From the NCBI RefSeq assembly GCF_003399445.1, contig NZ_QUQO01000001.1:1547001-1611000 (forward strand): a DNA stretch of 64,000 bases. The letters run 5' to 3'. Both the position numbers and the translations under genes were made by a program. Source of the DNA: Parvularcula marina (lineage in GTDB: Bacteria; Pseudomonadota; Alphaproteobacteria; Caulobacterales; Parvularculaceae). Positions 1 through 64,000 of this stretch are shown one piece after another (positions within the stretch are counted from its first letter, which is position 1; every line of letters starts with the position of its first letter). Under the pieces are notes generated by a model that was given only the letters and a program-made list of their open reading frames with translations, made no database searches and had not been told where the DNA came from.

Positions 1-346
1 GAGTGAAGCGATTTCCTCCCTCGCCCGCGCTACTGACCTGAAAGATGAGGTCCATAAAGTCTCAACGATCTTCAGCAGTGACCTTCAGGAACGCGACATG
101 CTTCTGCATGACACGCTTGAATCGCTCCGTCTCGAGATTGCCGCGAACAAATCCGCGCAAGGCCAGATTACGTACCGGGATGATTCTGAGGCTGAGTATC
201 TGTCAAACGCCCTCGCCGAGGACAGCGTGCAATATGATGTCTCTCGCCTGCAGAAATTGGTCCGGACGATTTATTCGATGGAGCAGTCCGCCGGAGCCAG
301 CGCGGATGACGAAACTAACGAACCCCGCATCGCGAAGGAGGCATAA
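1..346 (+). CDS. C-terminal fragment, possible methyl-accepting chemotaxis protein
   Basis: The reading frame is open from the left edge (phase starting at base 2) and stops with TAA at 344-346, so only the last 114 or so residues are seen. The first visible residues, SEAISSLARATDLKDEVHK, continue upstream of the first in-window ATG at 98, so that ATG is internal. The segment is polar and probably helical, with a long amphipathic stretch like the distal cytoplasmic end of chemoreceptors. The receptor hairpin tip is outside the window, so the transducer call is an inference. The PilZ-like gene follows after two bases and is probably co-transcribed. Confidence 0.45.
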   Translation, partial: SEAISSLARATDLKDEVHKVSTIFSSDLQERDMLLHDTLESLRLEIAANKSAQGQITYRDDSEAEYLSNALAEDSVQYDVSRLQKLVRTIYSMEQSAGASADDETNEPRIAKEA

Positions 347-348
347 GC

Positions 349-822
349 ATGTCTATTCTATCCGTACTTCGCAAACCCAAAAAACCCGCCTCACCAGCAC
401 CTGTAGACCTTAGCTCTTCCGGCTATAGCGACAGCGAGCTTGAGAAATTCACGCAAGCGCAAAAAGATGCGCTGATTGAGCGTCTTGAAAAGGACCGGCT
501 CAAGAATGAGCATCTGAGAACGGACCAGCGCCAAAGCTGTTTCCTGATCGCGCGCCTCGAATTTGTCGAGAAAGGCCTCGGCATGGATGGCGTGGTGACG
601 GATGCCTCGCTTGGCGGGATCAATTTCCGTCCGGCCTCCCGTTTCATCCAGGAACGGACGAATGAGCGTATCGTGGTCCACATCGGCGATGTCGCGCTCA
701 AAGGCATCCTGCGGCGTACGCAGCCAAGCGGCTATGGAATCCAGATAAACCCGCGCATGACAGACGAGCAGTTTGCAGACATTCTGGAAGCCTCTGCTCT
801 GCCATTTGAGCAAACCATCTAA
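349..822 (+). CDS. PilZ-domain-like protein
   Basis: A 157-residue soluble protein. Residues 1-60 form a charged, partly coiled N-terminal region (repeated Glu/Lys/Leu around 29-57). A RxxxR motif (R57-R61) is followed about 24 residues later by DASLGG (85-90), matching the DxSxxG element of PilZ domains, and by a run of short beta-strand-like segments to about residue 130. PilZ domains bind cyclic di-GMP. The motif pair is seen; ligand binding is inferred. The gene starts two bases after the stop of the upstream probable chemoreceptor, so a motility or chemotaxis role is likely. A hairpin follows the stop codon. Confidence 0.6.
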   Translation: MSILSVLRKPKKPASPAPVDLSSSGYSDSELEKFTQAQKDALIERLEKDRLKNEHLRTDQRQSCFLIARLEFVEKGLGMDGVVTDASLGGINFRPASRFIQERTNERIVVHIGDVALKGILRRTQPSGYGIQINPRMTDEQFADILEASALPFEQTI

Positions 823-827
823 CGTGA

Positions 828-851
828 CCGGCGGGCTTTTTGGCCCGCTGG
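828..851 (+). terminator. Hairpin after the PilZ-like gene
   Basis: Stem 828-836 pairs with 843-851 (GCGGGC against GCCCGC plus three outer pairs, one a G-T wobble) around a T-rich loop, six bases after the stop codon. No clear T-run follows on the plus strand, so termination efficiency is uncertain. Confidence 0.45.
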
Positions 852-890
852 CATGCAGTATCAAGCACCCGCGTCAGCAGATGCGCTTTT

Positions 891-1745
891 TCACGCGATC
901 CACTTTCTCTCATGAGAATCTTCGGCACGCCTGAGGTTTATTTCGAACACGTACTTATCCGGCCGGTAATGCGCGACGATATATTCGACAGCCCGCTTGT
1001 TCTGATCGTGCACGATCCGCGTCACGCGGGTCAGCGGAACACCGACTTCCACTTCAAGCGCTGACGCCAGATCCGGTGACGCGGCCACCGCCGTGACGGT
1101 CTGGCGGGCGCTTGTCATATGCACGCCTCTTGCCTCGAGAATCGCGAGGAGCGGCTTGGCGCTCAGATCCTTGCGGCCAATGCCTTTTGCGATGTCGCCT
1201 GGAACATAGCTGACAACATGGGAGAATGGCGCGCCAGACAAACGCCGGCGGCGGACAACATATTGAACAAGATCGCCTTCTCTCAGCTCCAGCGCTGACG
1301 CGACGATCGCCTCTGCCTTGCGCATTTCAAATGCCAGAAGCTCAATTTCCGTTCGTTTGCCGACGATCAGTAGATTCTCGATGAGCCCGTCGAAATTGGC
1401 CTTGGGCGCCCGCGCATGCATCTCATAGCAAACGGTCGTGCCCCGCCCCTGCTGGCGCGTGACATACCCCTCTTCGGCCAGTTCATTGAGGGCCCGGCGG
1501 ATCGTGATCCGCGAGACGTCAAATTCTTCGCAGAGTTTCGCCTCGCTAGGCAGAACTGTGTTGAAAGGATAATCGCCGCCGACGATGCGGTCGCGCAGCA
1601 CAAGATACGCCTGATGATAAAGCGGTGTGTGTGCTGACGCATTGATGGGCGCCGACCCCTCGACCGGTTTTGGCATCTCAGCCGCAGACTGCTTTTTCTT
1701 CATTGCTGATTCTTCCGCCACGTCCTGCGCAGTCACCTCGCTCAA
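891..1745 (-). CDS. GntR-family regulator, HutC/UTRA type
   Basis: A 284-residue transcription regulator. A polar N-terminal extension of about 40 residues precedes a winged-helix domain (about 41-105: PLYHQAYLVLRDRIVGGDYP, then LPSEAKLCEEFDVSRITIRR). A UTRA effector domain fills about 118-275, with the typical end VEYIVAHYRPDKYVFE. HutC-subfamily members sense small catabolic effectors. It diverges from the SSS symporter gene, with an imperfect dyad at 1795-1818 between them, so it probably controls that symporter and itself. A similar dyad lies upstream of the hydrolase gene at 16557. An internal start is possible, because the N-terminal extension is longer than usual. Confidence 0.88.
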   Translation of the reverse strand: MSEVTAQDVAEESAMKKKQSAAEMPKPVEGSAPINASAHTPLYHQAYLVLRDRIVGGDYPFNTVLPSEAKLCEEFDVSRITIRRALNELAEEGYVTRQQGRGTTVCYEMHARAPKANFDGLIENLLIVGKRTEIELLAFEMRKAEAIVASALELREGDLVQYVVRRRRLSGAPFSHVVSYVPGDIAKGIGRKDLSAKPLLAILEARGVHMTSARQTVTAVAASPDLASALEVEVGVPLTRVTRIVHDQNKRAVEYIVAHYRPDKYVFEINLRRAEDSHERKWIA

Positions 1746-1794
1746 TGGGTGCGTCCTTCAGATCGCCTTTTCGCGCAGTCAGAGGACGGCTTGC

Positions 1795-1818
1795 AATGAT
1801 TAGATATATCATATCATT
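1795..1818. promoter_or_regulatory. Candidate GntR operator between regulator and symporter
   Basis: A 24-base dyad in which 10 of 12 pairs match: outer arms AATGAT and ATCATT with a GATATATC centre. It lies between the divergent regulator (start 1745) and symporter (start 1879) genes. The outer AATG/CATT bases recur in the perfect dyad at 16502-16523. Being an operator is an inference from position and symmetry. Confidence 0.5.
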
Positions 1819-1878
1819 ATGACATTTGCAGGAAAAACGGCCCGCATTCAGCGAAAGCCGATGCTGCAGGGAAAGCCC

Positions 1879-3297
1879 ATGTCCGAAAACCTGACCACTC
1901 TGCTTTTTCTCGCCTTCTTCAATGTGGTCCTGCTGGGGATCGGATTTTTCGCCTATCGACGCGTCAAGGACAACAACGACTTCATTTTGGGCGGCGCCAA
2001 GCTGGGGCCCTTCGTCTCCGGGTTGTCCTATGCGGCCAGCACTTCTTCCGTATGGGTTCTTCTTGGTTATTCAGGATATGTCTATGCCGTTGGCCTCTCG
2101 GCCCTTTGGCTCTTGCCCGGCATATGGGGCGGCTATGTCGCTGTCTGGCTAGGACTGGGCAAAAAGCTGAATGATGAAACACGGACCCAAGGCCATCTGA
2201 CGCTTACGAACTATATCTCTCACGGCCAGCCTCGGCGCGCGCACGCCATCATCGCAGCGATTGCCACGCTTCTCATTGTCTTCTGTTTTACTTTTTATGT
2301 CGCTTCCCAGCTTCAGGGCGCCGGCAGAACTTTCGAAACCTACTTCGACTGGAAGTTCAGTTATTCCGTACTGATTGGAGTCGTTGTCGTTCTCTTTTAT
2401 TCTCTTCTGGGCGGCTTCTGGGCCGTCTCACTGACTGACACCATTCAGGGGCTATTCATGGTAGCGATCAGTCTTGCTGTACCGATCGCCGCACTGGTTG
2501 CTGTTGGTGGCCCCGCAAGCCTCCTGAGTACCCTGCCTCAGGCGGCACCTGCCGGGTTTCTGAATGCGACTGGCGGCTATCAGGGCCTGACGCTGATCCT
2601 CTTTGTTGTGGGTTCCATCAGTATCGGTCTTGGAACGCTCGGCCAGCCGCATCTCCTCAATCGTCTGATGGCGCTTCGCGACGACAAAGCACGCAAGCAG
2701 GGATTTGCCATTGCCTTCGGTTGGAGCATCGCTGTTTATCTGGGTATGACGCTGCTGGCCTTGTGCGGTCGCGTGCTTTTCCCTTCGCTGGAAGCATCAG
2801 AGACGCTGCTGTTCCAGATTTCCGCTGAATACATGCCCGGGATCATGAGCGGTGTCGTGATGGCGGCCATCCTGTCAGCCATCATGTCGACGGTCGACAG
2901 CCAGTTGCTGGTCGTCTCCTCCTCCATCACACATGACATGCAGCTTGAGCGGATCGCGCCGCGGCATGCGGTGCTCGTCTCCAGGATCGTGATGATCCTC
3001 GTTGCCGCTCTGGCCGTTGTGCTGACCTTTCTGGCGCCGGATACAATCTTCCAGCGCGTCCTTTTTGCCTGGACCGCGCTTGGTGCCGCGTTCGGCCCGA
3101 TCGTGGTCGCTCGCGTTATAGGATTTAAGCACGGCCCAGCCACTGTCATGGCCGCGATGCTTGTAGGCTTCGGCTCCGCCGTGACTTTCTTTTTGCTGCC
3201 CAACACGCCGGGAGACATTGCGGAGCGATTGCTCCCATGGTGCTTCAGCATCGTCATTCTGATGGCTAGAGCCAAGCGAAACGCATCAAAGCGATAA
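1879..3297 (+). CDS. Sodium:solute symporter (SSS family)
   Basis: An inner-membrane protein with about 12-13 hydrophobic segments, of SSS (PutP/SglT) type. Supporting segments are a first helix with FFAYRRVKDNNDFILGG, then SGLSYAASTSSVWVLLGYSGYVY, LGGFWAVSLTDTIQG and the late signature IMSTVDSQLLVVSSSITHDM. It should import an organic solute with Na+. The start at 1879 (MSENLTT) is chosen over the ATG at 1819 because it has a purine-rich site (CAGGGAAAG) just upstream. It opens the catabolic island, so its substrate may be the island's growth substrate or an intermediate. The substrate cannot be read from sequence. Confidence 0.87.
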   Translation: MSENLTTLLFLAFFNVVLLGIGFFAYRRVKDNNDFILGGAKLGPFVSGLSYAASTSSVWVLLGYSGYVYAVGLSALWLLPGIWGGYVAVWLGLGKKLNDETRTQGHLTLTNYISHGQPRRAHAIIAAIATLLIVFCFTFYVASQLQGAGRTFETYFDWKFSYSVLIGVVVVLFYSLLGGFWAVSLTDTIQGLFMVAISLAVPIAALVAVGGPASLLSTLPQAAPAGFLNATGGYQGLTLILFVVGSISIGLGTLGQPHLLNRLMALRDDKARKQGFAIAFGWSIAVYLGMTLLALCGRVLFPSLEASETLLFQISAEYMPGIMSGVVMAAILSAIMSTVDSQLLVVSSSITHDMQLERIAPRHAVLVSRIVMILVAALAVVLTFLAPDTIFQRVLFAWTALGAAFGPIVVARVIGFKHGPATVMAAMLVGFGSAVTFFLLPNTPGDIAERLLPWCFSIVILMARAKRNASKR

Positions 3298-3303
3298 CTC
3301 CAA

Positions 3304-3325
3304 CTTGTATTTCATATAATATATG
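3304..3325. promoter_or_regulatory. Candidate regulatory dyad upstream of the FAD monooxygenase
   Basis: The sequence starts with ACTTGTAT at 3304. It contains the dyad TGTATT-N6-AATATA (five of six arm pairs) and an overlapping perfect CATATA-A-TATATG palindrome at 3313-3325. The same ACTTGTAT octamer occurs at 6284 and, on the minus strand, near 11000, each upstream of an island gene. It probably marks a GntR-type site or the promoter of the monooxygenase operon. Confidence 0.45.
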
Positions 3326-3386
3326 TGGCATGGCGGGCCGGTCGCAGTGCCGACTCCAGTTATAAAGAGCCGACCGGGAACCATGC

Positions 3387-4586
3387 ATGCCATCTTCTGA
3401 TTATAATGTAGCGATCATCGGCGCAGGCCCTGTCGGACTGTTCTCGGCGCTCCGGCTCTCCAATCTCGGCGTTTCCTGCGTTGTTCTGGAGGCGGAAAAT
3501 GAGCTGCCCGAAGATTTGCGCGCCTCGACCTTTCACCCGCCAACATTGGATATTCTTGAAGATGCCGGCATTGCGGATCGGTTGATTGCGCAAGGCCGTG
3601 TCTGCCCGACATGGCAGATCAGGCAGCATCCCGACCATGATTACGTGGAATTCGATCTCAGTGTCCTGAGCGAGGACACCCGTCACCCCTATCGCCTGCA
3701 ATGCGAGCAATCACGCCTTTGCAAGCTGCTTTTGAAAGAGGTGCTTGAGCGCGAAAATATCGATGTGAAATTCGGCTATCGCCTGACGGACCTGACGCAG
3801 GATGACACCAGAGTGTCGTTGGCGTTCGAAACATCCGATGGCGTGGAGACGCTTGAAGCCCGCTATGTCATCGGCGCGGATGGATCGCGCAGCCAGGTCC
3901 GGCAGGCATTGAACTTCCCATTTGAAGGGCTGACCTATCCGGAAACGACCATCCTCGCGACCACGCGTTTTCCGTTCGAGGAGCATTTACCGAACCTTTC
4001 CGGCATCAATTATGTCTGGAAAGAAGGCGGCACATTCAGCCTCCTCCACCTGCCGGATCTGTGGCGGTGCAGTCTTTATCCTGATGCGGACGAAGATATC
4101 GAAGACGCGCTCAAGCCTGAATCAATTCAGCGAAAGCTGCAGGAAATCGTTCCCAATGAAGACGGATACGAAGTCGAAGATACCCGGCGCTATCGCATCC
4201 ACATGCGTATCGTTGATGATTATCGCAACGGCCGCGTGATCCTCGCCGGAGATGCTGCACATATCAACAGCCCAAGCGGCGGCATGGGAATGAATGGCGG
4301 CCTGCATGACGCATGGTTCCTCACCCAAGCCCTGCACGAAGTTGATCAGGGTGCCCCCATTGAACGACTCGACAGGTATACGCGCCAGCGCCGTCCCGTC
4401 GCCGAAGAGCAGATCCTGAAACAGGCAGATGCGAACCGGAAAAGGATGCAGGAGCGCAATCCCGAACGCCGCAGCGAGATGTTCGCGCAACTCAAAGAAA
4501 AAGTCAGTAGCCGAGACACCCTTCATGCGCACCTGCTTCATTCTTCCATGATCGCAGGCTGGCGCCAGTCGATGGCGATCGACTGA
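3387..4586 (+). CDS. FAD-dependent aromatic-ring monooxygenase (class A flavoprotein)
   Basis: A 399-residue single-component flavoprotein hydroxylase of the PHBH/UbiH/MhpA type. The Rossmann GAGPVG (12-17) binds the ADP part of FAD. GADGSRS (163-169) is the DG motif, and GDAAH at 288-292 within AGDAAHINSPSGGMGMN is the GD motif. These enzymes use NAD(P)H and O2 to hydroxylate aromatic rings, and some members (MHPC oxygenase of vitamin B6 breakdown) also open a pyridine ring. The next gene, maleate-isomerase-like, overlaps by one base (TGATG), so both are translated together. A ring-attacking role in an N-heterocycle route is inferred from context; the substrate is unknown. Confidence 0.85.
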   Translation: MPSSDYNVAIIGAGPVGLFSALRLSNLGVSCVVLEAENELPEDLRASTFHPPTLDILEDAGIADRLIAQGRVCPTWQIRQHPDHDYVEFDLSVLSEDTRHPYRLQCEQSRLCKLLLKEVLERENIDVKFGYRLTDLTQDDTRVSLAFETSDGVETLEARYVIGADGSRSQVRQALNFPFEGLTYPETTILATTRFPFEEHLPNLSGINYVWKEGGTFSLLHLPDLWRCSLYPDADEDIEDALKPESIQRKLQEIVPNEDGYEVEDTRRYRIHMRIVDDYRNGRVILAGDAAHINSPSGGMGMNGGLHDAWFLTQALHEVDQGAPIERLDRYTRQRRPVAEEQILKQADANRKRMQERNPERRSEMFAQLKEKVSSRDTLHAHLLHSSMIAGWRQSMAID

Positions 4587-5347
4587 TGCCGGATCGGGTC
4601 TATGATTACGGTCGGAATGCGCGCATCGGTGTCGCCACGCCGCAGGCAAACCCCACCGTCGAAGCAGAATTCAGTGTGCTCTATCCGCGCGCTGTGTCCA
4701 TTCAGGCGAGCCGCCTTGTCAGTAAAGCTGCCAATCCCCTCGCCCGTCTCACGGCTTATTTCGAGGAGCTTGAAGACACGCTCGGCACCTATGGCGGCAT
4801 GCATTTGTCAGCCTTCGGATTTGCCTGCACCGGAAGCTCATACCTTGTTGGCGCAGAGCGTGAAGATCAGGCATGTAAAAAGCTCTCTGAGCAATTCGGC
4901 TATCCAGTAGAAACCGCAGCCAGAGCCATTCTTGCCCGCCTGAAAGCCGAAAACATCAACCGCATCACTATCGTCATGCCCTATCCCCAGCCGTTGGTGG
5001 AGGCGGCCGTCGCTTATTGGCGCAGCCGGGATCTGGAAGTTGTCAGTGCACATCGCGTGGAAACCCGCACCGCGGACACAACGACGATTTACGAGTTGAC
5101 CAGCCAAGATGCGACCGAGGCGCTGAAACCCCTTGATACGGAGAACACGGACGCCATTCTGTTAAGCGGGACCGGCATGCCGACACTCGCTTGCATCGCA
5201 GGCTCCAAGAAAAACCTGCCCGTTCTGTCCTCGAATTATTGTCTTGCCTGGCGCTTGCTTGAACTCGCAGGCGCATCCGACCTGATTTCAGAGGACGGTT
5301 TGGACATCAGCGGCTGGGAAGCCAGACTTGCGGAATGCGTGCCCTGA
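4586..5347 (+). CDS. Maleate isomerase / arylmalonate decarboxylase family enzyme
   Basis: A 253-residue member of the Asp/Glu racemase superfamily, with both catalytic cysteines in place: C81 in GFACTGSSY and C219 in SSNYCLAW. The length matches bacterial maleate isomerases (NicE/MaiA), in which the two cysteines convert maleate to fumarate. The N-terminal RIGVATPQANPTVE loop is also typical. It overlaps the monooxygenase stop codon by one base. The presence of both cysteines favours isomerase over the single-cysteine decarboxylases. The substrate could be maleate or a methylated homologue. The gene ends exactly where the convergent regulator gene ends, with no intergenic base. Confidence 0.8.
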   Translation: MPDRVYDYGRNARIGVATPQANPTVEAEFSVLYPRAVSIQASRLVSKAANPLARLTAYFEELEDTLGTYGGMHLSAFGFACTGSSYLVGAEREDQACKKLSEQFGYPVETAARAILARLKAENINRITIVMPYPQPLVEAAVAYWRSRDLEVVSAHRVETRTADTTTIYELTSQDATEALKPLDTENTDAILLSGTGMPTLACIAGSKKNLPVLSSNYCLAWRLLELAGASDLISEDGLDISGWEARLAECVP

Positions 5348-6178
5348 TCAGGTATGGCGCCATTGCGGGCGCATGGTGGCGCTCTCCCGCGACAGCCGCA
5401 TGAAATATTCGTACTTGTCCGGACGATAAAGGCTGACCTGATAAATGCAGGGCTCGCCATCCGCATCATATACTGTCCGGCGAAGCTGGATCAGGGCCGA
5501 CCCTAGGGGAACGCCAAGCGCCGAGGCGGCGGGGTCATGCGCCAAAGTCGCGCTGATGCTTTGATCCGCGCAGGAGGCGCGAAACCCGGCCCTTTCTAGA
5601 TGAACGAGTACCGGATCATTTCCCAGCGGTATATCCGCCAGTGGTTTTGCCGTCTTGGGCGCCACATAGACGCGGCTGTAGGAAAACGGCGCATCATCAT
5701 GCAATCTGAGTCGAACGACACGAAAACATTCCGTATTCGGTTGTAACCGCAGCGCCTCAATCGCATGGAGGGTCGGCACTTTCCAGCCGGTTTCAAGATT
5801 TTGTGCCTGCGCTGCCAGACCGCGGGTCAGCAGATTGTCGATCGGCCCCCTGATCAGCGGCGGCGAGGGCTCTTCTTCCCGCGGGGCCACGCAACTGCGC
5901 GCACCGCGACGGCGGATGACGAGATTTTCTTTCTCAAGCTGATTGAGCGCCTTGCGCACCGTCACCCGCGACACGCCATATTCGGCCGTCATCTCACTTT
6001 CGGACGGTAGCGGCTCTCCCGGCCCAAGTTCGCCATCGCGGATCTTCTGGGCCAGCAGAACATAGAGCTTGTAATAGACAGGCACGCCTGCGCGCGAATG
6101 TCCTTCCTCTCCATCGCCAAATGAGGCCTTCTGGTTTTTCGGCGTGTGGCCGGCAGCCTTCGCCTTAGCAGTTGTCAC
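5348..6178 (-). CDS. GntR-family regulator, HutC/UTRA type
   Basis: A 276-residue regulator with a winged helix at about 33-100 (VYYKLYVLLAQKIRDGELGP, LPSESEMTAEYGVSRVTVRK) and a UTRA domain at about 112-265 ending in CIYQVSLYRPDKYEYFM. It is a second, distinct member of the same subfamily as the regulator at 891-1745. It diverges from the aldehyde dehydrogenase gene. The intergenic region holds an ACTTG...CAAGT dyad at 6284-6307 that shares an octamer with sites before two other island genes. It is therefore the best candidate for the regulator of those promoters. The effector is unknown. Confidence 0.88.
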   Translation of the reverse strand: MTTAKAKAAGHTPKNQKASFGDGEEGHSRAGVPVYYKLYVLLAQKIRDGELGPGEPLPSESEMTAEYGVSRVTVRKALNQLEKENLVIRRRGARSCVAPREEEPSPPLIRGPIDNLLTRGLAAQAQNLETGWKVPTLHAIEALRLQPNTECFRVVRLRLHDDAPFSYSRVYVAPKTAKPLADIPLGNDPVLVHLERAGFRASCADQSISATLAHDPAASALGVPLGSALIQLRRTVYDADGEPCIYQVSLYRPDKYEYFMRLSRESATMRPQWRHT

Positions 6179-6283
6179 CGGGGCGATCCTCTATGTTCTT
6201 GTTTTGCAACCTGTCGTCATAACGGCTTACATAGCAAGTCAATCCAGAGCTCAAGGGTCAGAAATCAGTTGCGCCCGTCCGGA

Positions 6284-6307
6284 ACTTGTATCTAATGTAG
6301 ACCAAGT
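6284..6307. promoter_or_regulatory. Candidate GntR operator before the aldehyde dehydrogenase operon
   Basis: A dyad with outer arms ACTTG and CAAGT and an inner TCTA-ATG-TAGA, between the divergent GntR gene and the aldehyde dehydrogenase. TAGACCAA resembles the half-site style of HutC-type regulators such as DasR/NagR. The octamer ACTTGTAT is shared with 3304 and with the minus strand near 11000. Confidence 0.5.
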
Positions 6308-6348
6308 TACCGAGCCCCTTGCCGACCCAGCGGCTGAAAAGGAACCTC

Positions 6349-7860
6349 ATGTCCGACACGACCGGCGACATTGCAGCAAGCCACAAGATACCGGCACTTT
6401 GCGGAAACATCATCGGCGGGGAAACCTATACGCAGGGCGATCAGATACCCGTTATCTGTCCCGAGACCGACGAAGTCGTCACCCATGCGGTTGAAGCCGA
6501 TGATGAGACTTTGGATCTCGCTATCAGGACAGCTCAGGAAACCTTCGAACAAGGCGAATGGTCAAAAGCCTCCAGCGATCACCGCCAGAAAGTGCTTTTC
6601 CGCATCGCGGACCTGATTGAGAAACATCAGGAAGAGCTGGCTTGGCTTGAGACACTGAATATCGGCGCTCCGATCCGGCAGTCCGAAACACGTCACGTCA
6701 CCCGCGCTGTCCTGAACTTCAGGTTTTTCGCCGAATACTGCTCACAGACATCCGGTGACGCCTATTATCAGCAGCCAGATTACCTGACGGTGGTCACGCG
6801 CGAACCGGTGGGCGTTGCCGCCCTGATCGGTCCATGGAACGCGCCCATCGCCCTGACCACAATGAAAATTGCTGGCGCTATTGCGTTCGGCAATAGCTGC
6901 GTCGTGAAGCCATCAGAAATCTCTCCCCTGACGGCCTTTCGCGTTACGCAGCTACTTCTTGAAGCCGGCCTGCCCGAAGGCGTCGTAAATCTCGTGAATG
7001 GACGCGGCGGAACCACGGGCGCGGCGCTGTCATCGCATGACGGCATTGACCGATTGTCCTTTACCGGCGGCACCGCCACCGGGCGCGCCATCATGTCCGC
7101 CGCAGGCAAGAACCTCGTGCCCGTCACGCTGGAGCTCGGCGGCAAATCCGCGAATATCATTTTCGATGATGCCGATTATGAACAGGCCCTGGACGGATCA
7201 TTGCTTGGTATTTTCAGCAATAATGGTCAGCAATGCCTCGCAGGTTCACGCATCCTCGTGCAGCGGTCCATTTTCGACCGGTTCGTTGCTGATTTCGTCG
7301 GCCGTACGAATAATCTGCGCATGGGATCGTCCTTTGATCGCCGCACGGAAATCGGTCCGCTTGCGACCAAATCCCATTTCAACCGTGTCCTTTCCTTTGC
7401 TGACCTTGCGCGCGAAGAGGGGTGCGAGATCCTGACCGGCGGTCGCGCCGCGGATGGATACTCCAGCGGGTATTTCTTCGAGCCGACCGTCGCCGTCACG
7501 CCGCGAAATGACCTCCGGATCTGTCAGGAAGAAATCTTCGGCCCCTTCGCCACTATTCAGGTCTTTGACACGCCTGAGGAAGCATGGCGGATCGCCAATG
7601 AATCCGACTTTGGCCTTGTCAGCTATGTGTGGACATCAAGCCTTGAGACCGCAACGACCGCCCATAAAGCCATCAAGGCCGGCATGGTGCTGATCAATAC
7701 GCCCATTGTCCGGGAGCTGCGCGCGCCCTTTGGCGGGTTCAAGGATTCAGGTGTTGGCAGCGAAAGCGGCGCATCCTGCGAAGCTTTCTATACAGAACAA
7801 AAAACAACCGTCATTCCCATGGCGAAACCCAATCTGCCGAAGCTTGGATCGGAAGCCTAG
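6349..7860 (+). CDS. NAD(P)+-dependent aldehyde dehydrogenase
   Basis: A 503-residue class I/II-type aldehyde dehydrogenase. GPWNAPIALT and VVKPSE line the cofactor site, LELGGKSAN carries the general base Glu (about 262), and NNGQQCLAGSR carries the catalytic Cys (about 296). It resembles enzymes oxidising hydroxymuconic-type semialdehydes, but the substrate is not fixed by these motifs. The start at 6349 is preferred over 6319 because AAAAGGAA precedes it. The stop TAG overlaps the GTG start of the GPH transporter, so the two are coupled. It is the first gene of a four-gene unit (dehydrogenase, transporter, methyltransferase, small protein). Confidence 0.88.
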   Translation: MSDTTGDIAASHKIPALCGNIIGGETYTQGDQIPVICPETDEVVTHAVEADDETLDLAIRTAQETFEQGEWSKASSDHRQKVLFRIADLIEKHQEELAWLETLNIGAPIRQSETRHVTRAVLNFRFFAEYCSQTSGDAYYQQPDYLTVVTREPVGVAALIGPWNAPIALTTMKIAGAIAFGNSCVVKPSEISPLTAFRVTQLLLEAGLPEGVVNLVNGRGGTTGAALSSHDGIDRLSFTGGTATGRAIMSAAGKNLVPVTLELGGKSANIIFDDADYEQALDGSLLGIFSNNGQQCLAGSRILVQRSIFDRFVADFVGRTNNLRMGSSFDRRTEIGPLATKSHFNRVLSFADLAREEGCEILTGGRAADGYSSGYFFEPTVAVTPRNDLRICQEEIFGPFATIQVFDTPEEAWRIANESDFGLVSYVWTSSLETATTAHKAIKAGMVLINTPIVRELRAPFGGFKDSGVGSESGASCEAFYTEQKTTVIPMAKPNLPKLGSEA

Positions 7861-9278
7861 TGAACAAGAATGTGACGGATGCCCCGACGCTGAACCCGGG
7901 CGAAGACGGCCAGCCGAAAGTGGCGGGCGCCTACGATCCTGCGAAAGCCCTGCCACTACTATTGTGCATTGGCTGGGGGGTCGGAACATTCGGCATCTCC
8001 GTCATGTTCAATTCCGTCAATCTGCTGCTGCAACGCTATGCGACGGATTTTCTCGGCATCGCGGCCGCCTCTTATGGCGTGATCTATTTCCTCTCAAAGA
8101 TTTACGATGCCATCACCGATCCCCTGATGGGGGCAATCTCCGACCGTACCAAAAGCCGTGCCGGTCGCCGCCGTCCCTATCTCGTTCTTGGCGGCCTCGT
8201 TTCCGCCGCAGCCTTCATCGCCCTTTTCAATGCGCCGAGCATTGAGGAAACCCCATATGCGATCGCAATCTTTGCGGGTCTACTGATCTTATATTCGACC
8301 GGTTATACGATCTTCAACGTCCCTTATCTCGCCATGCCGGCGGAGATGACGACAAATTATCTCGAACGCGCCCGGCTGATTTCATTTCGTGTGTACGCGA
8401 TCGGTTTCGGCAGCCTTGCGGGTCTCTCCTTTGCCCCGATGCTGGTTGCCATGTGGGGCGGCGGACGCGAAGGGCATGTCATGCTCGCCTGGATCTATGG
8501 CGCATTGATCCTTATCGCGAGCATCACCTGCTTTGCTGCCACCAGTCAGGCGCGCGCAACGACGAACGTAGAGAAATCACCGCTGAGCCGCGCGGAGAAA
8601 CTCAAACTCATCTTCACGAACAAGCCGTTCATGATCCTTGTTGGTGTCAAGACATTGCACCTTGCGTCTCTCGCCGTAACGCAGGCCGCGTTCATCTACT
8701 TTGTCGTCTATGTTCTGGATAAAGGCTATGGCGCGCTCGGCCTCCTCGGCCTTGCCAATGCCGCCGGTATGTTGGTCGGCAACCCTCTGTGGTATTGGGC
8801 AGCCAAGAGACTGCGCGACAAACGCATCCTCTATATGTGTGCGTCGGTTTTCGCCGGATTAGTCTTGTTGAGCTGGTGGTTCTCCTCTGCTTCCGAGCCC
8901 ATGGAAGTCACAATGCTGCGCAAGTTCCTGCATGGCATCACCACGGCGGGGTCGCTTCTCTTCGGTCAGGCCATGCTGCCAGACGCCATCGCTCATGATG
9001 CTCAGCGCTCCGGGCTTCGCCGCGAAGGCATCTTCGCCGGGATTTTCACCACCGCAGAGAAGTTCGCTTTCGCAGTGGGCGGAGCAATCACCGGGATTTT
9101 CCTTGGCCTGATGGGATATATTTCGTCGACGACAGGTGCAACGGATCAACCAGAAACTGCTATTAGGGCGATCTATCTGTGCGTTTCCGTCCTGCCTGCG
9201 ACACTGTTGTTCTTCAGCGTCCTGTTGCTGACGCAGTATAATTTGAGCGAAGATCAGGTTGAGGCAGCAGCCAGATAA
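7860..9278 (+). CDS. GPH-family (MelB-type) cation symporter
   Basis: A 472-residue inner-membrane carrier with 12 predicted hydrophobic segments. The motif around DAITDPLMGAISDRTKSRAGRRRPYLV is the hallmark of the glycoside-pentoside-hexuronide:cation family. NVPYLAMPAEMT and LRREGIFAGIFTTAEKFAFA are also typical. Translation starts at GTG 7860, sharing the final G of the upstream TAG. Members in catabolic islands often carry non-sugar substrates such as organic acids or steroids, so the family name should not be taken to mean sugar uptake. It probably moves a substrate or intermediate of the island. Confidence 0.85.
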   Translation: MNKNVTDAPTLNPGEDGQPKVAGAYDPAKALPLLLCIGWGVGTFGISVMFNSVNLLLQRYATDFLGIAAASYGVIYFLSKIYDAITDPLMGAISDRTKSRAGRRRPYLVLGGLVSAAAFIALFNAPSIEETPYAIAIFAGLLILYSTGYTIFNVPYLAMPAEMTTNYLERARLISFRVYAIGFGSLAGLSFAPMLVAMWGGGREGHVMLAWIYGALILIASITCFAATSQARATTNVEKSPLSRAEKLKLIFTNKPFMILVGVKTLHLASLAVTQAAFIYFVVYVLDKGYGALGLLGLANAAGMLVGNPLWYWAAKRLRDKRILYMCASVFAGLVLLSWWFSSASEPMEVTMLRKFLHGITTAGSLLFGQAMLPDAIAHDAQRSGLRREGIFAGIFTTAEKFAFAVGGAITGIFLGLMGYISSTTGATDQPETAIRAIYLCVSVLPATLLFFSVLLLTQYNLSEDQVEAAAR

Positions 9279-9322
9279 CACCGGCCGCACTGCTTCCGAC
9301 CTTTATGTGAGAGGACATCTAT

Positions 9323-10450
9323 ATGGCCCGGAATGCACAGCACGACCTCCTCACCCAGCCGGCAGGTGATATCGCCGCGCGGCAGCGCTATGTGCTCGCC
9401 TTCAAGAAACGTGTGGAGCAGATGCGCCGCAAGGCACGCGTCATTTATGACAAGCGTATCGCCTCGGACGTTGCCTCCCAGCCGGAAGGCGACGTGAGGG
9501 ACAATGCGGTCCTCAATGCCCTTTACAAAGACGATCTCTATCAGACGATCTGCACGCTAAAGCTGACAGGTCAGGAATTGATGTGGTCGGCCATCGCCGA
9601 CACGGTGGAACCCTCCGCCGAAAACCTATCGTTGCGGTTTGATGCACTTACAAAATCGAAGTCCAATCTTGGCTCCGTCACTCTTGATCCGGCGTTGGAA
9701 CTGCCGGAAGAACTGAAAAAGGTTCACATACATCTTCAACCCGGGGGCTACCTGCGGGATGAAGGCCCCTCCGACCTTCTAGCCGGTGCCTATTATGAGG
9801 AGGGCGGAGCGCTTTATTCACGCGGGCAGAATGTCGGTACGCGCGAGAGCAAGGCAGAATGCATGATCCGCTTCCTTGGCGAATGGAAACCCGACTTCAA
9901 ACCGGCGCGTATTCTCGATATGGCGTGCTCTGTCGGCGCGTCATCCGTTCCCTACGCCCTCACCTTTCCCGATGCGGAAGTTCACGCCATCGACATCGCG
10001 CCATCCATGCTGCGTTATGGTCACGCGCGTGCAGAAGCGCTGGGCGCGAGCGTCCATTTCCATCAGATGGATGTCGCCCAGACGAAGTTTGAAGATAACA
10101 GCTTCGATCTCATCGTGTCGCATAACGCGATGCATGAGATGTCCACAGAGACGCAAAAAGCGATGTTCAAAGAGTCGTGGAGGCTCCTGAAACCCGGCGG
10201 AATTTGTGTGCACCAGGACGTTCCGCTGCGCTTCTCAGAACTCGACAGTTATGAGAAAGCGGAACGTTCTTTCGATAAATGGTTCAATGGCGAGCTTTAC
10301 TGGACCGACTACGCACAGAATAACTGCAAGGACATGTTCGACGCCGCGGGGTTTGATACCTCGAAAGGCTATTTCGGCTCTTTTGAACAGGCCGACAAAA
10401 CTATGAAATGGTATCTTGCCGCTGTCGAAAAACCGGCAACCGACGGGTGA
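9323..10450 (+). CDS. Class I SAM-dependent methyltransferase
   Basis: A 375-residue protein. The C-terminal two thirds is a Rossmann-fold methyltransferase: motif I ILDMACSVGASSVPYA, an acidic end of strand 2 in VHAIDIAPSMLRYG, then QMDVAQTKFEDNSFDLIVSH and LKPGG. The N-terminal 150 residues (helical, with KKRVEQMRRKARVIYDKR) have no motif I recognise and may form a substrate or dimer domain. It sits 44 bases after the transporter and four bases before a small gene, so it belongs to the aldehyde dehydrogenase operon. It may methylate a pathway intermediate or a toxic by-product; this is inference. Confidence 0.78.
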   Translation: MARNAQHDLLTQPAGDIAARQRYVLAFKKRVEQMRRKARVIYDKRIASDVASQPEGDVRDNAVLNALYKDDLYQTICTLKLTGQELMWSAIADTVEPSAENLSLRFDALTKSKSNLGSVTLDPALELPEELKKVHIHLQPGGYLRDEGPSDLLAGAYYEEGGALYSRGQNVGTRESKAECMIRFLGEWKPDFKPARILDMACSVGASSVPYALTFPDAEVHAIDIAPSMLRYGHARAEALGASVHFHQMDVAQTKFEDNSFDLIVSHNAMHEMSTETQKAMFKESWRLLKPGGICVHQDVPLRFSELDSYEKAERSFDKWFNGELYWTDYAQNNCKDMFDAAGFDTSKGYFGSFEQADKTMKWYLAAVEKPATDG

Positions 10451-10454
10451 TCAG

Positions 10455-10763
10455 ATGGATATCGATTACACAAAAGATCCCGTGACTTCCGCAACGACGC
10501 GTCCGGAGTTTTTCGAAACCCCCGGTCTCGATCGGCTTTACGCCATGCTGGTTGGCCTCACGGAGCAGTTTGCCGTCTCGCTTGAGCGACACGACACCCT
10601 AAAGCAGATCCTGATCGCAAAAGGTCTCGTGACAAAAGAAGAGATTGCCCAATACACCCCGTCGCAGGATGTCATCCAGCAACGTCAGGCCGCTCACGAG
10701 CAGCTCGTCAACGCCATCCTCAAACCCATTGAGGAAGAACTGCTCGGCCTTGACCGTCAGTAA
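10455..10763 (+). CDS. Small conserved-looking protein of unknown function
   Basis: A 102-residue soluble, acidic, mostly helical protein. The start ATG 10455 lies four bases after the methyltransferase stop and follows a G-rich site. A central segment, GLDRLYAMLVGLTEQFAVSLERHDTL, followed by ILIAKGLVTKEEIAQY, looks like a helical bundle with an elongated hairpin, as seen in small accessory proteins. I do not recognise the family and assign no function. Tight linkage to the methyltransferase suggests a partner or regulator of it. Confidence 0.6.
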   Translation: MDIDYTKDPVTSATTRPEFFETPGLDRLYAMLVGLTEQFAVSLERHDTLKQILIAKGLVTKEEIAQYTPSQDVIQQRQAAHEQLVNAILKPIEEELLGLDRQ

Positions 10764-11086
10764 CAGGACAAGACACGAACCTGTCCGCATCTGACATCAT
10801 GTCAGTGAAATCGTGACGGGTGCAGTATTGCACTCCTACCCAATCATCACTTCCGCAACTTACCCTCTCATCACTTCAATCTGCAGTCGCATGCAGCGAT
10901 CTTTTGGCCACACCAGATCGAGCCAACATGTTGCACATATGTGACAACTTGGGGGATTGCGCATCCGAAGCAGATGTATTGTTTCTAATACAAGTGATTT
11001 TGGATTATGCTTTTGCGTAAGCAACAGAGGGCTGGAGGCTACCGCTCAAGATTGAGCGTCGGCAAGCGGTAAAGGAGACAGCGATT
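10764..11086. promoter_or_regulatory. 323-base intergenic region before the TonB receptor, with dyads
   Basis: No coding signal was found. It holds a perfect CTGACAT-C-ATGTCAG hairpin at 10791-10805 and a GTGCA-GTAT-TGCAC hairpin near 10819-10832. On the minus strand, an ACTTGTATT box (about 10987-11005) carries the dyad TGTATT-N6-AATACA with six perfect arm pairs. That box matches the one at 3304 and the octamer at 6284. The ribosome-binding site AAAGGAG at 11071-11077 serves the receptor start. The dyad probably regulates receptor expression. Confidence 0.5.
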
Positions 11087-13366
11087 ATGGACATGAAACG
11101 TACACGCTTTTTGGCATTGCTAGCGACTTCACAGATCGCGCTTTGCGTCGCACTGCCAGCCAGTGCGTCCGCACAGGAAGAAGAGGCAAGCGCGCCTACC
11201 GGCGACGTCATCGTTGTGACAGCCCGCAAGAAGGAAGAAACCCTTCAGGATGTTCCGCTCTCAGTCGACGCGTTTGATTCAGAGGGCCTGAAAGAACGCG
11301 GCCTCAAGGATATCAGCGAGGTCAGTAACTTCACGCCCGGCTTCACTATGGAGAAATTCGGCGGACGCCGCGGTGCCGAAGGCGACACGTCCCGCCCCGT
11401 CATTCGCGGCCAGTCAAATATTCTGGGTGAAACCAACGCGGCCGTCTTCGTTGACGGGATCCTTTATTCCGGCTCCTTCCTGTCCTTCCCGTTTGCTGCT
11501 GTTGAGCGGGTTGAGGTCGTCAAAGGTCCGCAGGCGGCACTCTTCGGCCGCGCGACTTTTGCTGGTGCCGTAAACGTCATCACAAAGAAGGGCACCAATG
11601 AGTTCGAGAATAATGTCACCGCGACGGTGGCAGACTTCGGCGAATATGACATCAATGTCAGCTCGAGCGGCCCGCTCATCGAAGACAAGCTCTTTTATTT
11701 CGTTCACGGACGTTACTACGACTATGGCGGTGAGTATAAGAACTCACTGGATGGCCAGAAGGTCGGTGAGGAACAGACAATCGGCTTTAACGGCTCGCTT
11801 GAGTTCCATCCCTCCGAAACTGTCAGCATGACGCTGCGTGCAGGTTATAATGAGGACGATGACGGCCCCGCCGCACAGGTCGTGCAAAGCCGTTTCTTTA
11901 ATAACTGTTTCCTCGATCAGGCGCGGCAATTTTACTGCGGTGAAGTCCAGGAATTCGACGAGACGACACTCGATCTTGCCCGCCTCGGTGACGATGCCGG
12001 CCTGACACGCGAAGTCCTCCGCATCTCCGGTTCGATGGAATGGGACATTGGCGGCTCCGGCTATATTCTGTCCTCAAATGCTGGCTACACGGATTCCTCG
12101 TCCGTTTATGGCCAGGACAACACGTTCCTCGGCAACCTCAATAACTTTGCAGGCAACACGCTGGTCCGTGTGGAGCATATTGATCAGGACGAATGGTCAG
12201 CGGAACTCCGGCTCGACACACCGGCCTCGGAATCAATCCGCGGTACGATCGGCACCTTCTACTATGAGCGTGAGAAAGAGTCGTTCCGCCGCTTCCCGAT
12301 GTCGACAGCCGTCATTGCGGATTTCGGTACGCAATATACGGATAACTGGGCCATCTTCGGCGCGGTAGAAGCCGACCTCTCCCCGGCACTGACGGCACGG
12401 GCTGAGATTCGCTACTCTGAAGATACGATCGGAGTAGAAACGGCCGCAGGCCCCATCCTCGAAGAGACATTCTCCTCGGTGACGCCGCGCTTTACTATCG
12501 ACTATCAGGCAACGGACGACATGCTGCTCTATGGCGTGATCGCTCTTGGGAACAAGCCGGGCTACATCAACGAAGACCCTGCTCTCCCGGCTGATCTGAT
12601 TTACGTCGATGAAGAAGAAGCCTGGAACTATGAGATCGGCGCCAAGACGAGCTGGGCGGACAATACGTTCTTCCTGAACGTCGCAGCCTATTTCATCGAC
12701 TGGGACAAACAGCAACTCAGTAACTCGGTCTTTGTAGGCGGCGTGCCGACCTCGATCGTCACGAATGCCGGTAAGACAGAAGTGAAGGGCTTTGAAATCG
12801 ACTCTCAGTGGATCCCGACGGATGAGCTGAAATTCGATGTCGGCTATGCGTATTCCGATGCAGAACTGACCGATTTCTGTGACCCCGTTCAGGGGGGTGA
12901 GCTGACCGGTTTTGACTGCGTGAACGACGATGGCGTTCAGGGCGGCCAGACGGCAGGCAATCAGATCCCGAACTCGCCGAAGCATCACTTCACGGCATCT
13001 TCTCAGTATACGAAGCCCATTATGGATGGTCAGTATGACTGGTTCCTGCGGGGTGATTACGCCTATATCAGCAAGAAATATGCTCAGGTTCATAACTTTG
13101 CGCATACCGGCGATCGCAGCCTCCTGAACCTGCGTACCGGTTTCGCCAAGGGCGATGCGTGGAAGCTGACCTTCTTCGTTGATAACGTCCTCGACGACAA
13201 AACGCCGTCGACAGTGGTGCGTTATGCGGACCTCGTGAACGGCAACTTTGCACCGCAGCCGCCAGAACAGAACAACGTTCCGGGTACAACGCCTTATGAG
13301 CGCGGCTTCCTCTTCCCGCTGGTCGAGTCCCGCCAGTTCGGCGCAACATTCTCCATCAACTTCTAA
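11087..13366 (+). CDS. TonB-dependent outer-membrane receptor
   Basis: A 759-residue receptor with a signal peptide (MKRTRFLALLATSQIALCVA, cleaved after ASAQ). A TonB-box-like VIVVTARKKEETLQDVPLSV leads into the plug domain, with VERVEVVKGPQAALFGRATFAGAVNVITKK at about 135-165. A 22-strand barrel follows, ending in the aromatic C-terminal FGATFSINF. It imports a substrate across the outer membrane using TonB energy. Its place in the island, and an ACTTGTAT-type dyad upstream, suggest it takes up the island's growth substrate rather than iron. AAAGGAG nine bases before ATG 11087 fixes the start, and a strong terminator follows. Confidence 0.9.
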   Translation: MDMKRTRFLALLATSQIALCVALPASASAQEEEASAPTGDVIVVTARKKEETLQDVPLSVDAFDSEGLKERGLKDISEVSNFTPGFTMEKFGGRRGAEGDTSRPVIRGQSNILGETNAAVFVDGILYSGSFLSFPFAAVERVEVVKGPQAALFGRATFAGAVNVITKKGTNEFENNVTATVADFGEYDINVSSSGPLIEDKLFYFVHGRYYDYGGEYKNSLDGQKVGEEQTIGFNGSLEFHPSETVSMTLRAGYNEDDDGPAAQVVQSRFFNNCFLDQARQFYCGEVQEFDETTLDLARLGDDAGLTREVLRISGSMEWDIGGSGYILSSNAGYTDSSSVYGQDNTFLGNLNNFAGNTLVRVEHIDQDEWSAELRLDTPASESIRGTIGTFYYEREKESFRRFPMSTAVIADFGTQYTDNWAIFGAVEADLSPALTARAEIRYSEDTIGVETAAGPILEETFSSVTPRFTIDYQATDDMLLYGVIALGNKPGYINEDPALPADLIYVDEEEAWNYEIGAKTSWADNTFFLNVAAYFIDWDKQQLSNSVFVGGVPTSIVTNAGKTEVKGFEIDSQWIPTDELKFDVGYAYSDAELTDFCDPVQGGELTGFDCVNDDGVQGGQTAGNQIPNSPKHHFTASSQYTKPIMDGQYDWFLRGDYAYISKKYAQVHNFAHTGDRSLLNLRTGFAKGDAWKLTFFVDNVLDDKTPSTVVRYADLVNGNFAPQPPEQNNVPGTTPYERGFLFPLVESRQFGATFSINF

Positions 13367-13390
13367 CCTCCCTGGTAAGTACGACGAAGA

Positions 13391-13422
13391 AAAGCCCCGC
13401 CATCATGGCGGGGCTTTTTTTT
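13391..13422 (+). terminator. Rho-independent terminator of the TonB receptor gene
   Basis: A 12-base-pair perfect stem (AAAGCCCCGCCA, 13391-13402, against 13406-13417) with a TCA loop. It is followed by an eight-base T-run that starts within the stem. It lies 25 bases after the receptor stop, and the A-rich left arm could also serve the convergent lyase operon. Confidence 0.92.
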
Positions 13423-13458
13423 GTCCGCATACAAATGCAGAAAAGAAAGCTGCTTGAC

Positions 13459-14379
13459 CTAATACGTGGCGCCGAGCGGCCGCCCGGCTTCCGGAATGAA
13501 GCCGAATAGTTCCTCATCAGGAAGAGCCGCCTCTACGATCTTCCGGCATTCAAGCAGGCCATCAATATCCACGCCCGTGGAGACACCCATCGCCTCGAAC
13601 ATGTAGACGAGGTCTTCCGTCACGATATTGCCGCTCGCGCCAGGTGCCGTCGGGCATCCACCCAAGCCGCCCAGAGAGCTGTCAAAAGTCGTCAGTCCCT
13701 CTTCAAATGCCGCAAGCGCATTGGCTAGGCCAAGCCCTCGCGTATTGTGGAGGTGAATGCCGTTAATCTTCCCATCGCCTGCGATAGATCGCGTCAGGCT
13801 GATCATTTGGCGTACAGAGACCGGGTTGGCGTATCCGGTCGTGTCAGACAGGCCGATTTCATCAACCCCGATAGCCGTCAGCTCCTCGGTAAGCGTCGCT
13901 ATTTTCTTCTCGCTGACCGTACCTTCAATTGTGCAGCCGAAAAGCGTGGACAGGCTGACTTCAAAATGTGGGCGATTGTCGGCATCGATTTCTGCCAGCA
14001 GGGCCATGATCGCCCGTGCCTCATCCAGCATCTGGGGATGGGTCCGATTGACGTTCTTTATACTGTGAGTTTCGCTGACGGACAGCGGCAAGGTCATCTT
14101 GTGCGCACCAGATTCCACTGCCGCCTTTGCTCCGCGTATATTCGGCACAAGGACTGCGATCTCAAGACCATCAATGTGCCGAGCACCTGCGACGACTTCT
14201 GCCGTATCTGCGACCTGCGGCAACAGCTTAGGGTTCACGAACGAGCCGACTTCGACCTCACGCAAGCCGGCCTTTGCCGCCGCTTCGATCCAACGGAGCT
14301 TTAGCGCCGTTGGCATGATCGATTTGCAGTTCTGCAGCCCGTCACGCGGGCCGACTTCGCTTATCAGGACGTTGCTCAT
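13459..14379 (-). CDS. HMG-CoA lyase family enzyme (DRE-TIM), possible citramalyl-CoA lyase
   Basis: A 306-residue TIM-barrel lyase. EVGPRDGLQN (8-17) carries the DRE-TIM metal and catalytic residues, HLHNT (209-213) supplies the metal histidines, and GLGGCPTAPGASGN (238-251) has the catalytic Cys242 loop of HMG-CoA lyases. The family splits 3-hydroxy-3-methylacyl-CoA thioesters. The preceding LeuD-like gene overlaps by ATGA, and a CaiB-type CoA-transferase lies nearby. This set fits cleavage of an (R)-citramalyl-CoA-like intermediate to acetyl-CoA and pyruvate better than leucine breakdown. That substrate is an inference. Confidence 0.8.
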   Translation of the reverse strand: MSNVLISEVGPRDGLQNCKSIMPTALKLRWIEAAAKAGLREVEVGSFVNPKLLPQVADTAEVVAGARHIDGLEIAVLVPNIRGAKAAVESGAHKMTLPLSVSETHSIKNVNRTHPQMLDEARAIMALLAEIDADNRPHFEVSLSTLFGCTIEGTVSEKKIATLTEELTAIGVDEIGLSDTTGYANPVSVRQMISLTRSIAGDGKINGIHLHNTRGLGLANALAAFEEGLTTFDSSLGGLGGCPTAPGASGNIVTEDLVYMFEAMGVSTGVDIDGLLECRKIVEAALPDEELFGFIPEAGRPLGATY

Positions 14380-15014
14380 ATCTCGTCTTTATATATCCAT
14401 GGCCTTTTTATCCGATGATCACGGATAAAATCTTCAATTTTCGCTGAGTGCGTTTGCGTCAGGTCGACAGGGTCAAAGCCGTTCAGCAACATCTCCCGCT
14501 CCGCATCTGCAAGCTGGAAAGACATGATGACGGCTTCGCTCTCGCTATTCATCAACAACACACATTTGTTCAGGTCGATCTCGATCTGAGGCGGTTGTGC
14601 CGAATCCTGAAGATCTGTCGCCAGCCGTGCAATTGAGGCTCGCGGCAGAGAAACGGGCAACACGCCGTTCCGAATGGCATTCGCGCGAAAAATTGATCCG
14701 AAGCTTTCCGCTATGACGGCGCGGATACCATACTCAGCGAGCGCCCAGACCGCATGTTCGCGCGACGAGCCGCATCCGAAGTTCGCGCATGCGACAAGGA
14801 TGGTGGCATTCTGAAAAGCCGGTTTATTGAGAATAAAATCAGGGTTCAGATCACGCGCATTGGGCGTCAGATAGCGCCAGCCTGCAAAGAGCCCCTCGGA
14901 CAGTCCTGTTTTGCCAACCGTCTTCATCTCCCGGGATGGAATGATTTGGTCCGTATCAATATTGTCCCGCAGGAGCGGTGCGGCAATGCCTCTATGCGTG
15001 GTGAAAGGTTTCAT
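14376..15014 (-). CDS. LeuD-like small subunit of an isopropylmalate-isomerase-family hydratase
   Basis: A 212-residue aconitase-swivel domain protein. TDQIIPSREM, NFGCGSSREHAVWAL and SFGSIFRANAIRNGVLPV are the LeuD-type motifs. The start at 15014 is chosen because its ATG overlaps the TGA of the LeuC-like gene (ATGA), and its own stop overlaps the start of the lyase gene in the same way. A longer frame from 15095 lies inside the large subunit and is not needed. The pairing with a CoA-transferase and lyase suggests a catabolic hydratase (for example citraconate or maleate to citramalate or malate), not leucine synthesis. Confidence 0.85.
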   Translation of the reverse strand: MKPFTTHRGIAAPLLRDNIDTDQIIPSREMKTVGKTGLSEGLFAGWRYLTPNARDLNPDFILNKPAFQNATILVACANFGCGSSREHAVWALAEYGIRAVIAESFGSIFRANAIRNGVLPVSLPRASIARLATDLQDSAQPPQIEIDLNKCVLLMNSESEAVIMSFQLADAEREMLLNGFDPVDLTQTHSAKIEDFIRDHRIKRPWIYKDEI

Positions 15015-16435
15015 ACCGGCCTCACCCCGCCCGCCTCTCGCGGATCGGCGATGACGCCCTCGATAGCAGAGGCTGCAACGGTCGCCGGGCTGCAAAGATG
15101 TGTACGCACGCCGGGGCCTTGCCGCCCTTCGAAATTACGGTTGGTGGAGCTGACCACTCTTGCGCCCGGCGCGAAGGTGTCTCCGCCCGCATAAAAACAA
15201 TATCCGCAACCGGGCTCTCCCCATTCAAAACCGGCTTGTTTGAAAATCTCAGCAACCCCTTCTGCTTCGGCCTGACGTTTGACCGCTTGCGAGCCTGGCA
15301 CACAGATCGCTTTGACGTCTGGCGAAACCTGATTGCCTTTCAGAATGTAAGCGGCGGCGCGCAAATCTTCGATACGGCCATTTGTACACGAACCGATAAA
15401 GGCGCCATCGACTGCCTCACCTAGAAGACGCTGACCGGGCTGCAATTCCATATAGGCAAGTGCGTTTTCAGCTGCCTTTCTTTTCTCCGCAGGCAAGTCT
15501 GCAATGAAGGGAAGCGTTTGATCAATGCCGCCTGACTGTTCGGGACTGACCCCCCAGCTTATCTGCGGCGCCAGAGCATCCGTATCGAGAGTGATATTCT
15601 TATCGAACACAGCTTCTTCATCAGAGGCAAGGTCGCGCCACCATGACAAGGCATCATCAAGCTGCGCGCCTGTTGGCGCAAACTCCCGGCCTGCTAGGTA
15701 CTCAAATGTTTTTTCATCCGGCGCGATCAGCGCGGTGAAGGCCGCAAACTCAACCGCCATATTGCAGAGCGTCATGCGCCCTTCCATACTCATCTGGCGG
15801 ACGCCTCCGCCAGTGAACTCGACAGCGTGATTGGCCGCTGCGCCTGCTCCGATCTGAGCGATCAGTGCCAGAACAATATCTTTTGCATAGACACCCGGAT
15901 GCAACCCACCTTTCAGGGTGACCCGCATATTTGCCGGTTTCTTCTGTTTCAGCGTCTGCGTTGCCAGCGCATGTTCAGCGGCGGATGAACCGATCCCCCA
16001 GGCCAGCGCACCGAACGCGCCCAACGAACAAGTATGGCTGTCGGGACAGACAATGCTGACACCGGGCTGCACGATACCAAGCTCCGGCGCCATGACATGC
16101 ACGATCCCCTGCCTTGCATCATCGATATCGATAAGCGTCACCCCGGACCGTGCCGCCGACTCTCTGGTCGATGAGATAAAGACATCACCGCCGGGCGTTC
16201 GCGCCTCATTCCGCGTACGGCCGGGCCGGTTCGACACGATATGATCCATTGTACAGAATACATGGGCGGGCGTTTTGACCTCGCGCCCTTTCTCCCGCAG
16301 CGCCTCCAGCGCCACCGCCCCCGTGCGCTCGTGCAGCAGGATGCGGTCGATCAGGAGGAGGTCTTCGCCTGACGCGTCCGATTGAATGCAGTGCTCCTGC
16401 CAGAGCTTGTCAAATAGGGTCGAAGACGGCGTCAT
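15011..16435 (-). CDS. LeuC-like large [4Fe-4S] subunit of a hydratase
   Basis: About 474 residues of the aconitase/LeuC family. VFCTMDHIVSNR, PDSHTCSLGAFGALAWGIGS, FIGSCTNGRIEDLRAA and the late Cys pair in GCGYC give the three cluster cysteines. The pair motif reads GCGYCFYAGGD rather than the GCSMC-LAMN style of leucine-pathway LeuC, pointing to another substrate. The start at 16435 (MTPSSTLFDKLW) is preferred over 16465 because AGAGG precedes it. It is first in an operon with the LeuD-like and lyase genes, both joined by ATGA overlaps, and diverges from the hydrolase gene across a perfect dyad. Confidence 0.85.
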   Translation of the reverse strand: MTPSSTLFDKLWQEHCIQSDASGEDLLLIDRILLHERTGAVALEALREKGREVKTPAHVFCTMDHIVSNRPGRTRNEARTPGGDVFISSTRESAARSGVTLIDIDDARQGIVHVMAPELGIVQPGVSIVCPDSHTCSLGAFGALAWGIGSSAAEHALATQTLKQKKPANMRVTLKGGLHPGVYAKDIVLALIAQIGAGAAANHAVEFTGGGVRQMSMEGRMTLCNMAVEFAAFTALIAPDEKTFEYLAGREFAPTGAQLDDALSWWRDLASDEEAVFDKNITLDTDALAPQISWGVSPEQSGGIDQTLPFIADLPAEKRKAAENALAYMELQPGQRLLGEAVDGAFIGSCTNGRIEDLRAAAYILKGNQVSPDVKAICVPGSQAVKRQAEAEGVAEIFKQAGFEWGEPGCGYCFYAGGDTFAPGARVVSSTNRNFEGRQGPGVRTHLCSPATVAASAIEGVIADPREAGGVRPV

Positions 16436-16501
16436 GTGCCTCTTTTCATTGTCCTGAACCGGCATTCCGGCCTGTCACGGCGCTTGCTACTATGCACAGC
16501 A

Positions 16502-16523
16502 AATGTTATATCTCTATAACATT
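16502..16523. promoter_or_regulatory. Perfect dyad in the divergent LeuC-like / hydrolase promoter
   Basis: AATGTTATA-TCTC-TATAACATT: nine-base arms that pair without mismatch, midway between the divergent genes starting at 16435 and 16557. The spacing suits an operator for a dimeric GntR protein. The AATG/CATT ends resemble the dyad at 1795-1818 beside the first GntR gene. A possible ATG at 16503 lies inside the dyad and is not used as a start. Confidence 0.6.
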
Positions 16524-16556
16524 AAATCAAGAACCGATTTAGAGAAAAGCAAGCGC

Positions 16557-17237
16557 ATGACAGAACCGACCATGGTCGCGACGGACAAGACGGCGAAGCA
16601 GATTTTCGAGGAAGCCTACGCCAATCCGGCCCGGCGCGCATTCGGCTTCGGCACAAAGATCGCCATTGTGAATGTGGACCCGCAAAAAGCCTATACGCGC
16701 CCGGATCTTTTCCCAAAGACCGCCTACGTCACAGATCCTCTGCAATGCGAATATATCGACCGCATCTCAAAAGCCGCTCGAGCTAAGAACTATCCCGTCG
16801 TGTGGACGCATGTCAGCTATATGGAAAATGCCGCCGATGCCGGTATATGGGGGACACGGACCGATACACCGGACAGCCTGCAGAATATCAAATATGGCTC
16901 TGATCGGGCAGAATTCGACGACAGACTCACCATCGATCAGAATGTAGATGCAATTTACACCAAGCGTATGCCGTCGGCGTTTTTTGAAACACCGCTGGCC
17001 TCGTTTCTCACCTGGCACAAGGTAGACACCGTGATTGTGACCGGTGGGTCGACATCAGGCTGCGTGCGCGCCACCGCCGTTGACAGTCTTTCACACGGAT
17101 ACCGCACGATTGTTCCCATGGAATGCGTCGCCGACAAACATGAAAGCTATCACTACGCAAACCTCACGGATCTTCATCTCAAATATGCCGACATCGTTCC
17201 TGTTCAGGCCGTATTTGACTGGATCGAAGCCCACTAG
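16557..17237 (+). CDS. Isochorismatase-family amidohydrolase (maleamate amidase / N-carbamoylsarcosine amidase type)
   Basis: A 226-residue cysteine hydrolase. The catalytic triad is visible: D41 in AIVNVDPQKAYT, K136 in YTKRMPSAFF, and C169 in VTGGSTSGCVRATAVD with its cis-peptide turn. The extended N-terminus and the GIWGT region are typical of N-carbamoylsarcosine/maleamate amidases such as NicF. These remove ammonia from maleamate in nicotinate breakdown. A maleate-isomerase-like gene in the same island supports an amide-of-dicarboxylate substrate. The start at 16557 follows a purine-rich stretch; the ATG at 16503 lies in the operator. It is first in a four-gene unit with two NodB hydrolases and a CoA-transferase. 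Confidence 0.82.
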   Translation: MTEPTMVATDKTAKQIFEEAYANPARRAFGFGTKIAIVNVDPQKAYTRPDLFPKTAYVTDPLQCEYIDRISKAARAKNYPVVWTHVSYMENAADAGIWGTRTDTPDSLQNIKYGSDRAEFDDRLTIDQNVDAIYTKRMPSAFFETPLASFLTWHKVDTVIVTGGSTSGCVRATAVDSLSHGYRTIVPMECVADKHESYHYANLTDLHLKYADIVPVQAVFDWIEAH

Positions 17238-17257
17238 ACACTAGCGAGCACAATTTC

Positions 17258-18181
17258 ATGACAGCTGATCCGGGACTGTATTCTTATATTCCCTATAAGG
17301 ACCGACCGAAGATTGTGTGGCCGGGCGGCAAGAAACTCGCCCTTTGGGTCGCACCCAATATCGAATTTTACGAGCTGTCACCGCCGCAAAACCCCCAGCG
17401 GAAAAGCTGGCCTCGCCCTGAGCCGGACGTTGTGAATTACGCCTATCGTGATTTCGGCAATCGCGTTGGTCACTGGCGGCTGATGGAGGCCATGGATGAG
17501 TTCGGCGTCCGCGGATCCGTTTCTCTTTCGGTTGCCATGTGCCAGCACCATCCCGAAATCATCGCGGCGTGTCAGGAGCGGAACTGGGAGTTCTTCTCCC
17601 ACGGAATTTACAATACGCGCTACACATACGGTATGGATGAAGCGCAGGAGCGCGCGGTCGTTGAGGACTCCATCCGAACCGTCAAAACCGCCACGGGTCA
17701 GGATATTAAAGGCTATCTGGCGCCTGCCCTAACTCACACGATGAGCACGATGGACATCATCGCGGATTGCGGGCTCAGCTATACCTGCGATCTGTTTCAT
17801 GATGACCAGCCCCTGCCGGTGAAGGTCAAGAATGGCCGGTTGATCTCCATGCCCTATTCGCTCGAGGTCAATGATCACTATGCCTATAATGTCTTTGGTT
17901 TCTCACCTGAGCAGTATACGGACCTCTTAAAACGCCATTTCGACACCCTTCTCGAAGAGGGGGCCGACAGCGGTACCGTCATGTGCGTGCCCCTGCACGC
18001 CTATCTTGTGGGGCGCGCCCACCGCATTGATCCCTTCAGGAAAGCCCTCGAATATTTCGCAAGCCATAGCGACGATGTCTGGCTGACGACCGCCGCCGAA
18101 ATCTCCGATTTCTATCTTGCGAATTACTATGACGAATTCGATGCGCATATTCGCGCGCATGGAAAGGGAGGTACGGCATGA
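17258..18181 (+). CDS. NodB-fold polysaccharide-deacetylase-like hydrolase (PuuE type), copy 1
   Basis: A 307-residue protein of the cytoplasmic PuuE-like branch of the NodB/polysaccharide deacetylase superfamily. YAYRDFGNRVGHWRLMEAMDEFGVRGSVSLSVAMCQ forms the first metal-side Asp and substrate loop, and FFSHGIYNTRYTYG holds the histidine region. There is no signal peptide, which argues against a cell-wall polysaccharide role. Relatives include metal-independent allantoinases and other small-molecule C-N hydrolases. It starts 20 bases after the amidase gene, and its stop overlaps the start of a second copy. It probably hydrolyses an N-acyl or ureido intermediate; the reaction is inferred. Confidence 0.75.
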   Translation: MTADPGLYSYIPYKDRPKIVWPGGKKLALWVAPNIEFYELSPPQNPQRKSWPRPEPDVVNYAYRDFGNRVGHWRLMEAMDEFGVRGSVSLSVAMCQHHPEIIAACQERNWEFFSHGIYNTRYTYGMDEAQERAVVEDSIRTVKTATGQDIKGYLAPALTHTMSTMDIIADCGLSYTCDLFHDDQPLPVKVKNGRLISMPYSLEVNDHYAYNVFGFSPEQYTDLLKRHFDTLLEEGADSGTVMCVPLHAYLVGRAHRIDPFRKALEYFASHSDDVWLTTAAEISDFYLANYYDEFDAHIRAHGKGGTA

Positions 18182-19116
18182 CGCTCCCTGATGATTATCT
18201 CAAATACCCCAAACGCCAGCACGGGATGGATCACGACCTCTACCCCTGGTCCAATCTGTTTGACCGCAAGCCGGTGTCATGGCCGGAAGGGGCAGGTGTG
18301 GCGCTCTGGATCACCATCTCAGGGGAATTCTTTCCGTTGACGCCCAATACCGGCCCTCTGCGTGCGCCGGGCCATATGGCAACGCCCTATCCTGACTTCC
18401 GAACCTTCACGACACGTGATTACGGCAACCGCGTGGGCATGTATCGCATCATGAAAGTGCTCGACTCGCTCGGACTTTCCGCCAGCGTCAATATGAGCAG
18501 TGATCTGACGACACGCGCGCCCATGCTGGTAGAAGAATTCAAAAGCCGGAACTGGGAGATCATCGCCCATGCCCGTAACATGAATGATGTCGTCCATGGC
18601 GAAACGCCAGAGGACACAGAGCAGGATATCATCGACAGGACGCTCGACGATCTTTCGAACAATGCCGGGATCATCCCTAAGGGCTGGATGTCACCAGCGC
18701 GTTCTGAAAGCTATGCCACTCCGTCGCTCCTAGCGCAGTCCGGTCTCGAATATGTGTGTGACTGGGGTAATGACGACATGCCTTATCTGATGACGACTGA
18801 GGGCGGCCCCATCCATGCCATGCCGTATACGCATGAACTCGAAGACCGCCATGTCCTCCAAAATTTGGGCCAGCGCGAAGAAGTCTATATCGAACAGATC
18901 ATCGCCGCGTTTGACCGCCTGTCAGCTGAAGCAAAAGATCATGGCGGACGAGTGCTTCATCTGGCGCTGACGCCATACATTATCGGCCAACCCTTCCGCA
19001 TCTGGGCGTTAAAAGAGGTGCTGAACCGCATCCTCGAGAAAGGCGCTGTCTGGAATGCAACTGGCGAGGAGATTCTGTCTGCGTGGCAGAATGCACAAAC
19101 GCCGGAGACAGCGTAA
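18178..19116 (+). CDS. NodB-fold polysaccharide-deacetylase-like hydrolase, copy 2
   Basis: A 312-residue paralogue of the preceding gene: TRDYGNRVGMYRIMKVLDSLGLSASVNMSS aligns with copy 1, and IIAHARNMNDVVHG takes the place of the histidine loop. Its start ATG overlaps the stop of copy 1 (ATGA). The two are clearly related but well diverged, and the histidine-loop residues differ (HGIYNT against HARNMN). They may form a heteromer or act on successive intermediates. It lacks a signal peptide. The CoA-transferase begins one base after its stop codon, so the four genes form one operon. Confidence 0.74.
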   Translation: MTLPDDYLKYPKRQHGMDHDLYPWSNLFDRKPVSWPEGAGVALWITISGEFFPLTPNTGPLRAPGHMATPYPDFRTFTTRDYGNRVGMYRIMKVLDSLGLSASVNMSSDLTTRAPMLVEEFKSRNWEIIAHARNMNDVVHGETPEDTEQDIIDRTLDDLSNNAGIIPKGWMSPARSESYATPSLLAQSGLEYVCDWGNDDMPYLMTTEGGPIHAMPYTHELEDRHVLQNLGQREEVYIEQIIAAFDRLSAEAKDHGGRVLHLALTPYIIGQPFRIWALKEVLNRILEKGAVWNATGEEILSAWQNAQTPETA

Positions 19117-19117
19117 C

Positions 19118-20311
19118 ATGAAGAATACCCTGCCCCTGCGCGGCGTAAAAGTCATTGAACTGACGCATATGGTCATGGGACCAGCCGCCGGCGTTATCCT
19201 TGCCGACCTTGGCGCGGACGTCATCAAACTGGAGCCCATTGGCGGCGACCCGACCCGCCGCCTGAAGGGGTCCGGCGCCGGTTACTTCCCGATGTATAAC
19301 CGCAACAAGCGCAGTCTGTCCGTAGACCTCAAATCTGAGGATGGACTGAAACTGGCAAGGGATTTGATCCGCGGCGCGGATATCTTCATCGAGAATTTTC
19401 GCGGCGGCGCCGTTGAACGGCTAGGTCTGGGGTATGACACTTTCAAAGAAGAAAATCCCGGCCTGATCTTCTGCTCGGAGAAGGGGTTTTTATCCGGCCC
19501 TTATGACCACCGCACCGCGCTTGATGAAGTCGCCCAGATGATGGGGGGCCTTGCCTATATGACAGGCCCACCAGGCCGTCCGCTGCGCGCCGGATCATCC
19601 GTGATCGACATTGCAGGCGGCATGTTCGGGGTCATCGGCATTCTGGCGGCACTCGCTGAACGCTCCGCAACCGGACGAGGCCGCAAAGTCGTCAGCTCGC
19701 TTTTTGAGACCACGGCCTTCATGGTCGGCCAGCACATCGCGCAGGCCGCCGTCACCGGCGAGACCGTCAAACCGATGCCGGTGCGCACATCCGCTTGGGC
19801 TATCTACGATCTCTTTGACACCATGGACGACAAACAGCTCTTCATTGGTGTGGTCAGTGACAAGCAATGGCCGATTTTCTGTAACGCATTTTCCTTGCAC
19901 GGATTTCGTGATGATCCCGGCCTGCAAACCAATGCGCAACGCGTTGAAGCACGCGACCGCATTCTTCCCGCCATCAAATCGATCTGCAAAAGCCATTCGC
20001 AGGATGAGCTTGTCAGCATCCTCGAAGAAAGCGGGCTTCCCTTCGCGCCGGTTGCGCACCCGCAGGATCTGACCGACAATCCGCACCTCAATGCGAATGG
20101 TGGACTTCTGAATATCGAACTCCCCGATCAGGAGGGGTCAGCAAAGCTGCCTTCCCTGCCACTCGAAATCGATGAGACGCGTACGTCATTGCGGTATGAT
20201 CCACCTAAAGCCGGCGAGCATACGCTGGAGATCCTCTCAGAGCTCGGTTGCGATGCAGCGCGCATCAAGCGCCTCATTGATCAGCAGGTCGTTGACCCGC
20301 TCGACGAGTAA
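19118..20311 (+). CDS. CaiB/BaiF (class III) CoA-transferase
   Basis: A 397-residue class III CoA-transferase. The start ATG 19118 follows the previous stop after one base. LPLRGVKVIELTHMVMGPAAG and LADLGADVIKLEP are the N-terminal hallmarks, and the catalytic Asp is D136 in RTALDEVAQMMGG. These enzymes move CoA between carboxylates via an aspartyl anhydride. With the LeuC/LeuD-like hydratase and lyase, it fits activation of a hydroxylated dicarboxylate such as (R)-citramalate with succinyl-CoA, making the substrate for the HMG-CoA-lyase-like enzyme. That assignment comes from context, not from sequence-specific evidence. Confidence 0.85.
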   Translation: MKNTLPLRGVKVIELTHMVMGPAAGVILADLGADVIKLEPIGGDPTRRLKGSGAGYFPMYNRNKRSLSVDLKSEDGLKLARDLIRGADIFIENFRGGAVERLGLGYDTFKEENPGLIFCSEKGFLSGPYDHRTALDEVAQMMGGLAYMTGPPGRPLRAGSSVIDIAGGMFGVIGILAALAERSATGRGRKVVSSLFETTAFMVGQHIAQAAVTGETVKPMPVRTSAWAIYDLFDTMDDKQLFIGVVSDKQWPIFCNAFSLHGFRDDPGLQTNAQRVEARDRILPAIKSICKSHSQDELVSILEESGLPFAPVAHPQDLTDNPHLNANGGLLNIELPDQEGSAKLPSLPLEIDETRTSLRYDPPKAGEHTLEILSELGCDAARIKRLIDQQVVDPLDE

Positions 20312-20525
20312 AAAAGCGAGTTCAAGAGAAACTTTGTGCCCAATCTTCGGCTCAGAAGGCCACATGCGTGGCCCGGCTGGTCAGGCCGCCCTGCCGGAGG
20401 CGCTGCGCGCCGTGAGGCAAAATATAATAAGCCTGAGCGGTGAAAGTCCGCCTGCGCTTCATGCGAAGCTCCGGCGTGACAGCCATGCGCTCAAGTAGCC
20501 GAAGGCGGTAGCGCGAAAAAGAATC
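20312..20525. other. Intergenic region between CoA-transferase and tRNA-Ser
   Basis: Contains a GGCCAC-ATGC-GTGGCC hairpin at 20358-20373 without a clear T-run. On the minus strand an open stretch continues from the tRNA, but it reads through the tRNA itself and shows no recognised protein. I see no gene here. Confidence 0.4.
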
Positions 20526-20615
20526 TGGCGGAGAGAGAGGGATTCGAACCCTCGGAACGCTTGCGCGCTCAACGGTTTTCGAGACCGCCCCGTTCGACCA
20601 CTCCGGCACCTCTCC
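20526..20615 (-). tRNA. tRNA-Ser(CGA)
   Basis: A 90-base class II tRNA on the minus strand. The acceptor GGAGAGG pairs with its 3' partner before an encoded CCA. The anticodon loop CTCGAAA gives anticodon CGA, a long variable arm follows, and the T-loop GGTTCGAATCC is intact. It reads UCG serine codons. Confidence 0.95.
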
Positions 20616-20774
20616 ACGGGGGTTCGCAGGACGCGACGAAGCCATGATCAGGCAACTCCGATTGTCCGGCGAGCGGGCGTGCTAATGCCCCGCGCGCGCG
20701 GTTGCAACCTATTTGTGAGAGGCACTGTTCTGGCCTAATGGACGGCTGATGACAGAGCGCCTAATCTTGGCGCC

Positions 20775-21272
20775 ATGAACAAGATCCTGATTGCCGCCCT
20801 CACCCTTTTTGGCCTTGCCGCCTGTGCCTCGACGACCAGCGTTTACGGTCCCGCGACCGATACCGGTTTCGGCTATCGCGACCAGCAGATCGAGGCCGAC
20901 CGCTACCGGGTCTCCTATCGCGGCCGGGACATGACCAGCGCCGATGACGGCGCCCTGCGGCGCGCAGCCGAAATCGCCACTCGCGAAGGGGCAACATGGT
21001 TCCGGGTTGTCAGCCGCGATGTTGAGACCCCTTCGGGCCGCAGCTCCGGCACAAGCATCGGGATTGGCGGCGCCACGGGCGGGCGCAATTCGAGCGTCGG
21101 GGTCGGCGTCCGCCTTCCGCTCGGCGACAATGGCCCTCGTGAAGCCGTTGTCCGGCTCGAAATCCTTCTCGGCGAAGGCGAAATGCCCGGCGATGAGGGC
21201 GTTTATGACGCCCGCCAGGTGCTCGGTAATCTGGGCGGCACAACCGTCGGCGAAAGCGCGCTCGACGGATAA
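20775..21272 (+). CDS. Lipoprotein of the CC0125/CC1285 type
   Basis: A 165-residue secreted protein with a lipoprotein signal (MNKILIAALTLFGLAAC; lipobox LAAC, Cys17). The mature part has GFGYRDQQIEADRYRVSYRGRDMTSADD and then a Gly/Ser-rich loop. This matches a lipoprotein family found widely in alphaproteobacteria and named after Caulobacter members, with no known function. The helical DGALRRAAEIATREGATWFRVV segment resembles small periplasmic alpha/beta domains. It stands alone after the tRNA, with six bases to the next gene, so the two may be co-transcribed. Confidence 0.72.
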   Translation: MNKILIAALTLFGLAACASTTSVYGPATDTGFGYRDQQIEADRYRVSYRGRDMTSADDGALRRAAEIATREGATWFRVVSRDVETPSGRSSGTSIGIGGATGGRNSSVGVGVRLPLGDNGPREAVVRLEILLGEGEMPGDEGVYDARQVLGNLGGTTVGESALDG

Positions 21273-21278
21273 GGGGTT

Positions 21279-21869
21279 ATGGCGAGCAAGACATCGCCAG
21301 ATGACTGGTTCGCCCAGGAGCGACCCTTTTCGGATGCGCTCCTCAGGCTGCGGCAGCTGATGCAGGCGGCCGGACTCACCGAAACGATCAAATGGGGCAT
21401 GCCCTGCTATACGCATGAAGGCCGAAATGTAGCCGGGCTCGGCGCCTTCAAGGCGCATTTCGGGATCTGGTTCTTTGAAGGCGCGCGGCTTGTCGACAGT
21501 GACGGCCTTTTGACCAATGCCCAGCCGGGCAAAACCCAGATGATGCGCCAGATGCGGTTTACCGATGAGAGGGAGATCAAACCCGCCCTGATCAAGCGTT
21601 ACCTGAAAGAGGCCATGGCGCTGCCGCCTGAGAAGAAGAAAAAGGCTGTCAAATCAAAGCCTCCCGTCAAAATTCCGACCGAACTGGTTGATGCTATCAA
21701 AGCCGATCCTGAGCTGAAAACGGCCTTTTCCGCGCTCAGTCCCTCCTGCCAGCGCGAATATGCAGAGCATATTGGAGAGGCCAAAAAGCCAGAGACAAGA
21801 GAGCGGCGGCTCGGGAAAATGATCCAGATGATCAAGGCAGGTCTCGGCCTAAACGACAAATACCGCTAA
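21279..21869 (+). CDS. YdeI/DUF1801-family protein
   Basis: A 196-residue cytoplasmic protein. Residues 15-110 match the DUF1801/YdhG fold (LRQLMQAAGLTETIKWGMPCYTHEGRNVAGLGAFKAHFGIWFFEGA). The C-terminal half (PTELVDAIKADPELKTAFSALSPSCQREYAEHIGEAKKPETRERRL) is the OmdA-type helical domain seen in YdeI proteins. A Lys-rich linker joins them. The biochemical role is not established; relatives have been linked to stress or peptide resistance. It starts six bases after the lipoprotein gene. Confidence 0.75.
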   Translation: MASKTSPDDWFAQERPFSDALLRLRQLMQAAGLTETIKWGMPCYTHEGRNVAGLGAFKAHFGIWFFEGARLVDSDGLLTNAQPGKTQMMRQMRFTDEREIKPALIKRYLKEAMALPPEKKKKAVKSKPPVKIPTELVDAIKADPELKTAFSALSPSCQREYAEHIGEAKKPETRERRLGKMIQMIKAGLGLNDKYR

Positions 21870-22023
21870 AGGCGCGCCAAACCTAACCAGGGTGACATCT
21901 CACGGCATCTTGCATTGCGCAGGGGGTTCGGCGAGGACAGCGTTCAAAAGGCTGGGGCACCGCGAAAACCGGGTCCCTTTCGGGTATGTCGGGGCGACAG
22001 GTTCCCCGCGGGAGAAGTAATTC

Positions 22024-25000
22024 ATGACCACCACGCTTAGTATCCGGCGTCTGTCCCTTTCACTTCTGGCAGGCTCCGCTGCGATCGCCATCGGCCATCC
22101 GGCACTTGCCCAGCAGACAATCGACTCGGATACGACCGATCCCGTCGCGACCTCTACGACTGGCGATCTGACCATCTCTTCAGATGGCAGCATTACCGTG
22201 ACCAGCGGCACCGCTGTGACCATCGATTCCGATAGTGACGTCGTGCAAAACGGCGAAATCGCGATCGACGACACATCGGATGATGGCAGCGCCGCAGCAG
22301 ATGACGCAACCGGCGTTCTGGTCACGGGCGATGTGACCTTCAGCTACGTTCAGAGCGGGACGACCCGGCTTGAAGATGACAGTCCGGTCGACCCGGACGA
22401 CAACGATGAGAACGGCATCACCCCGCCCGACTATGCCGATAACCGCTATGGCTTCCGCCTCGATGCGGGCAGCTATGACGGCGCGATCCTGTTCAACACC
22501 ACAGCCCTCGTCGCCGTTCGCGGGGACGATTCCGCTGCGATCGCGCTTGATGGTGATCTGACGAACTCGGACGGCGACAATGTCATCGATTTCTTCGGCG
22601 ACATTATCATGACCGGGGAGAATTCCGCGGGTCTGCTGATTAATGGCAACATGGACGGAAATGTGAATGTCGGCTCCGGCTCCAGCATTTCCGTAACGGG
22701 CATGGATAGCAGCGCGATCCTCGTCAACGGCGCCATCAATGGCTCGCTTCGGGTCAACGGCATTCTTCAGGTGACAGGCTTTGCCGATACGAACCCTGAG
22801 CTTCCGATTGAAGATGATGCCAGTACCCCCGATGTGGATGAGTCCCAGTCAGCTGAGGCCCTCGCCATTCTGGAACGGAATGCGTCACAGACCGCCCTCA
22901 CATCTGGCGACGGTGTTGCTGTCTATAACGACGTCGTAGGCGGTGTACTGATTGATGCGCCGCTGGTCACGGAATTCGCGGATGTCACCGATCAGACTGT
23001 CACGACGGCCGCGATCAGCGTCTTCGGGGTTGGTAATGCCCTGCGGATCGATGGCGGTGCCGGCGGCATCACAATCGGCGCGTATGAGAACGTCAATATC
23101 GACGAAGCTCGCCAGGCACTGCTGGATGATGATGATCCGGATAATGATGATGACATCCCGGAATATGGCGATTACGGCGTCATCAATCGCGGCCAGATGG
23201 TCAGCAATGGCGTCTATCCTGGCGTTGCTTCCGAAGCCGTCTCCATCCGCAATGCAACGATCGAAGGCGGTATCCGCAATGACGGCGCCATCGACACCCA
23301 GTCTTTGCGCGCAGCAGCGACCGGTATGTATATTGGCAGCGGCGCGAATGTCCCGACCCTCTTTAACCGTGGACGGATCAGTGCTGGGGTGAGTGGCTCG
23401 GGCGGAGATGCGACCGGCATCCATATCGACGTCGGCGCCAATCTGCCGAGCTTTAACAATGATGGCCGGATTGAAGTCTTCGCAATTAGCGATGACAGCG
23501 ATGTTTATGCGATCCGCGATGAAAGCGGGACGATCACTGAGTTTGTGAACTCAGGCATCATCCTCTCTCTCCTGAGCGACGAGAATGACAACAATGCGAA
23601 TACTGAGCGTGACAATGGTGAGCCGGTAGGCCAGGCCATCGCGCTTGATTTCAGCGCAAACACGACGGGCGTGACGATCCGCAACACGGTGACATCTCGC
23701 CCGGGGATCAATGTCGACTCTATCGGGCGCGCCAATTTCGGCCAGATCACGGGTGATATCCTGACCGGTTCCGGCGATGACATGTTCATCGGCGATGCCG
23801 GCCCGACCTTCGGCACGCTCTATCTTGGTGCTGGCAACGATACGGTTGATCTCTCGCAAGGTTCAGTCATTTCAGGCGGGATCGACTTTGGCGATGGTGA
23901 CGAACAATTGCTGGTCGACAACGGCCTCGTCGCCGGCATGATTGATTTCGGCACGGGCACCTCAATCCTGTCCTTGAGCAATAATTCGGCTCTGGTCGGG
24001 AACATTGCTTCGGCCGGCTCCCTCGACATCACTGTTGCAGGCTCTTCGCTCACATTCGGATCAGGCACGGACCTGACCGTCGGTTCACTGATCGTCGACC
24101 CGATGGATATCATGGGAGAACAGGTTGCCAGTACGCTTGGCTTCTCGATCTCTGCCGATGGCTCCAGCGTTTCGAGCGTCACAGCAGGACTTGCCGATCT
24201 CGACAGCACGACCGAGCTTGAGATCCTCTTCGAAGGCGCCTTCGACAACGAAACTGTCGATCAGGTGATCCTGTCGGCAGGCACGCTAAACATCGACATC
24301 GATGCGCTGAACGCGTCCCTCAGCGAGAATGCGGATGGCACCCTGCCGGTCCTTTTCAAACAGTCAGTGCGCCGCGACAATAACGACCTCTCCCTCGTTC
24401 TTGAGCGGAAGACAGCGGCAGAACTGGGTATCGGCAAAGGCATGACGAATGCCTTCGCACCGGTCATCAGTGCCCTGACTGCGGATCAGGATCTTGGCAG
24501 TACCCTCTTTAATGCCACGACCAATGAAGAGTTCATGAGCCTCTTCAGTCAGGTTCTTGCCGGGCCGCTGGATGCACCGCTGGCCTATTCGCGGGCACAG
24601 AACAACTCCGTCACGTCTCTCGTCAGCCACCGTGTTGATGCAATCACTTCCGGGGATGACCGCCTGCAGCGCCGCTTCTGGCTTCAGGAAGAGGGCTACT
24701 TCGTCAATCGCGATCCTGATGACAGCTCCAACGGTTTTGACGGCGGCGGCTTTGTGATTGCTGGCGGTGTCGATGCGCCGATCGGCATGTTCGATGCGGT
24801 CGGGATCTCAGGTCACTACGCTTCTGCCCGTTACGACGAGCAGCTTGGCGAGGACTTCCCGTTTGACCGCACGACGATCGGCCTCGATCTCTATTTCGCG
24901 GACCGTATGGGCGCTCTCGAAGTCGACGGCCGCATCGGTTACGCGATCACGGATTCGACCTCCGAGCGGAACATCAATTTCGGCGGTGGCAACCGCGTCG

Positions 25001-25512
25001 TGACCGGCGACTGGAGCGGCACGCAGCTGACCGCGAACAGCCGGGTCCGCTATGTCATGAAGATGGGCAAGACCGAAGTTCGGCCGTTTGCCGGCTTCGA
25101 CCTCGTTGCTCTGAAAGAAGATGCCTATACGGAAACAGGCAGCCCTGCGCTGGCGCTGACGGTGCAGGAACGTGAGGCCGAAAGCCTTCGCGCGAATGTC
25201 GGTTTTGAGCTTTCCCGCGTCTTCACCTCGGGCCGTCAGGCCTATGAGTTCAGCGTCCCGGGCACTTTCCGTCCGCGCCTGACCGCGGCCTGGAGCCAGG
25301 AGCTCCTGACCGATGACTACACCGCGACCTATAATTTCGACGGCGGGCAGGAATTCACCCTGACTTCCGAGCCGGAAAGCGGTGCCGCGATCATCGGCGG
25401 CGACATGACCTATGAGAACGAGTACGCCACGATCCATGCGGGCGTTTCGGGCACCTTTGGCGAGCAGACGGAAGTCTATACGCTGCGCGTCGGTGTCGGC
25501 CTCAAATGGTAG
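22024..25512 (+). CDS. Autotransporter (type Va secretion) with acidic passenger
   Basis: A 1162-residue outer-membrane protein. A signal peptide (RRLSLSLLAGSAAIAIGHPA, cleaved near ALAQQ) precedes a Ser/Thr/Asp/Gly-rich passenger of about 830 residues. The passenger has repeated beta-helix-like units (for example NSAGLLINGNMDGNVNVGSG and SSAILVNGAINGSLRVNG). The last 280 residues or so form an autotransporter barrel ending in VGVGLKW. An acidic stretch near residues 365-375 (DDDDPDNDDD) could bind calcium. No protease triad or known adhesin motif was seen, so the role is probably structural or adhesive. GGGAGAAG upstream supports the start, and it has no operon partners. Confidence 0.85.
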   Translation: MTTTLSIRRLSLSLLAGSAAIAIGHPALAQQTIDSDTTDPVATSTTGDLTISSDGSITVTSGTAVTIDSDSDVVQNGEIAIDDTSDDGSAAADDATGVLVTGDVTFSYVQSGTTRLEDDSPVDPDDNDENGITPPDYADNRYGFRLDAGSYDGAILFNTTALVAVRGDDSAAIALDGDLTNSDGDNVIDFFGDIIMTGENSAGLLINGNMDGNVNVGSGSSISVTGMDSSAILVNGAINGSLRVNGILQVTGFADTNPELPIEDDASTPDVDESQSAEALAILERNASQTALTSGDGVAVYNDVVGGVLIDAPLVTEFADVTDQTVTTAAISVFGVGNALRIDGGAGGITIGAYENVNIDEARQALLDDDDPDNDDDIPEYGDYGVINRGQMVSNGVYPGVASEAVSIRNATIEGGIRNDGAIDTQSLRAAATGMYIGSGANVPTLFNRGRISAGVSGSGGDATGIHIDVGANLPSFNNDGRIEVFAISDDSDVYAIRDESGTITEFVNSGIILSLLSDENDNNANTERDNGEPVGQAIALDFSANTTGVTIRNTVTSRPGINVDSIGRANFGQITGDILTGSGDDMFIGDAGPTFGTLYLGAGNDTVDLSQGSVISGGIDFGDGDEQLLVDNGLVAGMIDFGTGTSILSLSNNSALVGNIASAGSLDITVAGSSLTFGSGTDLTVGSLIVDPMDIMGEQVASTLGFSISADGSSVSSVTAGLADLDSTTELEILFEGAFDNETVDQVILSAGTLNIDIDALNASLSENADGTLPVLFKQSVRRDNNDLSLVLERKTAAELGIGKGMTNAFAPVISALTADQDLGSTLFNATTNEEFMSLFSQVLAGPLDAPLAYSRAQNNSVTSLVSHRVDAITSGDDRLQRRFWLQEEGYFVNRDPDDSSNGFDGGGFVIAGGVDAPIGMFDAVGISGHYASARYDEQLGEDFPFDRTTIGLDLYFADRMGALEVDGRIGYAITDSTSERNINFGGGNRVVTGDWSGTQLTANSRVRYVMKMGKTEVRPFAGFDLVALKEDAYTETGSPALALTVQEREAESLRANVGFELSRVFTSGRQAYEFSVPGTFRPRLTAAWSQELLTDDYTATYNFDGGQEFTLTSEPESGAAIIGGDMTYENEYATIHAGVSGTFGEQTEVYTLRVGVGLKW

Positions 25513-25522
25513 CCTAGAGTGT

Positions 25523-25554
25523 GGGCCGGTATGCCCCTTATGGGTGACCGGCCC
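25523..25554 (+). terminator. Hairpin after the autotransporter gene
   Basis: GGGCCGGT at 25523-25530 pairs perfectly with ACCGGCCC at 25547-25554, ten bases after the stop codon. No T-run follows, so it may slow or protect transcripts rather than terminate strongly. Confidence 0.5.
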
Positions 25555-25648
25555 TCCTAGTGACAGTAAGGGGCAAATGCCCCCATCTTGACCTGTCCCC
25601 CACTCACGGTATGGGAGCGCTATCATTGCGCGCCCATGGAGAATTCTG

Positions 25649-27106
25649 ATGCCTTCTTCTGCCCCGACTTTTGTGCTTTTCGGCGCGACCGGCGATCTGG
25701 CGCGGCGCATGCTCTTTCCGTCGCTCTACTTTCTTCACCTCGAAGGACTGCTGACTGACGGCCAGCGCATCATCGGCGCCTCGCGCTCAGAGCGGACGAG
25801 CGAAGACTTCCGTGCGCAAATGGAGGACTGGGTCCGTGAGCGGACGGGCGAGCATTTCGATGCAGAAAAATTCGCAAGCTTTGCCGAACGCGTCACCTAT
25901 CTCTCCGTGAACGCCAACGAGCTTTCTGACTTTGAGCGCCTGAAAGAAGAGATCGGCGGCAGCGATCAGGAAGCAGTCTTCTACCTCTCGACCAGCCCCG
26001 CCATCTTTGCAGCCACGACCCAGAACCTCAAAGCGGTCGGCCTGTCACATTCCCCGAATCGCATTGTCGTCGAGAAGCCGATCGGCCACGATTTCTCAAG
26101 CAACGTCGCCATCAATGATGCGCTGGCGGATGCCTTTGACGAAAACCGGACATTCCGGATCGATCATTATCTCGGCAAGGAGACGGTGCAGAACCTCATC
26201 GCCCTGCGCTTCGGGAATACGATTTTCGAGCCGCTGTGGAGCGCTACTTCTATTGACAGTGTGGAGATCACCATTGCCGAGGCAGTCGGCGTGGAAGGCC
26301 GCGGGGATTATTACGACGATTACGGTGCCATCCGGGACATGGTGCAGAACCACCTCCTGCAGCTCCTCTGCCTTGTGGCGATGGAGCCACCCGCCTCTCT
26401 CGATGCCGAAGCTGTTCGCAATGAGAAGGTGAAAGTCCTCAAGACGCTTGCGCCGATTACGGCGGAGAATGTCGAATCCAAGACCGTGCGCGGACAATAT
26501 TCCGAAGGCTTTGACGAAAAAGGCGGCAAGGCCCCAGATTACCTCACCGATGCTGACCGCAAATCGAGCAACACGGAATCCTTTGTGGCGATCACAGCGG
26601 AGCTGCGGAACTGGCGCTGGAAGGGGGTCCCCTTCTATATCCAGACCGGCAAACGCATGGGCGAGCGCAAGACGCGGATCGTCATTTCCTTCCGACCGGT
26701 CCCGCATTCGATCTTCTCCGGCGCGGTATCCGCGAATGAGCTGATCATCACCCTGCAACCGCAGGAAGAAATCCGCCTGCAGATCATGAGCAAGCGGCCG
26801 GGCCTGACATCAGGCGCCATGTCCCTGCAAGAGCTTGGGCTCAACCTGTCGCTTTCCGACCATCTGCCCGAAGACCAGCAGCGCCGCCGGATTGCCTATG
26901 AGCAGCTGATCCTTGATGCGCTGAACAACAATCCCGCGCTCTTCGTCCAGCGGGACGAACAGGAAGCCGCATGGCGCTGGATTGATGGCATTGTCGCCGC
27001 TTGGGACCAGCAGAACATGAAGCCCAAATCCTACAAGGCCGGAACGTCCGGGCCATCGGCGAAGCACACGCTGACCGAACGGAACGAGCATAGCTGGTAT
27101 GACTGA
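25649..27106 (+). CDS. zwf: Glucose-6-phosphate 1-dehydrogenase
   Basis: A 485-residue enzyme of the expected length. FGATGDLARRMLFPSL (11-26) is the NADP-binding loop, RIDHYLGKE (170-178) is the active-site signature with the catalytic-region His and Lys, and VEKPIGHDF (141-149) is also typical. It oxidises glucose-6-phosphate to 6-phosphogluconolactone and feeds the Entner-Doudoroff route. It is first in the zwf-pgl-edd operon, and its stop overlaps the pgl start by eight bases. Confidence 0.96.
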   Translation: MPSSAPTFVLFGATGDLARRMLFPSLYFLHLEGLLTDGQRIIGASRSERTSEDFRAQMEDWVRERTGEHFDAEKFASFAERVTYLSVNANELSDFERLKEEIGGSDQEAVFYLSTSPAIFAATTQNLKAVGLSHSPNRIVVEKPIGHDFSSNVAINDALADAFDENRTFRIDHYLGKETVQNLIALRFGNTIFEPLWSATSIDSVEITIAEAVGVEGRGDYYDDYGAIRDMVQNHLLQLLCLVAMEPPASLDAEAVRNEKVKVLKTLAPITAENVESKTVRGQYSEGFDEKGGKAPDYLTDADRKSSNTESFVAITAELRNWRWKGVPFYIQTGKRMGERKTRIVISFRPVPHSIFSGAVSANELIITLQPQEEIRLQIMSKRPGLTSGAMSLQELGLNLSLSDHLPEDQQRRRIAYEQLILDALNNNPALFVQRDEQEAAWRWIDGIVAAWDQQNMKPKSYKAGTSGPSAKHTLTERNEHSWYD

Positions 27107-27770
27107 TCTCTCCGCATACGAGACGAAAGACGCGCTTGCCGCCGCGGTCGCAGAGGCAATTTCGGAAAAGCTCCGTGCTGCTATTGAGGCGCGCGGCATG
27201 GCAAGTTTCGTGGCCTCCGGCGGCGGCACACCGAAACCGGCCTTCGAACTTCTGTCACAAGATGACCGGATTGATTGGGACAAGGTGACGGTCACCCTGT
27301 CCGATGAGCGCATGGCACCGCCCGAAGCAGGGGTGAGCAATGCCGACATGCTGCGCGAACATCTCCTGAAAGATGCGGCCGTCTCTGCGCGTTTCCTGCC
27401 GCTCGACACGCTCTCTTCGCTTGAGAAATTCGACCTGCCCTTTGATGTCGTCCTGCTCGGCATGGGCGGGGACGGACACTTTGCATCGATCTTTCCAGAT
27501 GGGGACGGCATGGATGCGGCCTGCGCACCAGGCGCGACGATCCTTGCCGAAACAATTCCCCATCCCCTGCCGCCCGAGGCGCCCTACCCGCGCCTCACGC
27601 TCTCGCTGCCCGCCATCCGTCAGTGCCGTGATCTCTTTCTGATGATTTCCGGCGAGGGCAAGCGGGATATCCTCGAGCTTGCCGGATCAGACGCCCCTGA
27701 AGGCGATCTGCCGATCCGGCGCCTCCTCCACGATCCTGACTTACCGCTCAGCATTTTCTGGGCGCCATAG
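27099..27770 (+). CDS. pgl: 6-phosphogluconolactonase (DevB type)
   Basis: A 223-residue protein of the glucosamine-6-phosphate isomerase/lactonase fold. VASGGGTPKPAFELLS, VTLSDERMAPPEAGVSNADMLREHLL and LLGMGGDGHFASIFP are the family motifs. It hydrolyses 6-phosphogluconolactone made by Zwf. It starts inside the end of zwf. The edd gene begins nine bases after its stop, with AGGAG overlapping the stop codon. Confidence 0.95.
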   Translation: MTDLSAYETKDALAAAVAEAISEKLRAAIEARGMASFVASGGGTPKPAFELLSQDDRIDWDKVTVTLSDERMAPPEAGVSNADMLREHLLKDAAVSARFLPLDTLSSLEKFDLPFDVVLLGMGGDGHFASIFPDGDGMDAACAPGATILAETIPHPLPPEAPYPRLTLSLPAIRQCRDLFLMISGEGKRDILELAGSDAPEGDLPIRRLLHDPDLPLSIFWAP

Positions 27771-27779
27771 GAGACCGCG

Positions 27780-29567
27780 ATGCCGACCCATAGTGCCGTC
27801 CAGTCCGTCATCGACCGTATCGAAGAGCGCAGCCGCGAAACGCGCGCTGACTATCTCGACAAGATCGAGGCGATGCGGCGACGGGGCAAGCGGGACGGTC
27901 ATCTCTCCTGCGGCAACCTTGCACACGCCTATGCTGCCGCCTCAGCAGGAGACAAGCTCCGCCTTCGGACGGCTGGCAAGTCGCTCGGCATCGTCACGTC
28001 ATATAATGACATGCTCTCTGCCCACGCCCCTTATGAGGATGTCCCGAAACTCCTGAGGGATGCCGCCCGCAAGGTGGGTGCCGTTGCGCAGGTCGCCGGC
28101 GGCACGCCCGCCATGTGCGACGGTGTGACCCAAGGACAGGACGGAATGGAGCTTTCGCTCTTCAGTCGGGATGTCATCGCCATGGCGACCGCCATTGCCC
28201 TGACCCATGACACATTCGATGCCGCCCTCTGCCTTGGGGTTTGTGACAAGATCGTACCCGGCCTTTTCATCGGCGCCGCCTCATTCGGACATTTGCCAAT
28301 CCTGTTTGTCCCGGCGGGGCCGATGACCTCGGGCCTGCCGAATAAGGAGAAGGCGCGCATTCGCGGTCTTTATGCGGAAGGCAAGATTGGCCGGGCAGAA
28401 CTCCTCGAAGGAGAGATGGCCTCTTACCATAGCCAGGGCACCTGCACCTTTTACGGCACCGCCAATTCGAACCAGATGATGATGGAGGTCATGGGCTTTC
28501 ACCTGCCCGGCGCCGCCTTCGTCAATCCAAACACGCCATTACGTGAGGCCCTGACCCGCGCTGCCGCAACCCATGTTCTTGGGATGGAAGATTTTGGTAT
28601 GGCGGAGATGACCTCCGCTGCGACATTCACCAATGCGATTGTCGGGCTTCATGCGACAGGCGGGTCGACCAACCACACGCTCCACATCATCGCGATGGCC
28701 CGCGCGGCGGGGTATCTTGTGACATGGGAAGACTTCTCCGACCTCTCGGATGTCACCCCCCTCCTTGCTCGCGTCTATCCGAACGGCGCCGCGGATGTGA
28801 ACCATTTCCACGCCGCGGGCGGCATGGCTTTTGTCATCTCCGAGCTACGCAAAGAAGGTCTGCTATCGGACGATTGCATGACCGCCATGGGCAAAGGGCT
28901 CGCCGAATACGGCAAGGAGCCCTTCCTGAAAGATGGCGAGCTGGTCTGGCGCGACGGGCCGGACCGTTCGCTCAATGGAGATATTCTGCGACCGATCACC
29001 AACCCGTTCCAGCATCAGGGCGGGCTCAAGCTCCTGACCGGGAACCTCGGCAAATCCGTCATCAAGAGTTCCGCCGTCGCGCCCGAGCACCGCATCGTCG
29101 AGGCCCCCGCCATTGTCTTTCACGATCAGGATGAGTTCCTCGCCCGGTTCAAGGCAGGTGATCTCGACCGCGATTTCGTCGCCGTCGTCCGCTTTCAGGG
29201 CCCGGCCGCCAATGGCATGCCGGAGCTTCACAAACTTTCCCCGCAACTCGGCCTCCTACAGGATCGCGGACACAAGGTCGCACTCGTTACCGATGGCCGC
29301 ATGTCGGGCGCATCGGGCAAGACCCCGGCGGCGATCCACGTCACACCCGAGGCCCTGCATGAAGGCCCGATTGCCCGCATTCAGGATGGCGACATCATCC
29401 GGCTCGATGCCGAGGCCGGCACCCTCGAAGCCAAGGTCGATGATCTGATGTCGCGGCCTCCTGTCGCGGGCGGCACCAACAGCCATGACGGGGTGGGCCG
29501 TGAGCTCTTTGGCGGTATGCGGGCCGCGGTCAGTCGCGCCGATGAAGGGGCCTGCACCCTTTTCTAG
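27780..29567 (+). CDS. edd: Phosphogluconate dehydratase
   Basis: A 595-residue member of the IlvD/Edd dehydratase family. [48 protein letters not shown] and [23 protein letters not shown] contain the Fe-S cysteines and substrate residues specific to Edd. It makes 2-keto-3-deoxy-6-phosphogluconate. No glucokinase or aldolase (eda) gene follows: ugd comes next after 82 bases. Many alphaproteobacteria place glk directly here. Confidence 0.96.
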
Positions 29568-29649
29568 CCCCCTCGCGCCTGCCTCTAGGCAAATCGGGTC
29601 TCCCAGCCTATCAGGGGCGCAAAATTGAGCCTGCCCCAAGGAGTTCTCC

Positions 29650-30978
29650 ATGCGCGTTGCGATGATCGGTACCGGCTATGTCGGTCTTGTGTCCGGTGCC
29701 TGTTTCTCGGATTTCGGCCATGACGTAGTGTGCGTCGACAAGGACGCCTCCAAGATCGAGCGGCTCGAGCAGAATATCATGCCGATCTACGAGCCGGGCC
29801 TTGATGCGCTGGTCGAAAAGAATGTGAAAGCTGGCCGGCTGGCCTTCACCACGGATCTTGCCAAGGCCGTGCCCGGCGCGGACGCCGTCTTCATTGCGGT
29901 CGGCACCCCGTCGCGTCGCGGTGATGGCCATGCGGACCTGTCCTACGTTTATGCGGCAGCAGAAGAGATTGCAGCGGCGATCACGACCTATACCGTCGTT
30001 GTCACGAAATCGACCGTACCCGTCGGAACTGGCGCGGAAGTCGAAGCCATCATCCAGAAGGTCCGCCCGGATCTGAAACCCGGTGTCCATTTCTCCGTTG
30101 CGTCGAACCCGGAATTCCTGCGCGAAGGCGCGGCCATTGATGACTTCAAACGCCCGGATCGCGTCGTCGTCGGCGCACAGGACGACAAGGCCCGCGAGAC
30201 GATGAAGGAGCTCTACCGTCCACTCTACATCAATGAGACGCCGATCGTCTTCACCAACCGGGTGACATCCGAACTGATCAAATATGCGGCCAACGCGTTC
30301 CTTGCGACCAAGATCACCTTCATCAATGAGATGGCGGATCTCTGCGAGAAAGTCGGCGCCAATGTGCAGCAGGTCGCCAAAGGCATTGGCCTTGATGGCC
30401 GGATCGGCTCGAAATTCCTGCACGCAGGGCCGGGCTATGGCGGCTCGTGCTTCCCGAAAGATACGCTTGCACTCGTCCGTACTGCCCAGCAGCATGAAAG
30501 CCCTGTGCGCATTGTCGAGCAGGTCGTTGAGATCAATGCCGACCGCAAGAAGGCGATGATCAACCGCGTCCGTGCGATGGCGGGCGGCGACCTCTCCGGC
30601 AAGACGATTGCCGTCTTGGGCCTGACCTTCAAACCGAATACGGATGACATGCGCGACAGCCCGAGCCTCGATCTCGTCCCTGCGCTGATCGATGCGGGCG
30701 CCACCGTTCGCGCGCATGACCCCGAGGGCATGGAAGAAGCCAAGAAGCTGCTCCCCGACGCGCTGGTCTATTGCGATGGCCCCTATCAGGCGATGGAAGG
30801 CGCGGATATCGCCGTCATCCTGACCGAATGGACCAATTACCGCGCGCTCGACCTTGATCGCGTGAAGTCGCTCCTCAGCGCGCCCAAGATTGTGGACCTG
30901 CGCAATGTCTATGATCCGGCGCAGATGGAGCGTGACGGCTTCGAGTACAGCTCGATCGGGCGTCCGACTACCAGCTGA
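29650..30978 (+). CDS. ugd: UDP-glucose 6-dehydrogenase
   Basis: A 442-residue NAD-dependent dehydrogenase. MIGTGYVGLVSGACFSDFGH is the N-terminal nucleotide fold, TVPVGTG lines the pocket, the catalytic Cys267 sits in GYGGSCFPKDT, and VLGLTFKPNTDDMRDSPS belongs to the C-terminal domain. It makes UDP-glucuronate for surface polysaccharides. AAGGAG seven bases before the ATG supports the start. The 3' end overlaps the convergent TonB receptor gene by 11 bases. Confidence 0.95.
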   Translation: MRVAMIGTGYVGLVSGACFSDFGHDVVCVDKDASKIERLEQNIMPIYEPGLDALVEKNVKAGRLAFTTDLAKAVPGADAVFIAVGTPSRRGDGHADLSYVYAAAEEIAAAITTYTVVVTKSTVPVGTGAEVEAIIQKVRPDLKPGVHFSVASNPEFLREGAAIDDFKRPDRVVVGAQDDKARETMKELYRPLYINETPIVFTNRVTSELIKYAANAFLATKITFINEMADLCEKVGANVQQVAKGIGLDGRIGSKFLHAGPGYGGSCFPKDTLALVRTAQQHESPVRIVEQVVEINADRKKAMINRVRAMAGGDLSGKTIAVLGLTFKPNTDDMRDSPSLDLVPALIDAGATVRAHDPEGMEEAKKLLPDALVYCDGPYQAMEGADIAVILTEWTNYRALDLDRVKSLLSAPKIVDLRNVYDPAQMERDGFEYSSIGRPTTS

Positions 30979-33001
30979 TGGTGAGGGCGGCCCGCGCCGC
31001 CCGCTCCTCCCCCGGAAAATAGCGTTCCGAGCCAAATGCGAAATCGGCCCGGGTGGCATATCGCGTATCGAACAGGTTCGAGATTTCGCCTGACAGAACG
31101 AGCCTGTCCGTCAACTGCCATTCGGCATCAAGATCGACGACCTCGTGACCGGAATAACGGACCGTGCCCGCTGCATCCATTTTGTAAGCACCGACATGTG
31201 CCAGCCGGGCGGAGAGGCGCAAGGCATCCGCCGGGCGCCAACGGAGAGCGGCATTCAGTAGCGTCCCCGGCGCGGTATCTACTTCCGTTCCTGCACGAAT
31301 GACCTCACTTGACTGCGCGACACGACGCGAGAACCCATAGCGGTGATCAGCAACTGTCCCGGCCAGCCGGAGGCCCAGCGCATCATTGACCTGCCAGTCG
31401 AGAAGGAACTCGACGCCTGCATGATCCGTCTTGCCGTCATCGACCGTGAAGCCGTCCGCATCCCGGAACAGGAAATGCGCCTTTCGCCCCCTGAACCCGA
31501 TGATTTCTGCCGTCAGACTGTCTGCGAAATAGCGGATTCCGGCCTCGGCCATATCAAGCGTTTCCGGTTCGATCCCGTCGACGCTCTGGTTGATCTGTAG
31601 GCGGTAGAGATCGGTTGTCTGGGGCGGCCGGGCGCCGCGCGAGAAACTGGCGATCAGACTGACCCCGCTGCCCAGATCATAGATACCGCCCACACGCCCG
31701 GTCAGAACGGTGAAGTCGTCTTCCCGGTCAGCGGGCCTCAGGAACCGGCCGACCGTCCCCGACGCGATCCGGTTATCATACTCATAGCGCGTATGATTGA
31801 GCCGCGCGCCTGCCTGCAGCGACAGACGCTCCGTTGCCTGATGTCTGATCCGCAGGAAAGGGGCAGCCGAAAGGCTTGTTACCTCGTAATCATAATGCAC
31901 GCCTTGCGTATAGGAGAAGACATCCGGGATCGCCTGCTCTTCAAAGAGGTCTCCCTTCGCCCATTCAAGATCAAACCCGGCGAGGAGTTCTGTCCGCGCA
32001 CCCAAATTCTGCCGCCACGAAGAGAGAAGCCCCGTAGCGACATGGCTGTTCACCTCAATCGCCTGGGAGGGGAGGAAATGGAGCCGGAAGGTCATGTCAC
32101 TGACAATGGCGTAAGGAGTAAGCGTCAGGACACCTTGCGTCCGTGTCAGGACCGCTTCGCTTGACAGCACCAGATGGTCGAGATCGCGAAACGCCGCCGG
32201 ATTCGGATTACTCCGGCGCAAGGCATCATCCCGGTACGCATCTTCTCCCTGCACGAAACCGGCGGTTTCCTGTTCGAGGTGATGAAAGGAAGCACGGCTC
32301 GTGATCGACACGCCTTCCCCCTGCCAGCCATGCGCGAGCTGGCCCTTGAGCTGGTTCACGCCGCTATCGTCCCGATAACCGCCATCAGAATAGCCATGAA
32401 GCGCCGTGTAGAAATTACCCCCGCGCCATTCCGCTGTTCCAGAATATCGCTCGAACGCGCCCGTCCCGAGTCGCAGCCTCCGGAAATCCTCTCCCAGCGG
32501 CGACGGCGAGATCACATTGACCGCGCCATGGACAGCATTGGCGCCATAGGTGACGTCCCCCGGCCCGCGCACGACCTCTAGCCGGTCCGCAAAAGGCGTC
32601 ATCGCATCGAACAGGCCATTCACATTGGCAAAGCCCGCCGACCGCAGCGGCACCCCGTCCTGAAGATATAGAAATGAGCCCGCACCCGCCCCGCCCGTCA
32701 GGACAGGAGAGCGGATCGCGGTCAGATGCTCCTGTCCCGAGCCCGCCTGAATGAACGCCCCCGGCACCCGATTGATAAGGCTCGCAGGATGTTCAGCCAG
32801 TCGTGCTGCCTCATCCATCAAGTCGACAGGCGTGACGGCTACAGGGCTCTCTGCCAATGGGCGCGCGGCCCGTTCAGCCGTCACGACAATGATGTCAGCA
32901 TCTTCTGCGGCACCCGCAGTCATCGCCATGGCGGACAGCCCCATGACCAGAAGTGTTACCCTAGCGTCCATATGTGCCTTCATGGCGCGACTATCGGCCA
33001 T
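30968..33001 (-). CDS. TonB-dependent receptor (siderophore/vitamin type)
   Basis: About 677 residues with a signal peptide (MDARVTLLVMGLSAMAMTAG, cut near GAAEDA). A TonB-box-like IIVVTAERAARPLAESPVAV comes first, then a plug with DRLEVVRGPGDVTYGANAVHGAVNVISP, then a barrel ending in ALTISW. The compact size and the RGP-type plug resemble siderophore, cobalamin or metal receptors more than the long sphingomonad-type catabolic receptors. Starts at 33001, 32983 or 32971 are all possible; the longest has AAGAAAAG upstream. It has no partner genes and overlaps ugd tail to tail. Confidence 0.86.
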   Translation of the reverse strand: MADSRAMKAHMDARVTLLVMGLSAMAMTAGAAEDADIIVVTAERAARPLAESPVAVTPVDLMDEAARLAEHPASLINRVPGAFIQAGSGQEHLTAIRSPVLTGGAGAGSFLYLQDGVPLRSAGFANVNGLFDAMTPFADRLEVVRGPGDVTYGANAVHGAVNVISPSPLGEDFRRLRLGTGAFERYSGTAEWRGGNFYTALHGYSDGGYRDDSGVNQLKGQLAHGWQGEGVSITSRASFHHLEQETAGFVQGEDAYRDDALRRSNPNPAAFRDLDHLVLSSEAVLTRTQGVLTLTPYAIVSDMTFRLHFLPSQAIEVNSHVATGLLSSWRQNLGARTELLAGFDLEWAKGDLFEEQAIPDVFSYTQGVHYDYEVTSLSAAPFLRIRHQATERLSLQAGARLNHTRYEYDNRIASGTVGRFLRPADREDDFTVLTGRVGGIYDLGSGVSLIASFSRGARPPQTTDLYRLQINQSVDGIEPETLDMAEAGIRYFADSLTAEIIGFRGRKAHFLFRDADGFTVDDGKTDHAGVEFLLDWQVNDALGLRLAGTVADHRYGFSRRVAQSSEVIRAGTEVDTAPGTLLNAALRWRPADALRLSARLAHVGAYKMDAAGTVRYSGHEVVDLDAEWQLTDRLVLSGEISNLFDTRYATRADFAFGSERYFPGEERAARAALTISW

Positions 33002-33123
33002 CTGCTATGCTTTTCTTAAGGGAAAATCGGACAGACTCACCGCGTGATTTCATTGAAAAACCCCCCGGAATAGCTACATTCTGCCCTGAATTTCGACTCT
33101 GACAGTCGGGAATGGAGAAAGAC

Positions 33124-33846
33124 ATGAACGAGACTGATCGCCTTTATCGCGCCGAGAGTGGCACGCTGAGCGGCGCGACCTATGACGAAGGCCTGCGTAA
33201 ATACATGCTCGGCGTCTACAACTACATGGCGATGGGCATCGCCGCGACCGCGCTGGTCGGCCTGTTTTTCATGACGAACGAAGCCGCGCTGCGGTTTGCC
33301 CTCAATCTGCGCATGATCCCTTTCATCGGTGTCATCGCGCTGGGCTTCATTGCCCCCCGCCTGATTTTCAGCGGTAGCGCTGGCCTCGCCCATGCTGCCT
33401 ATTGGGCATATGTTGCGCTCTGGGGTCTGCTGATCGGACCGGTTGTCGGGATTTATACGAATGCCGGACTGGGCCTTGATGTCATCAAGGCGTTCTTCAT
33501 TGCGACCTCAATCTTCGCCTCGATGAGCCTCTTTGGCTACACGACCAAGAAAGACCTGTCGGGCTGGGGCCGCTTCCTGTTCATGATCGGCATCGGCTTG
33601 CTTGTAGCTCTTGTGGTCAACATCTTCCTTGCCTCAAGCATGTTCAGCTTCCTGATCTCATGCGGCGTGGTGGTCTTCATCTCTGCTGTAACCGCGTTCC
33701 AAACGCAGATGATCAAGAGCCTCTATTCGGAAGGCGCCTCGAGCCATAACCAACGCGCGTCGATCTTTGGCGCCTTTGCACTCTACGGCTCATTCGTGAC
33801 CCTGTTCATCCACATCCTGAACATTCTGGGTCTCGCCCGCGACTAA
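33124..33846 (+). CDS. Bax inhibitor-1/YccA family membrane protein
   Basis: A 240-residue inner-membrane protein with seven hydrophobic segments. A hydrophilic N-terminus ends in YDEGLRKYMLGVYNYMAMGIAATALVG. The later AYWAYVALWGLLIGPVVGIYT and FFIATSIFASMSLFGYTTKKDLSGWGRFLFMIGIGLLVA are the core BI-1 (UPF0005) signature. Family members are pH-sensitive Ca2+-leak proteins or quality-control partners of FtsH. The start at 33124 is preferred to 33112 because GGAGAAAG precedes it. It is monocistronic and ends at a strong terminator. Confidence 0.92.
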   Translation: MNETDRLYRAESGTLSGATYDEGLRKYMLGVYNYMAMGIAATALVGLFFMTNEAALRFALNLRMIPFIGVIALGFIAPRLIFSGSAGLAHAAYWAYVALWGLLIGPVVGIYTNAGLGLDVIKAFFIATSIFASMSLFGYTTKKDLSGWGRFLFMIGIGLLVALVVNIFLASSMFSFLISCGVVVFISAVTAFQTQMIKSLYSEGASSHNQRASIFGAFALYGSFVTLFIHILNILGLARD

Positions 33847-33870
33847 GCGGCACCCGGAGCTGACAAGATG

Positions 33871-33899
33871 AAAGCCCGCGCTTCGGCGCGGGCTTTTTC
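33871..33899 (+). terminator. Rho-independent terminator after the BI-1 family gene
   Basis: AAAGCCCGCGC (33871-33881) pairs with GCGCGGGCTTT (33886-33896) around a UUCG tetraloop, followed by a T-run. It overlaps the end of the convergent DUF2794 gene by two bases and may serve both genes. Confidence 0.94.
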
Positions 33900-34236
33900 A
33901 TTTGATGAGCTTGAGTTTCTGGCGATCAAAGACTGAGAGCACCTGCCGCAGCTCGCTTCCGCGTTTGAGGACCTGCCCGGTCATGGCAATGACCTGATAC
34001 ATGCCCTGCTTGTTGCGTAGTCTGGGGATCTTCTCGACGCGATAGAGCGGCGCCTCCGCCGTGCGCCGGAAAATCGAAAAGACGGCCCGGTCCGTCAGCC
34101 CGTCAATCGCGTAATCCTTCCACTCGCCTGCGGCGACGAAGAACCCGTAGACATTGAGAATGGCATCGAGCTCGACCCGCTCAAAGTTGACGGGGAGGGC
34201 CTGACGGCCTCGCGATGGGCTTTGTGTCATCGACAT
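33898..34236 (-). CDS. DUF2794 family protein
   Basis: A 112-residue protein matching the alphaproteobacterial DUF2794 family: FERVELDAILNVYGFFVAAGEWKDYAIDGLTDRAVFSIFRRTAEAPLYRVEK, then a basic C-terminal strand-rich part. No function is known. Its stop lies within the terminator of the convergent BI-1 gene. The family is nearly restricted to alphaproteobacteria, which supports the taxonomic reading of the window. Confidence 0.8.
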   Translation of the reverse strand: MSMTQSPSRGRQALPVNFERVELDAILNVYGFFVAAGEWKDYAIDGLTDRAVFSIFRRTAEAPLYRVEKIPRLRNKQGMYQVIAMTGQVLKRGSELRQVLSVFDRQKLKLIK

Positions 34237-34321
34237 CGGACAAACGGTATGCCGAAAGGCGCACTTTTGTCCATTCTTCAGAGGCTTGGCAGATGGCCGC
34301 AGATTGGGCTTATCTCACCCG

Positions 34322-34705
34322 ATGACAAAATTCCTGCCGCTAGCTCTCCTCCTCCTCGTGATCGGTTGCGCACGCCCATGCTGCGTGCCCGAGCCTCATC
34401 CGCTTGACCCATCGCCAAGCTTTGAGCGTCCACCCAACCCGCAAACGATCGATATCGTCGGGAATTATGCCGGTCGGGACATGACCATCACAGTCGATGG
34501 CCGCATCGTCCATGAAGGCATCCGCTATCTCGAACCTGAAGGCGTGATCTGGCGGCTGACCGTCGGAAAGCGAGACGGCGCCTCCGTACTCATCGTCGAC
34601 ATTGAGGATTGCGAGAGCAAGCTGGAAACGGCGCTGCCCGCCCCATCGCCGGATGATCAGACCACCCTATTGATACGGGATTGCGAGCTTGAGATTCTCA
34701 GCTGA
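34322..34705 (+). CDS. Small putative lipoprotein
   Basis: A 127-residue protein starting at MTKFLPLALLLLVIGC, a lipoprotein signal with lipobox VIGC (Cys16). The mature part is Pro-rich at first (CCVPEPHPLDPSPSFERPP), then a compact, mostly beta domain of about 80 residues with a Cys pair near the end (DCESK, RDCELE) that may form a disulphide. I do not recognise the family. An in-frame ATG at 34286 would spoil the signal peptide, so 34322 is preferred. Confidence 0.6.
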   Translation: MTKFLPLALLLLVIGCARPCCVPEPHPLDPSPSFERPPNPQTIDIVGNYAGRDMTITVDGRIVHEGIRYLEPEGVIWRLTVGKRDGASVLIVDIEDCESKLETALPAPSPDDQTTLLIRDCELEILS

Positions 34706-34936
34706 GGCAAGGCTGTTAACGCTTCACAAAGCATGCCGTCAAAAGGTCATATTCTCTCCCTCAGCCTGACAAATTCCGCCGTCATATTAGTAGACGTCGG
34801 TCGAGGGGACGACCCTTGAGTTCGGATCAACTCGCCCCCCAGCCCCCGAATAAAGGCCCCTCGCCCGACTACTCTTCCCCACTCTCCCAACATTTGGGTC
34901 TTGCCGCATGAGCCGGCGCCCGGCAGGGCGTCGGAC

Positions 34937-35881
34937 ATGCCTTCTGTCGGATCGCTCCTTGCGCCGCTTGCCGGGGCCACCCTGATCGGCGTCATCGCTG
35001 CCTGGCTGAAGCTATTCGGCCAGACAGAGGCGCGCGTGCTGTCACGCTTTGTCTTCCTCGTGGCGATGCCGGTTGCCGTTTTCAATTTCGTCGTCGATGC
35101 GCCCCCGCCGGAGCCTGCCTATCTGGGCATGATTGCCGGATATCTGGCCGGGCTCACCGCGACCGTGGTGCTGGGTTTCTTCTGGATACGGCGTTTTTGC
35201 GGGGCGAGCATTCAAGAGACGGGCGCCGCCCTTTTCGCGGCGATCTGCGGCAATGCGATTTTTCTCGGCCTGCCAATTGCGCTTGGCGTGCCCGGCTGGG
35301 GACCGCCCTTCCTGATCCTGATGGTGTTTGAGGGGACAATGACCTTCGCCATCGCGACCGCGCTGATGACTTGGCCGGATAAGGATCATCCTGACCAGTC
35401 GCCTGTGAAAAATGCCGTGAATGCCGCCACCCGCGCCATCCGCAATCCGGTCGTGGTCGGCATGGCGCTCGGCTTTCTTCTCATGATGCTCGGCATTCAA
35501 CTGCCGGAAATGGTTGCCGCGCCGCTCGATCTTTTCTCCAAGATCGCTTCTCCGCTCGGCCTGTTCGTGCTCGGATTGTATCTTGTCATCCTGCCGCGAG
35601 AGCAAACCGCCCTGCCGACGAAGCTGCTGATCGGCCTGTTGCCGCTAAAGCTCATTATCTTCCCCGCGATCACCGCCGGGATCACTTGGGTGCTAACATC
35701 TGACATTGCCCTGACGAGTGCCGCCGCGCTTTTCACGGTCGTACCGCCTGCGGTCTCCTCTGTGGTCCTTGCCAGCTCTTACGGCTTTTATGAGAAGCAG
35801 GTCGCCGCCATCGTCGCGGTCGGCACGCTGATCGGTATGCTGACGGTCACAGGCTTTCTGGTGATTGCACTCGGCGCCTAG
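34937..35881 (+). CDS. AEC-family transporter (auxin efflux carrier / malonate type)
   Basis: A 314-residue inner-membrane protein with ten hydrophobic segments in two five-helix halves. RFVFLVAMPVAVFNFVVDAP and ALFAAICGNAIFLGLPIALG are typical of the bile/arsenite/riboflavin-AEC group, and AALFTVVPPAVSSVVLASSYG is the second-half crossover. Bacterial members move malonate, malate or other anions; the substrate is not known here. The start at 34937 (MPSVGSLL) removes an unlikely polar leader from 34901. The 3' end overlaps the convergent DHA2 transporter by four bases. Confidence 0.82.
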   Translation: MPSVGSLLAPLAGATLIGVIAAWLKLFGQTEARVLSRFVFLVAMPVAVFNFVVDAPPPEPAYLGMIAGYLAGLTATVVLGFFWIRRFCGASIQETGAALFAAICGNAIFLGLPIALGVPGWGPPFLILMVFEGTMTFAIATALMTWPDKDHPDQSPVKNAVNAATRAIRNPVVVGMALGFLLMMLGIQLPEMVAAPLDLFSKIASPLGLFVLGLYLVILPREQTALPTKLLIGLLPLKLIIFPAITAGITWVLTSDIALTSAAALFTVVPPAVSSVVLASSYGFYEKQVAAIVAVGTLIGMLTVTGFLVIALGA

Positions 35882-37479
35882 TCGTCGTCTTCGTCGACAT
35901 CCGTCCGGTCGCCAAGGGACGCCCCAAAGATACGGCGGATACCGGTCGACTGCGCTTCTTCTTCACCCTCATGACCATGCGGATGAGATTTCTCAATCGA
36001 CGGATCGATGAAGAACATCGCGACGATAAAGGCGAGGAAGCAGAGCGCGATGGAGACCCAAGCCAGCATCTCGAAACTGTAGATCATCGCCTCGCGGTAA
36101 TTGGCGGCATTGAGGCCAACAAGATCATCGCCCGCGCCATAGCCGACCGCGGAGACGACCGGATTTTTCTCTGCCACCTTATAAAAGGCCCAGCCCGCGA
36201 CTGCGCCATAGCCTGCAATCGCAAAGAGGGTCGCCGCCCGCGCCGCCGCATTATTGATGCCTGAGGCGACCCCGTGGGAATGCTCCGGCGTCGCATTGAA
36301 TAGCGCCGTGTTCATCCCCGGTACGACAAGCGCGATGCCTGCGCCAAAGATGGTGATCGACCCAAAGACCCCTGCCAGCGTCCCTGACCAGGGCGCAAGC
36401 CCCATGGACGCAAAGGCCGCGACCCCGACAAGCGAGCCCGTGGCCAGCATCATCCGGACACCATAACGCCGCGCCAGCTTTGCCGAGAGCGGCGTGAAAA
36501 TGACCATGGGCAATGCAAAGCCGAGGAAGGCGACGCCAATCTCATTCATTCGGAAGCCGAAAGCGTCGGTCAGGAAGATGGGATAGAAAACGAAGATCCC
36601 CCCCATCGCGCCGTAAAGCAGGAAGGTGATGACGTTGATCGCGTTAAAGGTGCTGATGCCGAAGAGCTCAGGCGGCATCATCGGGCTTTTCACTTCCCGC
36701 TCGACAATGACCAGCAAGAGAAGCGCGACGAGGCCAATCCCGATGGGCACGCCCCATTCGAGCGACTTATGCGCCGAATGCGGCTCCGACAAAGTGATGA
36801 ACCCATAGGCGATCCCCGCAAAACCGATGATCGCCAAGAGCGCGCCTGCCCAGTCGATCCGGTCGGGGATCCGTGCAGGCGGCCGTTTGGGCACAAACCA
36901 CCACGCAATCAGCATGGAGAGAATGCCGAAGGGCAACGGCAGGATGAAAATCATCCGCCAACTGGCAAATTCAACGAGCCAGCCACCGACCGGCGGGCCG
37001 ATCGCGGTCATGATGGCCGATGCCACAGACCATATCCCGATGGCCATGCCCCGACTCTTGCGGGGGAAATAATCGGACAGCAGCGTCAGCGACATCGGCG
37101 TGAGGAGCGCTGCCCCCATGCCTTGGATCGCCCGCGCGAAAATCAGCACTTCAGCTGTCGGGGCGGCCGCGCATCCGATCGACGCGATGGTGAAGAGGAT
37201 CACCCCGGCGATAAATGTCGCCCGCCGTCCGTAAAAATCACCGATGGCGCCGCCGATCAGCATGAGCGCAGAGATGAACAGCATGTAGATCGAGGCGACC
37301 CACAGCATTTCGCCAAGGCTTGCATTGAGGCCGGCCTGAATCGGGTCCAGGGCAAGAGTGACGGCCGTGCCGTTCACGAACGCCATGGAAGAGCCCATGA
37401 TCGAGGCGAGCAGCACCGCTATCCGCTGGCCAAGCGTGCTCTCGACCACGCCCTCCTTCTCGATATCGCCCTGTGACAA
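35878..37479 (-). CDS. DHA2-family MFS multidrug/exporter protein
   Basis: A 533-residue carrier with 14 hydrophobic segments, the DHA2 (EmrB/QacA) number. Motif A is GGAIGDFYGRRATFIAGV, motif C-like is IGPPVGGWLVEFASWRMIFILPLPFG. The C-terminal tail is long and acidic (HGHEGEEEAQ...DVDEDDD) and may be regulatory or metal-binding. No membrane-fusion (EmrA) or TolC partner is adjacent. It probably exports toxic or waste compounds. Confidence 0.88.
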   Translation of the reverse strand: MSQGDIEKEGVVESTLGQRIAVLLASIMGSSMAFVNGTAVTLALDPIQAGLNASLGEMLWVASIYMLFISALMLIGGAIGDFYGRRATFIAGVILFTIASIGCAAAPTAEVLIFARAIQGMGAALLTPMSLTLLSDYFPRKSRGMAIGIWSVASAIMTAIGPPVGGWLVEFASWRMIFILPLPFGILSMLIAWWFVPKRPPARIPDRIDWAGALLAIIGFAGIAYGFITLSEPHSAHKSLEWGVPIGIGLVALLLLVIVEREVKSPMMPPELFGISTFNAINVITFLLYGAMGGIFVFYPIFLTDAFGFRMNEIGVAFLGFALPMVIFTPLSAKLARRYGVRMMLATGSLVGVAAFASMGLAPWSGTLAGVFGSITIFGAGIALVVPGMNTALFNATPEHSHGVASGINNAAARAATLFAIAGYGAVAGWAFYKVAEKNPVVSAVGYGAGDDLVGLNAANYREAMIYSFEMLAWVSIALCFLAFIVAMFFIDPSIEKSHPHGHEGEEEAQSTGIRRIFGASLGDRTDVDEDDD

Positions 37480-37610
37480 ATGCCGCCCCTGACTATGCGT
37501 TCAGCCTCCATAGCGGAGCCGGATAGCGAGGTCAGCCCATCGCCGTTGCTGCACCGCAAAAAGACGGGCATAAACAGTCACAAACACGTCTCACCCTAAG
37601 GCAGAGGATT

Positions 37611-38495
37611 GTGCCCGTGACTAATGTTACCAAGATCGGCGTCGTTGGCGCCGGACAGATGGGCGCCGGTATCGCCCATGTTTTCGCCCTCGCCGGCCAC
37701 GACATCGTCATTCACGACATCGATGAGAATAATATCCAGCAAGGGATTGCCGGGATCGAAACCAATATGGGCCGGCAGGTCTCAAAGGATGTCATCACCG
37801 AAGACGAAAAGAACGCGGCCATGGCGCGTATCGGGGCGGCTCCAAAATTCGAAGACTTAAGTGACTGCGATCTCGTCATCGAAGCCGCGACCGAGAATAT
37901 CGAAATCAAGAAAGACATCTTCAGGCGGCTTTCGGCACTGCTGAAACCCGAAGGGATCATCGCGACCAATACCTCGTCGATCTCGATCACGGCGCTTGCC
38001 GCCGTCACGGATCGGCCGGAGAAATTTGTCGGGCTTCATTTCATGAACCCGGTGCCGCTGATGAAACTCGTCGAAGTGATCCGCGGCATCGCCACCAGCA
38101 ATGAGACCTTCGAGATCTGCCGTGACCTGATCGACAAGCTTGGCAAGACGATGGCGCTGTCGGAGGATTTCCCGGGCTTCATCGTCAACCGCATCCTGAT
38201 GCCGATGATCAATGAAGCGATCTACACGCTGTATGAAGGTGTCGGCACGGTCGAGGCAATCGACACCGGCATGAGGCTGGGTGCGAACCATCCGATGGGC
38301 CCGTTGCAGCTCGCAGATTTCATCGGGCTCGATACCTGCCTTGCCATCATGCAGGTGCTTTATGACGGGCTGGCCGATTCAAAATACCGCCCCTGCCCGC
38401 TGCTGGTGAAATATGTCGAGGCCGGATGGTTAGGCCGCAAAACCGGCCGCGGTTTCTACGATTATTCAGGCGAGATTCCTGTAGCGACGCGCTAA
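37611..38495 (+). CDS. 3-hydroxybutyryl-CoA dehydrogenase
   Basis: A 294-residue NAD-dependent dehydrogenase. [30 protein letters not shown] binds [31 protein letters not shown] (with the catalytic His) and [19 protein letters not shown] are the HAD/Hbd signatures. The single-domain length separates it from FadB-type fusions. It starts at GTG 37611 after GCAGAGGA; a second GTG at 37617 is also possible. It should act in short-chain acyl-CoA or polyhydroxybutyrate metabolism. It is convergent with the response-regulator operon, sharing a hairpin. Confidence 0.92.
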
Positions 38496-38505
38496 CAAAA
38501 CAAAG

Positions 38506-38532
38506 TCGGCGCGGAGAATTACTCCGCGTCGG
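38506..38532 (-). terminator. Terminator of the MarR/response-regulator operon
   Basis: An 11-pair stem (38506-38516 with 38522-38532, two wobbles) and a five-base loop. On the minus strand it is followed by ACTTTGTTTTG. The response regulator's TAA stop (38519-38521) lies in the loop, so the coding end and terminator overlap. Confidence 0.75.
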
Positions 38533-38905
38533 TTGGCACTGCCTTGCTGATCGCGGAGACAACGTCTTCGTTGCGGAATGGCTTGATCAGGACTTCACTT
38601 GCCCCCCATGCGTCCGCCATGGCGATCGCCTGCTCCAGCGTGCGACCCGGGCCGCCGCCTGACATTACCACAACAGGAATGTCCGATCCCTGATCGCGTA
38701 TGTCTCTGAGGACATTCAGGCCGTGATCTTCCGGCAGCCACAGATCGAGCAGGACGACATCGAAATTCTGTCCATTGTCTGAAAGAGCTTTCCGCCCCTC
38801 TGAGGCATTATCAACCTCAGTGACCTGATGACCTTCCATCTCCAGGACGGCAACCAGCCCTTCCCGGACATGCGGATCGTCATCAATAACCAATATGTTC
38901 AGCAT
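38519..38905 (-). CDS. Single-domain response regulator (CheY-like receiver)
   Basis: A 128-residue stand-alone receiver. VIDDDPHVREGL carries the acidic pair, VVLLDLWLPEDHG the phospho-acceptor Asp (about 53), VVVMSGGG the Thr/Ser switch position (Ser here), and VLIKPF the conserved Lys. There is no output domain. The start MLNILVIDDD at 38905 is chosen because a longer frame only adds non-receiver residues overlapping the MarR gene. It lies ten bases after the MarR gene. It may receive phosphate from the orphan PAS kinase at 40009, which has no receiver of its own, but no direct evidence links them. Confidence 0.9.
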   Translation of the reverse strand: MLNILVIDDDPHVREGLVAVLEMEGHQVTEVDNASEGRKALSDNGQNFDVVLLDLWLPEDHGLNVLRDIRDQGSDIPVVVMSGGGPGRTLEQAIAMADAWGASEVLIKPFRNEDVVSAISKAVPTDAE

Positions 38906-38915
38906 CCGGATGCCC

Positions 38916-39350
38916 CTATTCCTTCGACTGCGCCAGGTGATCTGCCAGATGCGCCACGACGCGCGAAAAGGCTGACCTGTCTTCCTGACTGACTTGCCCC
39001 AATGCCAGCGCCAGCTCCTGCAGCGGGTCTTCTGACAGTTTCGTTTTTCCCTCATCCGTCAGTTCATAGAAAACGACCCGGCGGTCATCCGGGTTGCGTC
39101 TTGAACTGACAAATCCTCTGCGCTCGAGCGCGGCGGCAGCCCTCGTTGCCGTCGAGAGCTCTACGCCCAAAAAAGAAGCGATCCCGGAAGCCGTCCGGGC
39201 CGTTTCCCCAGCAAGGTCAAGATATCGCAACACGGGCCATTGGGCGGGCTGCAGGACGAAAGGTCCGCGCTCACGGTAGATTGCCCGAGCCACCTGCTCA
39301 TAAATCGAAGCAAGGCCCATCAGTTTGCGGTCCGGCGCCTCGCTGGTCAT
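38916..39350 (-). CDS. MarR-family transcriptional regulator
   Basis: A 144-residue winged-helix repressor. The core is LQPAQWPVLRYLDLAGETARTASGIASFLGVELSTATRAAAALERRGFVSSRRNPDDRRVVFYELTDEG, including the wing DRR motif. MarR proteins usually sense small aromatic or phenolic ligands or oxidants. Pairing with a single-domain receiver in one operon is unusual. The target is not evident. It is first in the operon, with ten bases to the response regulator. Confidence 0.88.
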   Translation of the reverse strand: MTSEAPDRKLMGLASIYEQVARAIYRERGPFVLQPAQWPVLRYLDLAGETARTASGIASFLGVELSTATRAAAALERRGFVSSRRNPDDRRVVFYELTDEGKTKLSEDPLQELALALGQVSQEDRSAFSRVVAHLADHLAQSKE

Positions 39351-39439
39351 CTGCGCTCTTTTTTGCTGTTGCCAGCAAGTGATGCCTCAAGCTGCTCTTT
39401 TTGTCCAGAGCATTGAAATATTCTGACAAGACGTTGTGT

Positions 39440-39871
39440 TTAATCACATTCTTCGATTTCGACCTCTGCATCGAGGCAGAGCGCCAAAGTGATCGCCGCA
39501 GCGCTTGCGGCATTCGAGACACCGAGCTTCTGGTAAATCCGGCGCCGAAACGTATCGACTGTGTGGACGGAGATATCGAGCATTCGGGCGATTGACTTCA
39601 CGCCCTCGCCCTGAGCCGTCAGCAACAGAATCTGCCGTTCGCGTGGTGAAAGGCGCAAGCCCAGATCATCCATTGAGCGCTTCACGCGGATACGCATATT
39701 TCCCAGCTGCAGCCAGTTATCCTGCGCAGGCAACTGATTGTCATTTTCTGATGCAGGTGACCAGGAAGGGCGATGAACGGTTGGCGCCACCGTCTGATCA
39801 GTCCGGCGGATCATCGTCGGGTAATGGCTTCCAGCAACTGTTTTGAGAGCTTGCATTCTGTTTCTCCCCAA
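39440..39871 (-). CDS. LuxR-type HTH regulator without a receiver domain
   Basis: A 143-residue protein. The C-terminal 65 residues are a LuxR/NarL-type helix-turn-helix (LSPRERQILLLTAQGEGVKSIARMLDISVHTVDTFRRRIYQKLGVSNAASAA). The N-terminal 70 residues are basic and low in order, with no receiver or PAS signature. A start at 39856 (MQALKTV) is also possible. It diverges from the six-PAS histidine kinase, which suggests a functional link, but with no receiver it cannot be a classical phosphorylation target. Confidence 0.82.
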   Translation of the reverse strand: MGRNRMQALKTVAGSHYPTMIRRTDQTVAPTVHRPSWSPASENDNQLPAQDNWLQLGNMRIRVKRSMDDLGLRLSPRERQILLLTAQGEGVKSIARMLDISVHTVDTFRRRIYQKLGVSNAASAAAITLALCLDAEVEIEECD

Positions 39872-40008
39872 AATGGACGGCGTATGTACTAGAAGTAGTT
39901 GCTATATGCAAGCAATAATTTGCTACTTTTTCAAGCATTTCATGCGACGACATTGTGAGCACAACCGCGGGCCACTACGCTGCCCCGCCTAGGCAGAGGA
40001 GCGCGCGA

Positions 40009-43000
40009 GTGAAACCGGTCCTGGATGACGGGCTTCTGGGCAGTCTGGTACATGGTTCAGATGTACCAGCACTGGCATGCCGTCTCGATAACCGATCAGC
40101 ATCCCTGACGAACGAGGCCTTCGCGCGCACTTTCGGCCGGGACAATGAGGCCGCTCGCCTGCTGGTCAGCAAGGGAAGCGCCCATCCGGGCACAAGTACC
40201 TATAACCTTACCTCAGAAGTCGACGGCATCACACGGCGGTTCCTCCTTGAGAGGATCACCTATCAGGGTCAGGATTGGCTGCTCGCCAAGGGCATCGATC
40301 TGCCAGCACGATCAAACATCGACAATGATCCGCCCCCGCCCGCAGAGCCCAGCCTTCTTGACCGCGCCGCCGCCTATCTCTGGCAGGCTGACAAACTCGG
40401 TCGACTGGGCTTCTTTTATGATGACTATAGAACCGGTATCTATCATGCCACAGACCGATGGTATGATTTAACGGGTTTCCCAAAACCGGATAAACCGTGC
40501 CCGTATGAAGAGCTGGCCAAAAAGGTTCTGACAGAGGAACAGCTTTCAGAAAGCCTGGAGCGACGGGAAAAATCCAAACAGAATGCCGGCGCTTACCGCC
40601 ATGAGCATGGGCGTGCTGACGGCTCTTATGATACGCACACCCTCATTTCTGACGTACAGGTCGAGGTTGATCCGGATGGAAATCCGGTCGGCGCTTTCGG
40701 TATCACGATCGAAGTTCCCGAGCTAAAACAGCTTGAGTACAAGCTACGACATGAGCGAGAGGTCTTCTCTCGCGCTCAGCATATTGCCAGGGTTGGTCAT
40801 ATTCACGACAACATCAAGGCTGGTCACTGGCACGCATCGGAAAGTTTCTTCGAACTTATCGGTCGCCCCCCCATTCATGAGAACATCGTTTATGGCAGTG
40901 AGTTGGATGAGCGGATCATCTCTCTTCACAAGGACAAAATCGAAAAACTGCGGTCCGGGTTCAATCAGGGTATCGTCCCCCCCCGTTTCATCTTCGAGAC
41001 AAAACGCTATCGTACGGATGAGCCAGCTTTTTTCGAAATCTCGTCATACCCTGAACAGGATAATTATGGCGAGGTCATCGGTTATTTCAGTATCGTTGTA
41101 GACGTCACTGAATCACGGAAACTTCGTCAGGGCCTGGAAGAAGAGCGCAATCTGCATCTTCAGGCTCAAGAGCTGGCAAAGCTCGGACATTTTATCCTTG
41201 ATCCCAAAAGCCTCAACGTCACCGTGTCACCAGTTCTCCTAGAACTTGTAGGGGTGGATCCTGATAATCCTCCGCAGACATATGGTGAAATGTCTGACCT
41301 ATTAGTCAGCACGGAAGATGCAGAAGAAAGCGCCGGAAGATTACGCTCATTCCTCAAAAAGCCTGCCCCCTATCATACAGACATACCAATCTCGCGAGCC
41401 GACACTGGCGAGAAGCGTGTTCTAGCCGTCTTTGTTAATCCGGAGACGGATTCTGAAGGCGTGCTCAAGCAGGTCTTTGGGACCATCAGAGATGTCACCG
41501 AAGAAAGAGAGCTGGAACGACAACTGGAACTTGAGCGCCGACGGTTTGAACGAGCACAGCGGCTAGGGAAGATTGGGCACGCAGTAGACAATATTTCCAA
41601 CGGAGCATTCAAAGCTTCTGATGTTCTTTGGGAATTACTCGGCATGCCCCCTATCCGAGAAGATCTACCTTATGAGGAAGTTGCCAAGGCTATTCTCCCC
41701 CCTGAAGAGGTGGAAATCAGCCTCAAACGTCGCGCAGAGGCCATCAGAATTGGCGAGCCGTATAAGTTTGAGCTCAACACTACGCGTCGTGATAATGGGA
41801 AACCTCTCACCTTCTTTATAGAGAATTATCCGCAAAAAGACAGTGACGGCAATGTCACGGAATTCTTCAGCGTGGTTGCCGACGTGACTGAACAACGGCG
41901 CCTGGAACGAGAACTGCAGAATGAACAGGCCGCATTTGAGAGAGCTCAACGCCTCGCCAGAGTTGGTCACTTTACGCAAGATCTCAAGACTCAGGAAATC
42001 ATCGCGTCCGAAACTGTCTGGCAAATGCTTGGCTTCACCGGAGGCTCACGCCCCCGGAGCTACGAAGAGTTTGCCAGCACCTTCATGAATGCCCAGCAAC
42101 GCCTTATCACTGAAGAAAGGCAGAAGCAGCTTATTGAGGCGGGTACTGATATTTCCTACGAGATCGATCTGGCTAGGGTCGATACAGGCGAACGAGGTAC
42201 TTTTGCTGTTGCTCTTCACCCCGACAAAAATTCCAGCGGCAAAATCGTCAGGATCTTTGGCGTTATTGCGGACGTAACTGAACAACGCCAACTGGAAGCC
42301 TCGCTGAGAGATGAACGGCAATTCTTTGCCAAAGCTCAAGAATTTGCGCGTCTTGGTCATTTCGTCGATGACCTTCGAGATGGATCATTCTACGCCTCAG
42401 AGATGCTGTGGGAGATTGCTGGTCTGAGCACAGATGAAGACCGCCCTAAATCTCACGCTGAGCTTTTAGAGAGATTTTTGACTCCTGCCGAACGCACACT
42501 GACTTACGCTCGGCGTGAGCAGGCCATGAAAGATGGACAATCCTATAGCGCTAAGATTCCAGCCAAAGGAAAGAAAGGTGAACCTGTCCGTCAATTCTGG
42601 ATCGAAGTCTTTCCTGAAAAAGACGATGACGGACAAGTCGTCAGATTTTTCAGTATTGTCCAGGACATTACTGAGCGCGAACTAGCCGAACAAACGCGCG
42701 AGCAACTCGAGGAAGCCCTTCAGGAAGCACAAAAACTGGAGGCCCTAAATTATTTTGCTGGCGGGATGGCGCACGAGCTTGGAAACCTTCTCCAACCTGC
42801 ACTCAATTTCGGCGCACTTGCACACTCTGCCGCATCCAAGGGTAATGCTGCCGCAGCTGCTCTTTATGCAGATCGTGTTCTCGCCGCCGTCAATCGCGCG
42901 ACAGATGTAACCAGACGCGCCCTCCAATATGTCAGGGAAACACCGACACAGGCAGAAGCGATTTCCCTCTCAGCTGCTCTAGAGTCTGCACGGATTATCC

Positions 43001-43485
43001 TGCGTTCAACTGCACCGGCGCTTGAATGGCGAATAGATCCCGAACTGAGCAACGTAAATGTCATCGCCGATGAAACCGGACTGCTACAGGTCCTCCTGAA
43101 TCTGGTCCGTAATGCAGCCGAAGCTGGTGGCCCATCTGTCAAAACCGAAATCAGGATGAGCAAAACCCGTCTTTCTCCAAATGACGCACAACAACGCGGC
43201 GTTGCCGCAGGAGAATACGTCCTGTTGACCGTGACCGATCATGGTCCTGGCATCCCGAACAATGTCCGAGGGTCAATATTCGATCCGCTCGTGACGACGA
43301 AAACAGGCGGCAAGGGGACCGGCCTCGGCCTCCCCGTTTCAAAAGGTCTGGCGGAGCGTTGGGGCGGTGCCCTCTATCTTGCAGGCACTGGGGAAAAGGG
43401 AACAACGTTCGCGATTATCTTGCCTATTGCAGCCTCTGCCCCCAACGGAACTACCGAAGCGTCCGCCCCGACTTTACTGAAATAG
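40009..43485 (+). CDS. Histidine kinase with six tandem PAS modules
   Basis: About 1158 residues. After a degenerate N-terminal PAS-like part come six PAS-PAC modules. Their LG(H/F) motifs recur near residues 131, 260, 390, 520, 650 and 780, a spacing of 129-130. ERELQNEQAAFERAQRLARVG-type helices link them. The kinase core has H922 in MAHELGNLLQP, the N-box VRNAAEAGG (N1035), DHGPGI and GTGLGL. There is no receiver and no membrane segment, so it senses in the cytoplasm. GTG 40009 is preferred over GTG 39955 because GCAGAGGAG lies just upstream. Its partner regulator is not identified. Confidence 0.9.
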   Translation: MKPVLDDGLLGSLVHGSDVPALACRLDNRSASLTNEAFARTFGRDNEAARLLVSKGSAHPGTSTYNLTSEVDGITRRFLLERITYQGQDWLLAKGIDLPARSNIDNDPPPPAEPSLLDRAAAYLWQADKLGRLGFFYDDYRTGIYHATDRWYDLTGFPKPDKPCPYEELAKKVLTEEQLSESLERREKSKQNAGAYRHEHGRADGSYDTHTLISDVQVEVDPDGNPVGAFGITIEVPELKQLEYKLRHEREVFSRAQHIARVGHIHDNIKAGHWHASESFFELIGRPPIHENIVYGSELDERIISLHKDKIEKLRSGFNQGIVPPRFIFETKRYRTDEPAFFEISSYPEQDNYGEVIGYFSIVVDVTESRKLRQGLEEERNLHLQAQELAKLGHFILDPKSLNVTVSPVLLELVGVDPDNPPQTYGEMSDLLVSTEDAEESAGRLRSFLKKPAPYHTDIPISRADTGEKRVLAVFVNPETDSEGVLKQVFGTIRDVTEERELERQLELERRRFERAQRLGKIGHAVDNISNGAFKASDVLWELLGMPPIREDLPYEEVAKAILPPEEVEISLKRRAEAIRIGEPYKFELNTTRRDNGKPLTFFIENYPQKDSDGNVTEFFSVVADVTEQRRLERELQNEQAAFERAQRLARVGHFTQDLKTQEIIASETVWQMLGFTGGSRPRSYEEFASTFMNAQQRLITEERQKQLIEAGTDISYEIDLARVDTGERGTFAVALHPDKNSSGKIVRIFGVIADVTEQRQLEASLRDERQFFAKAQEFARLGHFVDDLRDGSFYASEMLWEIAGLSTDEDRPKSHAELLERFLTPAERTLTYARREQAMKDGQSYSAKIPAKGKKGEPVRQFWIEVFPEKDDDGQVVRFFSIVQDITERELAEQTREQLEEALQEAQKLEALNYFAGGMAHELGNLLQPALNFGALAHSAASKGNAAAAALYADRVLAAVNRATDVTRRALQYVRETPTQAEAISLSAALESARIILRSTAPALEWRIDPELSNVNVIADETGLLQVLLNLVRNAAEAGGPSVKTEIRMSKTRLSPNDAQQRGVAAGEYVLLTVTDHGPGIPNNVRGSIFDPLVTTKTGGKGTGLGLPVSKGLAERWGGALYLAGTGEKGTTFAIILPIAASAPNGTTEASAPTLLK

Positions 43486-43807
43486 AAACACGACAGGCTG
43501 AAACGAAAAAATGACGTCAGCTCGTTCGTTGAGCACCATGAGAGCAGCAATAAAATCGACGGACCTTGGAACTTGCCTCTTTGAATAAAGGTCGGCTGAC
43601 AACCACCTAATACACCTAGATAATTTCTACCCCAGATAATGATAATCGACAGAAAATACTGAAATGAAAATCTCACGGCATTAGCGTGCCGAAATAAAAT
43701 TTTTACTCCGTTTACTTACATATTAACAGCTCCTGTCGAATTATCATCATTCAGACAAATTCCTTTTGAGCCTAACAAGGTAAACTCTGCCCATAACTAT
43801 AACAGGG
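43486..43807. other. AT-rich intergenic region between the two kinase genes
   Basis: 322 bases clearly richer in A/T than the surrounding genes, with no supported coding frame. A short CGGCA/TGCCG hairpin at 43676-43691 is followed by an A/T-rich run and could be a weak terminator of the upstream kinase. The rest probably holds the promoter of the glucokinase-kinase fusion. AGGGG at about 43803 serves that gene. Confidence 0.4.
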
Positions 43808-46807
43808 GTGGATGGCGTGAGCGAAAAGGCCATACTCGTAGATATCAGCCGTGACACGTGCCAGCTTGCTGTGATGCGCTGGACGGGCGAAGACCGGCCT
43901 GCCTTCATGTTCAACCGCGAATATGAAGCACAGTCGCACGCACGCCTGGATGATATGCTCGATACATATCTTGAGCATTACGACGCCCCCACACCGAAGA
44001 CACTTGGAATTGCTATCGCAGGGCCGATCACCGGCGATATTGTCAGGTCCATGCACAATCATCTCCATGCAGACATAAATCTGCTCAAGGAGAAATTCGG
44101 CTTTAAGCGCGTTATACTTCTCAATGATGTTAGCGCTATCGCTTCATCGATTCCATGGCTTGATCCCGCCGACATACTTCAATTTTCAGGACCTCGCCTA
44201 TCAGGCCAGTTTGATACAGAGCACGGTCGTTATGGCGTTCTGAATTCCTGTAAGGGACTGGGCTGCGCATCTTTGAATGCAAACGAAGGCCAGCTTACAA
44301 TCGTCGACTCCGAAGCAGGTCATGCGACATTTGCCTTTACGGGCAAGGGCGCAGAACTCCTCACCAGCCTGCGAAAGAGGTACGGCTTCATCAGTAGAGA
44401 AACCGTTCTGACATTCGATGGACTGGTTCGCATCTACAATGCCTTATGTGAAGTCGAAGGCATTTCGAGCTCGACACTCGCCGCTCATGAGATCATCATG
44501 TACGGCAAGACGGGCGCCGACCCTCTTTGTCAGCAGACGCTCGATTTTTACTATGATGCCCTCGCATCGGTTGCCGGGGATTTCGCCCTTGAGCGCTGCA
44601 CGACGAATGGCCTTTTTATCGCTGGCGGCGTTGTCAGGCGGACGATGGAATCGCTTCCTCGTGAAGCGTTTCGCAAGCGGTTCGAAGACAAAGGTGACTT
44701 TTCCGAATTCACATCGGCCATCCCGGCCTGCATCGTCCACAATCGCAGCGCCGGACTGATCGGCCTGGCCCGTCATGTATCAGAGAAACTGGCGCAGGAT
44801 GCAGAAAACCGTCTGAAACCCTTGGGACCAACCATTCTTGAGGAAGTCTCAGGCCACCTTGATCAGTCTGCCTTCATCATCAATGACCGGCTCGAATTTG
44901 TCGGCGTGACATCACAAAACTGGTATGACACGCCGGGAGCAGAGACGCTGACCGAAAAGGGCGCGCCCCTCGGCCCGTTCCTTCAGGCGATGGAGAGCTC
45001 TCTTCAGCTGACGGATGAAGAAACCGCCGACACACTTGCGGTAAAATTCTCCGGCAATCAGGAATTCGAGTTTACGCGCCGCGTTTTTGGCAGCCGCATA
45101 CTCAGATGCCATGCCTACCCCCGCCCCTCTGGCGGCTTTGTCGTTATCGAAACGGACCGGACACTCGTTCATAATCGCACACGTGAGCTTGAGACGATTG
45201 CCCTGACCCTGCGTCAAGAGAAGAACAACGCGGACGCCGCGAGCCGCGCAAAGTCGGAATTTCTTGCTAATATGAGCCATGAAATCCGTACCCCCCTTAA
45301 CGGGGTATTGGGTATGGCAGATGTGCTGCGACGTTCCTCCCTTACTCCATCTCAGATCGAGACTTTGGACGTCATCATCTCGTCTGGTAATTCTCTTCTA
45401 ACCGTCATCAATGACATCCTCGATTTCTCGAAAATCGAAGCCGGCAAAATGCGGATCCAGCAGAATAATCTGGATCTTCAGTCTTGCACGGATGAAGTTG
45501 CCGCTATTCTGGCCGCAGAGGTCGACAGGAAGGGTCTTGAACTCATGACTCGCTTCCGTCCTGATACGCCGCGTTGGCTGCTTGGCGATGCGGGCCGCCT
45601 GCGCCAGATCATGACCAACCTTCTTGGCAATGCCGTGAAGTTTACGGAAGAAGGTCACATCCTGCTTGATGTGTCTGGGGGTCAGATTGGTGATGAAGCC
45701 GACATCTCGATCACCGTCACAGATACTGGATGCGGCATTCCCGACGACAAGCTCGAGACGATCTTCCAGACTTTTGAGCAGGTCGACGGCTCCTCCACGC
45801 GGGTTCATCAGGGGACGGGACTTGGCCTCTCGATCACCCGGCGCATGGTCGAGCTGATGGGGGGCACGATTTCGGTCAGCAGTACACTCGGCGCTGGCTC
45901 TTCTTTTACCGTTAGACTGCGGCTGCCGCTGGGGGTCGCTGAAGAGCTCTGCCCGAGCAGCATTGACGACGGGCTTGATGGTTATCGTATACTGATTGTT
46001 GATGACCAACCGGTGAACCGAACAATCCTTCAGGAGCAGCTATCCGCATGGGGCTGCGAAGTGATCTCCGCCGCTGGTGCATCTGACGCGATCAGCGCGC
46101 TCTCACGAGAATTCGAAGAGGGACGCAAGGTAGATGCAGCGATCCTTGACTATCAAATGCCGTATATGGACGGTATGACGCTGGCCAAGGAATTGAAAGC
46201 CCAGAAGCAGTATCGGGACATCCCCCTGACACTTCTGACGTCCGTCGGTAGTGTCGTTGATGCGCCTGATCTTGATCAGGCAGGTTTTGTCACTCATCTC
46301 GTCAAACCGGCCCGCGCCCAATCTCTCTGGCATGCTCTCGTCAAAGCGCTTGGAAAGGTGCAGCCGGTAACGCAGACTGACAATCCGGATAACCAGCCCG
46401 GCTCTGAGGAAATGGACCGCCCGGTCATGCGCGTACTCGTTGCTGAGGACAATGCGGTCAACAGGATGGTTATCACAGCCATGCTGGAGAATGGCGGCTA
46501 TGAGATCACTATGACGGAAGGTGGCGAAGAAGCCGTCTCTGCCTTCTCAGAAATGAAACCGGACATCGTCCTGATGGATGTACAGATGCCCGGCATTGAT
46601 GGCCTGGAGGCAACAAAGCGTATACGGTCGATTGAAGAGCAAAACGGCATCGAAGAGCATGTACCGGTGATCGGGATCACGGCGCACACCATGCCCGAAG
46701 ACCGCCGGCGATGCCTTGACAGCGGGATGGATGATTATCTTCCCAAACCGATCGTCAGAGACAAGCTTTTGGGTGTCATGGAGCGTTTCCGCAAGCAGTC
46801 CGCCTGA
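43808..46807 (+). CDS. Pseudo-glucokinase / hybrid histidine kinase fusion with two receivers
   Basis: A 999-residue protein. Residues 1-325 match Glk-type glucokinase along the whole domain: AGPITGD (71-77), [13 protein letters not shown] (104-116), SEAGH (168-172), [11 protein letters not shown] (268-278) and [10 protein letters not shown] (292-301). Predicted sugar contacts N106, D107, E169, H172 and E198 are kept, but the phosphate loop DVGGTNARLA of E. coli Glk reads [10 protein letters not shown], so kinase activity is doubtful. A PAS-like linker (about 346-450) leads to HisKA (H491 in [11 protein letters not shown]), HATPase (N608, D639, GTGLGL 669-674), receiver 1 (D781, K833) and receiver 2 (D924, K980). 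I infer a cytoplasmic glucose sensor. Confidence 0.88.
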
Positions 46808-46816
46808 CCGGAAACA

Positions 46817-47908
46817 TCAGACCTCAAGGCTCGCCGTCTTGACGAGGGCAAAGACCCGCTCACCTGCCGTGAGGGCTAGCTCATCTAACGCTTCACGCGT
46901 CACCTGCGCCCGCAGGCATTGGCCATCTATCTCCATTTCGATCAGTGCAAGCGGCTGATTGTCTTCAACCGTTGCACCTTTGAAAATGGCCGGCAGGATA
47001 TTCCTGATGCTGATCTGCTCCGGCTTGTGCCGTGAGATCGCAACATTGCGGGCTTCTATTCTGAGACGAATGTCGGTGCCGGTTGCCATCGCGTTCGCTG
47101 TCGGCAGGGAGATGACACCGTCACCAATGGCTATCCGGATCAAGTGATAGGCTTCATCATGGCTGGTGACGGTTCCAGTCAGAATAACGCCCGGCTCAAT
47201 GCCGCTATCTCCCTTCGCAACACCATGTTCATTGAGCACCGGCACGGTCGGGCCTGACGCCTTCACTCTGCCTGCTGACAGAATAATCGTATTCGAGGCG
47301 AGTTGGATCACCTCTCCCACATCATGGCTCACATAAAGCACAGGCATGCAGAAGCGCCCCGGCAGATCACCGATCAGCGAGAGAATATCTGCGCGCCGTC
47401 CCCGGTCGAGCGCTGACAGGGGCTCATCAAGCAGGAGCAGACGAGGTCGGCTCAGCAAGGTTCGGGCAAGCGCGACACGCTGGCGCTCACCGCCAGAAAG
47501 GGAGATGGGCAGTCTGGGCAGCAAGGGGGATAGCTCGAATGCGTCGATGATATCAGCCTTGGAGAAGGCAGTTTGTGTACTGCCGCTCCGCCGATCCGCG
47601 TAGAGAAGATTTCTCTCGACACTCAGATGTGGAAACAGCCGGCCATCCTGAAACATATATCCGATGCTACGGCGATGTGCCGGAACGAACGCGCCACTCA
47701 CTGTGTCGCAAAGAACATCCGCGCCATGAGCGAGACGGCCGCGATCAGGTCTAAGGAACCCGGTGATCAATCGGAGAAGCGTCGTCTTGCCGCTGCCGCT
47801 CGGCCCGAAAATGGCTGTGATCCCGTCAAGCGGGATGGATTGAGCGATACTCAGCTGGAAATCGCCAAAGCCATGCTCGATATCGATCTCCAGATGATCA
47901 GTGGGCAT
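46817..47908 (-). CDS. modC: Molybdate ABC transporter ATP-binding protein
   Basis: A 363-residue ATPase. GPSGSGKTT (Walker A), LSGGERQRVALARTLLSRPRLLLLDEPLSALD (signature and Walker B) and VLYVSHDVGEV (H-loop) are intact. The C-terminal 130 residues carry a TOBE/MOP-type domain (RNILPAIFKGATVEDNQPLALIEMEID) that binds oxyanion in ModC. The start MPTDHLEID at 47908 is chosen; a frame from 48001 would add residues overlapping modB. It overlaps the modB stop by 11 bases and is the last gene of modABC. Confidence 0.93.
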   Translation of the reverse strand: MPTDHLEIDIEHGFGDFQLSIAQSIPLDGITAIFGPSGSGKTTLLRLITGFLRPDRGRLAHGADVLCDTVSGAFVPAHRRSIGYMFQDGRLFPHLSVERNLLYADRRSGSTQTAFSKADIIDAFELSPLLPRLPISLSGGERQRVALARTLLSRPRLLLLDEPLSALDRGRRADILSLIGDLPGRFCMPVLYVSHDVGEVIQLASNTIILSAGRVKASGPTVPVLNEHGVAKGDSGIEPGVILTGTVTSHDEAYHLIRIAIGDGVISLPTANAMATGTDIRLRIEARNVAISRHKPEQISIRNILPAIFKGATVEDNQPLALIEMEIDGQCLRAQVTREALDELALTAGERVFALVKTASLEV

Positions 47909-48575
47909 GGACGCGATACCGGCGATTGAAGACGTAGACGAACAAAAGAACGCAGAAGGAGAAAAGGAGAAGCAGCAGCGACAAAGCGTGCGCTTCATCA
48001 TAATTTAGCGTCTCGACATGCTCATAAATAGCAATCGAGAGCACCCTCGTCTCTCCCGGGATATTGCCGCCGACCATGAGGACAACACCGAACTCGCCGA
48101 GCGTGTGGGCAAAGCTGAGCACGGCCGCGGTCAGAAATCCCCGTACGGAGAGAGGCACGGCAACAGAAAAGAACGCATCGAGAGGCGAGGCCCGCAGGCT
48201 GGCGGCCGCCTCCATCATTTCTCCCGCGACGTTCTCAAAAGCCGCCTGCAACGGCTGGACCGTGAAAGGGAGAGAATAAAGAACCGAGGCGATGACGAGC
48301 CCCGCGAAAGAAAAGATCAGTGTGTCGCCTGTCAACGTGATCCAGAAACTGCCGATCGGAGATGACGGATTGAACGCCAGCAGGAGATAAAATCCGAGTA
48401 CAGTTGGCGGCAGGACAAGAGGCAACGCCACCACAGCCTCGATCGCGGGCTTCAACCTCGTTCGTGTCCGAGCCAGCCACCAGGCGAGAGGGGTGCCGAT
48501 CAGGAGGAGCAGAACCGTCGTCACGACTCCGAGCTGCAGCGTCAGCCATAGCGCATCGAGGTCAGGCAGGCTCAT
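47898..48575 (-). CDS. modB: Molybdate ABC transporter permease
   Basis: A 225-residue inner-membrane protein with five or six hydrophobic segments. VALPLVLPPTVLGFYLLLAF and EAAASLRASPLDAFFSVAVPLSVRGFLTAAVLSFAHTLGEFGVVLMVGGNIPGETR (the EAA coupling loop and its flank) are characteristic of ModB. Its start overlaps the stop of modA (ATGA). With ModA and ModC it imports molybdate for molybdenum-cofactor enzymes. Confidence 0.94.
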   Translation of the reverse strand: MSLPDLDALWLTLQLGVVTTVLLLLIGTPLAWWLARTRTRLKPAIEAVVALPLVLPPTVLGFYLLLAFNPSSPIGSFWITLTGDTLIFSFAGLVIASVLYSLPFTVQPLQAAFENVAGEMMEAAASLRASPLDAFFSVAVPLSVRGFLTAAVLSFAHTLGEFGVVLMVGGNIPGETRVLSIAIYEHVETLNYDEAHALSLLLLLFSFCVLLFVYVFNRRYRVHAH

Positions 48576-49330
48576 TCCGTCTCATACCCATGGCCGCGGA
48601 TCAGAGCTTTCGCCTTCTCACTTTTCAGGAAGTTGATAAAGTCAGTCGCGGCGGCATTCTCACCCCCGTGGCGCAACAGGACCGCATCCTGCCGGATCGG
48701 ATCGGAAGATTCTTGAGGCGGGATCCACACGAGCCCAGTCTGCTCGCGCACTTCCGGATCAAGCTGTGACAGGGCAACGAAGCCGAGTTCTGCATTCCCT
48801 GTCCAGATAAAAGCATAAGTCTGGCCGATATTCTCCCCAAGGACGATCCTGTCCTGAAGAGCTTCGAAAAGGCCGAGCGTGGTGAGAACCTGCCTTGCGG
48901 CCTGCCCGTAAGGCGCCAGTTCCGGATTGGCGATCGCAAGACGCCGGAAGCTCATCTGTTCCAGCCGGTCTGGGCCTGCGGATTTCGCGATCGGATCAAG
49001 AAGGACAATCCGCCCGACAGCATAGGTGAACCGGTCTTGTGCTCGGCTCACTTCAACCAAACGGCGAGGCCGTTCCTGATCCGCCGAGAGGAAAACATCA
49101 TAGGGCGCGCCATTGATGATCTGGGCATAGAGTTTGCCCGTCGAGCCCGCCGACACCAGAAGATCGTGTCCGGATTGTTCCTCAAAGACCAGCTCCAGCT
49201 CATCCATGGCCGGCTTGAAATTGGAGGCAACGGCAATCCGCACGACTTCGGCCTGTGCGACCGCCAAAAGGCCCACCAGCATCGTAGAGATGACAGCCAG
49301 AGCGGACATGAGATTCTTGGTGGTGAACAT
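48572..49330 (-). CDS. modA: Molybdate-binding periplasmic protein
   Basis: A secreted binding protein of about 252 residues. The signal peptide is LMSALAVISTMLVGLLAVAQA, and the mature part begins EVVRIAVASNFKPAMDELELVFEEQSGHDLLVSAGSTGKLYAQI, which places the Ser/Thr ligands for the oxyanion. DVFLSADQERPRRL and AIANPELAPYGQAA are also ModA-like. The start is uncertain: 49366, 49357 and 49330 are all in frame, and 49330 gives the most normal signal peptide. No ModE-type repressor or operator was recognised. Confidence 0.9.
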   Translation of the reverse strand: MFTTKNLMSALAVISTMLVGLLAVAQAEVVRIAVASNFKPAMDELELVFEEQSGHDLLVSAGSTGKLYAQIINGAPYDVFLSADQERPRRLVEVSRAQDRFTYAVGRIVLLDPIAKSAGPDRLEQMSFRRLAIANPELAPYGQAARQVLTTLGLFEALQDRIVLGENIGQTYAFIWTGNAELGFVALSQLDPEVREQTGLVWIPPQESSDPIRQDAVLLRHGGENAAATDFINFLKSEKAKALIRGHGYETE

Positions 49331-49377
49331 GACGGCTGATCCGTATACGGGTTTCATCACCCGCATACAGCCAGCAT

Positions 49378-49396
49378 GGCTTCTACGGGAGAAGCC
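49378..49396. other. Hairpin between the SDR gene and modA
   Basis: GGCTTCT (49378-49384) pairs with AGAAGCC (49390-49396). It lies downstream of the SDR gene (minus strand) and upstream of modA. It has no T-run. It may be a weak terminator or a leader structure of the mod operon. Confidence 0.35.
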
Positions 49397-49441
49397 GTGA
49401 TATTGAGATTTTCAGCCTGTCGGGGTCAACCCCGCCCCTGA

Positions 49442-50356
49442 TCAGGAGCTTTCGAGCGTCAATGATTCAGCCGCTGTGGCGCTTGCCACCTCGCGTTCCG
49501 ACTGGGCAAAGCCATATGCCGGCACGATTTCACCGCTGCGGTCCGCAACACTGTCCCATACCGCAATCAGACGCTCACCTGCCTGCTCATCCGTACCGAT
49601 GAACTCACCATTCGTCAGCGTAATATTGGCTTTCGCAAAATGCCCGGCGCCCGCGCATAGGATTGCGCGTGTCGGCGCGTCTTCGCCGACCAACGCCAGA
49701 AGGCCGGGGCTGACCAGCGCGGGATCAAGCTGGCGGAGGCTCTCCTCGGAAAGCACACCCTCGGTCATTTGGGTTGCGGCCGTCGGTGCGAGCGCGTTGA
49801 CCCGAATGTCATAACGCTCCCCTTCGATCGCGAGCGTCTGCATCAGGCCAACCAGCGCCATTTTCGCGGCCCCATAATTGGCCTGTCCGAAATTGCCATA
49901 GAGGCCCGACGAGGAGGTCGTCATAACGATGCGGCCATAATTCTGTGCCCGCATGATCGGCCAGACCTTGTGACAACAGATCGCCGCGCCCATCAGGTGA
50001 ACATCCATCACCAGCCGGAAGTCATCTAAGTTCATCTTGCCGAAGCTCTTGTCACGGAGAATGCCGGCATTGTTGATGAGAATGTCGATCCGGCCCCATT
50101 CATCGATGATCCGGGACATCATCGATGTGACGTCCGCTTCATCCGTGACCGAACAGGTGATGGCCATCGCCTCCCCACCCTGCTCCTGAATTTCGTGGAC
50201 GACATTCACGGCGGCTTCTGCGGAGAGGTCATTGACGACCACTTTCGCGCCTTTGCCTGCAAGATAAAGCGCATGGGTCCGGCCAAGGCCGCCGCCAGCC
50301 CCGGTGATCAGTGCGACGCGGCCCTCAAGCGACGTTTCAGATACAGCATTCGTCAT
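49442..50356 (-). CDS. Short-chain dehydrogenase, HSD17B4/MFE-2-like 3-hydroxyacyl-CoA dehydrogenase type
   Basis: A 304-residue SDR. ALITGAGGGLGRTHALYLA binds NAD(P), ILINNAGILRDKSFGKM is the NNAG element, and the catalytic S-Y-K are in TTSSSGLYGNFGQANYGAAKMAL. The NDLSAE and GGLGRTHAL details match the dehydrogenase unit of peroxisomal-type multifunctional enzyme 2, which oxidises (3R)-hydroxyacyl-CoAs. An acyl-CoA ligase in the same regulon supports a CoA-linked substrate. The operator-like dyad at 50378-50395 lies 22 bases upstream of its start, and the TetR gene is next upstream. Confidence 0.85.
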   Translation of the reverse strand: MTNAVSETSLEGRVALITGAGGGLGRTHALYLAGKGAKVVVNDLSAEAAVNVVHEIQEQGGEAMAITCSVTDEADVTSMMSRIIDEWGRIDILINNAGILRDKSFGKMNLDDFRLVMDVHLMGAAICCHKVWPIMRAQNYGRIVMTTSSSGLYGNFGQANYGAAKMALVGLMQTLAIEGERYDIRVNALAPTAATQMTEGVLSEESLRQLDPALVSPGLLALVGEDAPTRAILCAGAGHFAKANITLTNGEFIGTDEQAGERLIAVWDSVADRSGEIVPAYGFAQSEREVASATAAESLTLESS

Positions 50357-50377
50357 GTGTTGCCCTCACATTTACTA

Positions 50378-50395
50378 ACTCACTAGTGAGTGAAT
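50378..50395. promoter_or_regulatory. Candidate TetR operator upstream of the SDR gene (site 1)
   Basis: ACTCACTAGTGAGTGAAT is the reverse complement of ATTCAC-N6-GTGAGT, the same arms as sites at 57162-57179 and 61113-61130. It also contains a perfect 14-base palindrome. It lies between the SDR gene and the TetR-family gene. Confidence 0.68.
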
Positions 50396-50450
50396 TACTT
50401 ATCCATCAAGATTTTGGCTGATTGTCCAGTCACTTGGCAGGAAATTGATC

Positions 50451-51164
50451 TCACTCGTCTTCGTGCCGCCCCTTGCCGCAGAGCTCACGGAAACCCGCCG
50501 CCATGAAGGACGCCATACGGGCCTTCACGGCCGAAAAATCATCAGACTTGCAGACACCGCCGGAGAGTTTGTCGATCCGGCCCGTCCTTGCGAGCGTCAG
50601 GAGAAGCGCGCCACTGACGAAGTGATAGCCCCAGAAGATGTCCTCTTCCGAACAGTCCGGCAGCGCTTTCTTGAGAAGGTCGATAAGCCTGAGGACGACC
50701 GGGTCAAAATGGTCATCCATGAGGTTGGCGCCCCATTCGGGCGTGTTGGCGACGAGAGCGCCCAGCGCGCCATAATTCTTCCAGCTTTCGCCACCCTGGA
50801 TATAAAGATCGAGGTCGGTATCAAGGAAAGCATGTAGCGCGCCTTCGACTGTCGGCTTGCCGGCGCAGGCTTTCTCATACTCATCGAGCGCTTCGATCCG
50901 TCGCGTGCTGGTCACGACGGCGCGGCGAGCGAAGACCTCATCGAAGAGCTTTTTCTTGTCGTCGAAATAATAGTTCAGAAGTGTGTGATGAACGCCCACA
51001 CGTTTGGCCACGTCTTTCAGTGTGACGCCATGCAGCCCGTGTTTCGAGAACAGAAACTCGGCTTCGTCGAGGATCTGTTCCATCGTCTCGGCGCGTTGTT
51101 CGGCCTTGGTCGTCCGCCGGCGTGTTTTGGTCTGCTTCGTCACCACGTTCTCTTCTAGCCCCAA
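50451..51164 (-). CDS. TetR-family regulator, probable controller of the local catabolic genes
   Basis: A 237-residue repressor. The helix-turn-helix is at about 28-75 (ILDEAEFLFSKHGLHGVTLKDVAKRVGVHHTLLNYYFDDKKKLFDEVF). The remaining helices form the ligand domain (FLDTDLDLYIQGGESWKNYGALGALV). A basic N-terminus (TKQTKTRRRTTKAEQ) may help DNA binding. It is 17 bases after the acyl-CoA ligase gene, in the esterase-ligase operon. Three copies of an 18-base dyad nearby are its likely targets. The inducer may be an acyl-CoA or the ester substrate, by analogy with related regulators. Confidence 0.86.
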   Translation of the reverse strand: MGLEENVVTKQTKTRRRTTKAEQRAETMEQILDEAEFLFSKHGLHGVTLKDVAKRVGVHHTLLNYYFDDKKKLFDEVFARRAVVTSTRRIEALDEYEKACAGKPTVEGALHAFLDTDLDLYIQGGESWKNYGALGALVANTPEWGANLMDDHFDPVVLRLIDLLKKALPDCSEEDIFWGYHFVSGALLLTLARTGRIDKLSGGVCKSDDFSAVKARMASFMAAGFRELCGKGRHEDE

Positions 51165-51181
51165 ACAGTGGTGATCAACAA

Positions 51182-52789
51182 TTAGTCACGCCTCGGGTCA
51201 AGCTCTCCATATTCGGCACGAAGTCGCATCTTGTCGATCTTGCCCGTCGGGGCCAGCGGCATGGAGGGCAGGCGCACCACGGCATCGGGGATCCACCATG
51301 ACGCAAATCGGCTGCGCAGAGGCTCGAGCAGGGTTTCATCACTCACATCATCGCTGTTGAGGGTCTCGACCAGCAGGATCGGCCGCTCGCCCCATTTGGG
51401 GTCCGTCCGGCCGATGACAGCCGCAAGAGAGACTTCGGGCAGGGCCCCGATGACCGCTTCGATCTCTGCGGGGTTGATCCACTCACCGCCCGATTTGATG
51501 AGATCCTTTGCCCGCCCAGTAATGGCCAGCCGGCCCTCCTCATCGATTTTGGCAAGATCGCCTGTGCGGAACCAGCCCTCCTCATCAGTCGCCAGCTCTT
51601 CCTGTCCGAAATAGCGTTCAAGAACTGCAGCGCCCCGAACGAAGAGATGTCCCTCTTCGCCCCGCTGATTGGCAAGCGGCTTGCCGCTTTCATCTTTAAG
51701 CAGAAGATCGACGCCGATCGCGGGTTTCCCGGCATATTGAGCCGAGATACTGGCCTCATGCTTCGGCGTGACCGTGCCGGAGGGCGAAAGCTCCGTCATG
51801 CCCCAGCTAGACTGCACGCTCGCTCCAAGGCGGCGTTCGATCCGCTCCAAGAGCGCAGGCGGCAGCGGCGCCCCGCCCATGATGATGCGCTTGAGAGTGG
51901 GCAGCTCGATCCCGGCAGCCTCAACATGCTCAAGAAGGCCGAGCCAAACTGTCGGCACCCCAACCCCGACCGTAACATTCTCGGTCTGGATGAGATGCGC
52001 GAGATTCGCACCATTCGTCTGACGGCCCGGCAGGACGAGTTTTGCGCCAATGGCTGGCGCCGCGAAGGGAATCCCCCACGCATTGGCATGGAACATGGGC
52101 ACAACCGTCAGGATACTGTCTGTCCCCGAGAATGCCATGACATCCGTCTGCAAGAGACGAAGCGTATGCATGAAGCTTGAACGGTGGGTGTAGGTCACCC
52201 CCTTCGGCTGACCTGTCGTCCCGGAGGTAAAGCAGAGCCCGCAAGGCGCCGTTTCCGGAAAGTCCCCCCAGGGAATATCCTGCGGCTGATCGTCGATGAG
52301 CCGCTCAAGCATCTGAACCCCCGGGGCGCCGTTCGGCCCCTTGGTCTCCGTTGCCTCACCATCAATCACAAGGATCTGGACGAGGCCCGGCGCATGCTCT
52401 GCCATCTGATGAGCTAGCGGGAGGAGGTCCGCACTCACCACAAGGATGCGCGCCTCTGACTGGCAAACCATGTCGCCGAGCTGTGGAGGGGTCAGACGGG
52501 GGTTGAGTGTATGACACACGGCCCCCATCCCCATGATCGCAAACCACGCTTCAAGATGCGCTTGGGTATTCCAGGCCAGCGTCGCAACGCGCTCACCCTC
52601 TTTGACGTCGAGGCCAGCGAGTACGGACGAAACGGCCTTGCTCCGCTCCATCAGCCCGGCATAGCCGATACGCGTGCTCTCACCGTCCAGCCCGGCCGTG
52701 ACGATCTCTGCATCGGGATGCCATTTGGCCGCGTGGGTCAGAAATTTGTCGAGGGTCAGGACAAAGTCCTGCATGGCGCCATCAATCAT
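51182..52789 (-). CDS. Acyl-CoA synthetase (AMP-forming, fatty-acyl-CoA ligase type)
   Basis: A 535-residue ANL-superfamily ligase. CFTSGTTGQPKGVTYTHRSS is the P-loop (A3), SSWGMTELSPSGTV is A5, GWFRTGDLAKIDEEGRLAITGRAKDLIKSGGEWINPAEIE covers A7-A8, and PTGKIDK supplies the catalytic Lys (A10). It resembles medium/long-chain and methylthiopropionate-type CoA ligases. The start 52789 overlaps the esterase stop (ATGA); a frame reaching 52879 lies inside the esterase and is not used. It probably activates the acid released by the esterase. Confidence 0.9.
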   Translation of the reverse strand: MIDGAMQDFVLTLDKFLTHAAKWHPDAEIVTAGLDGESTRIGYAGLMERSKAVSSVLAGLDVKEGERVATLAWNTQAHLEAWFAIMGMGAVCHTLNPRLTPPQLGDMVCQSEARILVVSADLLPLAHQMAEHAPGLVQILVIDGEATETKGPNGAPGVQMLERLIDDQPQDIPWGDFPETAPCGLCFTSGTTGQPKGVTYTHRSSFMHTLRLLQTDVMAFSGTDSILTVVPMFHANAWGIPFAAPAIGAKLVLPGRQTNGANLAHLIQTENVTVGVGVPTVWLGLLEHVEAAGIELPTLKRIIMGGAPLPPALLERIERRLGASVQSSWGMTELSPSGTVTPKHEASISAQYAGKPAIGVDLLLKDESGKPLANQRGEEGHLFVRGAAVLERYFGQEELATDEEGWFRTGDLAKIDEEGRLAITGRAKDLIKSGGEWINPAEIEAVIGALPEVSLAAVIGRTDPKWGERPILLVETLNSDDVSDETLLEPLRSRFASWWIPDAVVRLPSMPLAPTGKIDKMRLRAEYGELDPRRD

Positions 52790-54450
52790 GGGCAATCCGC
52801 CGTCTCTGACGGAAGAACCGGGGACCAGAGCCCGGTATTCCAGTTCCATGGCAGCGAGCCGGCAGCGCGGCGGCGGCACACAGTTTCCTCGTGCAGCTCA
52901 TACATGCCCGGCATCAGATGGTGATCAGCACGCGGATGATCCTCAAACGCCATATAGGCTTCATCCTCATCAAAGGACGCCCACTCTGCCGCTCCCGGCG
53001 CCGATGGCGTCCCGGTTTTCGCAAAATTGGCCCAATAGGCCGTCATGGCTGCGGAGAGTTCCTTCTCGGCATCCGTGTCCGGAATTTTCGGCCAGTTCAT
53101 GGGCGTCAGGTCGAGCGTGCCGAAGACATAAGGGAGCTCGGAGGCGTGAAAACCGTGCAGCCCTCTTTCATCTGCCGCCGGATAGCCATGGTCGAACATG
53201 TAGAGATATGCCGACTGGCCCAGCGCGGTCTGGTATTTCGCCATGCGCTCGGATGTCCAGCCATAGAGCGCATCCCGCGTCGTCGCGACGATGCTGTCTT
53301 CTAGCGTGTCTGACGGATAGAGCCGCAGGAATTCATCCGCGAGATCGCCGTAACGGTCGCGGATGACGTCTTCATAGTCTTCGGCACTGTCAGGCGCTGC
53401 AGGCGCAAGTGCCCGCATGGATTTGACTTCACCACTGTTAAAACCGACGAGGAGCGGCACAGGCGCCTGCTCTCCGCGTTCAAAGACAGCAACAGGCTGG
53501 TCAGGAATGATCACACCATCAACGACGCCGAAAGGCGCGAAGCGGACCTTATTTGCCTGCTCATAAACTTCTTGCGCATCCATTGCGCGCAAATCCGCAA
53601 TATTCTCAGCTCCCATTGCTTTTGCCGTGGCGAGCCCGACATCCTCAGCTGACGGAACGCCATGCTGCATCTCGGCGAGAGCCGGTGTCGTGACCATATA
53701 GGCGCTCTGGGCAATTGCCCCGTCGAACAGGCCTTCGGCTTTGGGGGAGGTCATCAGATACATGACGCTCAGCGCGCCAGCAGATTCGCCAGCAATAGTG
53801 ACCTGCTCCGGATCACCACCGAAGGCGCTAATATTATCCTTGACCCATTCGAGTGCCGCGACCTGATCGAGCAAGCCGTAATTGCCCGAGATTCCGTCAG
53901 GTGATTCTGCGCTTAATTCCGGATGCGAATAAAATCCCAGAACGCCGAGACGGTAGTTGACCGACACAACAATAACACCCTGCTCTGCGAATTTCGTGCC
54001 CTCATAGAGCGGCTCTTTGCCCGAACCGGCACGCAGCGCGCCGCCGTGAATCCAGAAAAAGACAGGCGCGTCCTTTGCGTCCTCCGGTGCCCAGATATTC
54101 AGGGTCAGACAGTCTTCGCTGATCTCACCGATGTCATAGGCATAGACGCTCTCGGAGGATGCGTTCTTCAATTGAGGCTGAACGCAGGCAGGCCCGAATT
54201 CCTGAGCGTCCTTTACCCCATCCCATGCCGCGAGCCTGACGGTGGGCTTCCAGCGCATGTCCCCAACCGGTGCTTCCGCGTAAGGAATACCCTTGAAAAT
54301 GTTGATCCCGTCTTGGGCGACGCCTTTGACCTTGCCCGCAGGAGCTGAAACGACAGGTTTGTCATCAGCGACATGGTCATCACCTGCATCGGCGCACCCC
54401 GATAGCAATACCGCACACAAACAAATAAGCGACTGAAATGACTTGTGCAT
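52786..54450 (-). CDS. Type-B carboxylesterase, lipoprotein
   Basis: A 554-residue alpha/beta hydrolase of the cholinesterase/pNB-esterase class. A lipoprotein signal ends in LLSGC (Cys19), so it is membrane-anchored. FKGIPYAEAPVGDMRWKPT and SEDCLTLNIWAP are family hallmarks, and the nucleophile is S223 in GESAG. Glu and His complete the triad further on (FNSGEV, FHASELPYVFG). It opens the esterase-ligase-TetR operon. A close paralogue without a signal is at 62672. Together they suggest ester substrates cleaved outside and inside the inner membrane; this split is inferred. Confidence 0.9.
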   Translation of the reverse strand: MHKSFQSLICLCAVLLSGCADAGDDHVADDKPVVSAPAGKVKGVAQDGINIFKGIPYAEAPVGDMRWKPTVRLAAWDGVKDAQEFGPACVQPQLKNASSESVYAYDIGEISEDCLTLNIWAPEDAKDAPVFFWIHGGALRAGSGKEPLYEGTKFAEQGVIVVSVNYRLGVLGFYSHPELSAESPDGISGNYGLLDQVAALEWVKDNISAFGGDPEQVTIAGESAGALSVMYLMTSPKAEGLFDGAIAQSAYMVTTPALAEMQHGVPSAEDVGLATAKAMGAENIADLRAMDAQEVYEQANKVRFAPFGVVDGVIIPDQPVAVFERGEQAPVPLLVGFNSGEVKSMRALAPAAPDSAEDYEDVIRDRYGDLADEFLRLYPSDTLEDSIVATTRDALYGWTSERMAKYQTALGQSAYLYMFDHGYPAADERGLHGFHASELPYVFGTLDLTPMNWPKIPDTDAEKELSAAMTAYWANFAKTGTPSAPGAAEWASFDEDEAYMAFEDHPRADHHLMPGMYELHEETVCRRRAAGSLPWNWNTGLWSPVLPSETADCP

Positions 54451-54548
54451 TATGCTTCTCCCATGATCGGGCCGCTCTCGTGCAAGCCTTCAGGATCATG
54501 ACGATACTCTCGAAAATTCACCGAGGGACCGGCAACCTTCCGAGCTGA

Positions 54549-54581
54549 AAATCCCCGGCTGCTCAGGAAGCGCAGCCGGGG
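54549..54581 (-). terminator. Terminator of the TonB receptor gene
   Basis: CCCCGGCTGC (54553-54562) pairs with GCAGCCGGGG (54572-54581). Read on the minus strand, the stem is followed by ATTTTC. It lies downstream of the receptor stop and before the esterase gene, so the esterase likely has its own promoter. Confidence 0.75.
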
Positions 54582-54637
54582 AGTTGGTTGCAAAGCCGGC
54601 CAAAGAGTCCAGGGAGCGCTCTTTGACCGAACCATGC

Positions 54638-56887
54638 TTAGATGCCGTAGCTCAACCGGATACCGATGGTCCGGGGAATGTGTGTGCCGTACTTACTTTC
54701 GATGAAAGCTTCCGGGTGCACATAGGTGAGCGAGTCGTCGTCGAAGAGGTTCTCGACATAGCCAACGACAGTCCATTCACCCATATCTGCACCAAGAGAA
54801 AGGTTCACCTTCTCCCAGCTATCGGTGAAGTCATATTGCGGGCTTTGGACACCCGGCTGACCCGGCACGTTCGGGAACAGTCCCGGGAACGAACCGACAT
54901 GGACGATGTTCGCGGAGAAGAAACCATCCGCTGAGTCACCGATATCGAAGTTATAGCGAAGGCGCGCTGCACCCTGGAATTTCGGCGAAGCCGTCCGGGC
55001 ACCTTCAACGGCGCCTGAGAAGGCTGCCTCTTCCGCAGTCAGCTCAGTCACTTTCGATTCGTTGATGGCGCCATTCACGCTCAGGACCAGATTATCAGTT
55101 GGCAGAAGTGTTGCTTCGAACTCAAAGCCCTTACTTTCGATCTGACCGATATTTGTCGCAAACTGAACAGAGTCAGAGACCCGGTTCGCCTGCACCTGAA
55201 TGTTACTCCAGTCGATGTAATAGGCAGCAAGGTTGGCACTCAGTTTGCCATCCATCCAGACGCCCTTCATGCCAACTTCGTAGCTCTTGAGGTCATCGGA
55301 ATCTGCACCCTCCGGAATGATGATATCATTCGGGTCAAGAGTACTTGCAAGGCCTGCACGTGCGTTCCGGACTGGCGCCCGGAAACCGGTCGCATAGGTG
55401 GCATAGGTCGTCACCGCAGGCGTCAGATCGTAAGAGACGCTTGCCTTGTAGGACGGGCCTGTTTCCTCAGCCTTCTCCCCTTCTTCGGGCGGAATGGCCG
55501 AAACCGTCAGCGGCCCCGTCGCGAAGGTCAGCGCTGCCAGCAGGTAGTTACTATTATACCCACCAGCCTCGGTGTACCCTTGCGCATCGGTGGTACCGTA
55601 ACGCAGGCCACCAGTGAGGCGTAGCTTGTCACTGACGTGATAGGTCAGCTCACCAAAGCCGGCGATTTCGTTCTGCCGCGCATGTGTTTTCGCACGCTGA
55701 TAATATTCGTCCGGAAGACCGGTCAGCCCGCGCATGTCGAGGAACTCCTGCGTTCCGCGATAGTTCAGATCGACGTCCCGGCGCTTGGTGAAATAAAAGC
55801 CGCCAACGATCCAATCCCACTTTCCGCCGGCAGCCGAAGCCAGACGCAGCTCCTGGGTGAAGATGTCATCATAAGCATCCGCATCAAGAGCAAATGGAAT
55901 CGTCTGCCCGAATGTGGCCGCCAGGTCGACATAGAACTTCTGATCGAACGTCGTATAGGTCGAGGAGCTGGTGAAGCTGGCCCAGTCCAGATCATATTCG
56001 ACAGTACCATTGTAGTTCGTCAGCTTACCGTGGAACTGGTCAGGACGGTCAGAGACGTGCACACGGCCAAGTTCAGGGCTGATGGTTGCCGAATCTTCGG
56101 GGTTACTTTTCTCATGCGAGAAAAGAAGCCTCACGGATAGACGATCGGTTGGCTCGACGAGGAAAATCGCACGTCCGCCGTAGTTTTTCAGGACGTTGGA
56201 GTTTTCAATACCGGTTCCGGCATTATCGACCCAGCCATCCTCATGACGATAGAAGCCGACAACACGCAATGCTGCTTTGCCCTCGATAACGGGCACGTTG
56301 ACCATCGCATTATACCGCTGACGGAAGGCGTCTTCATCAATGACGCCATAGTCAACGAGGGCGGAATAATCGAAATTATCGAGATCCGGGTTCTTCGTCA
56401 GGATACGCATCGCGCCGGCGAGCGACCCCGAGCCGAACAGTGTCCCTTGTGGACCGCGCAGGAACTCGACGCGCTCAACATCGAACAGGTTCGGGTCGAT
56501 AATGGTCGAGTTCCCGTTCGCAGAGATAGGCACTTCGTCGATATAAACAGCAACCGTACTTTGAAGGTTGGCATTATAACCATTGGTGGCAATACCGCGT
56601 GCGGTGAAATTGTTGAAGTTCGCCGTCGGCTTGTTGAGGATCACCCCCGGGGTTTCATCCGCGATACCTTCATATCCAACGACGCCCTTGATCGAGAGCT
56701 CCCGTTGGTCGAATGCCGACACACTGAGAGGCACATCTTTGATGCTCTCTTCGCGACGGGTCGCCGTGACGATGATTTTATCTTCAGTGGCGGATTCGTC
56801 CGCCGACGTGTCTGTGTCCTGTGCAATAGCTGCTGGCAGGGACATCAAAAGGATCGCGCTTACCGATCCCAAAAGTTGGGCCTTCAT
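54638..56887 (-). CDS. TonB-dependent receptor (catabolic type)
   Basis: A 749-residue outer-membrane receptor. The signal peptide MKAQLLGSVSAILLMSLPAAIA is cut before QDTDT. IIVTATRREESIKDVPLSVSAF leads into the plug (RVEFLRGPQGTLFGSGSLAGAMRILTK), and the barrel ends in IGIRLSYGI. The RRxESxxDVPxSV opening is typical of sphingomonad-style receptors linked to catabolic loci. It diverges from the DUF3604 gene across a 385-base region holding a TetR-type dyad, so it probably takes up the ester substrate of this regulon. Confidence 0.9.
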   Translation of the reverse strand: MKAQLLGSVSAILLMSLPAAIAQDTDTSADESATEDKIIVTATRREESIKDVPLSVSAFDQRELSIKGVVGYEGIADETPGVILNKPTANFNNFTARGIATNGYNANLQSTVAVYIDEVPISANGNSTIIDPNLFDVERVEFLRGPQGTLFGSGSLAGAMRILTKNPDLDNFDYSALVDYGVIDEDAFRQRYNAMVNVPVIEGKAALRVVGFYRHEDGWVDNAGTGIENSNVLKNYGGRAIFLVEPTDRLSVRLLFSHEKSNPEDSATISPELGRVHVSDRPDQFHGKLTNYNGTVEYDLDWASFTSSSTYTTFDQKFYVDLAATFGQTIPFALDADAYDDIFTQELRLASAAGGKWDWIVGGFYFTKRRDVDLNYRGTQEFLDMRGLTGLPDEYYQRAKTHARQNEIAGFGELTYHVSDKLRLTGGLRYGTTDAQGYTEAGGYNSNYLLAALTFATGPLTVSAIPPEEGEKAEETGPSYKASVSYDLTPAVTTYATYATGFRAPVRNARAGLASTLDPNDIIIPEGADSDDLKSYEVGMKGVWMDGKLSANLAAYYIDWSNIQVQANRVSDSVQFATNIGQIESKGFEFEATLLPTDNLVLSVNGAINESKVTELTAEEAAFSGAVEGARTASPKFQGAARLRYNFDIGDSADGFFSANIVHVGSFPGLFPNVPGQPGVQSPQYDFTDSWEKVNLSLGADMGEWTVVGYVENLFDDDSLTYVHPEAFIESKYGTHIPRTIGIRLSYGI

Positions 56888-57272
56888 AGACTACCTCCCG
56901 TTCATGCCGATCTCCCGCCGGCGTGTTCGAAAACTATTGTTCAAGATCGGCCCCATGTCAATTTCACTATCACGTGTGTGAATGTTTTTCTGGGCGCGGT
57001 TCCACAGATAGAATCTGTTGGCGAACTCAAAGCGATTATTCCTTTATCATGTTTATTTTCAATATCTTACAGCGTTTCTTCGATTTCCGCGGATCGTGAT
57101 ATCACCCCCTATGAGCTGAGAATACGGCGCGAGAATTGACCGAGTGTTTCGATTGAGCAACACTCACTCACATGTGAATGAGCGTTAAAACAGCTCAGTT
57201 CGGGAGGACAATTTGACCATCATCCGCAGGACGTGCGCGCACTTTCCCGTAACGCCATATATAGAGACCGGA
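56888..57272. promoter_or_regulatory. Divergent promoter region between TonB receptor and DUF3604 genes
   Basis: 385 bases with no supported gene. It holds a perfect TetR-type dyad (57162-57179) near the DUF3604 side and a degenerate one at 56962-56981 (TTTCAC-N8-GTGAAT) near the receptor side. The middle is A/T-rich and probably contains both promoters. Confidence 0.55.
57162..57179. promoter_or_regulatory. Candidate TetR operator (site 2)
   Basis: ACTCACTCACATGTGAAT, the reverse complement of ATTCAC-N6-GTGAGT, 94 bases before the DUF3604 start at 57273. The arms match sites at 50378 and 61113 exactly. Confidence 0.68.
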
Positions 57273-59198
57273 ATGATCAGACGGATCGGGATTTGCGCCT
57301 CACTACTGGCCCTGTCGGCATGCGGAGCAGATGAGACTGCCCCCTCCCCCAAGGACCTTGTCGCAGCTCGCCCGATTGGCACCGAAGAAATTGTGACGAG
57401 CAGCAGACCGGCCCCAGAGGGCCCGCCGTCCAATCCTCTCCGTAATGTCTATTTCGGCGATCTGCACATCCACACACGGAATTCTTACGACGCCTATCTC
57501 TTTAATGTGCGGGCTACACCGGACGATGCCTATCTTTATGCCAAGGGCGGCACGATCAAGCATCCGGCAGGCTTCGACATCAAAATGAAGTCGGGGCCGC
57601 TCGATTTCCTCGCCGTCACGGACCATGCTGAATATCTCGGCGTGCTCGAGGCGATCGACACGCCCGGCACGGAATATTCAACGGTTCCTTACGCGAAGGA
57701 TCTGTTCTCAAGCGATACCGGCAAGGTCATCAGCGCCTTCAGCCTGTTCGTGGACAGCCTTGTCAGTGGAGAGCGCCGTGACGATCTCTCTGACCTGTCA
57801 GCCACAAGGTCGGCATGGCAGGAGACGATTGAGAGTGCGGCCCGCCATAATGATCCGGGCACGTTCACGACATTCATCGGATATGAGTTCACGTCCGCAC
57901 CGGAGACGCGAAACCTCCACCGCAATGTCATTTTCTCCGGCACGGATGTGCCGCCGCTCCCTTTCTCGGAATTTGAATCCCAGAACCCCGAGGAGCTCTG
58001 GAACTGGCTCGACGAGCTGCGCGAGAGCGGCACCGAAGCCTTGGCCATTCCTCATAATGCCAATGCCTCGGATGGGACGATGTTCGAATATGTCAAATGG
58101 GACGGTCGGCCGATCGACCGCGCCTATGCTGAACAACGTCTGCGCAACGAGCCGCTGGTCGAGCTGATCCAGAATAAGGGGCAGTCGGAGACTATGCCCC
58201 TCCTCTCCCCGAATGACGAGTTCGCCGGCTTTGAAGTTCGGGAGACCTATGTCGGCTCGACCAAGCCGATTACGAAATTTGCAGGCAGCTATGTCCGCGA
58301 TGCCCTGAAGCGAGGCCTCGAAATTGAAAATGAGGCTGGGGTTAATCCGTATAAGATCGGCTTTGTCGCGGGCAGTGACGGCCACAACGCCGCCAGCGCC
58401 TATGCGGAGGACAATTACTACGCCAATCATGGTGTGTTGGATGGAACGGCTCGGCAACGCGGCTCTGTCCCGCCCCCGGATTATGAAAGCTGGGAAGATT
58501 ATTACGCAGACGGACGGCCCGCCGGGGCTTCTGCGGGATCAGGCGGGCTGACCGCAATCTGGGCGGAAGAGAATACGCGAGACGCCCTTTACGCAGGCCT
58601 CCGCCGCAAGGAGACCTATGGGACATCAGGTCCCCGTATTAAGGTGCGCCTCTTTGCCGGCTATGATCTCGATGGGATCGATCTTGCGACCGATGAAGGC
58701 GTTGAAGCTGCCTATCGGCACGCGATTCCCATGGGTGGTGATCTGACTGCCAAGCCCGGCAGCGCCCCGCAAATCGCTGCCATTGCGATGCAGGACATCG
58801 ATTCCGCCCCGCTGCAGCGCATACAGATCATCAAGGGCTGGGTCGATGATCGCGGCCAGTCACATGAGCAGGCGTTCGACATGGCCTGCGCCGATGGCGG
58901 CACGGTTGATCCGCTGACCCATCGCTGTCCCGACAATGGCGCAGACGTCGATCTTTCGACCTGCGCGATCTCACCGGACAAGGGCGATGCGCAGATTGCC
59001 GGCCTGTGGACGGACCCTGAATTCGATGCCGGGCAGAATGCCTTTTATTATGCCCGTGTGCTGGAGAACCCGACCTGCCGTTGGTCGACATGGGATGCCG
59101 TGCGTGCCGGCGTCGCCCCCAATCCGCGCCGTCCTGCGACCATTCAGGAGCGTGCCTATACGTCGCCCATCTGGTACAGCCCCGCGGATGTCGACTGA
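57273..59198 (+). CDS. DUF3604-family lipoprotein with PHP-like metal site
   Basis: A 641-residue exported protein starting at MIRRIGICASLLALSAC (lipobox LSAC, Cys17). VYFGDLHIHTRNSYDAYLF is a PHP-type metal motif, with further probable ligands in FLAVTDHAEYLG, AIPHNAN and GFVAGSDGHNAAS. This fits the DUF3604 family of putative metal-dependent hydrolases with no established substrate. A start at 57213 would lengthen the leader without benefit. Its end overlaps the PPIase start by 11 bases. The set DUF3604-PPIase-HupE appears to be one unit under the TetR dyad. Confidence 0.82.
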   Translation: MIRRIGICASLLALSACGADETAPSPKDLVAARPIGTEEIVTSSRPAPEGPPSNPLRNVYFGDLHIHTRNSYDAYLFNVRATPDDAYLYAKGGTIKHPAGFDIKMKSGPLDFLAVTDHAEYLGVLEAIDTPGTEYSTVPYAKDLFSSDTGKVISAFSLFVDSLVSGERRDDLSDLSATRSAWQETIESAARHNDPGTFTTFIGYEFTSAPETRNLHRNVIFSGTDVPPLPFSEFESQNPEELWNWLDELRESGTEALAIPHNANASDGTMFEYVKWDGRPIDRAYAEQRLRNEPLVELIQNKGQSETMPLLSPNDEFAGFEVRETYVGSTKPITKFAGSYVRDALKRGLEIENEAGVNPYKIGFVAGSDGHNAASAYAEDNYYANHGVLDGTARQRGSVPPPDYESWEDYYADGRPAGASAGSGGLTAIWAEENTRDALYAGLRRKETYGTSGPRIKVRLFAGYDLDGIDLATDEGVEAAYRHAIPMGGDLTAKPGSAPQIAAIAMQDIDSAPLQRIQIIKGWVDDRGQSHEQAFDMACADGGTVDPLTHRCPDNGADVDLSTCAISPDKGDAQIAGLWTDPEFDAGQNAFYYARVLENPTCRWSTWDAVRAGVAPNPRRPATIQERAYTSPIWYSPADVD

Positions 59199-60096
59199 TC
59201 CCTCGCCCCAAGCGGGCCTTTCCTCCTTACGCGCTTCCGGATCCAGAGCGATCCGCGAACCGCTGTTCCAGTTCTTGCTGGTCGCGATCGTCCTCTTCAC
59301 GCTCAACAGCCTTCTGAATGGCGGCGAGGCAGAAGGGGACGGGCAAACCATCACCATCCCTGAAGGCCGGGTGTTGCAGATCGCGGAAAGCTATCGGCTG
59401 ATGTCCGGCCGGGCGCCCAGCCGAACGGAGCTTGAAGCTCTGATTGCGGACTATGCTGATGAGGAGATTGCCGCCCGCGAAGCGGCCGCGCTCGGGCTAG
59501 ATGCGGATGACACGATCATCCGCCGCCGCCTGCAACAGAAATTGACCTTCCTCGTAGAGGACAGTGCCGCGACAAGTGAGCCGACAGCCGAAGACCTCGC
59601 CGCCTATTTCGAAGCGCATCGGGAGGACTACATCCTCCCCGCCCGGCTCGCCTTCCGGCAAATCATGGTCAGTCCCGACAAGAGAGGGGACACAGCGCCC
59701 GCCGAGGCTGCTGCAATTCTCGAAGAGCTGAAGGCCGGGACGAACCCAACCTCGCACGGCGATCCGTCGATGCTGCCCAAATCCATGACACTGAGCCCCG
59801 AGACCGGAATCGCGATGGTCTTTGGCCAGAGTTTTGCCGCCACACTTTTCGCCAGCGACAAAGAAGGCTGGTTCGGCCCCGTCCGCTCACCGATCGGCCT
59901 TCATCTCGTTGAGATCACGAGCCGCGAGCCAGCCCGCATGCCAGCCTTTGCCGAGATCGAAGCGCAAGTCGCTGCCGACTGGATGGCTGAGAACCGGGCC
60001 TTTGCCCGCAGTGAGTTCGAGGAAGACCTTCGCGAGCGTTATGACGTCACGATCGAGTGGCCAGAGGCCTATCGTGACGGCCCGGCCGGGGAATGA
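59188..60096 (+). CDS. Membrane-anchored peptidyl-prolyl isomerase-like protein (parvulin/PpiC type)
   Basis: A 302-residue protein. One hydrophobic segment (FQFLLVAIVLFTLNSLL, about 28-44) anchors it in the inner membrane. A SurA/PpiD-like helical part (ADYADEEIAAREAAALGLDADDTIIRRRLQQKL) leads to a rotamase domain (YILPARLAFRQIMVSPDK, with GWFGPVRSPIGLHLVEI at the end). Such proteins aid folding of exported proteins. Its start lies in the end of the DUF3604 gene, and its stop overlaps the HupE start (ATGA). It may serve as a dedicated chaperone for the DUF3604 lipoprotein. Confidence 0.82.
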   Translation: MSTDPSPQAGLSSLRASGSRAIREPLFQFLLVAIVLFTLNSLLNGGEAEGDGQTITIPEGRVLQIAESYRLMSGRAPSRTELEALIADYADEEIAAREAAALGLDADDTIIRRRLQQKLTFLVEDSAATSEPTAEDLAAYFEAHREDYILPARLAFRQIMVSPDKRGDTAPAEAAAILEELKAGTNPTSHGDPSMLPKSMTLSPETGIAMVFGQSFAATLFASDKEGWFGPVRSPIGLHLVEITSREPARMPAFAEIEAQVAADWMAENRAFARSEFEEDLRERYDVTIEWPEAYRDGPAGE

Positions 60097-61091
60097 TCTT
60101 GCACTGGCGCCTCTATTTCCTCCTGCCCCTGATCATCGCAATTTGCGGGACCGCCTCCGCACATGAGGTCCGGCCCGCATATCTTGAACTTCGCGAGATC
60201 GAGCTGGGCACCTATGACATATTGTGGAAGACCCCGGCGCGAGGTGATCTACGCCTTGCCCTGAATGTCATCCTGCCGGACAGCTGCATCACCACCTCCC
60301 CACACCGCACCGTCCCGGTTGAGGCAGCCGTGATCGAACGCTGGCGTACGATTTGTGAAGGCGGGCTGCAGGGCCAGACGATCCGTATCGAGAATCTTGA
60401 GACCAGCCTGACGGATGTCATCCTGCGGGTTGAACCGCTTGAGGGAGCCGCCTCTACGCTGCGGCTCGACGGCGCTACCCCATCGTTGGTGATCCCACAG
60501 AAGCAATCAGGATGGGCGGTCGCCCATTCCTATTTCGATCTGGGGGTCGAGCATATCCTGCTCGGCTTTGACCACCTGCTCTTTGTCCTGTGCCTCCTAT
60601 TGCTGGTCCGGAATGTGCGCAGGCTGATCGGTGCCGTCACCGCCTTTACGGTCGCCCATTCGATTACGCTGGCCGCGACGACTCTCGGGCTGGTGCACCT
60701 CGCCATCGGGCCGGTCGAAGCGCTGATCGCTCTTTCGATCGCCTTTCTGGCTGCCGAGATTATCCGGGTACATAAGGGACAAACAGGCGCCACAGCACGC
60801 TGGCCCTGGATTGCCTCTTTCGGCTTTGGCCTGCTGCACGGGTTTGGCTTTGCCTCCGTCCTCGCGGAAATCGGCCTGCCAGGCGAAGCCCTGCCGGTCG
60901 CCCTCCTGTTCTTCAATATCGGGGTCGAGGCCGGCCAGCTCCTCTTCGTCGGGGCTGTCCTGCTCGTCATGCTCCTCCTGCGGCAATTCTCCTCCCGCCT
61001 GCCGGAATGGAGCTGGCGCGCGGCCCCATACACGGCGGGCAGCATCGCGATGTTCTGGTTCATTGAGCGCACGGCCGGCATTATTTTCTGA
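60093..61091 (+). CDS. HupE/UreJ-family membrane protein with periplasmic domain
   Basis: A 332-residue protein. A signal peptide (LYFLLPLIIAICGTASA) is followed by a beta-rich soluble domain of about 130 residues (HEVRPAYLELREIELGTYDILWKTPARGD), then six or so hydrophobic segments. These include FDLGVEHILLGFDHLLFVLCLLLLV, TAFTVAHSITLAATTLG and FGFGLLHGFGFASVLAEIGLP with conserved His residues. This is the HupE/UreJ_2 type, thought to handle nickel or other metals. No urease or hydrogenase genes are nearby, so a metal supply to the DUF3604 protein is a reasonable but unproven idea. Confidence 0.82.
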   Translation: MILHWRLYFLLPLIIAICGTASAHEVRPAYLELREIELGTYDILWKTPARGDLRLALNVILPDSCITTSPHRTVPVEAAVIERWRTICEGGLQGQTIRIENLETSLTDVILRVEPLEGAASTLRLDGATPSLVIPQKQSGWAVAHSYFDLGVEHILLGFDHLLFVLCLLLLVRNVRRLIGAVTAFTVAHSITLAATTLGLVHLAIGPVEALIALSIAFLAAEIIRVHKGQTGATARWPWIASFGFGLLHGFGFASVLAEIGLPGEALPVALLFFNIGVEAGQLLFVGAVLLVMLLLRQFSSRLPEWSWRAAPYTAGSIAMFWFIERTAGIIF

Positions 61092-61112
61092 CTCCCCGGC
61101 TAGAAGATTTTC

Positions 61113-61130
61113 ATTCACACGTTAGTGAGT
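61113..61130. promoter_or_regulatory. Candidate TetR operator (site 3) upstream of the MFS gene
   Basis: ATTCACACGTTAGTGAGT: exact arms ATTCAC and GTGAGT with six bases between, 22 bases after the HupE stop and 174 bases before the MFS start. It matches sites at 50378 and 57162. Confidence 0.68.
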
Positions 61131-61303
61131 ATTGACGACCGGTGCCTTCGCCCTGCATGATGCCGCCCAAGACCCGAATACCAATCATGAAAAAGATCGG
61201 GGAGGACGACGGATGAGGAAAGCGGCTGCCGCGCCATTCTTGGCGCGCGATACTCACGCCTGTAGCTCTGTGCACGTCCTTCTTTGCGAGGGAACACCGA
61301 GCC

Positions 61304-62638
61304 ATGTCTGAGACCCCAATAGCCAATCCGGTGAACCCTGCCGCAAACACCGGCAACTCCGCTGATCCAAAGCCGACAAAGCGCGCCTGGGTCGTGCTGG
61401 GCATCCTCTGTTTCGTCTATATTCTGAATTTTCTGGACCGTCAGCTGCTCGCGATCCTCGCCAAGCCGATTCAGGATACGCTCAATATTTCTGACACCCA
61501 GCTCGGGCTGATCACGGGCCTCTATTTCGCATTTTTCTATTGCTTCATTGCCATTCCGGTCGGCTGGCTGGCGGACCGGACACACCGGGTCGGCATCCTG
61601 TCTCTAGCCTGCGGGATCTGGAGTGCCGCGACTTTGGCCTGCGGGCTCGCCAAATCCTATCCGCAACTTGTCATTGCCCGGATGACCGTCGGCTTTGGTG
61701 AAGCGGGCGGTGTGCCGCCCTCATATGCGATCATCACGGATTACTTCCCCAAGGGGAATCGCGGCCGGGCGCTCAGCATCTTCAATCTTGGCCCGCCCAT
61801 CGGGGCAGCCCTCGGCATTGCCTTTGGCGCCGCCATTGCCGCCGCCTTCAGCTGGCGGATGGCATTTATCGTTCTAGGCGGTATCGGAATCGTCACAGCC
61901 ATCGGCGTCGCCCTGTTCGTCAAGGAACCGCCACGCGGCGCCTTTGACAAAGTGTCGGACCAAGAACGACAGGAGAAAGCGAAATTCTGGGAGACACTGA
62001 AGATGTTCTTCTCCCGCAAATCGCTGATGCTCGCTGCCCTAGGCAGCGGATCGACCCAGTTCATCACCTATGGCCTTGGGAATTTCACCACACTTTACCT
62101 GATGCGCGACAAGGGCATGACGTTGAGTGAAGTGGCTCTTTGGTATTCCCTCATCGTCGGCTTTGGCATGGGCGCCGGGATCCTCGTCTCTGGCTGGGCG
62201 ATCGACAGGTTCACCCGGAAGTCAAAACAGGCTTACGCGCTTGTCCCGGCCGCCTCTCTTGCGCTCGCTATTCCGTTCTATCTGGCATTCGTCTGGGCAC
62301 CGACATGGGAGTGGTCGCTGATCTTCCTCATCGGCCCGATGTTCCTCAACTATTTCTATCTCTCCTCCTCTGTCGCTCTGGTGCAGGAAGAGGTGAAACC
62401 GAACCAGCGTGTCATGTCTGGTGCTCTCTTGCTCCTTGTCATGAACTTTATCGGGCTCGGGCTCGGGCCGACCTATGTTGGCGCGGCGAGTGATTTCTTC
62501 CGAGCTGATTTCCCGGAGAATTCACTTCAGATCGCGCTCTTCACACTGACTCCATTCTACGTCTTTGCGATCATCCTCTTCCTCTGGCTGGCGAAGGTCC
62601 TGAAAAAGGAAAGTGAAGACGCCGCCGCGGCTGTATGA
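61304..62638 (+). CDS. Spinster-type MFS transporter
   Basis: A 444-residue inner-membrane carrier with 12 hydrophobic segments. ILNFLDRQLLAILAKPIQDTLNISDTQLGLITGLYFAFFY and GWLADRTHRVGILSLACGIWSAAT are characteristic of the spinster/hexuronate-like MFS branch seen beside TonB receptors in sphingomonad-type catabolic loci. It should carry the small substrate into the cytoplasm after outer-membrane uptake. A TetR-type dyad lies upstream. The second esterase gene starts 33 bases after its stop, probably in the same operon. Confidence 0.87.
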   Translation: MSETPIANPVNPAANTGNSADPKPTKRAWVVLGILCFVYILNFLDRQLLAILAKPIQDTLNISDTQLGLITGLYFAFFYCFIAIPVGWLADRTHRVGILSLACGIWSAATLACGLAKSYPQLVIARMTVGFGEAGGVPPSYAIITDYFPKGNRGRALSIFNLGPPIGAALGIAFGAAIAAAFSWRMAFIVLGGIGIVTAIGVALFVKEPPRGAFDKVSDQERQEKAKFWETLKMFFSRKSLMLAALGSGSTQFITYGLGNFTTLYLMRDKGMTLSEVALWYSLIVGFGMGAGILVSGWAIDRFTRKSKQAYALVPAASLALAIPFYLAFVWAPTWEWSLIFLIGPMFLNYFYLSSSVALVQEEVKPNQRVMSGALLLLVMNFIGLGLGPTYVGAASDFFRADFPENSLQIALFTLTPFYVFAIILFLWLAKVLKKESEDAAAAV

Positions 62639-62643
62639 TAGGC

Positions 62644-62665
62644 CCTGCCCGCAATAGAGGGCAGG
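62644..62665 (+). promoter_or_regulatory. Hairpin overlapping the ribosome-binding site of the second esterase
   Basis: CCTGCCC (62644-62650) pairs with GGGCAGG (62659-62665). The right arm is the best ribosome-binding site for ATG 62672. It could limit translation of the esterase relative to the MFS carrier, or be a weak terminator without a T-run. Confidence 0.35.
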
Positions 62666-62671
62666 AATCTC

Positions 62672-64000
62672 ATGTCGGACACAGATCACTCCCCCATCGT
62701 CAACACCCCAGCAGGTAGGCTGGAAGGGACGCGGGAAGATGGACTTCACGTCTTCAAGGGGATTCCTTATGCAGAGCCGCCCACGGGCCAGAACCGCTGG
62801 CGTCCCCCTATGCCCAAGGCCGATTGGAACGACATCAAGGAGGCGACATCCTTCGGCCCTGCCTGCCCTCAGCCGCCCCGGCGGCCGGGCAGTATCTATG
62901 CAGACGATTTGGGGCCGACGAGCGAAGACTGCCTCAGCCTCAATGTCTGGGCGCCTGAGGATGCCTCAAACGCGCCTGTCTATGTCTGGATACATGGCGG
63001 CACGCTTATCTGGGGCGCGAGCAAGGAATGCTACTACCATGGCGCCCGTCTCGCCCGCGAAGGGATGGTCGTCGTCACGATCAATTACCGGCTCGGCATT
63101 TTAGGCTATCTTGCCCACCCGGAACTCAGCGCTGATTCCGTGGACGGCATATCCGGCAATTACGGCCTGATGGATCAGATCGAGGCCCTGAAATGGGTCA
63201 GACGGAACATCAGCGCCTTTGGCGGCGATCCCAATAATGTCACCGTAGCTGGCGAATCCGCTGGCGCCCTGAGCATTCTCTATCTTCTGAGCTCTCCGGC
63301 GGCGAAAGGGCTGTTCTCGAAAGCCATTCTGCAGAGCTCCTATCTGATCTCGACGCCCCACCTCAAAGAGCGGGTGCATGGCGAGACGCCTGCAGAGGAA
63401 ATCGGCAGCGATGTCGGCAAGAAGCTTCAGGCGAGCGATCTGTCCGTACTCCGCGCAATGGACGCGCAAGACCTTGTCGATAACGCCACGCTGGCAGGTT
63501 ACCTGCCCTTCGGCACAGTCGACGGGCATCTCCTACCGGCTCAGCCGGCAGACATCTTCGACCGAGGAGAACAAGCTCCTGTGCCCGTCCTTGCGGGGTT
63601 CAACAGCGGCGAAGTGCGTTCGTTACCCTTCCTTGCTGCCCCGCCCCCATCATCGCGTGCCGAATATGAGGACGTCATCAGGGGCCGGTATGGAGAGATG
63701 GCGGAGGAATATCTGCGTCTTTATCCGAGCACAGATATGATGGAGAGCAATTTCGCTGTGGTCCGCGACGCGCTTTATGGCTGGACAGCAGAGAAGCTGG
63801 TCCTACAGCAGTCGGAACAGGGCCTTCCCTCCTATCTTTATCTTTTTGACCATGGCTATCCGGCAGCTGATGCAGCGGACCTCCATGCCTTTCATGCATG
63901 CGAAATCCCTTACATGTTCGGGAATTTCGATCGCACACCTCCACTATGGCCAACCAATCCGGATACGGCCGAAGAGCACGCGCTTTCCGATAAGATGGTC
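62672..64000 (+). CDS. Type-B carboxylesterase, cytoplasmic paralogue (3' end outside window)
   Basis: The frame is open from ATG 62672 to the right edge (443 codons seen), so the gene is partial. FKGIPYAEPPTGQNRWRPP, SEDCLSLNVWAPED and YVWIHGG precede the nucleophile S196 in GESAG. FHACEIPYMFG supplies the His region. It has no signal peptide. It is closely similar, block by block, to the lipoprotein esterase at 52786-54450 (for example DGISGNYGL and NISAFGGDP in both). It probably acts in the cytoplasm on an ester imported by the MFS carrier just upstream. Confidence 0.9.
   Translation, partial: MSDTDHSPIVNTPAGRLEGTREDGLHVFKGIPYAEPPTGQNRWRPPMPKADWNDIKEATSFGPACPQPPRRPGSIYADDLGPTSEDCLSLNVWAPEDASNAPVYVWIHGGTLIWGASKECYYHGARLAREGMVVVTINYRLGILGYLAHPELSADSVDGISGNYGLMDQIEALKWVRRNISAFGGDPNNVTVAGESAGALSILYLLSSPAAKGLFSKAILQSSYLISTPHLKERVHGETPAEEIGSDVGKKLQASDLSVLRAMDAQDLVDNATLAGYLPFGTVDGHLLPAQPADIFDRGEQAPVPVLAGFNSGEVRSLPFLAAPPPSSRAEYEDVIRGRYGEMAEEYLRLYPSTDMMESNFAVVRDALYGWTAEKLVLQQSEQGLPSYLYLFDHGYPAADAADLHAFHACEIPYMFGNFDRTPPLWPTNPDTAEEHALSDKMV

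Follow-up and report, generated by a model that had tools for sequence, protein, structure and literature searches.

A degenerate glucokinase joined to a hybrid histidine kinase in Parvularculaceae as a candidate intracellular sugar sensor

The gene at 43808-46807 on the forward strand of the window (the whole stretch of 64,000 nucleotides from Parvularcula marina that was analysed) encodes a Glk-type glucokinase domain fused to a hybrid histidine kinase. The GGT of the first phosphate loop and the threonine of the second have been lost, the asparagine, glutamate and histidine at the core of the sugar pocket are kept and the residues on which the kinase depends are conserved. The same fusion occurs in five genomes and its kinase halves have one origin. 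The best reading, which we hold with somewhat better than even confidence, is a soluble hybrid histidine kinase whose pseudo-glucokinase domain closes on a sugar and so gates the kinase. The domain probably reports intracellular sugar rather than processing it, because the parts that use ATP have been lost while most of the sugar pocket has been retained. The features of the gene are listed below.

43808..46807, forward strand: whole gene, pseudo-glucokinase / PAS_7 / hybrid histidine kinase, 999 aa (ORF list, translation, Pfam)
43808..44812, forward strand: pseudo-glucokinase domain, residues 1-335 (Pfam PF02685, AF2, Foldseek 1sz2)
43841..43870, forward strand: degenerate phosphate-1 loop, residues 12-21 (GGT motif gone in 5/5 fusions)
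44123..44128, forward strand: sugar contacts N106 and D107 (N99 and D100 of E. coli Glk, by alignment)
44249..44263, forward strand: degenerate phosphate-2 loop CKGLG, residues 148-152 (T137 gone in 5/5 fusions)
44312..44323, forward strand: sugar contacts E169 and H172 (E157 and H160 of E. coli Glk), motif EAGH, conserved in 9/9 members of the clade described below
44399..44401, forward strand: sugar contact E198 (E187 of E. coli Glk, by alignment)
44819..45166, forward strand: PAS_7-like linker, about residues 338-453, left border by eye (best stretch residues 379-453; PAS_7 fits better in the orthologues)
45248..45445, forward strand: HisKA, residues 481-546, phospho-acceptor H491 (Pfam and alignment)
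45584..45928, forward strand: HATPase_c, residues 593-707 (Pfam)
45986..46345, forward strand: receiver 1, about residues 727-846, acceptor D781, borders by eye (Pfam and alignment)
46433..46771, forward strand: receiver 2, residues 876-988, acceptor D924 (Pfam and alignment)

According to the ORF list and translation the gene is a single open frame with a GTG start. The sequence-only reading had described a Glk-type glucokinase followed by a PAS-like linker, HisKA, HATPase and two receivers, and this layout was confirmed by Pfam, which found the Glk, HisKA, HATPase and receiver domains. Glucokinase (PF02685) was matched at residues 19-324 with 213.7 bits and an E-value of 4e-63 (cut-off 22.1), and Response_reg was matched over two stretches, the best being residues 876-988. 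The linker of the window protein matched PAS_7 weakly (15 bits, E 0.027, cut-off 27), and those of the orthologues scored 33.5, 41.1 and 31.2 bits in three cases and 26.9 in the fourth against the same cut-off. Judged by these scores, the linker is a putative diverged PAS_7 domain and is referred to as PAS_7-like. H491, N608, D781 and D924 were invariant across the five fusions in the alignment, and the protein has what defines a hybrid histidine kinase, namely a HisKA with its histidine, an HATPase and a receiver with its aspartate. By hydropathy the window protein has no membrane span, and the G057 and G058 fusions each have one borderline segment (1.62 at a threshold of 1.6). Two HPt domains above cut-off are encoded elsewhere in the window genome, and no stand-alone response regulator was seen adjoining the gene in the window. 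About 5 kb upstream of the fusion gene a receiver-like frame (38519-39055) overlaps a MarR-like frame (38916-39350) by 140 bases on one strand (-), both read by eye.

E. coli K-12 Glk was used as the yardstick for individual residues, with Glu157 taken by us to be a glucose contact and Asp100 presumably the catalytic base. Asn99, Asp100, His160 and Glu187 are included among its glucose-binding residues in PMC13133996. All five contacts are present in the window protein (N106, D107, E169, H172 and E198, equivalent to N99, D100, E157, H160 and E187), and the ATP loops carry the kind of substitutions that the sequence-only reading had pointed out, with G11-G12-T13 replaced by S-R-D and G136-T137 by C-K. 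The phosphate-1 motif DxGGTNxR and the phosphate-2 motif GTG(L/F)G were thus both absent, and GGT and the phosphate-2 threonine were missing from all five fusions. Site by site, G12, T13 and T137 were each kept in 0/5 fusions, G11 and G136 each in 1/5 and G263 in 3/5, while Asp9, G138 and G140 were kept in 5/5. In comparison, among 72 standalone ORFs, a set which includes three degenerate relatives (L007-L009), the expected residue was found at G11 in 69, at G12 in 65, at T13 and G136 in 69 each and at T137 in 66. The sugar contacts N99, E157 and H160 were kept in every fusion, E187 in four and D100 in three (22 of 25 cells in total), with N in one fusion and S in another at position 100. The earlier claim that the sugar contacts are retained therefore stands for the window protein and only in part for its orthologues, and the pocket is changing in some fusions because D100 was lost in two of the five and E187 in one.

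Predicted loss of phosphotransfer in the pseudo-glucokinase domain, as proposed earlier, is well supported by the disappearance of GGT and the phosphate-2 threonine from 5/5 fusions together with the change at position 100 in two. The domain may still bind nucleotide weakly, since Asp9, G138 and G140 persist in all five. Assignment to the Glk type by fold and whole-domain homology was supported by Pfam, AlphaFold and Foldseek, and the best PDB sequence matches were bacterial glucokinases (2.6e-35 to 6.3e-34). The window protein scored 150.3 bits against the NCBIfam glk model TIGR00749, below the curated cut-off of 225.45 bits. The five matches that Pfam gave at E 0.1 included neither the ROK family nor a DNA-binding domain, the two features of a ROK repressor.

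An AlphaFold (AF2) model of residues 1-336 built on a 54-row alignment had a pLDDT of 93 and a pTM of 0.91, and superseded a poor earlier model from a 5-row alignment (pLDDT 66, pTM 0.42). The first three Foldseek rows for the model were all glucokinases (3vpz, 1q18 and 1sz2). The structure 3vpz was top by E-value (TM 0.80/0.83), glucose-bound E. coli 1sz2 was best by TM (0.88/0.92, rmsd 2.0) and apo E. coli 1q18 gave a poorer fit (TM 0.84/0.88, rmsd 2.8). Because the alignment behind the model consists mostly of canonical glucokinases, so that the fold is partly imposed, the predicted match indicates compatibility with the Glk fold rather than independent proof of it. Helix 315-335 of the model matches the C-terminal helix of the E. 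coli small domain, and the linker begins just after it. The E. coli small domain, which comprises residues 2-110 and 300-321, moves and closes the cleft on glucose according to PMC12312565.

In the mechanism that we propose, the input domain would be a glucokinase without the loops that hold the ATP phosphates, so that a cytoplasmic sugar would enter the cleft between the lobes and the lobes would shut in the manner of the E. coli enzyme. On closure the small lobe's C-terminal helix, joined to the PAS_7 linker, would shift, and since the linker starts just after this helix the movement would pull directly on PAS_7 and the kinase. Autophosphorylation at H491 would be switched, with flow of phosphate to D781/D924 and onward to a separate HPt and regulator. 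Sugar binding, the direction in which the kinase is switched, its output and its control by a ligand are all inferred.

A search of other genomes for the same fusion, suggested by the sequence-only reading, yielded four more (G057, G058, G001 and G051), all from Parvularculaceae, which together with the window gives 5/62 genomes of the family. Carriers outside the window include Amphiplicatus metriothermophilus (G001), an uncultured Parvularcula (G058) and Parvularcula dongshanensis (G051), the latter two being of the same genus as the window. Three named carriers were found by an alignment-based scan of relatives' contigs, and a scan of close-relative contigs with the single protein as query found none. 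Further fusions were found in none of 398 sampled genomes of the order (single protein, E <= 1e-30), 385 of the class (alignment, E <= 1e-30) and 398 of the phylum (alignment, E <= 1e-45), these samples overlapping one another, with at most four candidates per genome scored in the class and phylum scans. At the cut-off used, the order scan did not recover the G051 fusion that was already known, and an equally diverged copy would escape it too. In the class and phylum scans the window's own row is the only one to extend beyond position 373 of the 468 in the model.

Long-frame Glk hits were considered as candidate fusions and rejected, a HisKA motif being present in 0/31 of the frames read (12 plus 19, 408 to 1267 aa, with L155 read up to its first stop). 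Five long-tailed hits from the phylum scan were Glk-RpiR proteins with Glucokinase, HTH_6 and SIS domains by Pfam (5/5 scanned), and because these turned up the scans do recover Glk fusions. Among the best 5000 records of a plasmid tblastn search none covered 80% of the query, and in the five rows viewed the matches began at residues 233 to 444.

A canonical glucokinase with the motif D(I/M)GGTNARF is also present in all five carriers. The canonical glk follows zwf- and edd-like genes in Amphiplicatus (L102) and is located near an aminopeptidase-like gene in Parvularcula-type genomes (L037, L039, L100 and L101), all names being given by eye. The family also contains four standalone degenerate glucokinases in genomes G010, G011 and G017, located near genes reading by eye as ffh, rimM and trmD. 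These are found at L099:7705-8724, L038:6411-7478 and L098:6168-7175 and 7247-8275, include one tandem pair and are without a normal phosphate-1 loop. The five fusion domains and the four standalone proteins formed one clade (99/95), which was still recovered at 98/85 without the active-site columns. Three rows of the Glk tree, FUSG051 included, were on very long branches. The five fusions were not a branch of their own in this tree, and joining them cost 0.94 log units (AU p 0.28).

For the kinase halves, all five fusions grouped in one clade (100/100), which was placed next to 16 family kinases (92/81, just under the star) with two to six membrane segments each by hydropathy. Two of the 16 were scanned by Pfam and contained further PAS domains and PAS_7 followed by the same HisKA-HATPase-REC-REC arrangement. 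Since the kinase halves share one clade and group next to membrane kinases of Parvularculaceae, the pseudo-glucokinase apparently took the place of a membrane/PAS input. The branching order ((window, G058), G057), G001 was identical in the Glk-half and kinase-half trees, and the simplest account of these sequences would be a single fusion event. An oddity is that Amphiplicatus, which belongs to another genus, branches inside and G051 outside, and a kinship-like alternative was not rejected (AU p 0.076). Non-fusion hybrid kinases matching the kinase half at E <= 1e-140 were present in 37/62 genomes of Parvularculaceae, one example being L124:6239-9748, and G001 and G051 carry such a kinase besides the fusion. 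None was seen at this threshold among the 19 candidates scored per genome in G000, G057 and G058, and with all 52 candidates of G000 scored the next best after the fusion was 1.8e-132.

Across the nine members of the clade, 39 of 45 cells were kept at the five sugar sites and 139 of 243 at 27 other conserved sites. Retention as high was seen in 182 of 10,000 sets drawn at random from the other sites, although the nine rows are related and the test overstates its evidence. N99, E157 and H160 were kept in 9/9 members, and the corresponding N106, E169 and H172 are among seven columns invariant over the 54 glucokinase-like rows. The six scorable nucleotide sites were kept in 30 of 54 cells, and retention was equally low or lower in 4744 of 10,000 random sets, so that these sites showed no excess loss. 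G136 and T137 alone stood out (kept in 2/18 cells; 522 of 10,000), phosphate-1 being outside this test as many rows start after it. Identity between carriers was 27-43% for the pseudo-Glk domains, 35-51% for canonical Glk and 44-61% for the kinase halves, and the pseudo-Glk domains were less alike than canonical Glk in 10/10 species pairs. From these comparisons the pseudo-Glk domain appears to be constrained yet faster-changing than the enzyme.

The same patterns bear on other roles for the domain. It is unlikely, though worth serious consideration, that it is a protein-protein docking module whose Glk fold was kept for pairing with a partner such as the canonical glucokinase, with sugar binding secondary. 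This would suit the incomplete pocket in two of the five fusions, the faster divergence in every species pair and the canonical enzyme in every carrier, but N99, E157 and H160 were kept in all nine members across very long branches and the sugar sites were kept better than other conserved sites. Rather less likely is that a sugar phosphate or another metabolite, and not free sugar, is sensed in the former nucleotide space. Polar or charged residues do replace the phosphate loops in most copies, and His160 and Ser185, which are part of the E. coli anion site described in PMC13133996 and PMC12312565, are kept in 5/5 fusions, while Arg286 of that site is aligned with Asp in the window protein and argues against such a ligand.

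The fast divergence might also be that of a decaying passenger domain without an input role. This is improbable given a frame that is open in five genomes, four copies that branch alike in both halves and the seven invariant columns. We consider it marginally less probable still that the domain remains an enzyme with unusual loops, the flux through which is sensed. The retention of Asp9, G138 and G140 and the lack of excess loss over the nucleotide sites as a set would agree with activity, but GGT and T137 are gone from 5/5 fusions, position 100 is changed in two and G263 is lost in two.

For the favoured reading of a kinase gated by sugar-induced closure, the most likely ligand is a hexose or pentose connected with the use of plant polymers. 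The Amphiplicatus copy is located inside a xylan-utilisation locus of some 40 kb and is flanked by a divergent LacI-type regulator and a TIM-barrel protein. The locus includes XylB and ManD above the NCBIfam cut-offs, as well as GH3, GH9, GH10, GH43 and GH115 enzymes, a TRAP transporter, a XylE-like porter, an aldose epimerase and a TonB receptor. A palindrome before the Amphiplicatus gene was rejected as a LacI operator as its matches in two stretches were at chance level. No sugar-use genes were recognised, mostly by eye, among the neighbours called for the other four copies, and carB (by eye) adjoins the fusion gene in both G057 and G058.

GH10 was present in 13/62 family genomes, including 4/5 fusion carriers compared with 9/57 others (P 0.0056), or 6/8 compared with 7/54 when all pseudo-glucokinase carriers were counted. 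Stratified over three genera the link had a P of 0.038, and no link was found inside the window's genus (3/4 carriers and 4/6 others), the association being confounded by kinship. XylB was above cut-off in 4/5 carriers, and the fifth, G058, has a fragmented assembly and is also without GH10. Because of the Amphiplicatus locus and the occurrence of GH10 and XylB, a xylan-derived sugar is a fair candidate ligand, and such sugars are favoured for Amphiplicatus. Glucose is possible in the window species because the pocket is complete there; the argument for glucose would come from ancestry, and the one informative neighbourhood is the xylan locus. We regard as evenly balanced the broader proposal of a new sensor class, in which a pseudo-glucokinase lineage of one family, alone or as the input of a hybrid kinase, passes lobe closure into a phosphorelay and governs xylan use in some species.

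The domain resembles E. coli Glk (group II, non-ROK, PF02685) in fold, domain extent and glucose-contact residues, and differs in that the phosphate-1 GGT and phosphate-2 threonine are gone, the domain is joined to a hybrid kinase and a canonical copy is present elsewhere in the genome. The ROK repressors Mlc, NagC and Lmo0178, which we take to have a sensing role, likewise join a sugar-kinase fold to an output module, and the Foldseek search with the model listed two of them, Mlc and Lmo0178. They belong to another branch of the sugar-kinase superfamily, however, and their output is DNA binding and not a histidine kinase. Sensors of sugar-kinase kin are known as repressors such as Mlc and NagC, and if our reading is true the same trick would here feed a phosphorelay. 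Yeast Gal3 and plant hexokinase 1 are kin of sugar kinases that sense without a need for catalysis, although these are eukaryotic and without a phosphorelay fusion. The protein is soluble and testable and may read intracellular sugar directly, whereas to our knowledge sugar-responsive kinases mostly read outside or periplasmic signals.

Membrane hybrid kinases of Parvularculaceae (TM-PAS-PAS-PAS_7-HisKA-HATPase-REC-REC) are 43-50% identical to the fusion from PAS_7 or HisKA to the second receiver, but have membrane spans and further PAS domains as their input. The fusion would represent an exchange of sensor modules for which the donor kin (standalone pseudo-glucokinases) and acceptor kin (membrane PAS kinases) persist in one family. 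CrbS-type kinases with an SLC5 transporter domain, as described in PMC5715377, also have a metabolic protein fused to a histidine kinase, in their case a transporter rather than the dead enzyme of the fusion. No glucokinase-histidine kinase sensor was found in a literature search that missed most subscription papers, and the protein would be a new type of sensor built on a familiar chassis.

The bifunctional Glk-RpiR regulator (NF010701) similarly joins a Glk domain to a regulatory module, but its output is a transcription factor and its Glk domain scores 348-379 bits compared with 213.7 in the fusion. Two long-tailed Glk proteins of the phylum scan, L154 and L156, have the phosphate-1 loops DIGATYARF and DIGGLYARF and are possibly other glucokinases turning into regulators; L154 is a Glk-RpiR protein by Pfam.

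The next gene upstream of the fusion gene in the window, 39955-43485, encodes a protein of 1176 aa with PAS and HATPase matches, in which repeats of a PAS unit were seen by eye and HisKA had no match at E 1e-5. Downstream and on the other strand, the region 46817-49366 (-) contains molybdate-type ABC transporter-like genes, read by eye as modC, modB and modA.
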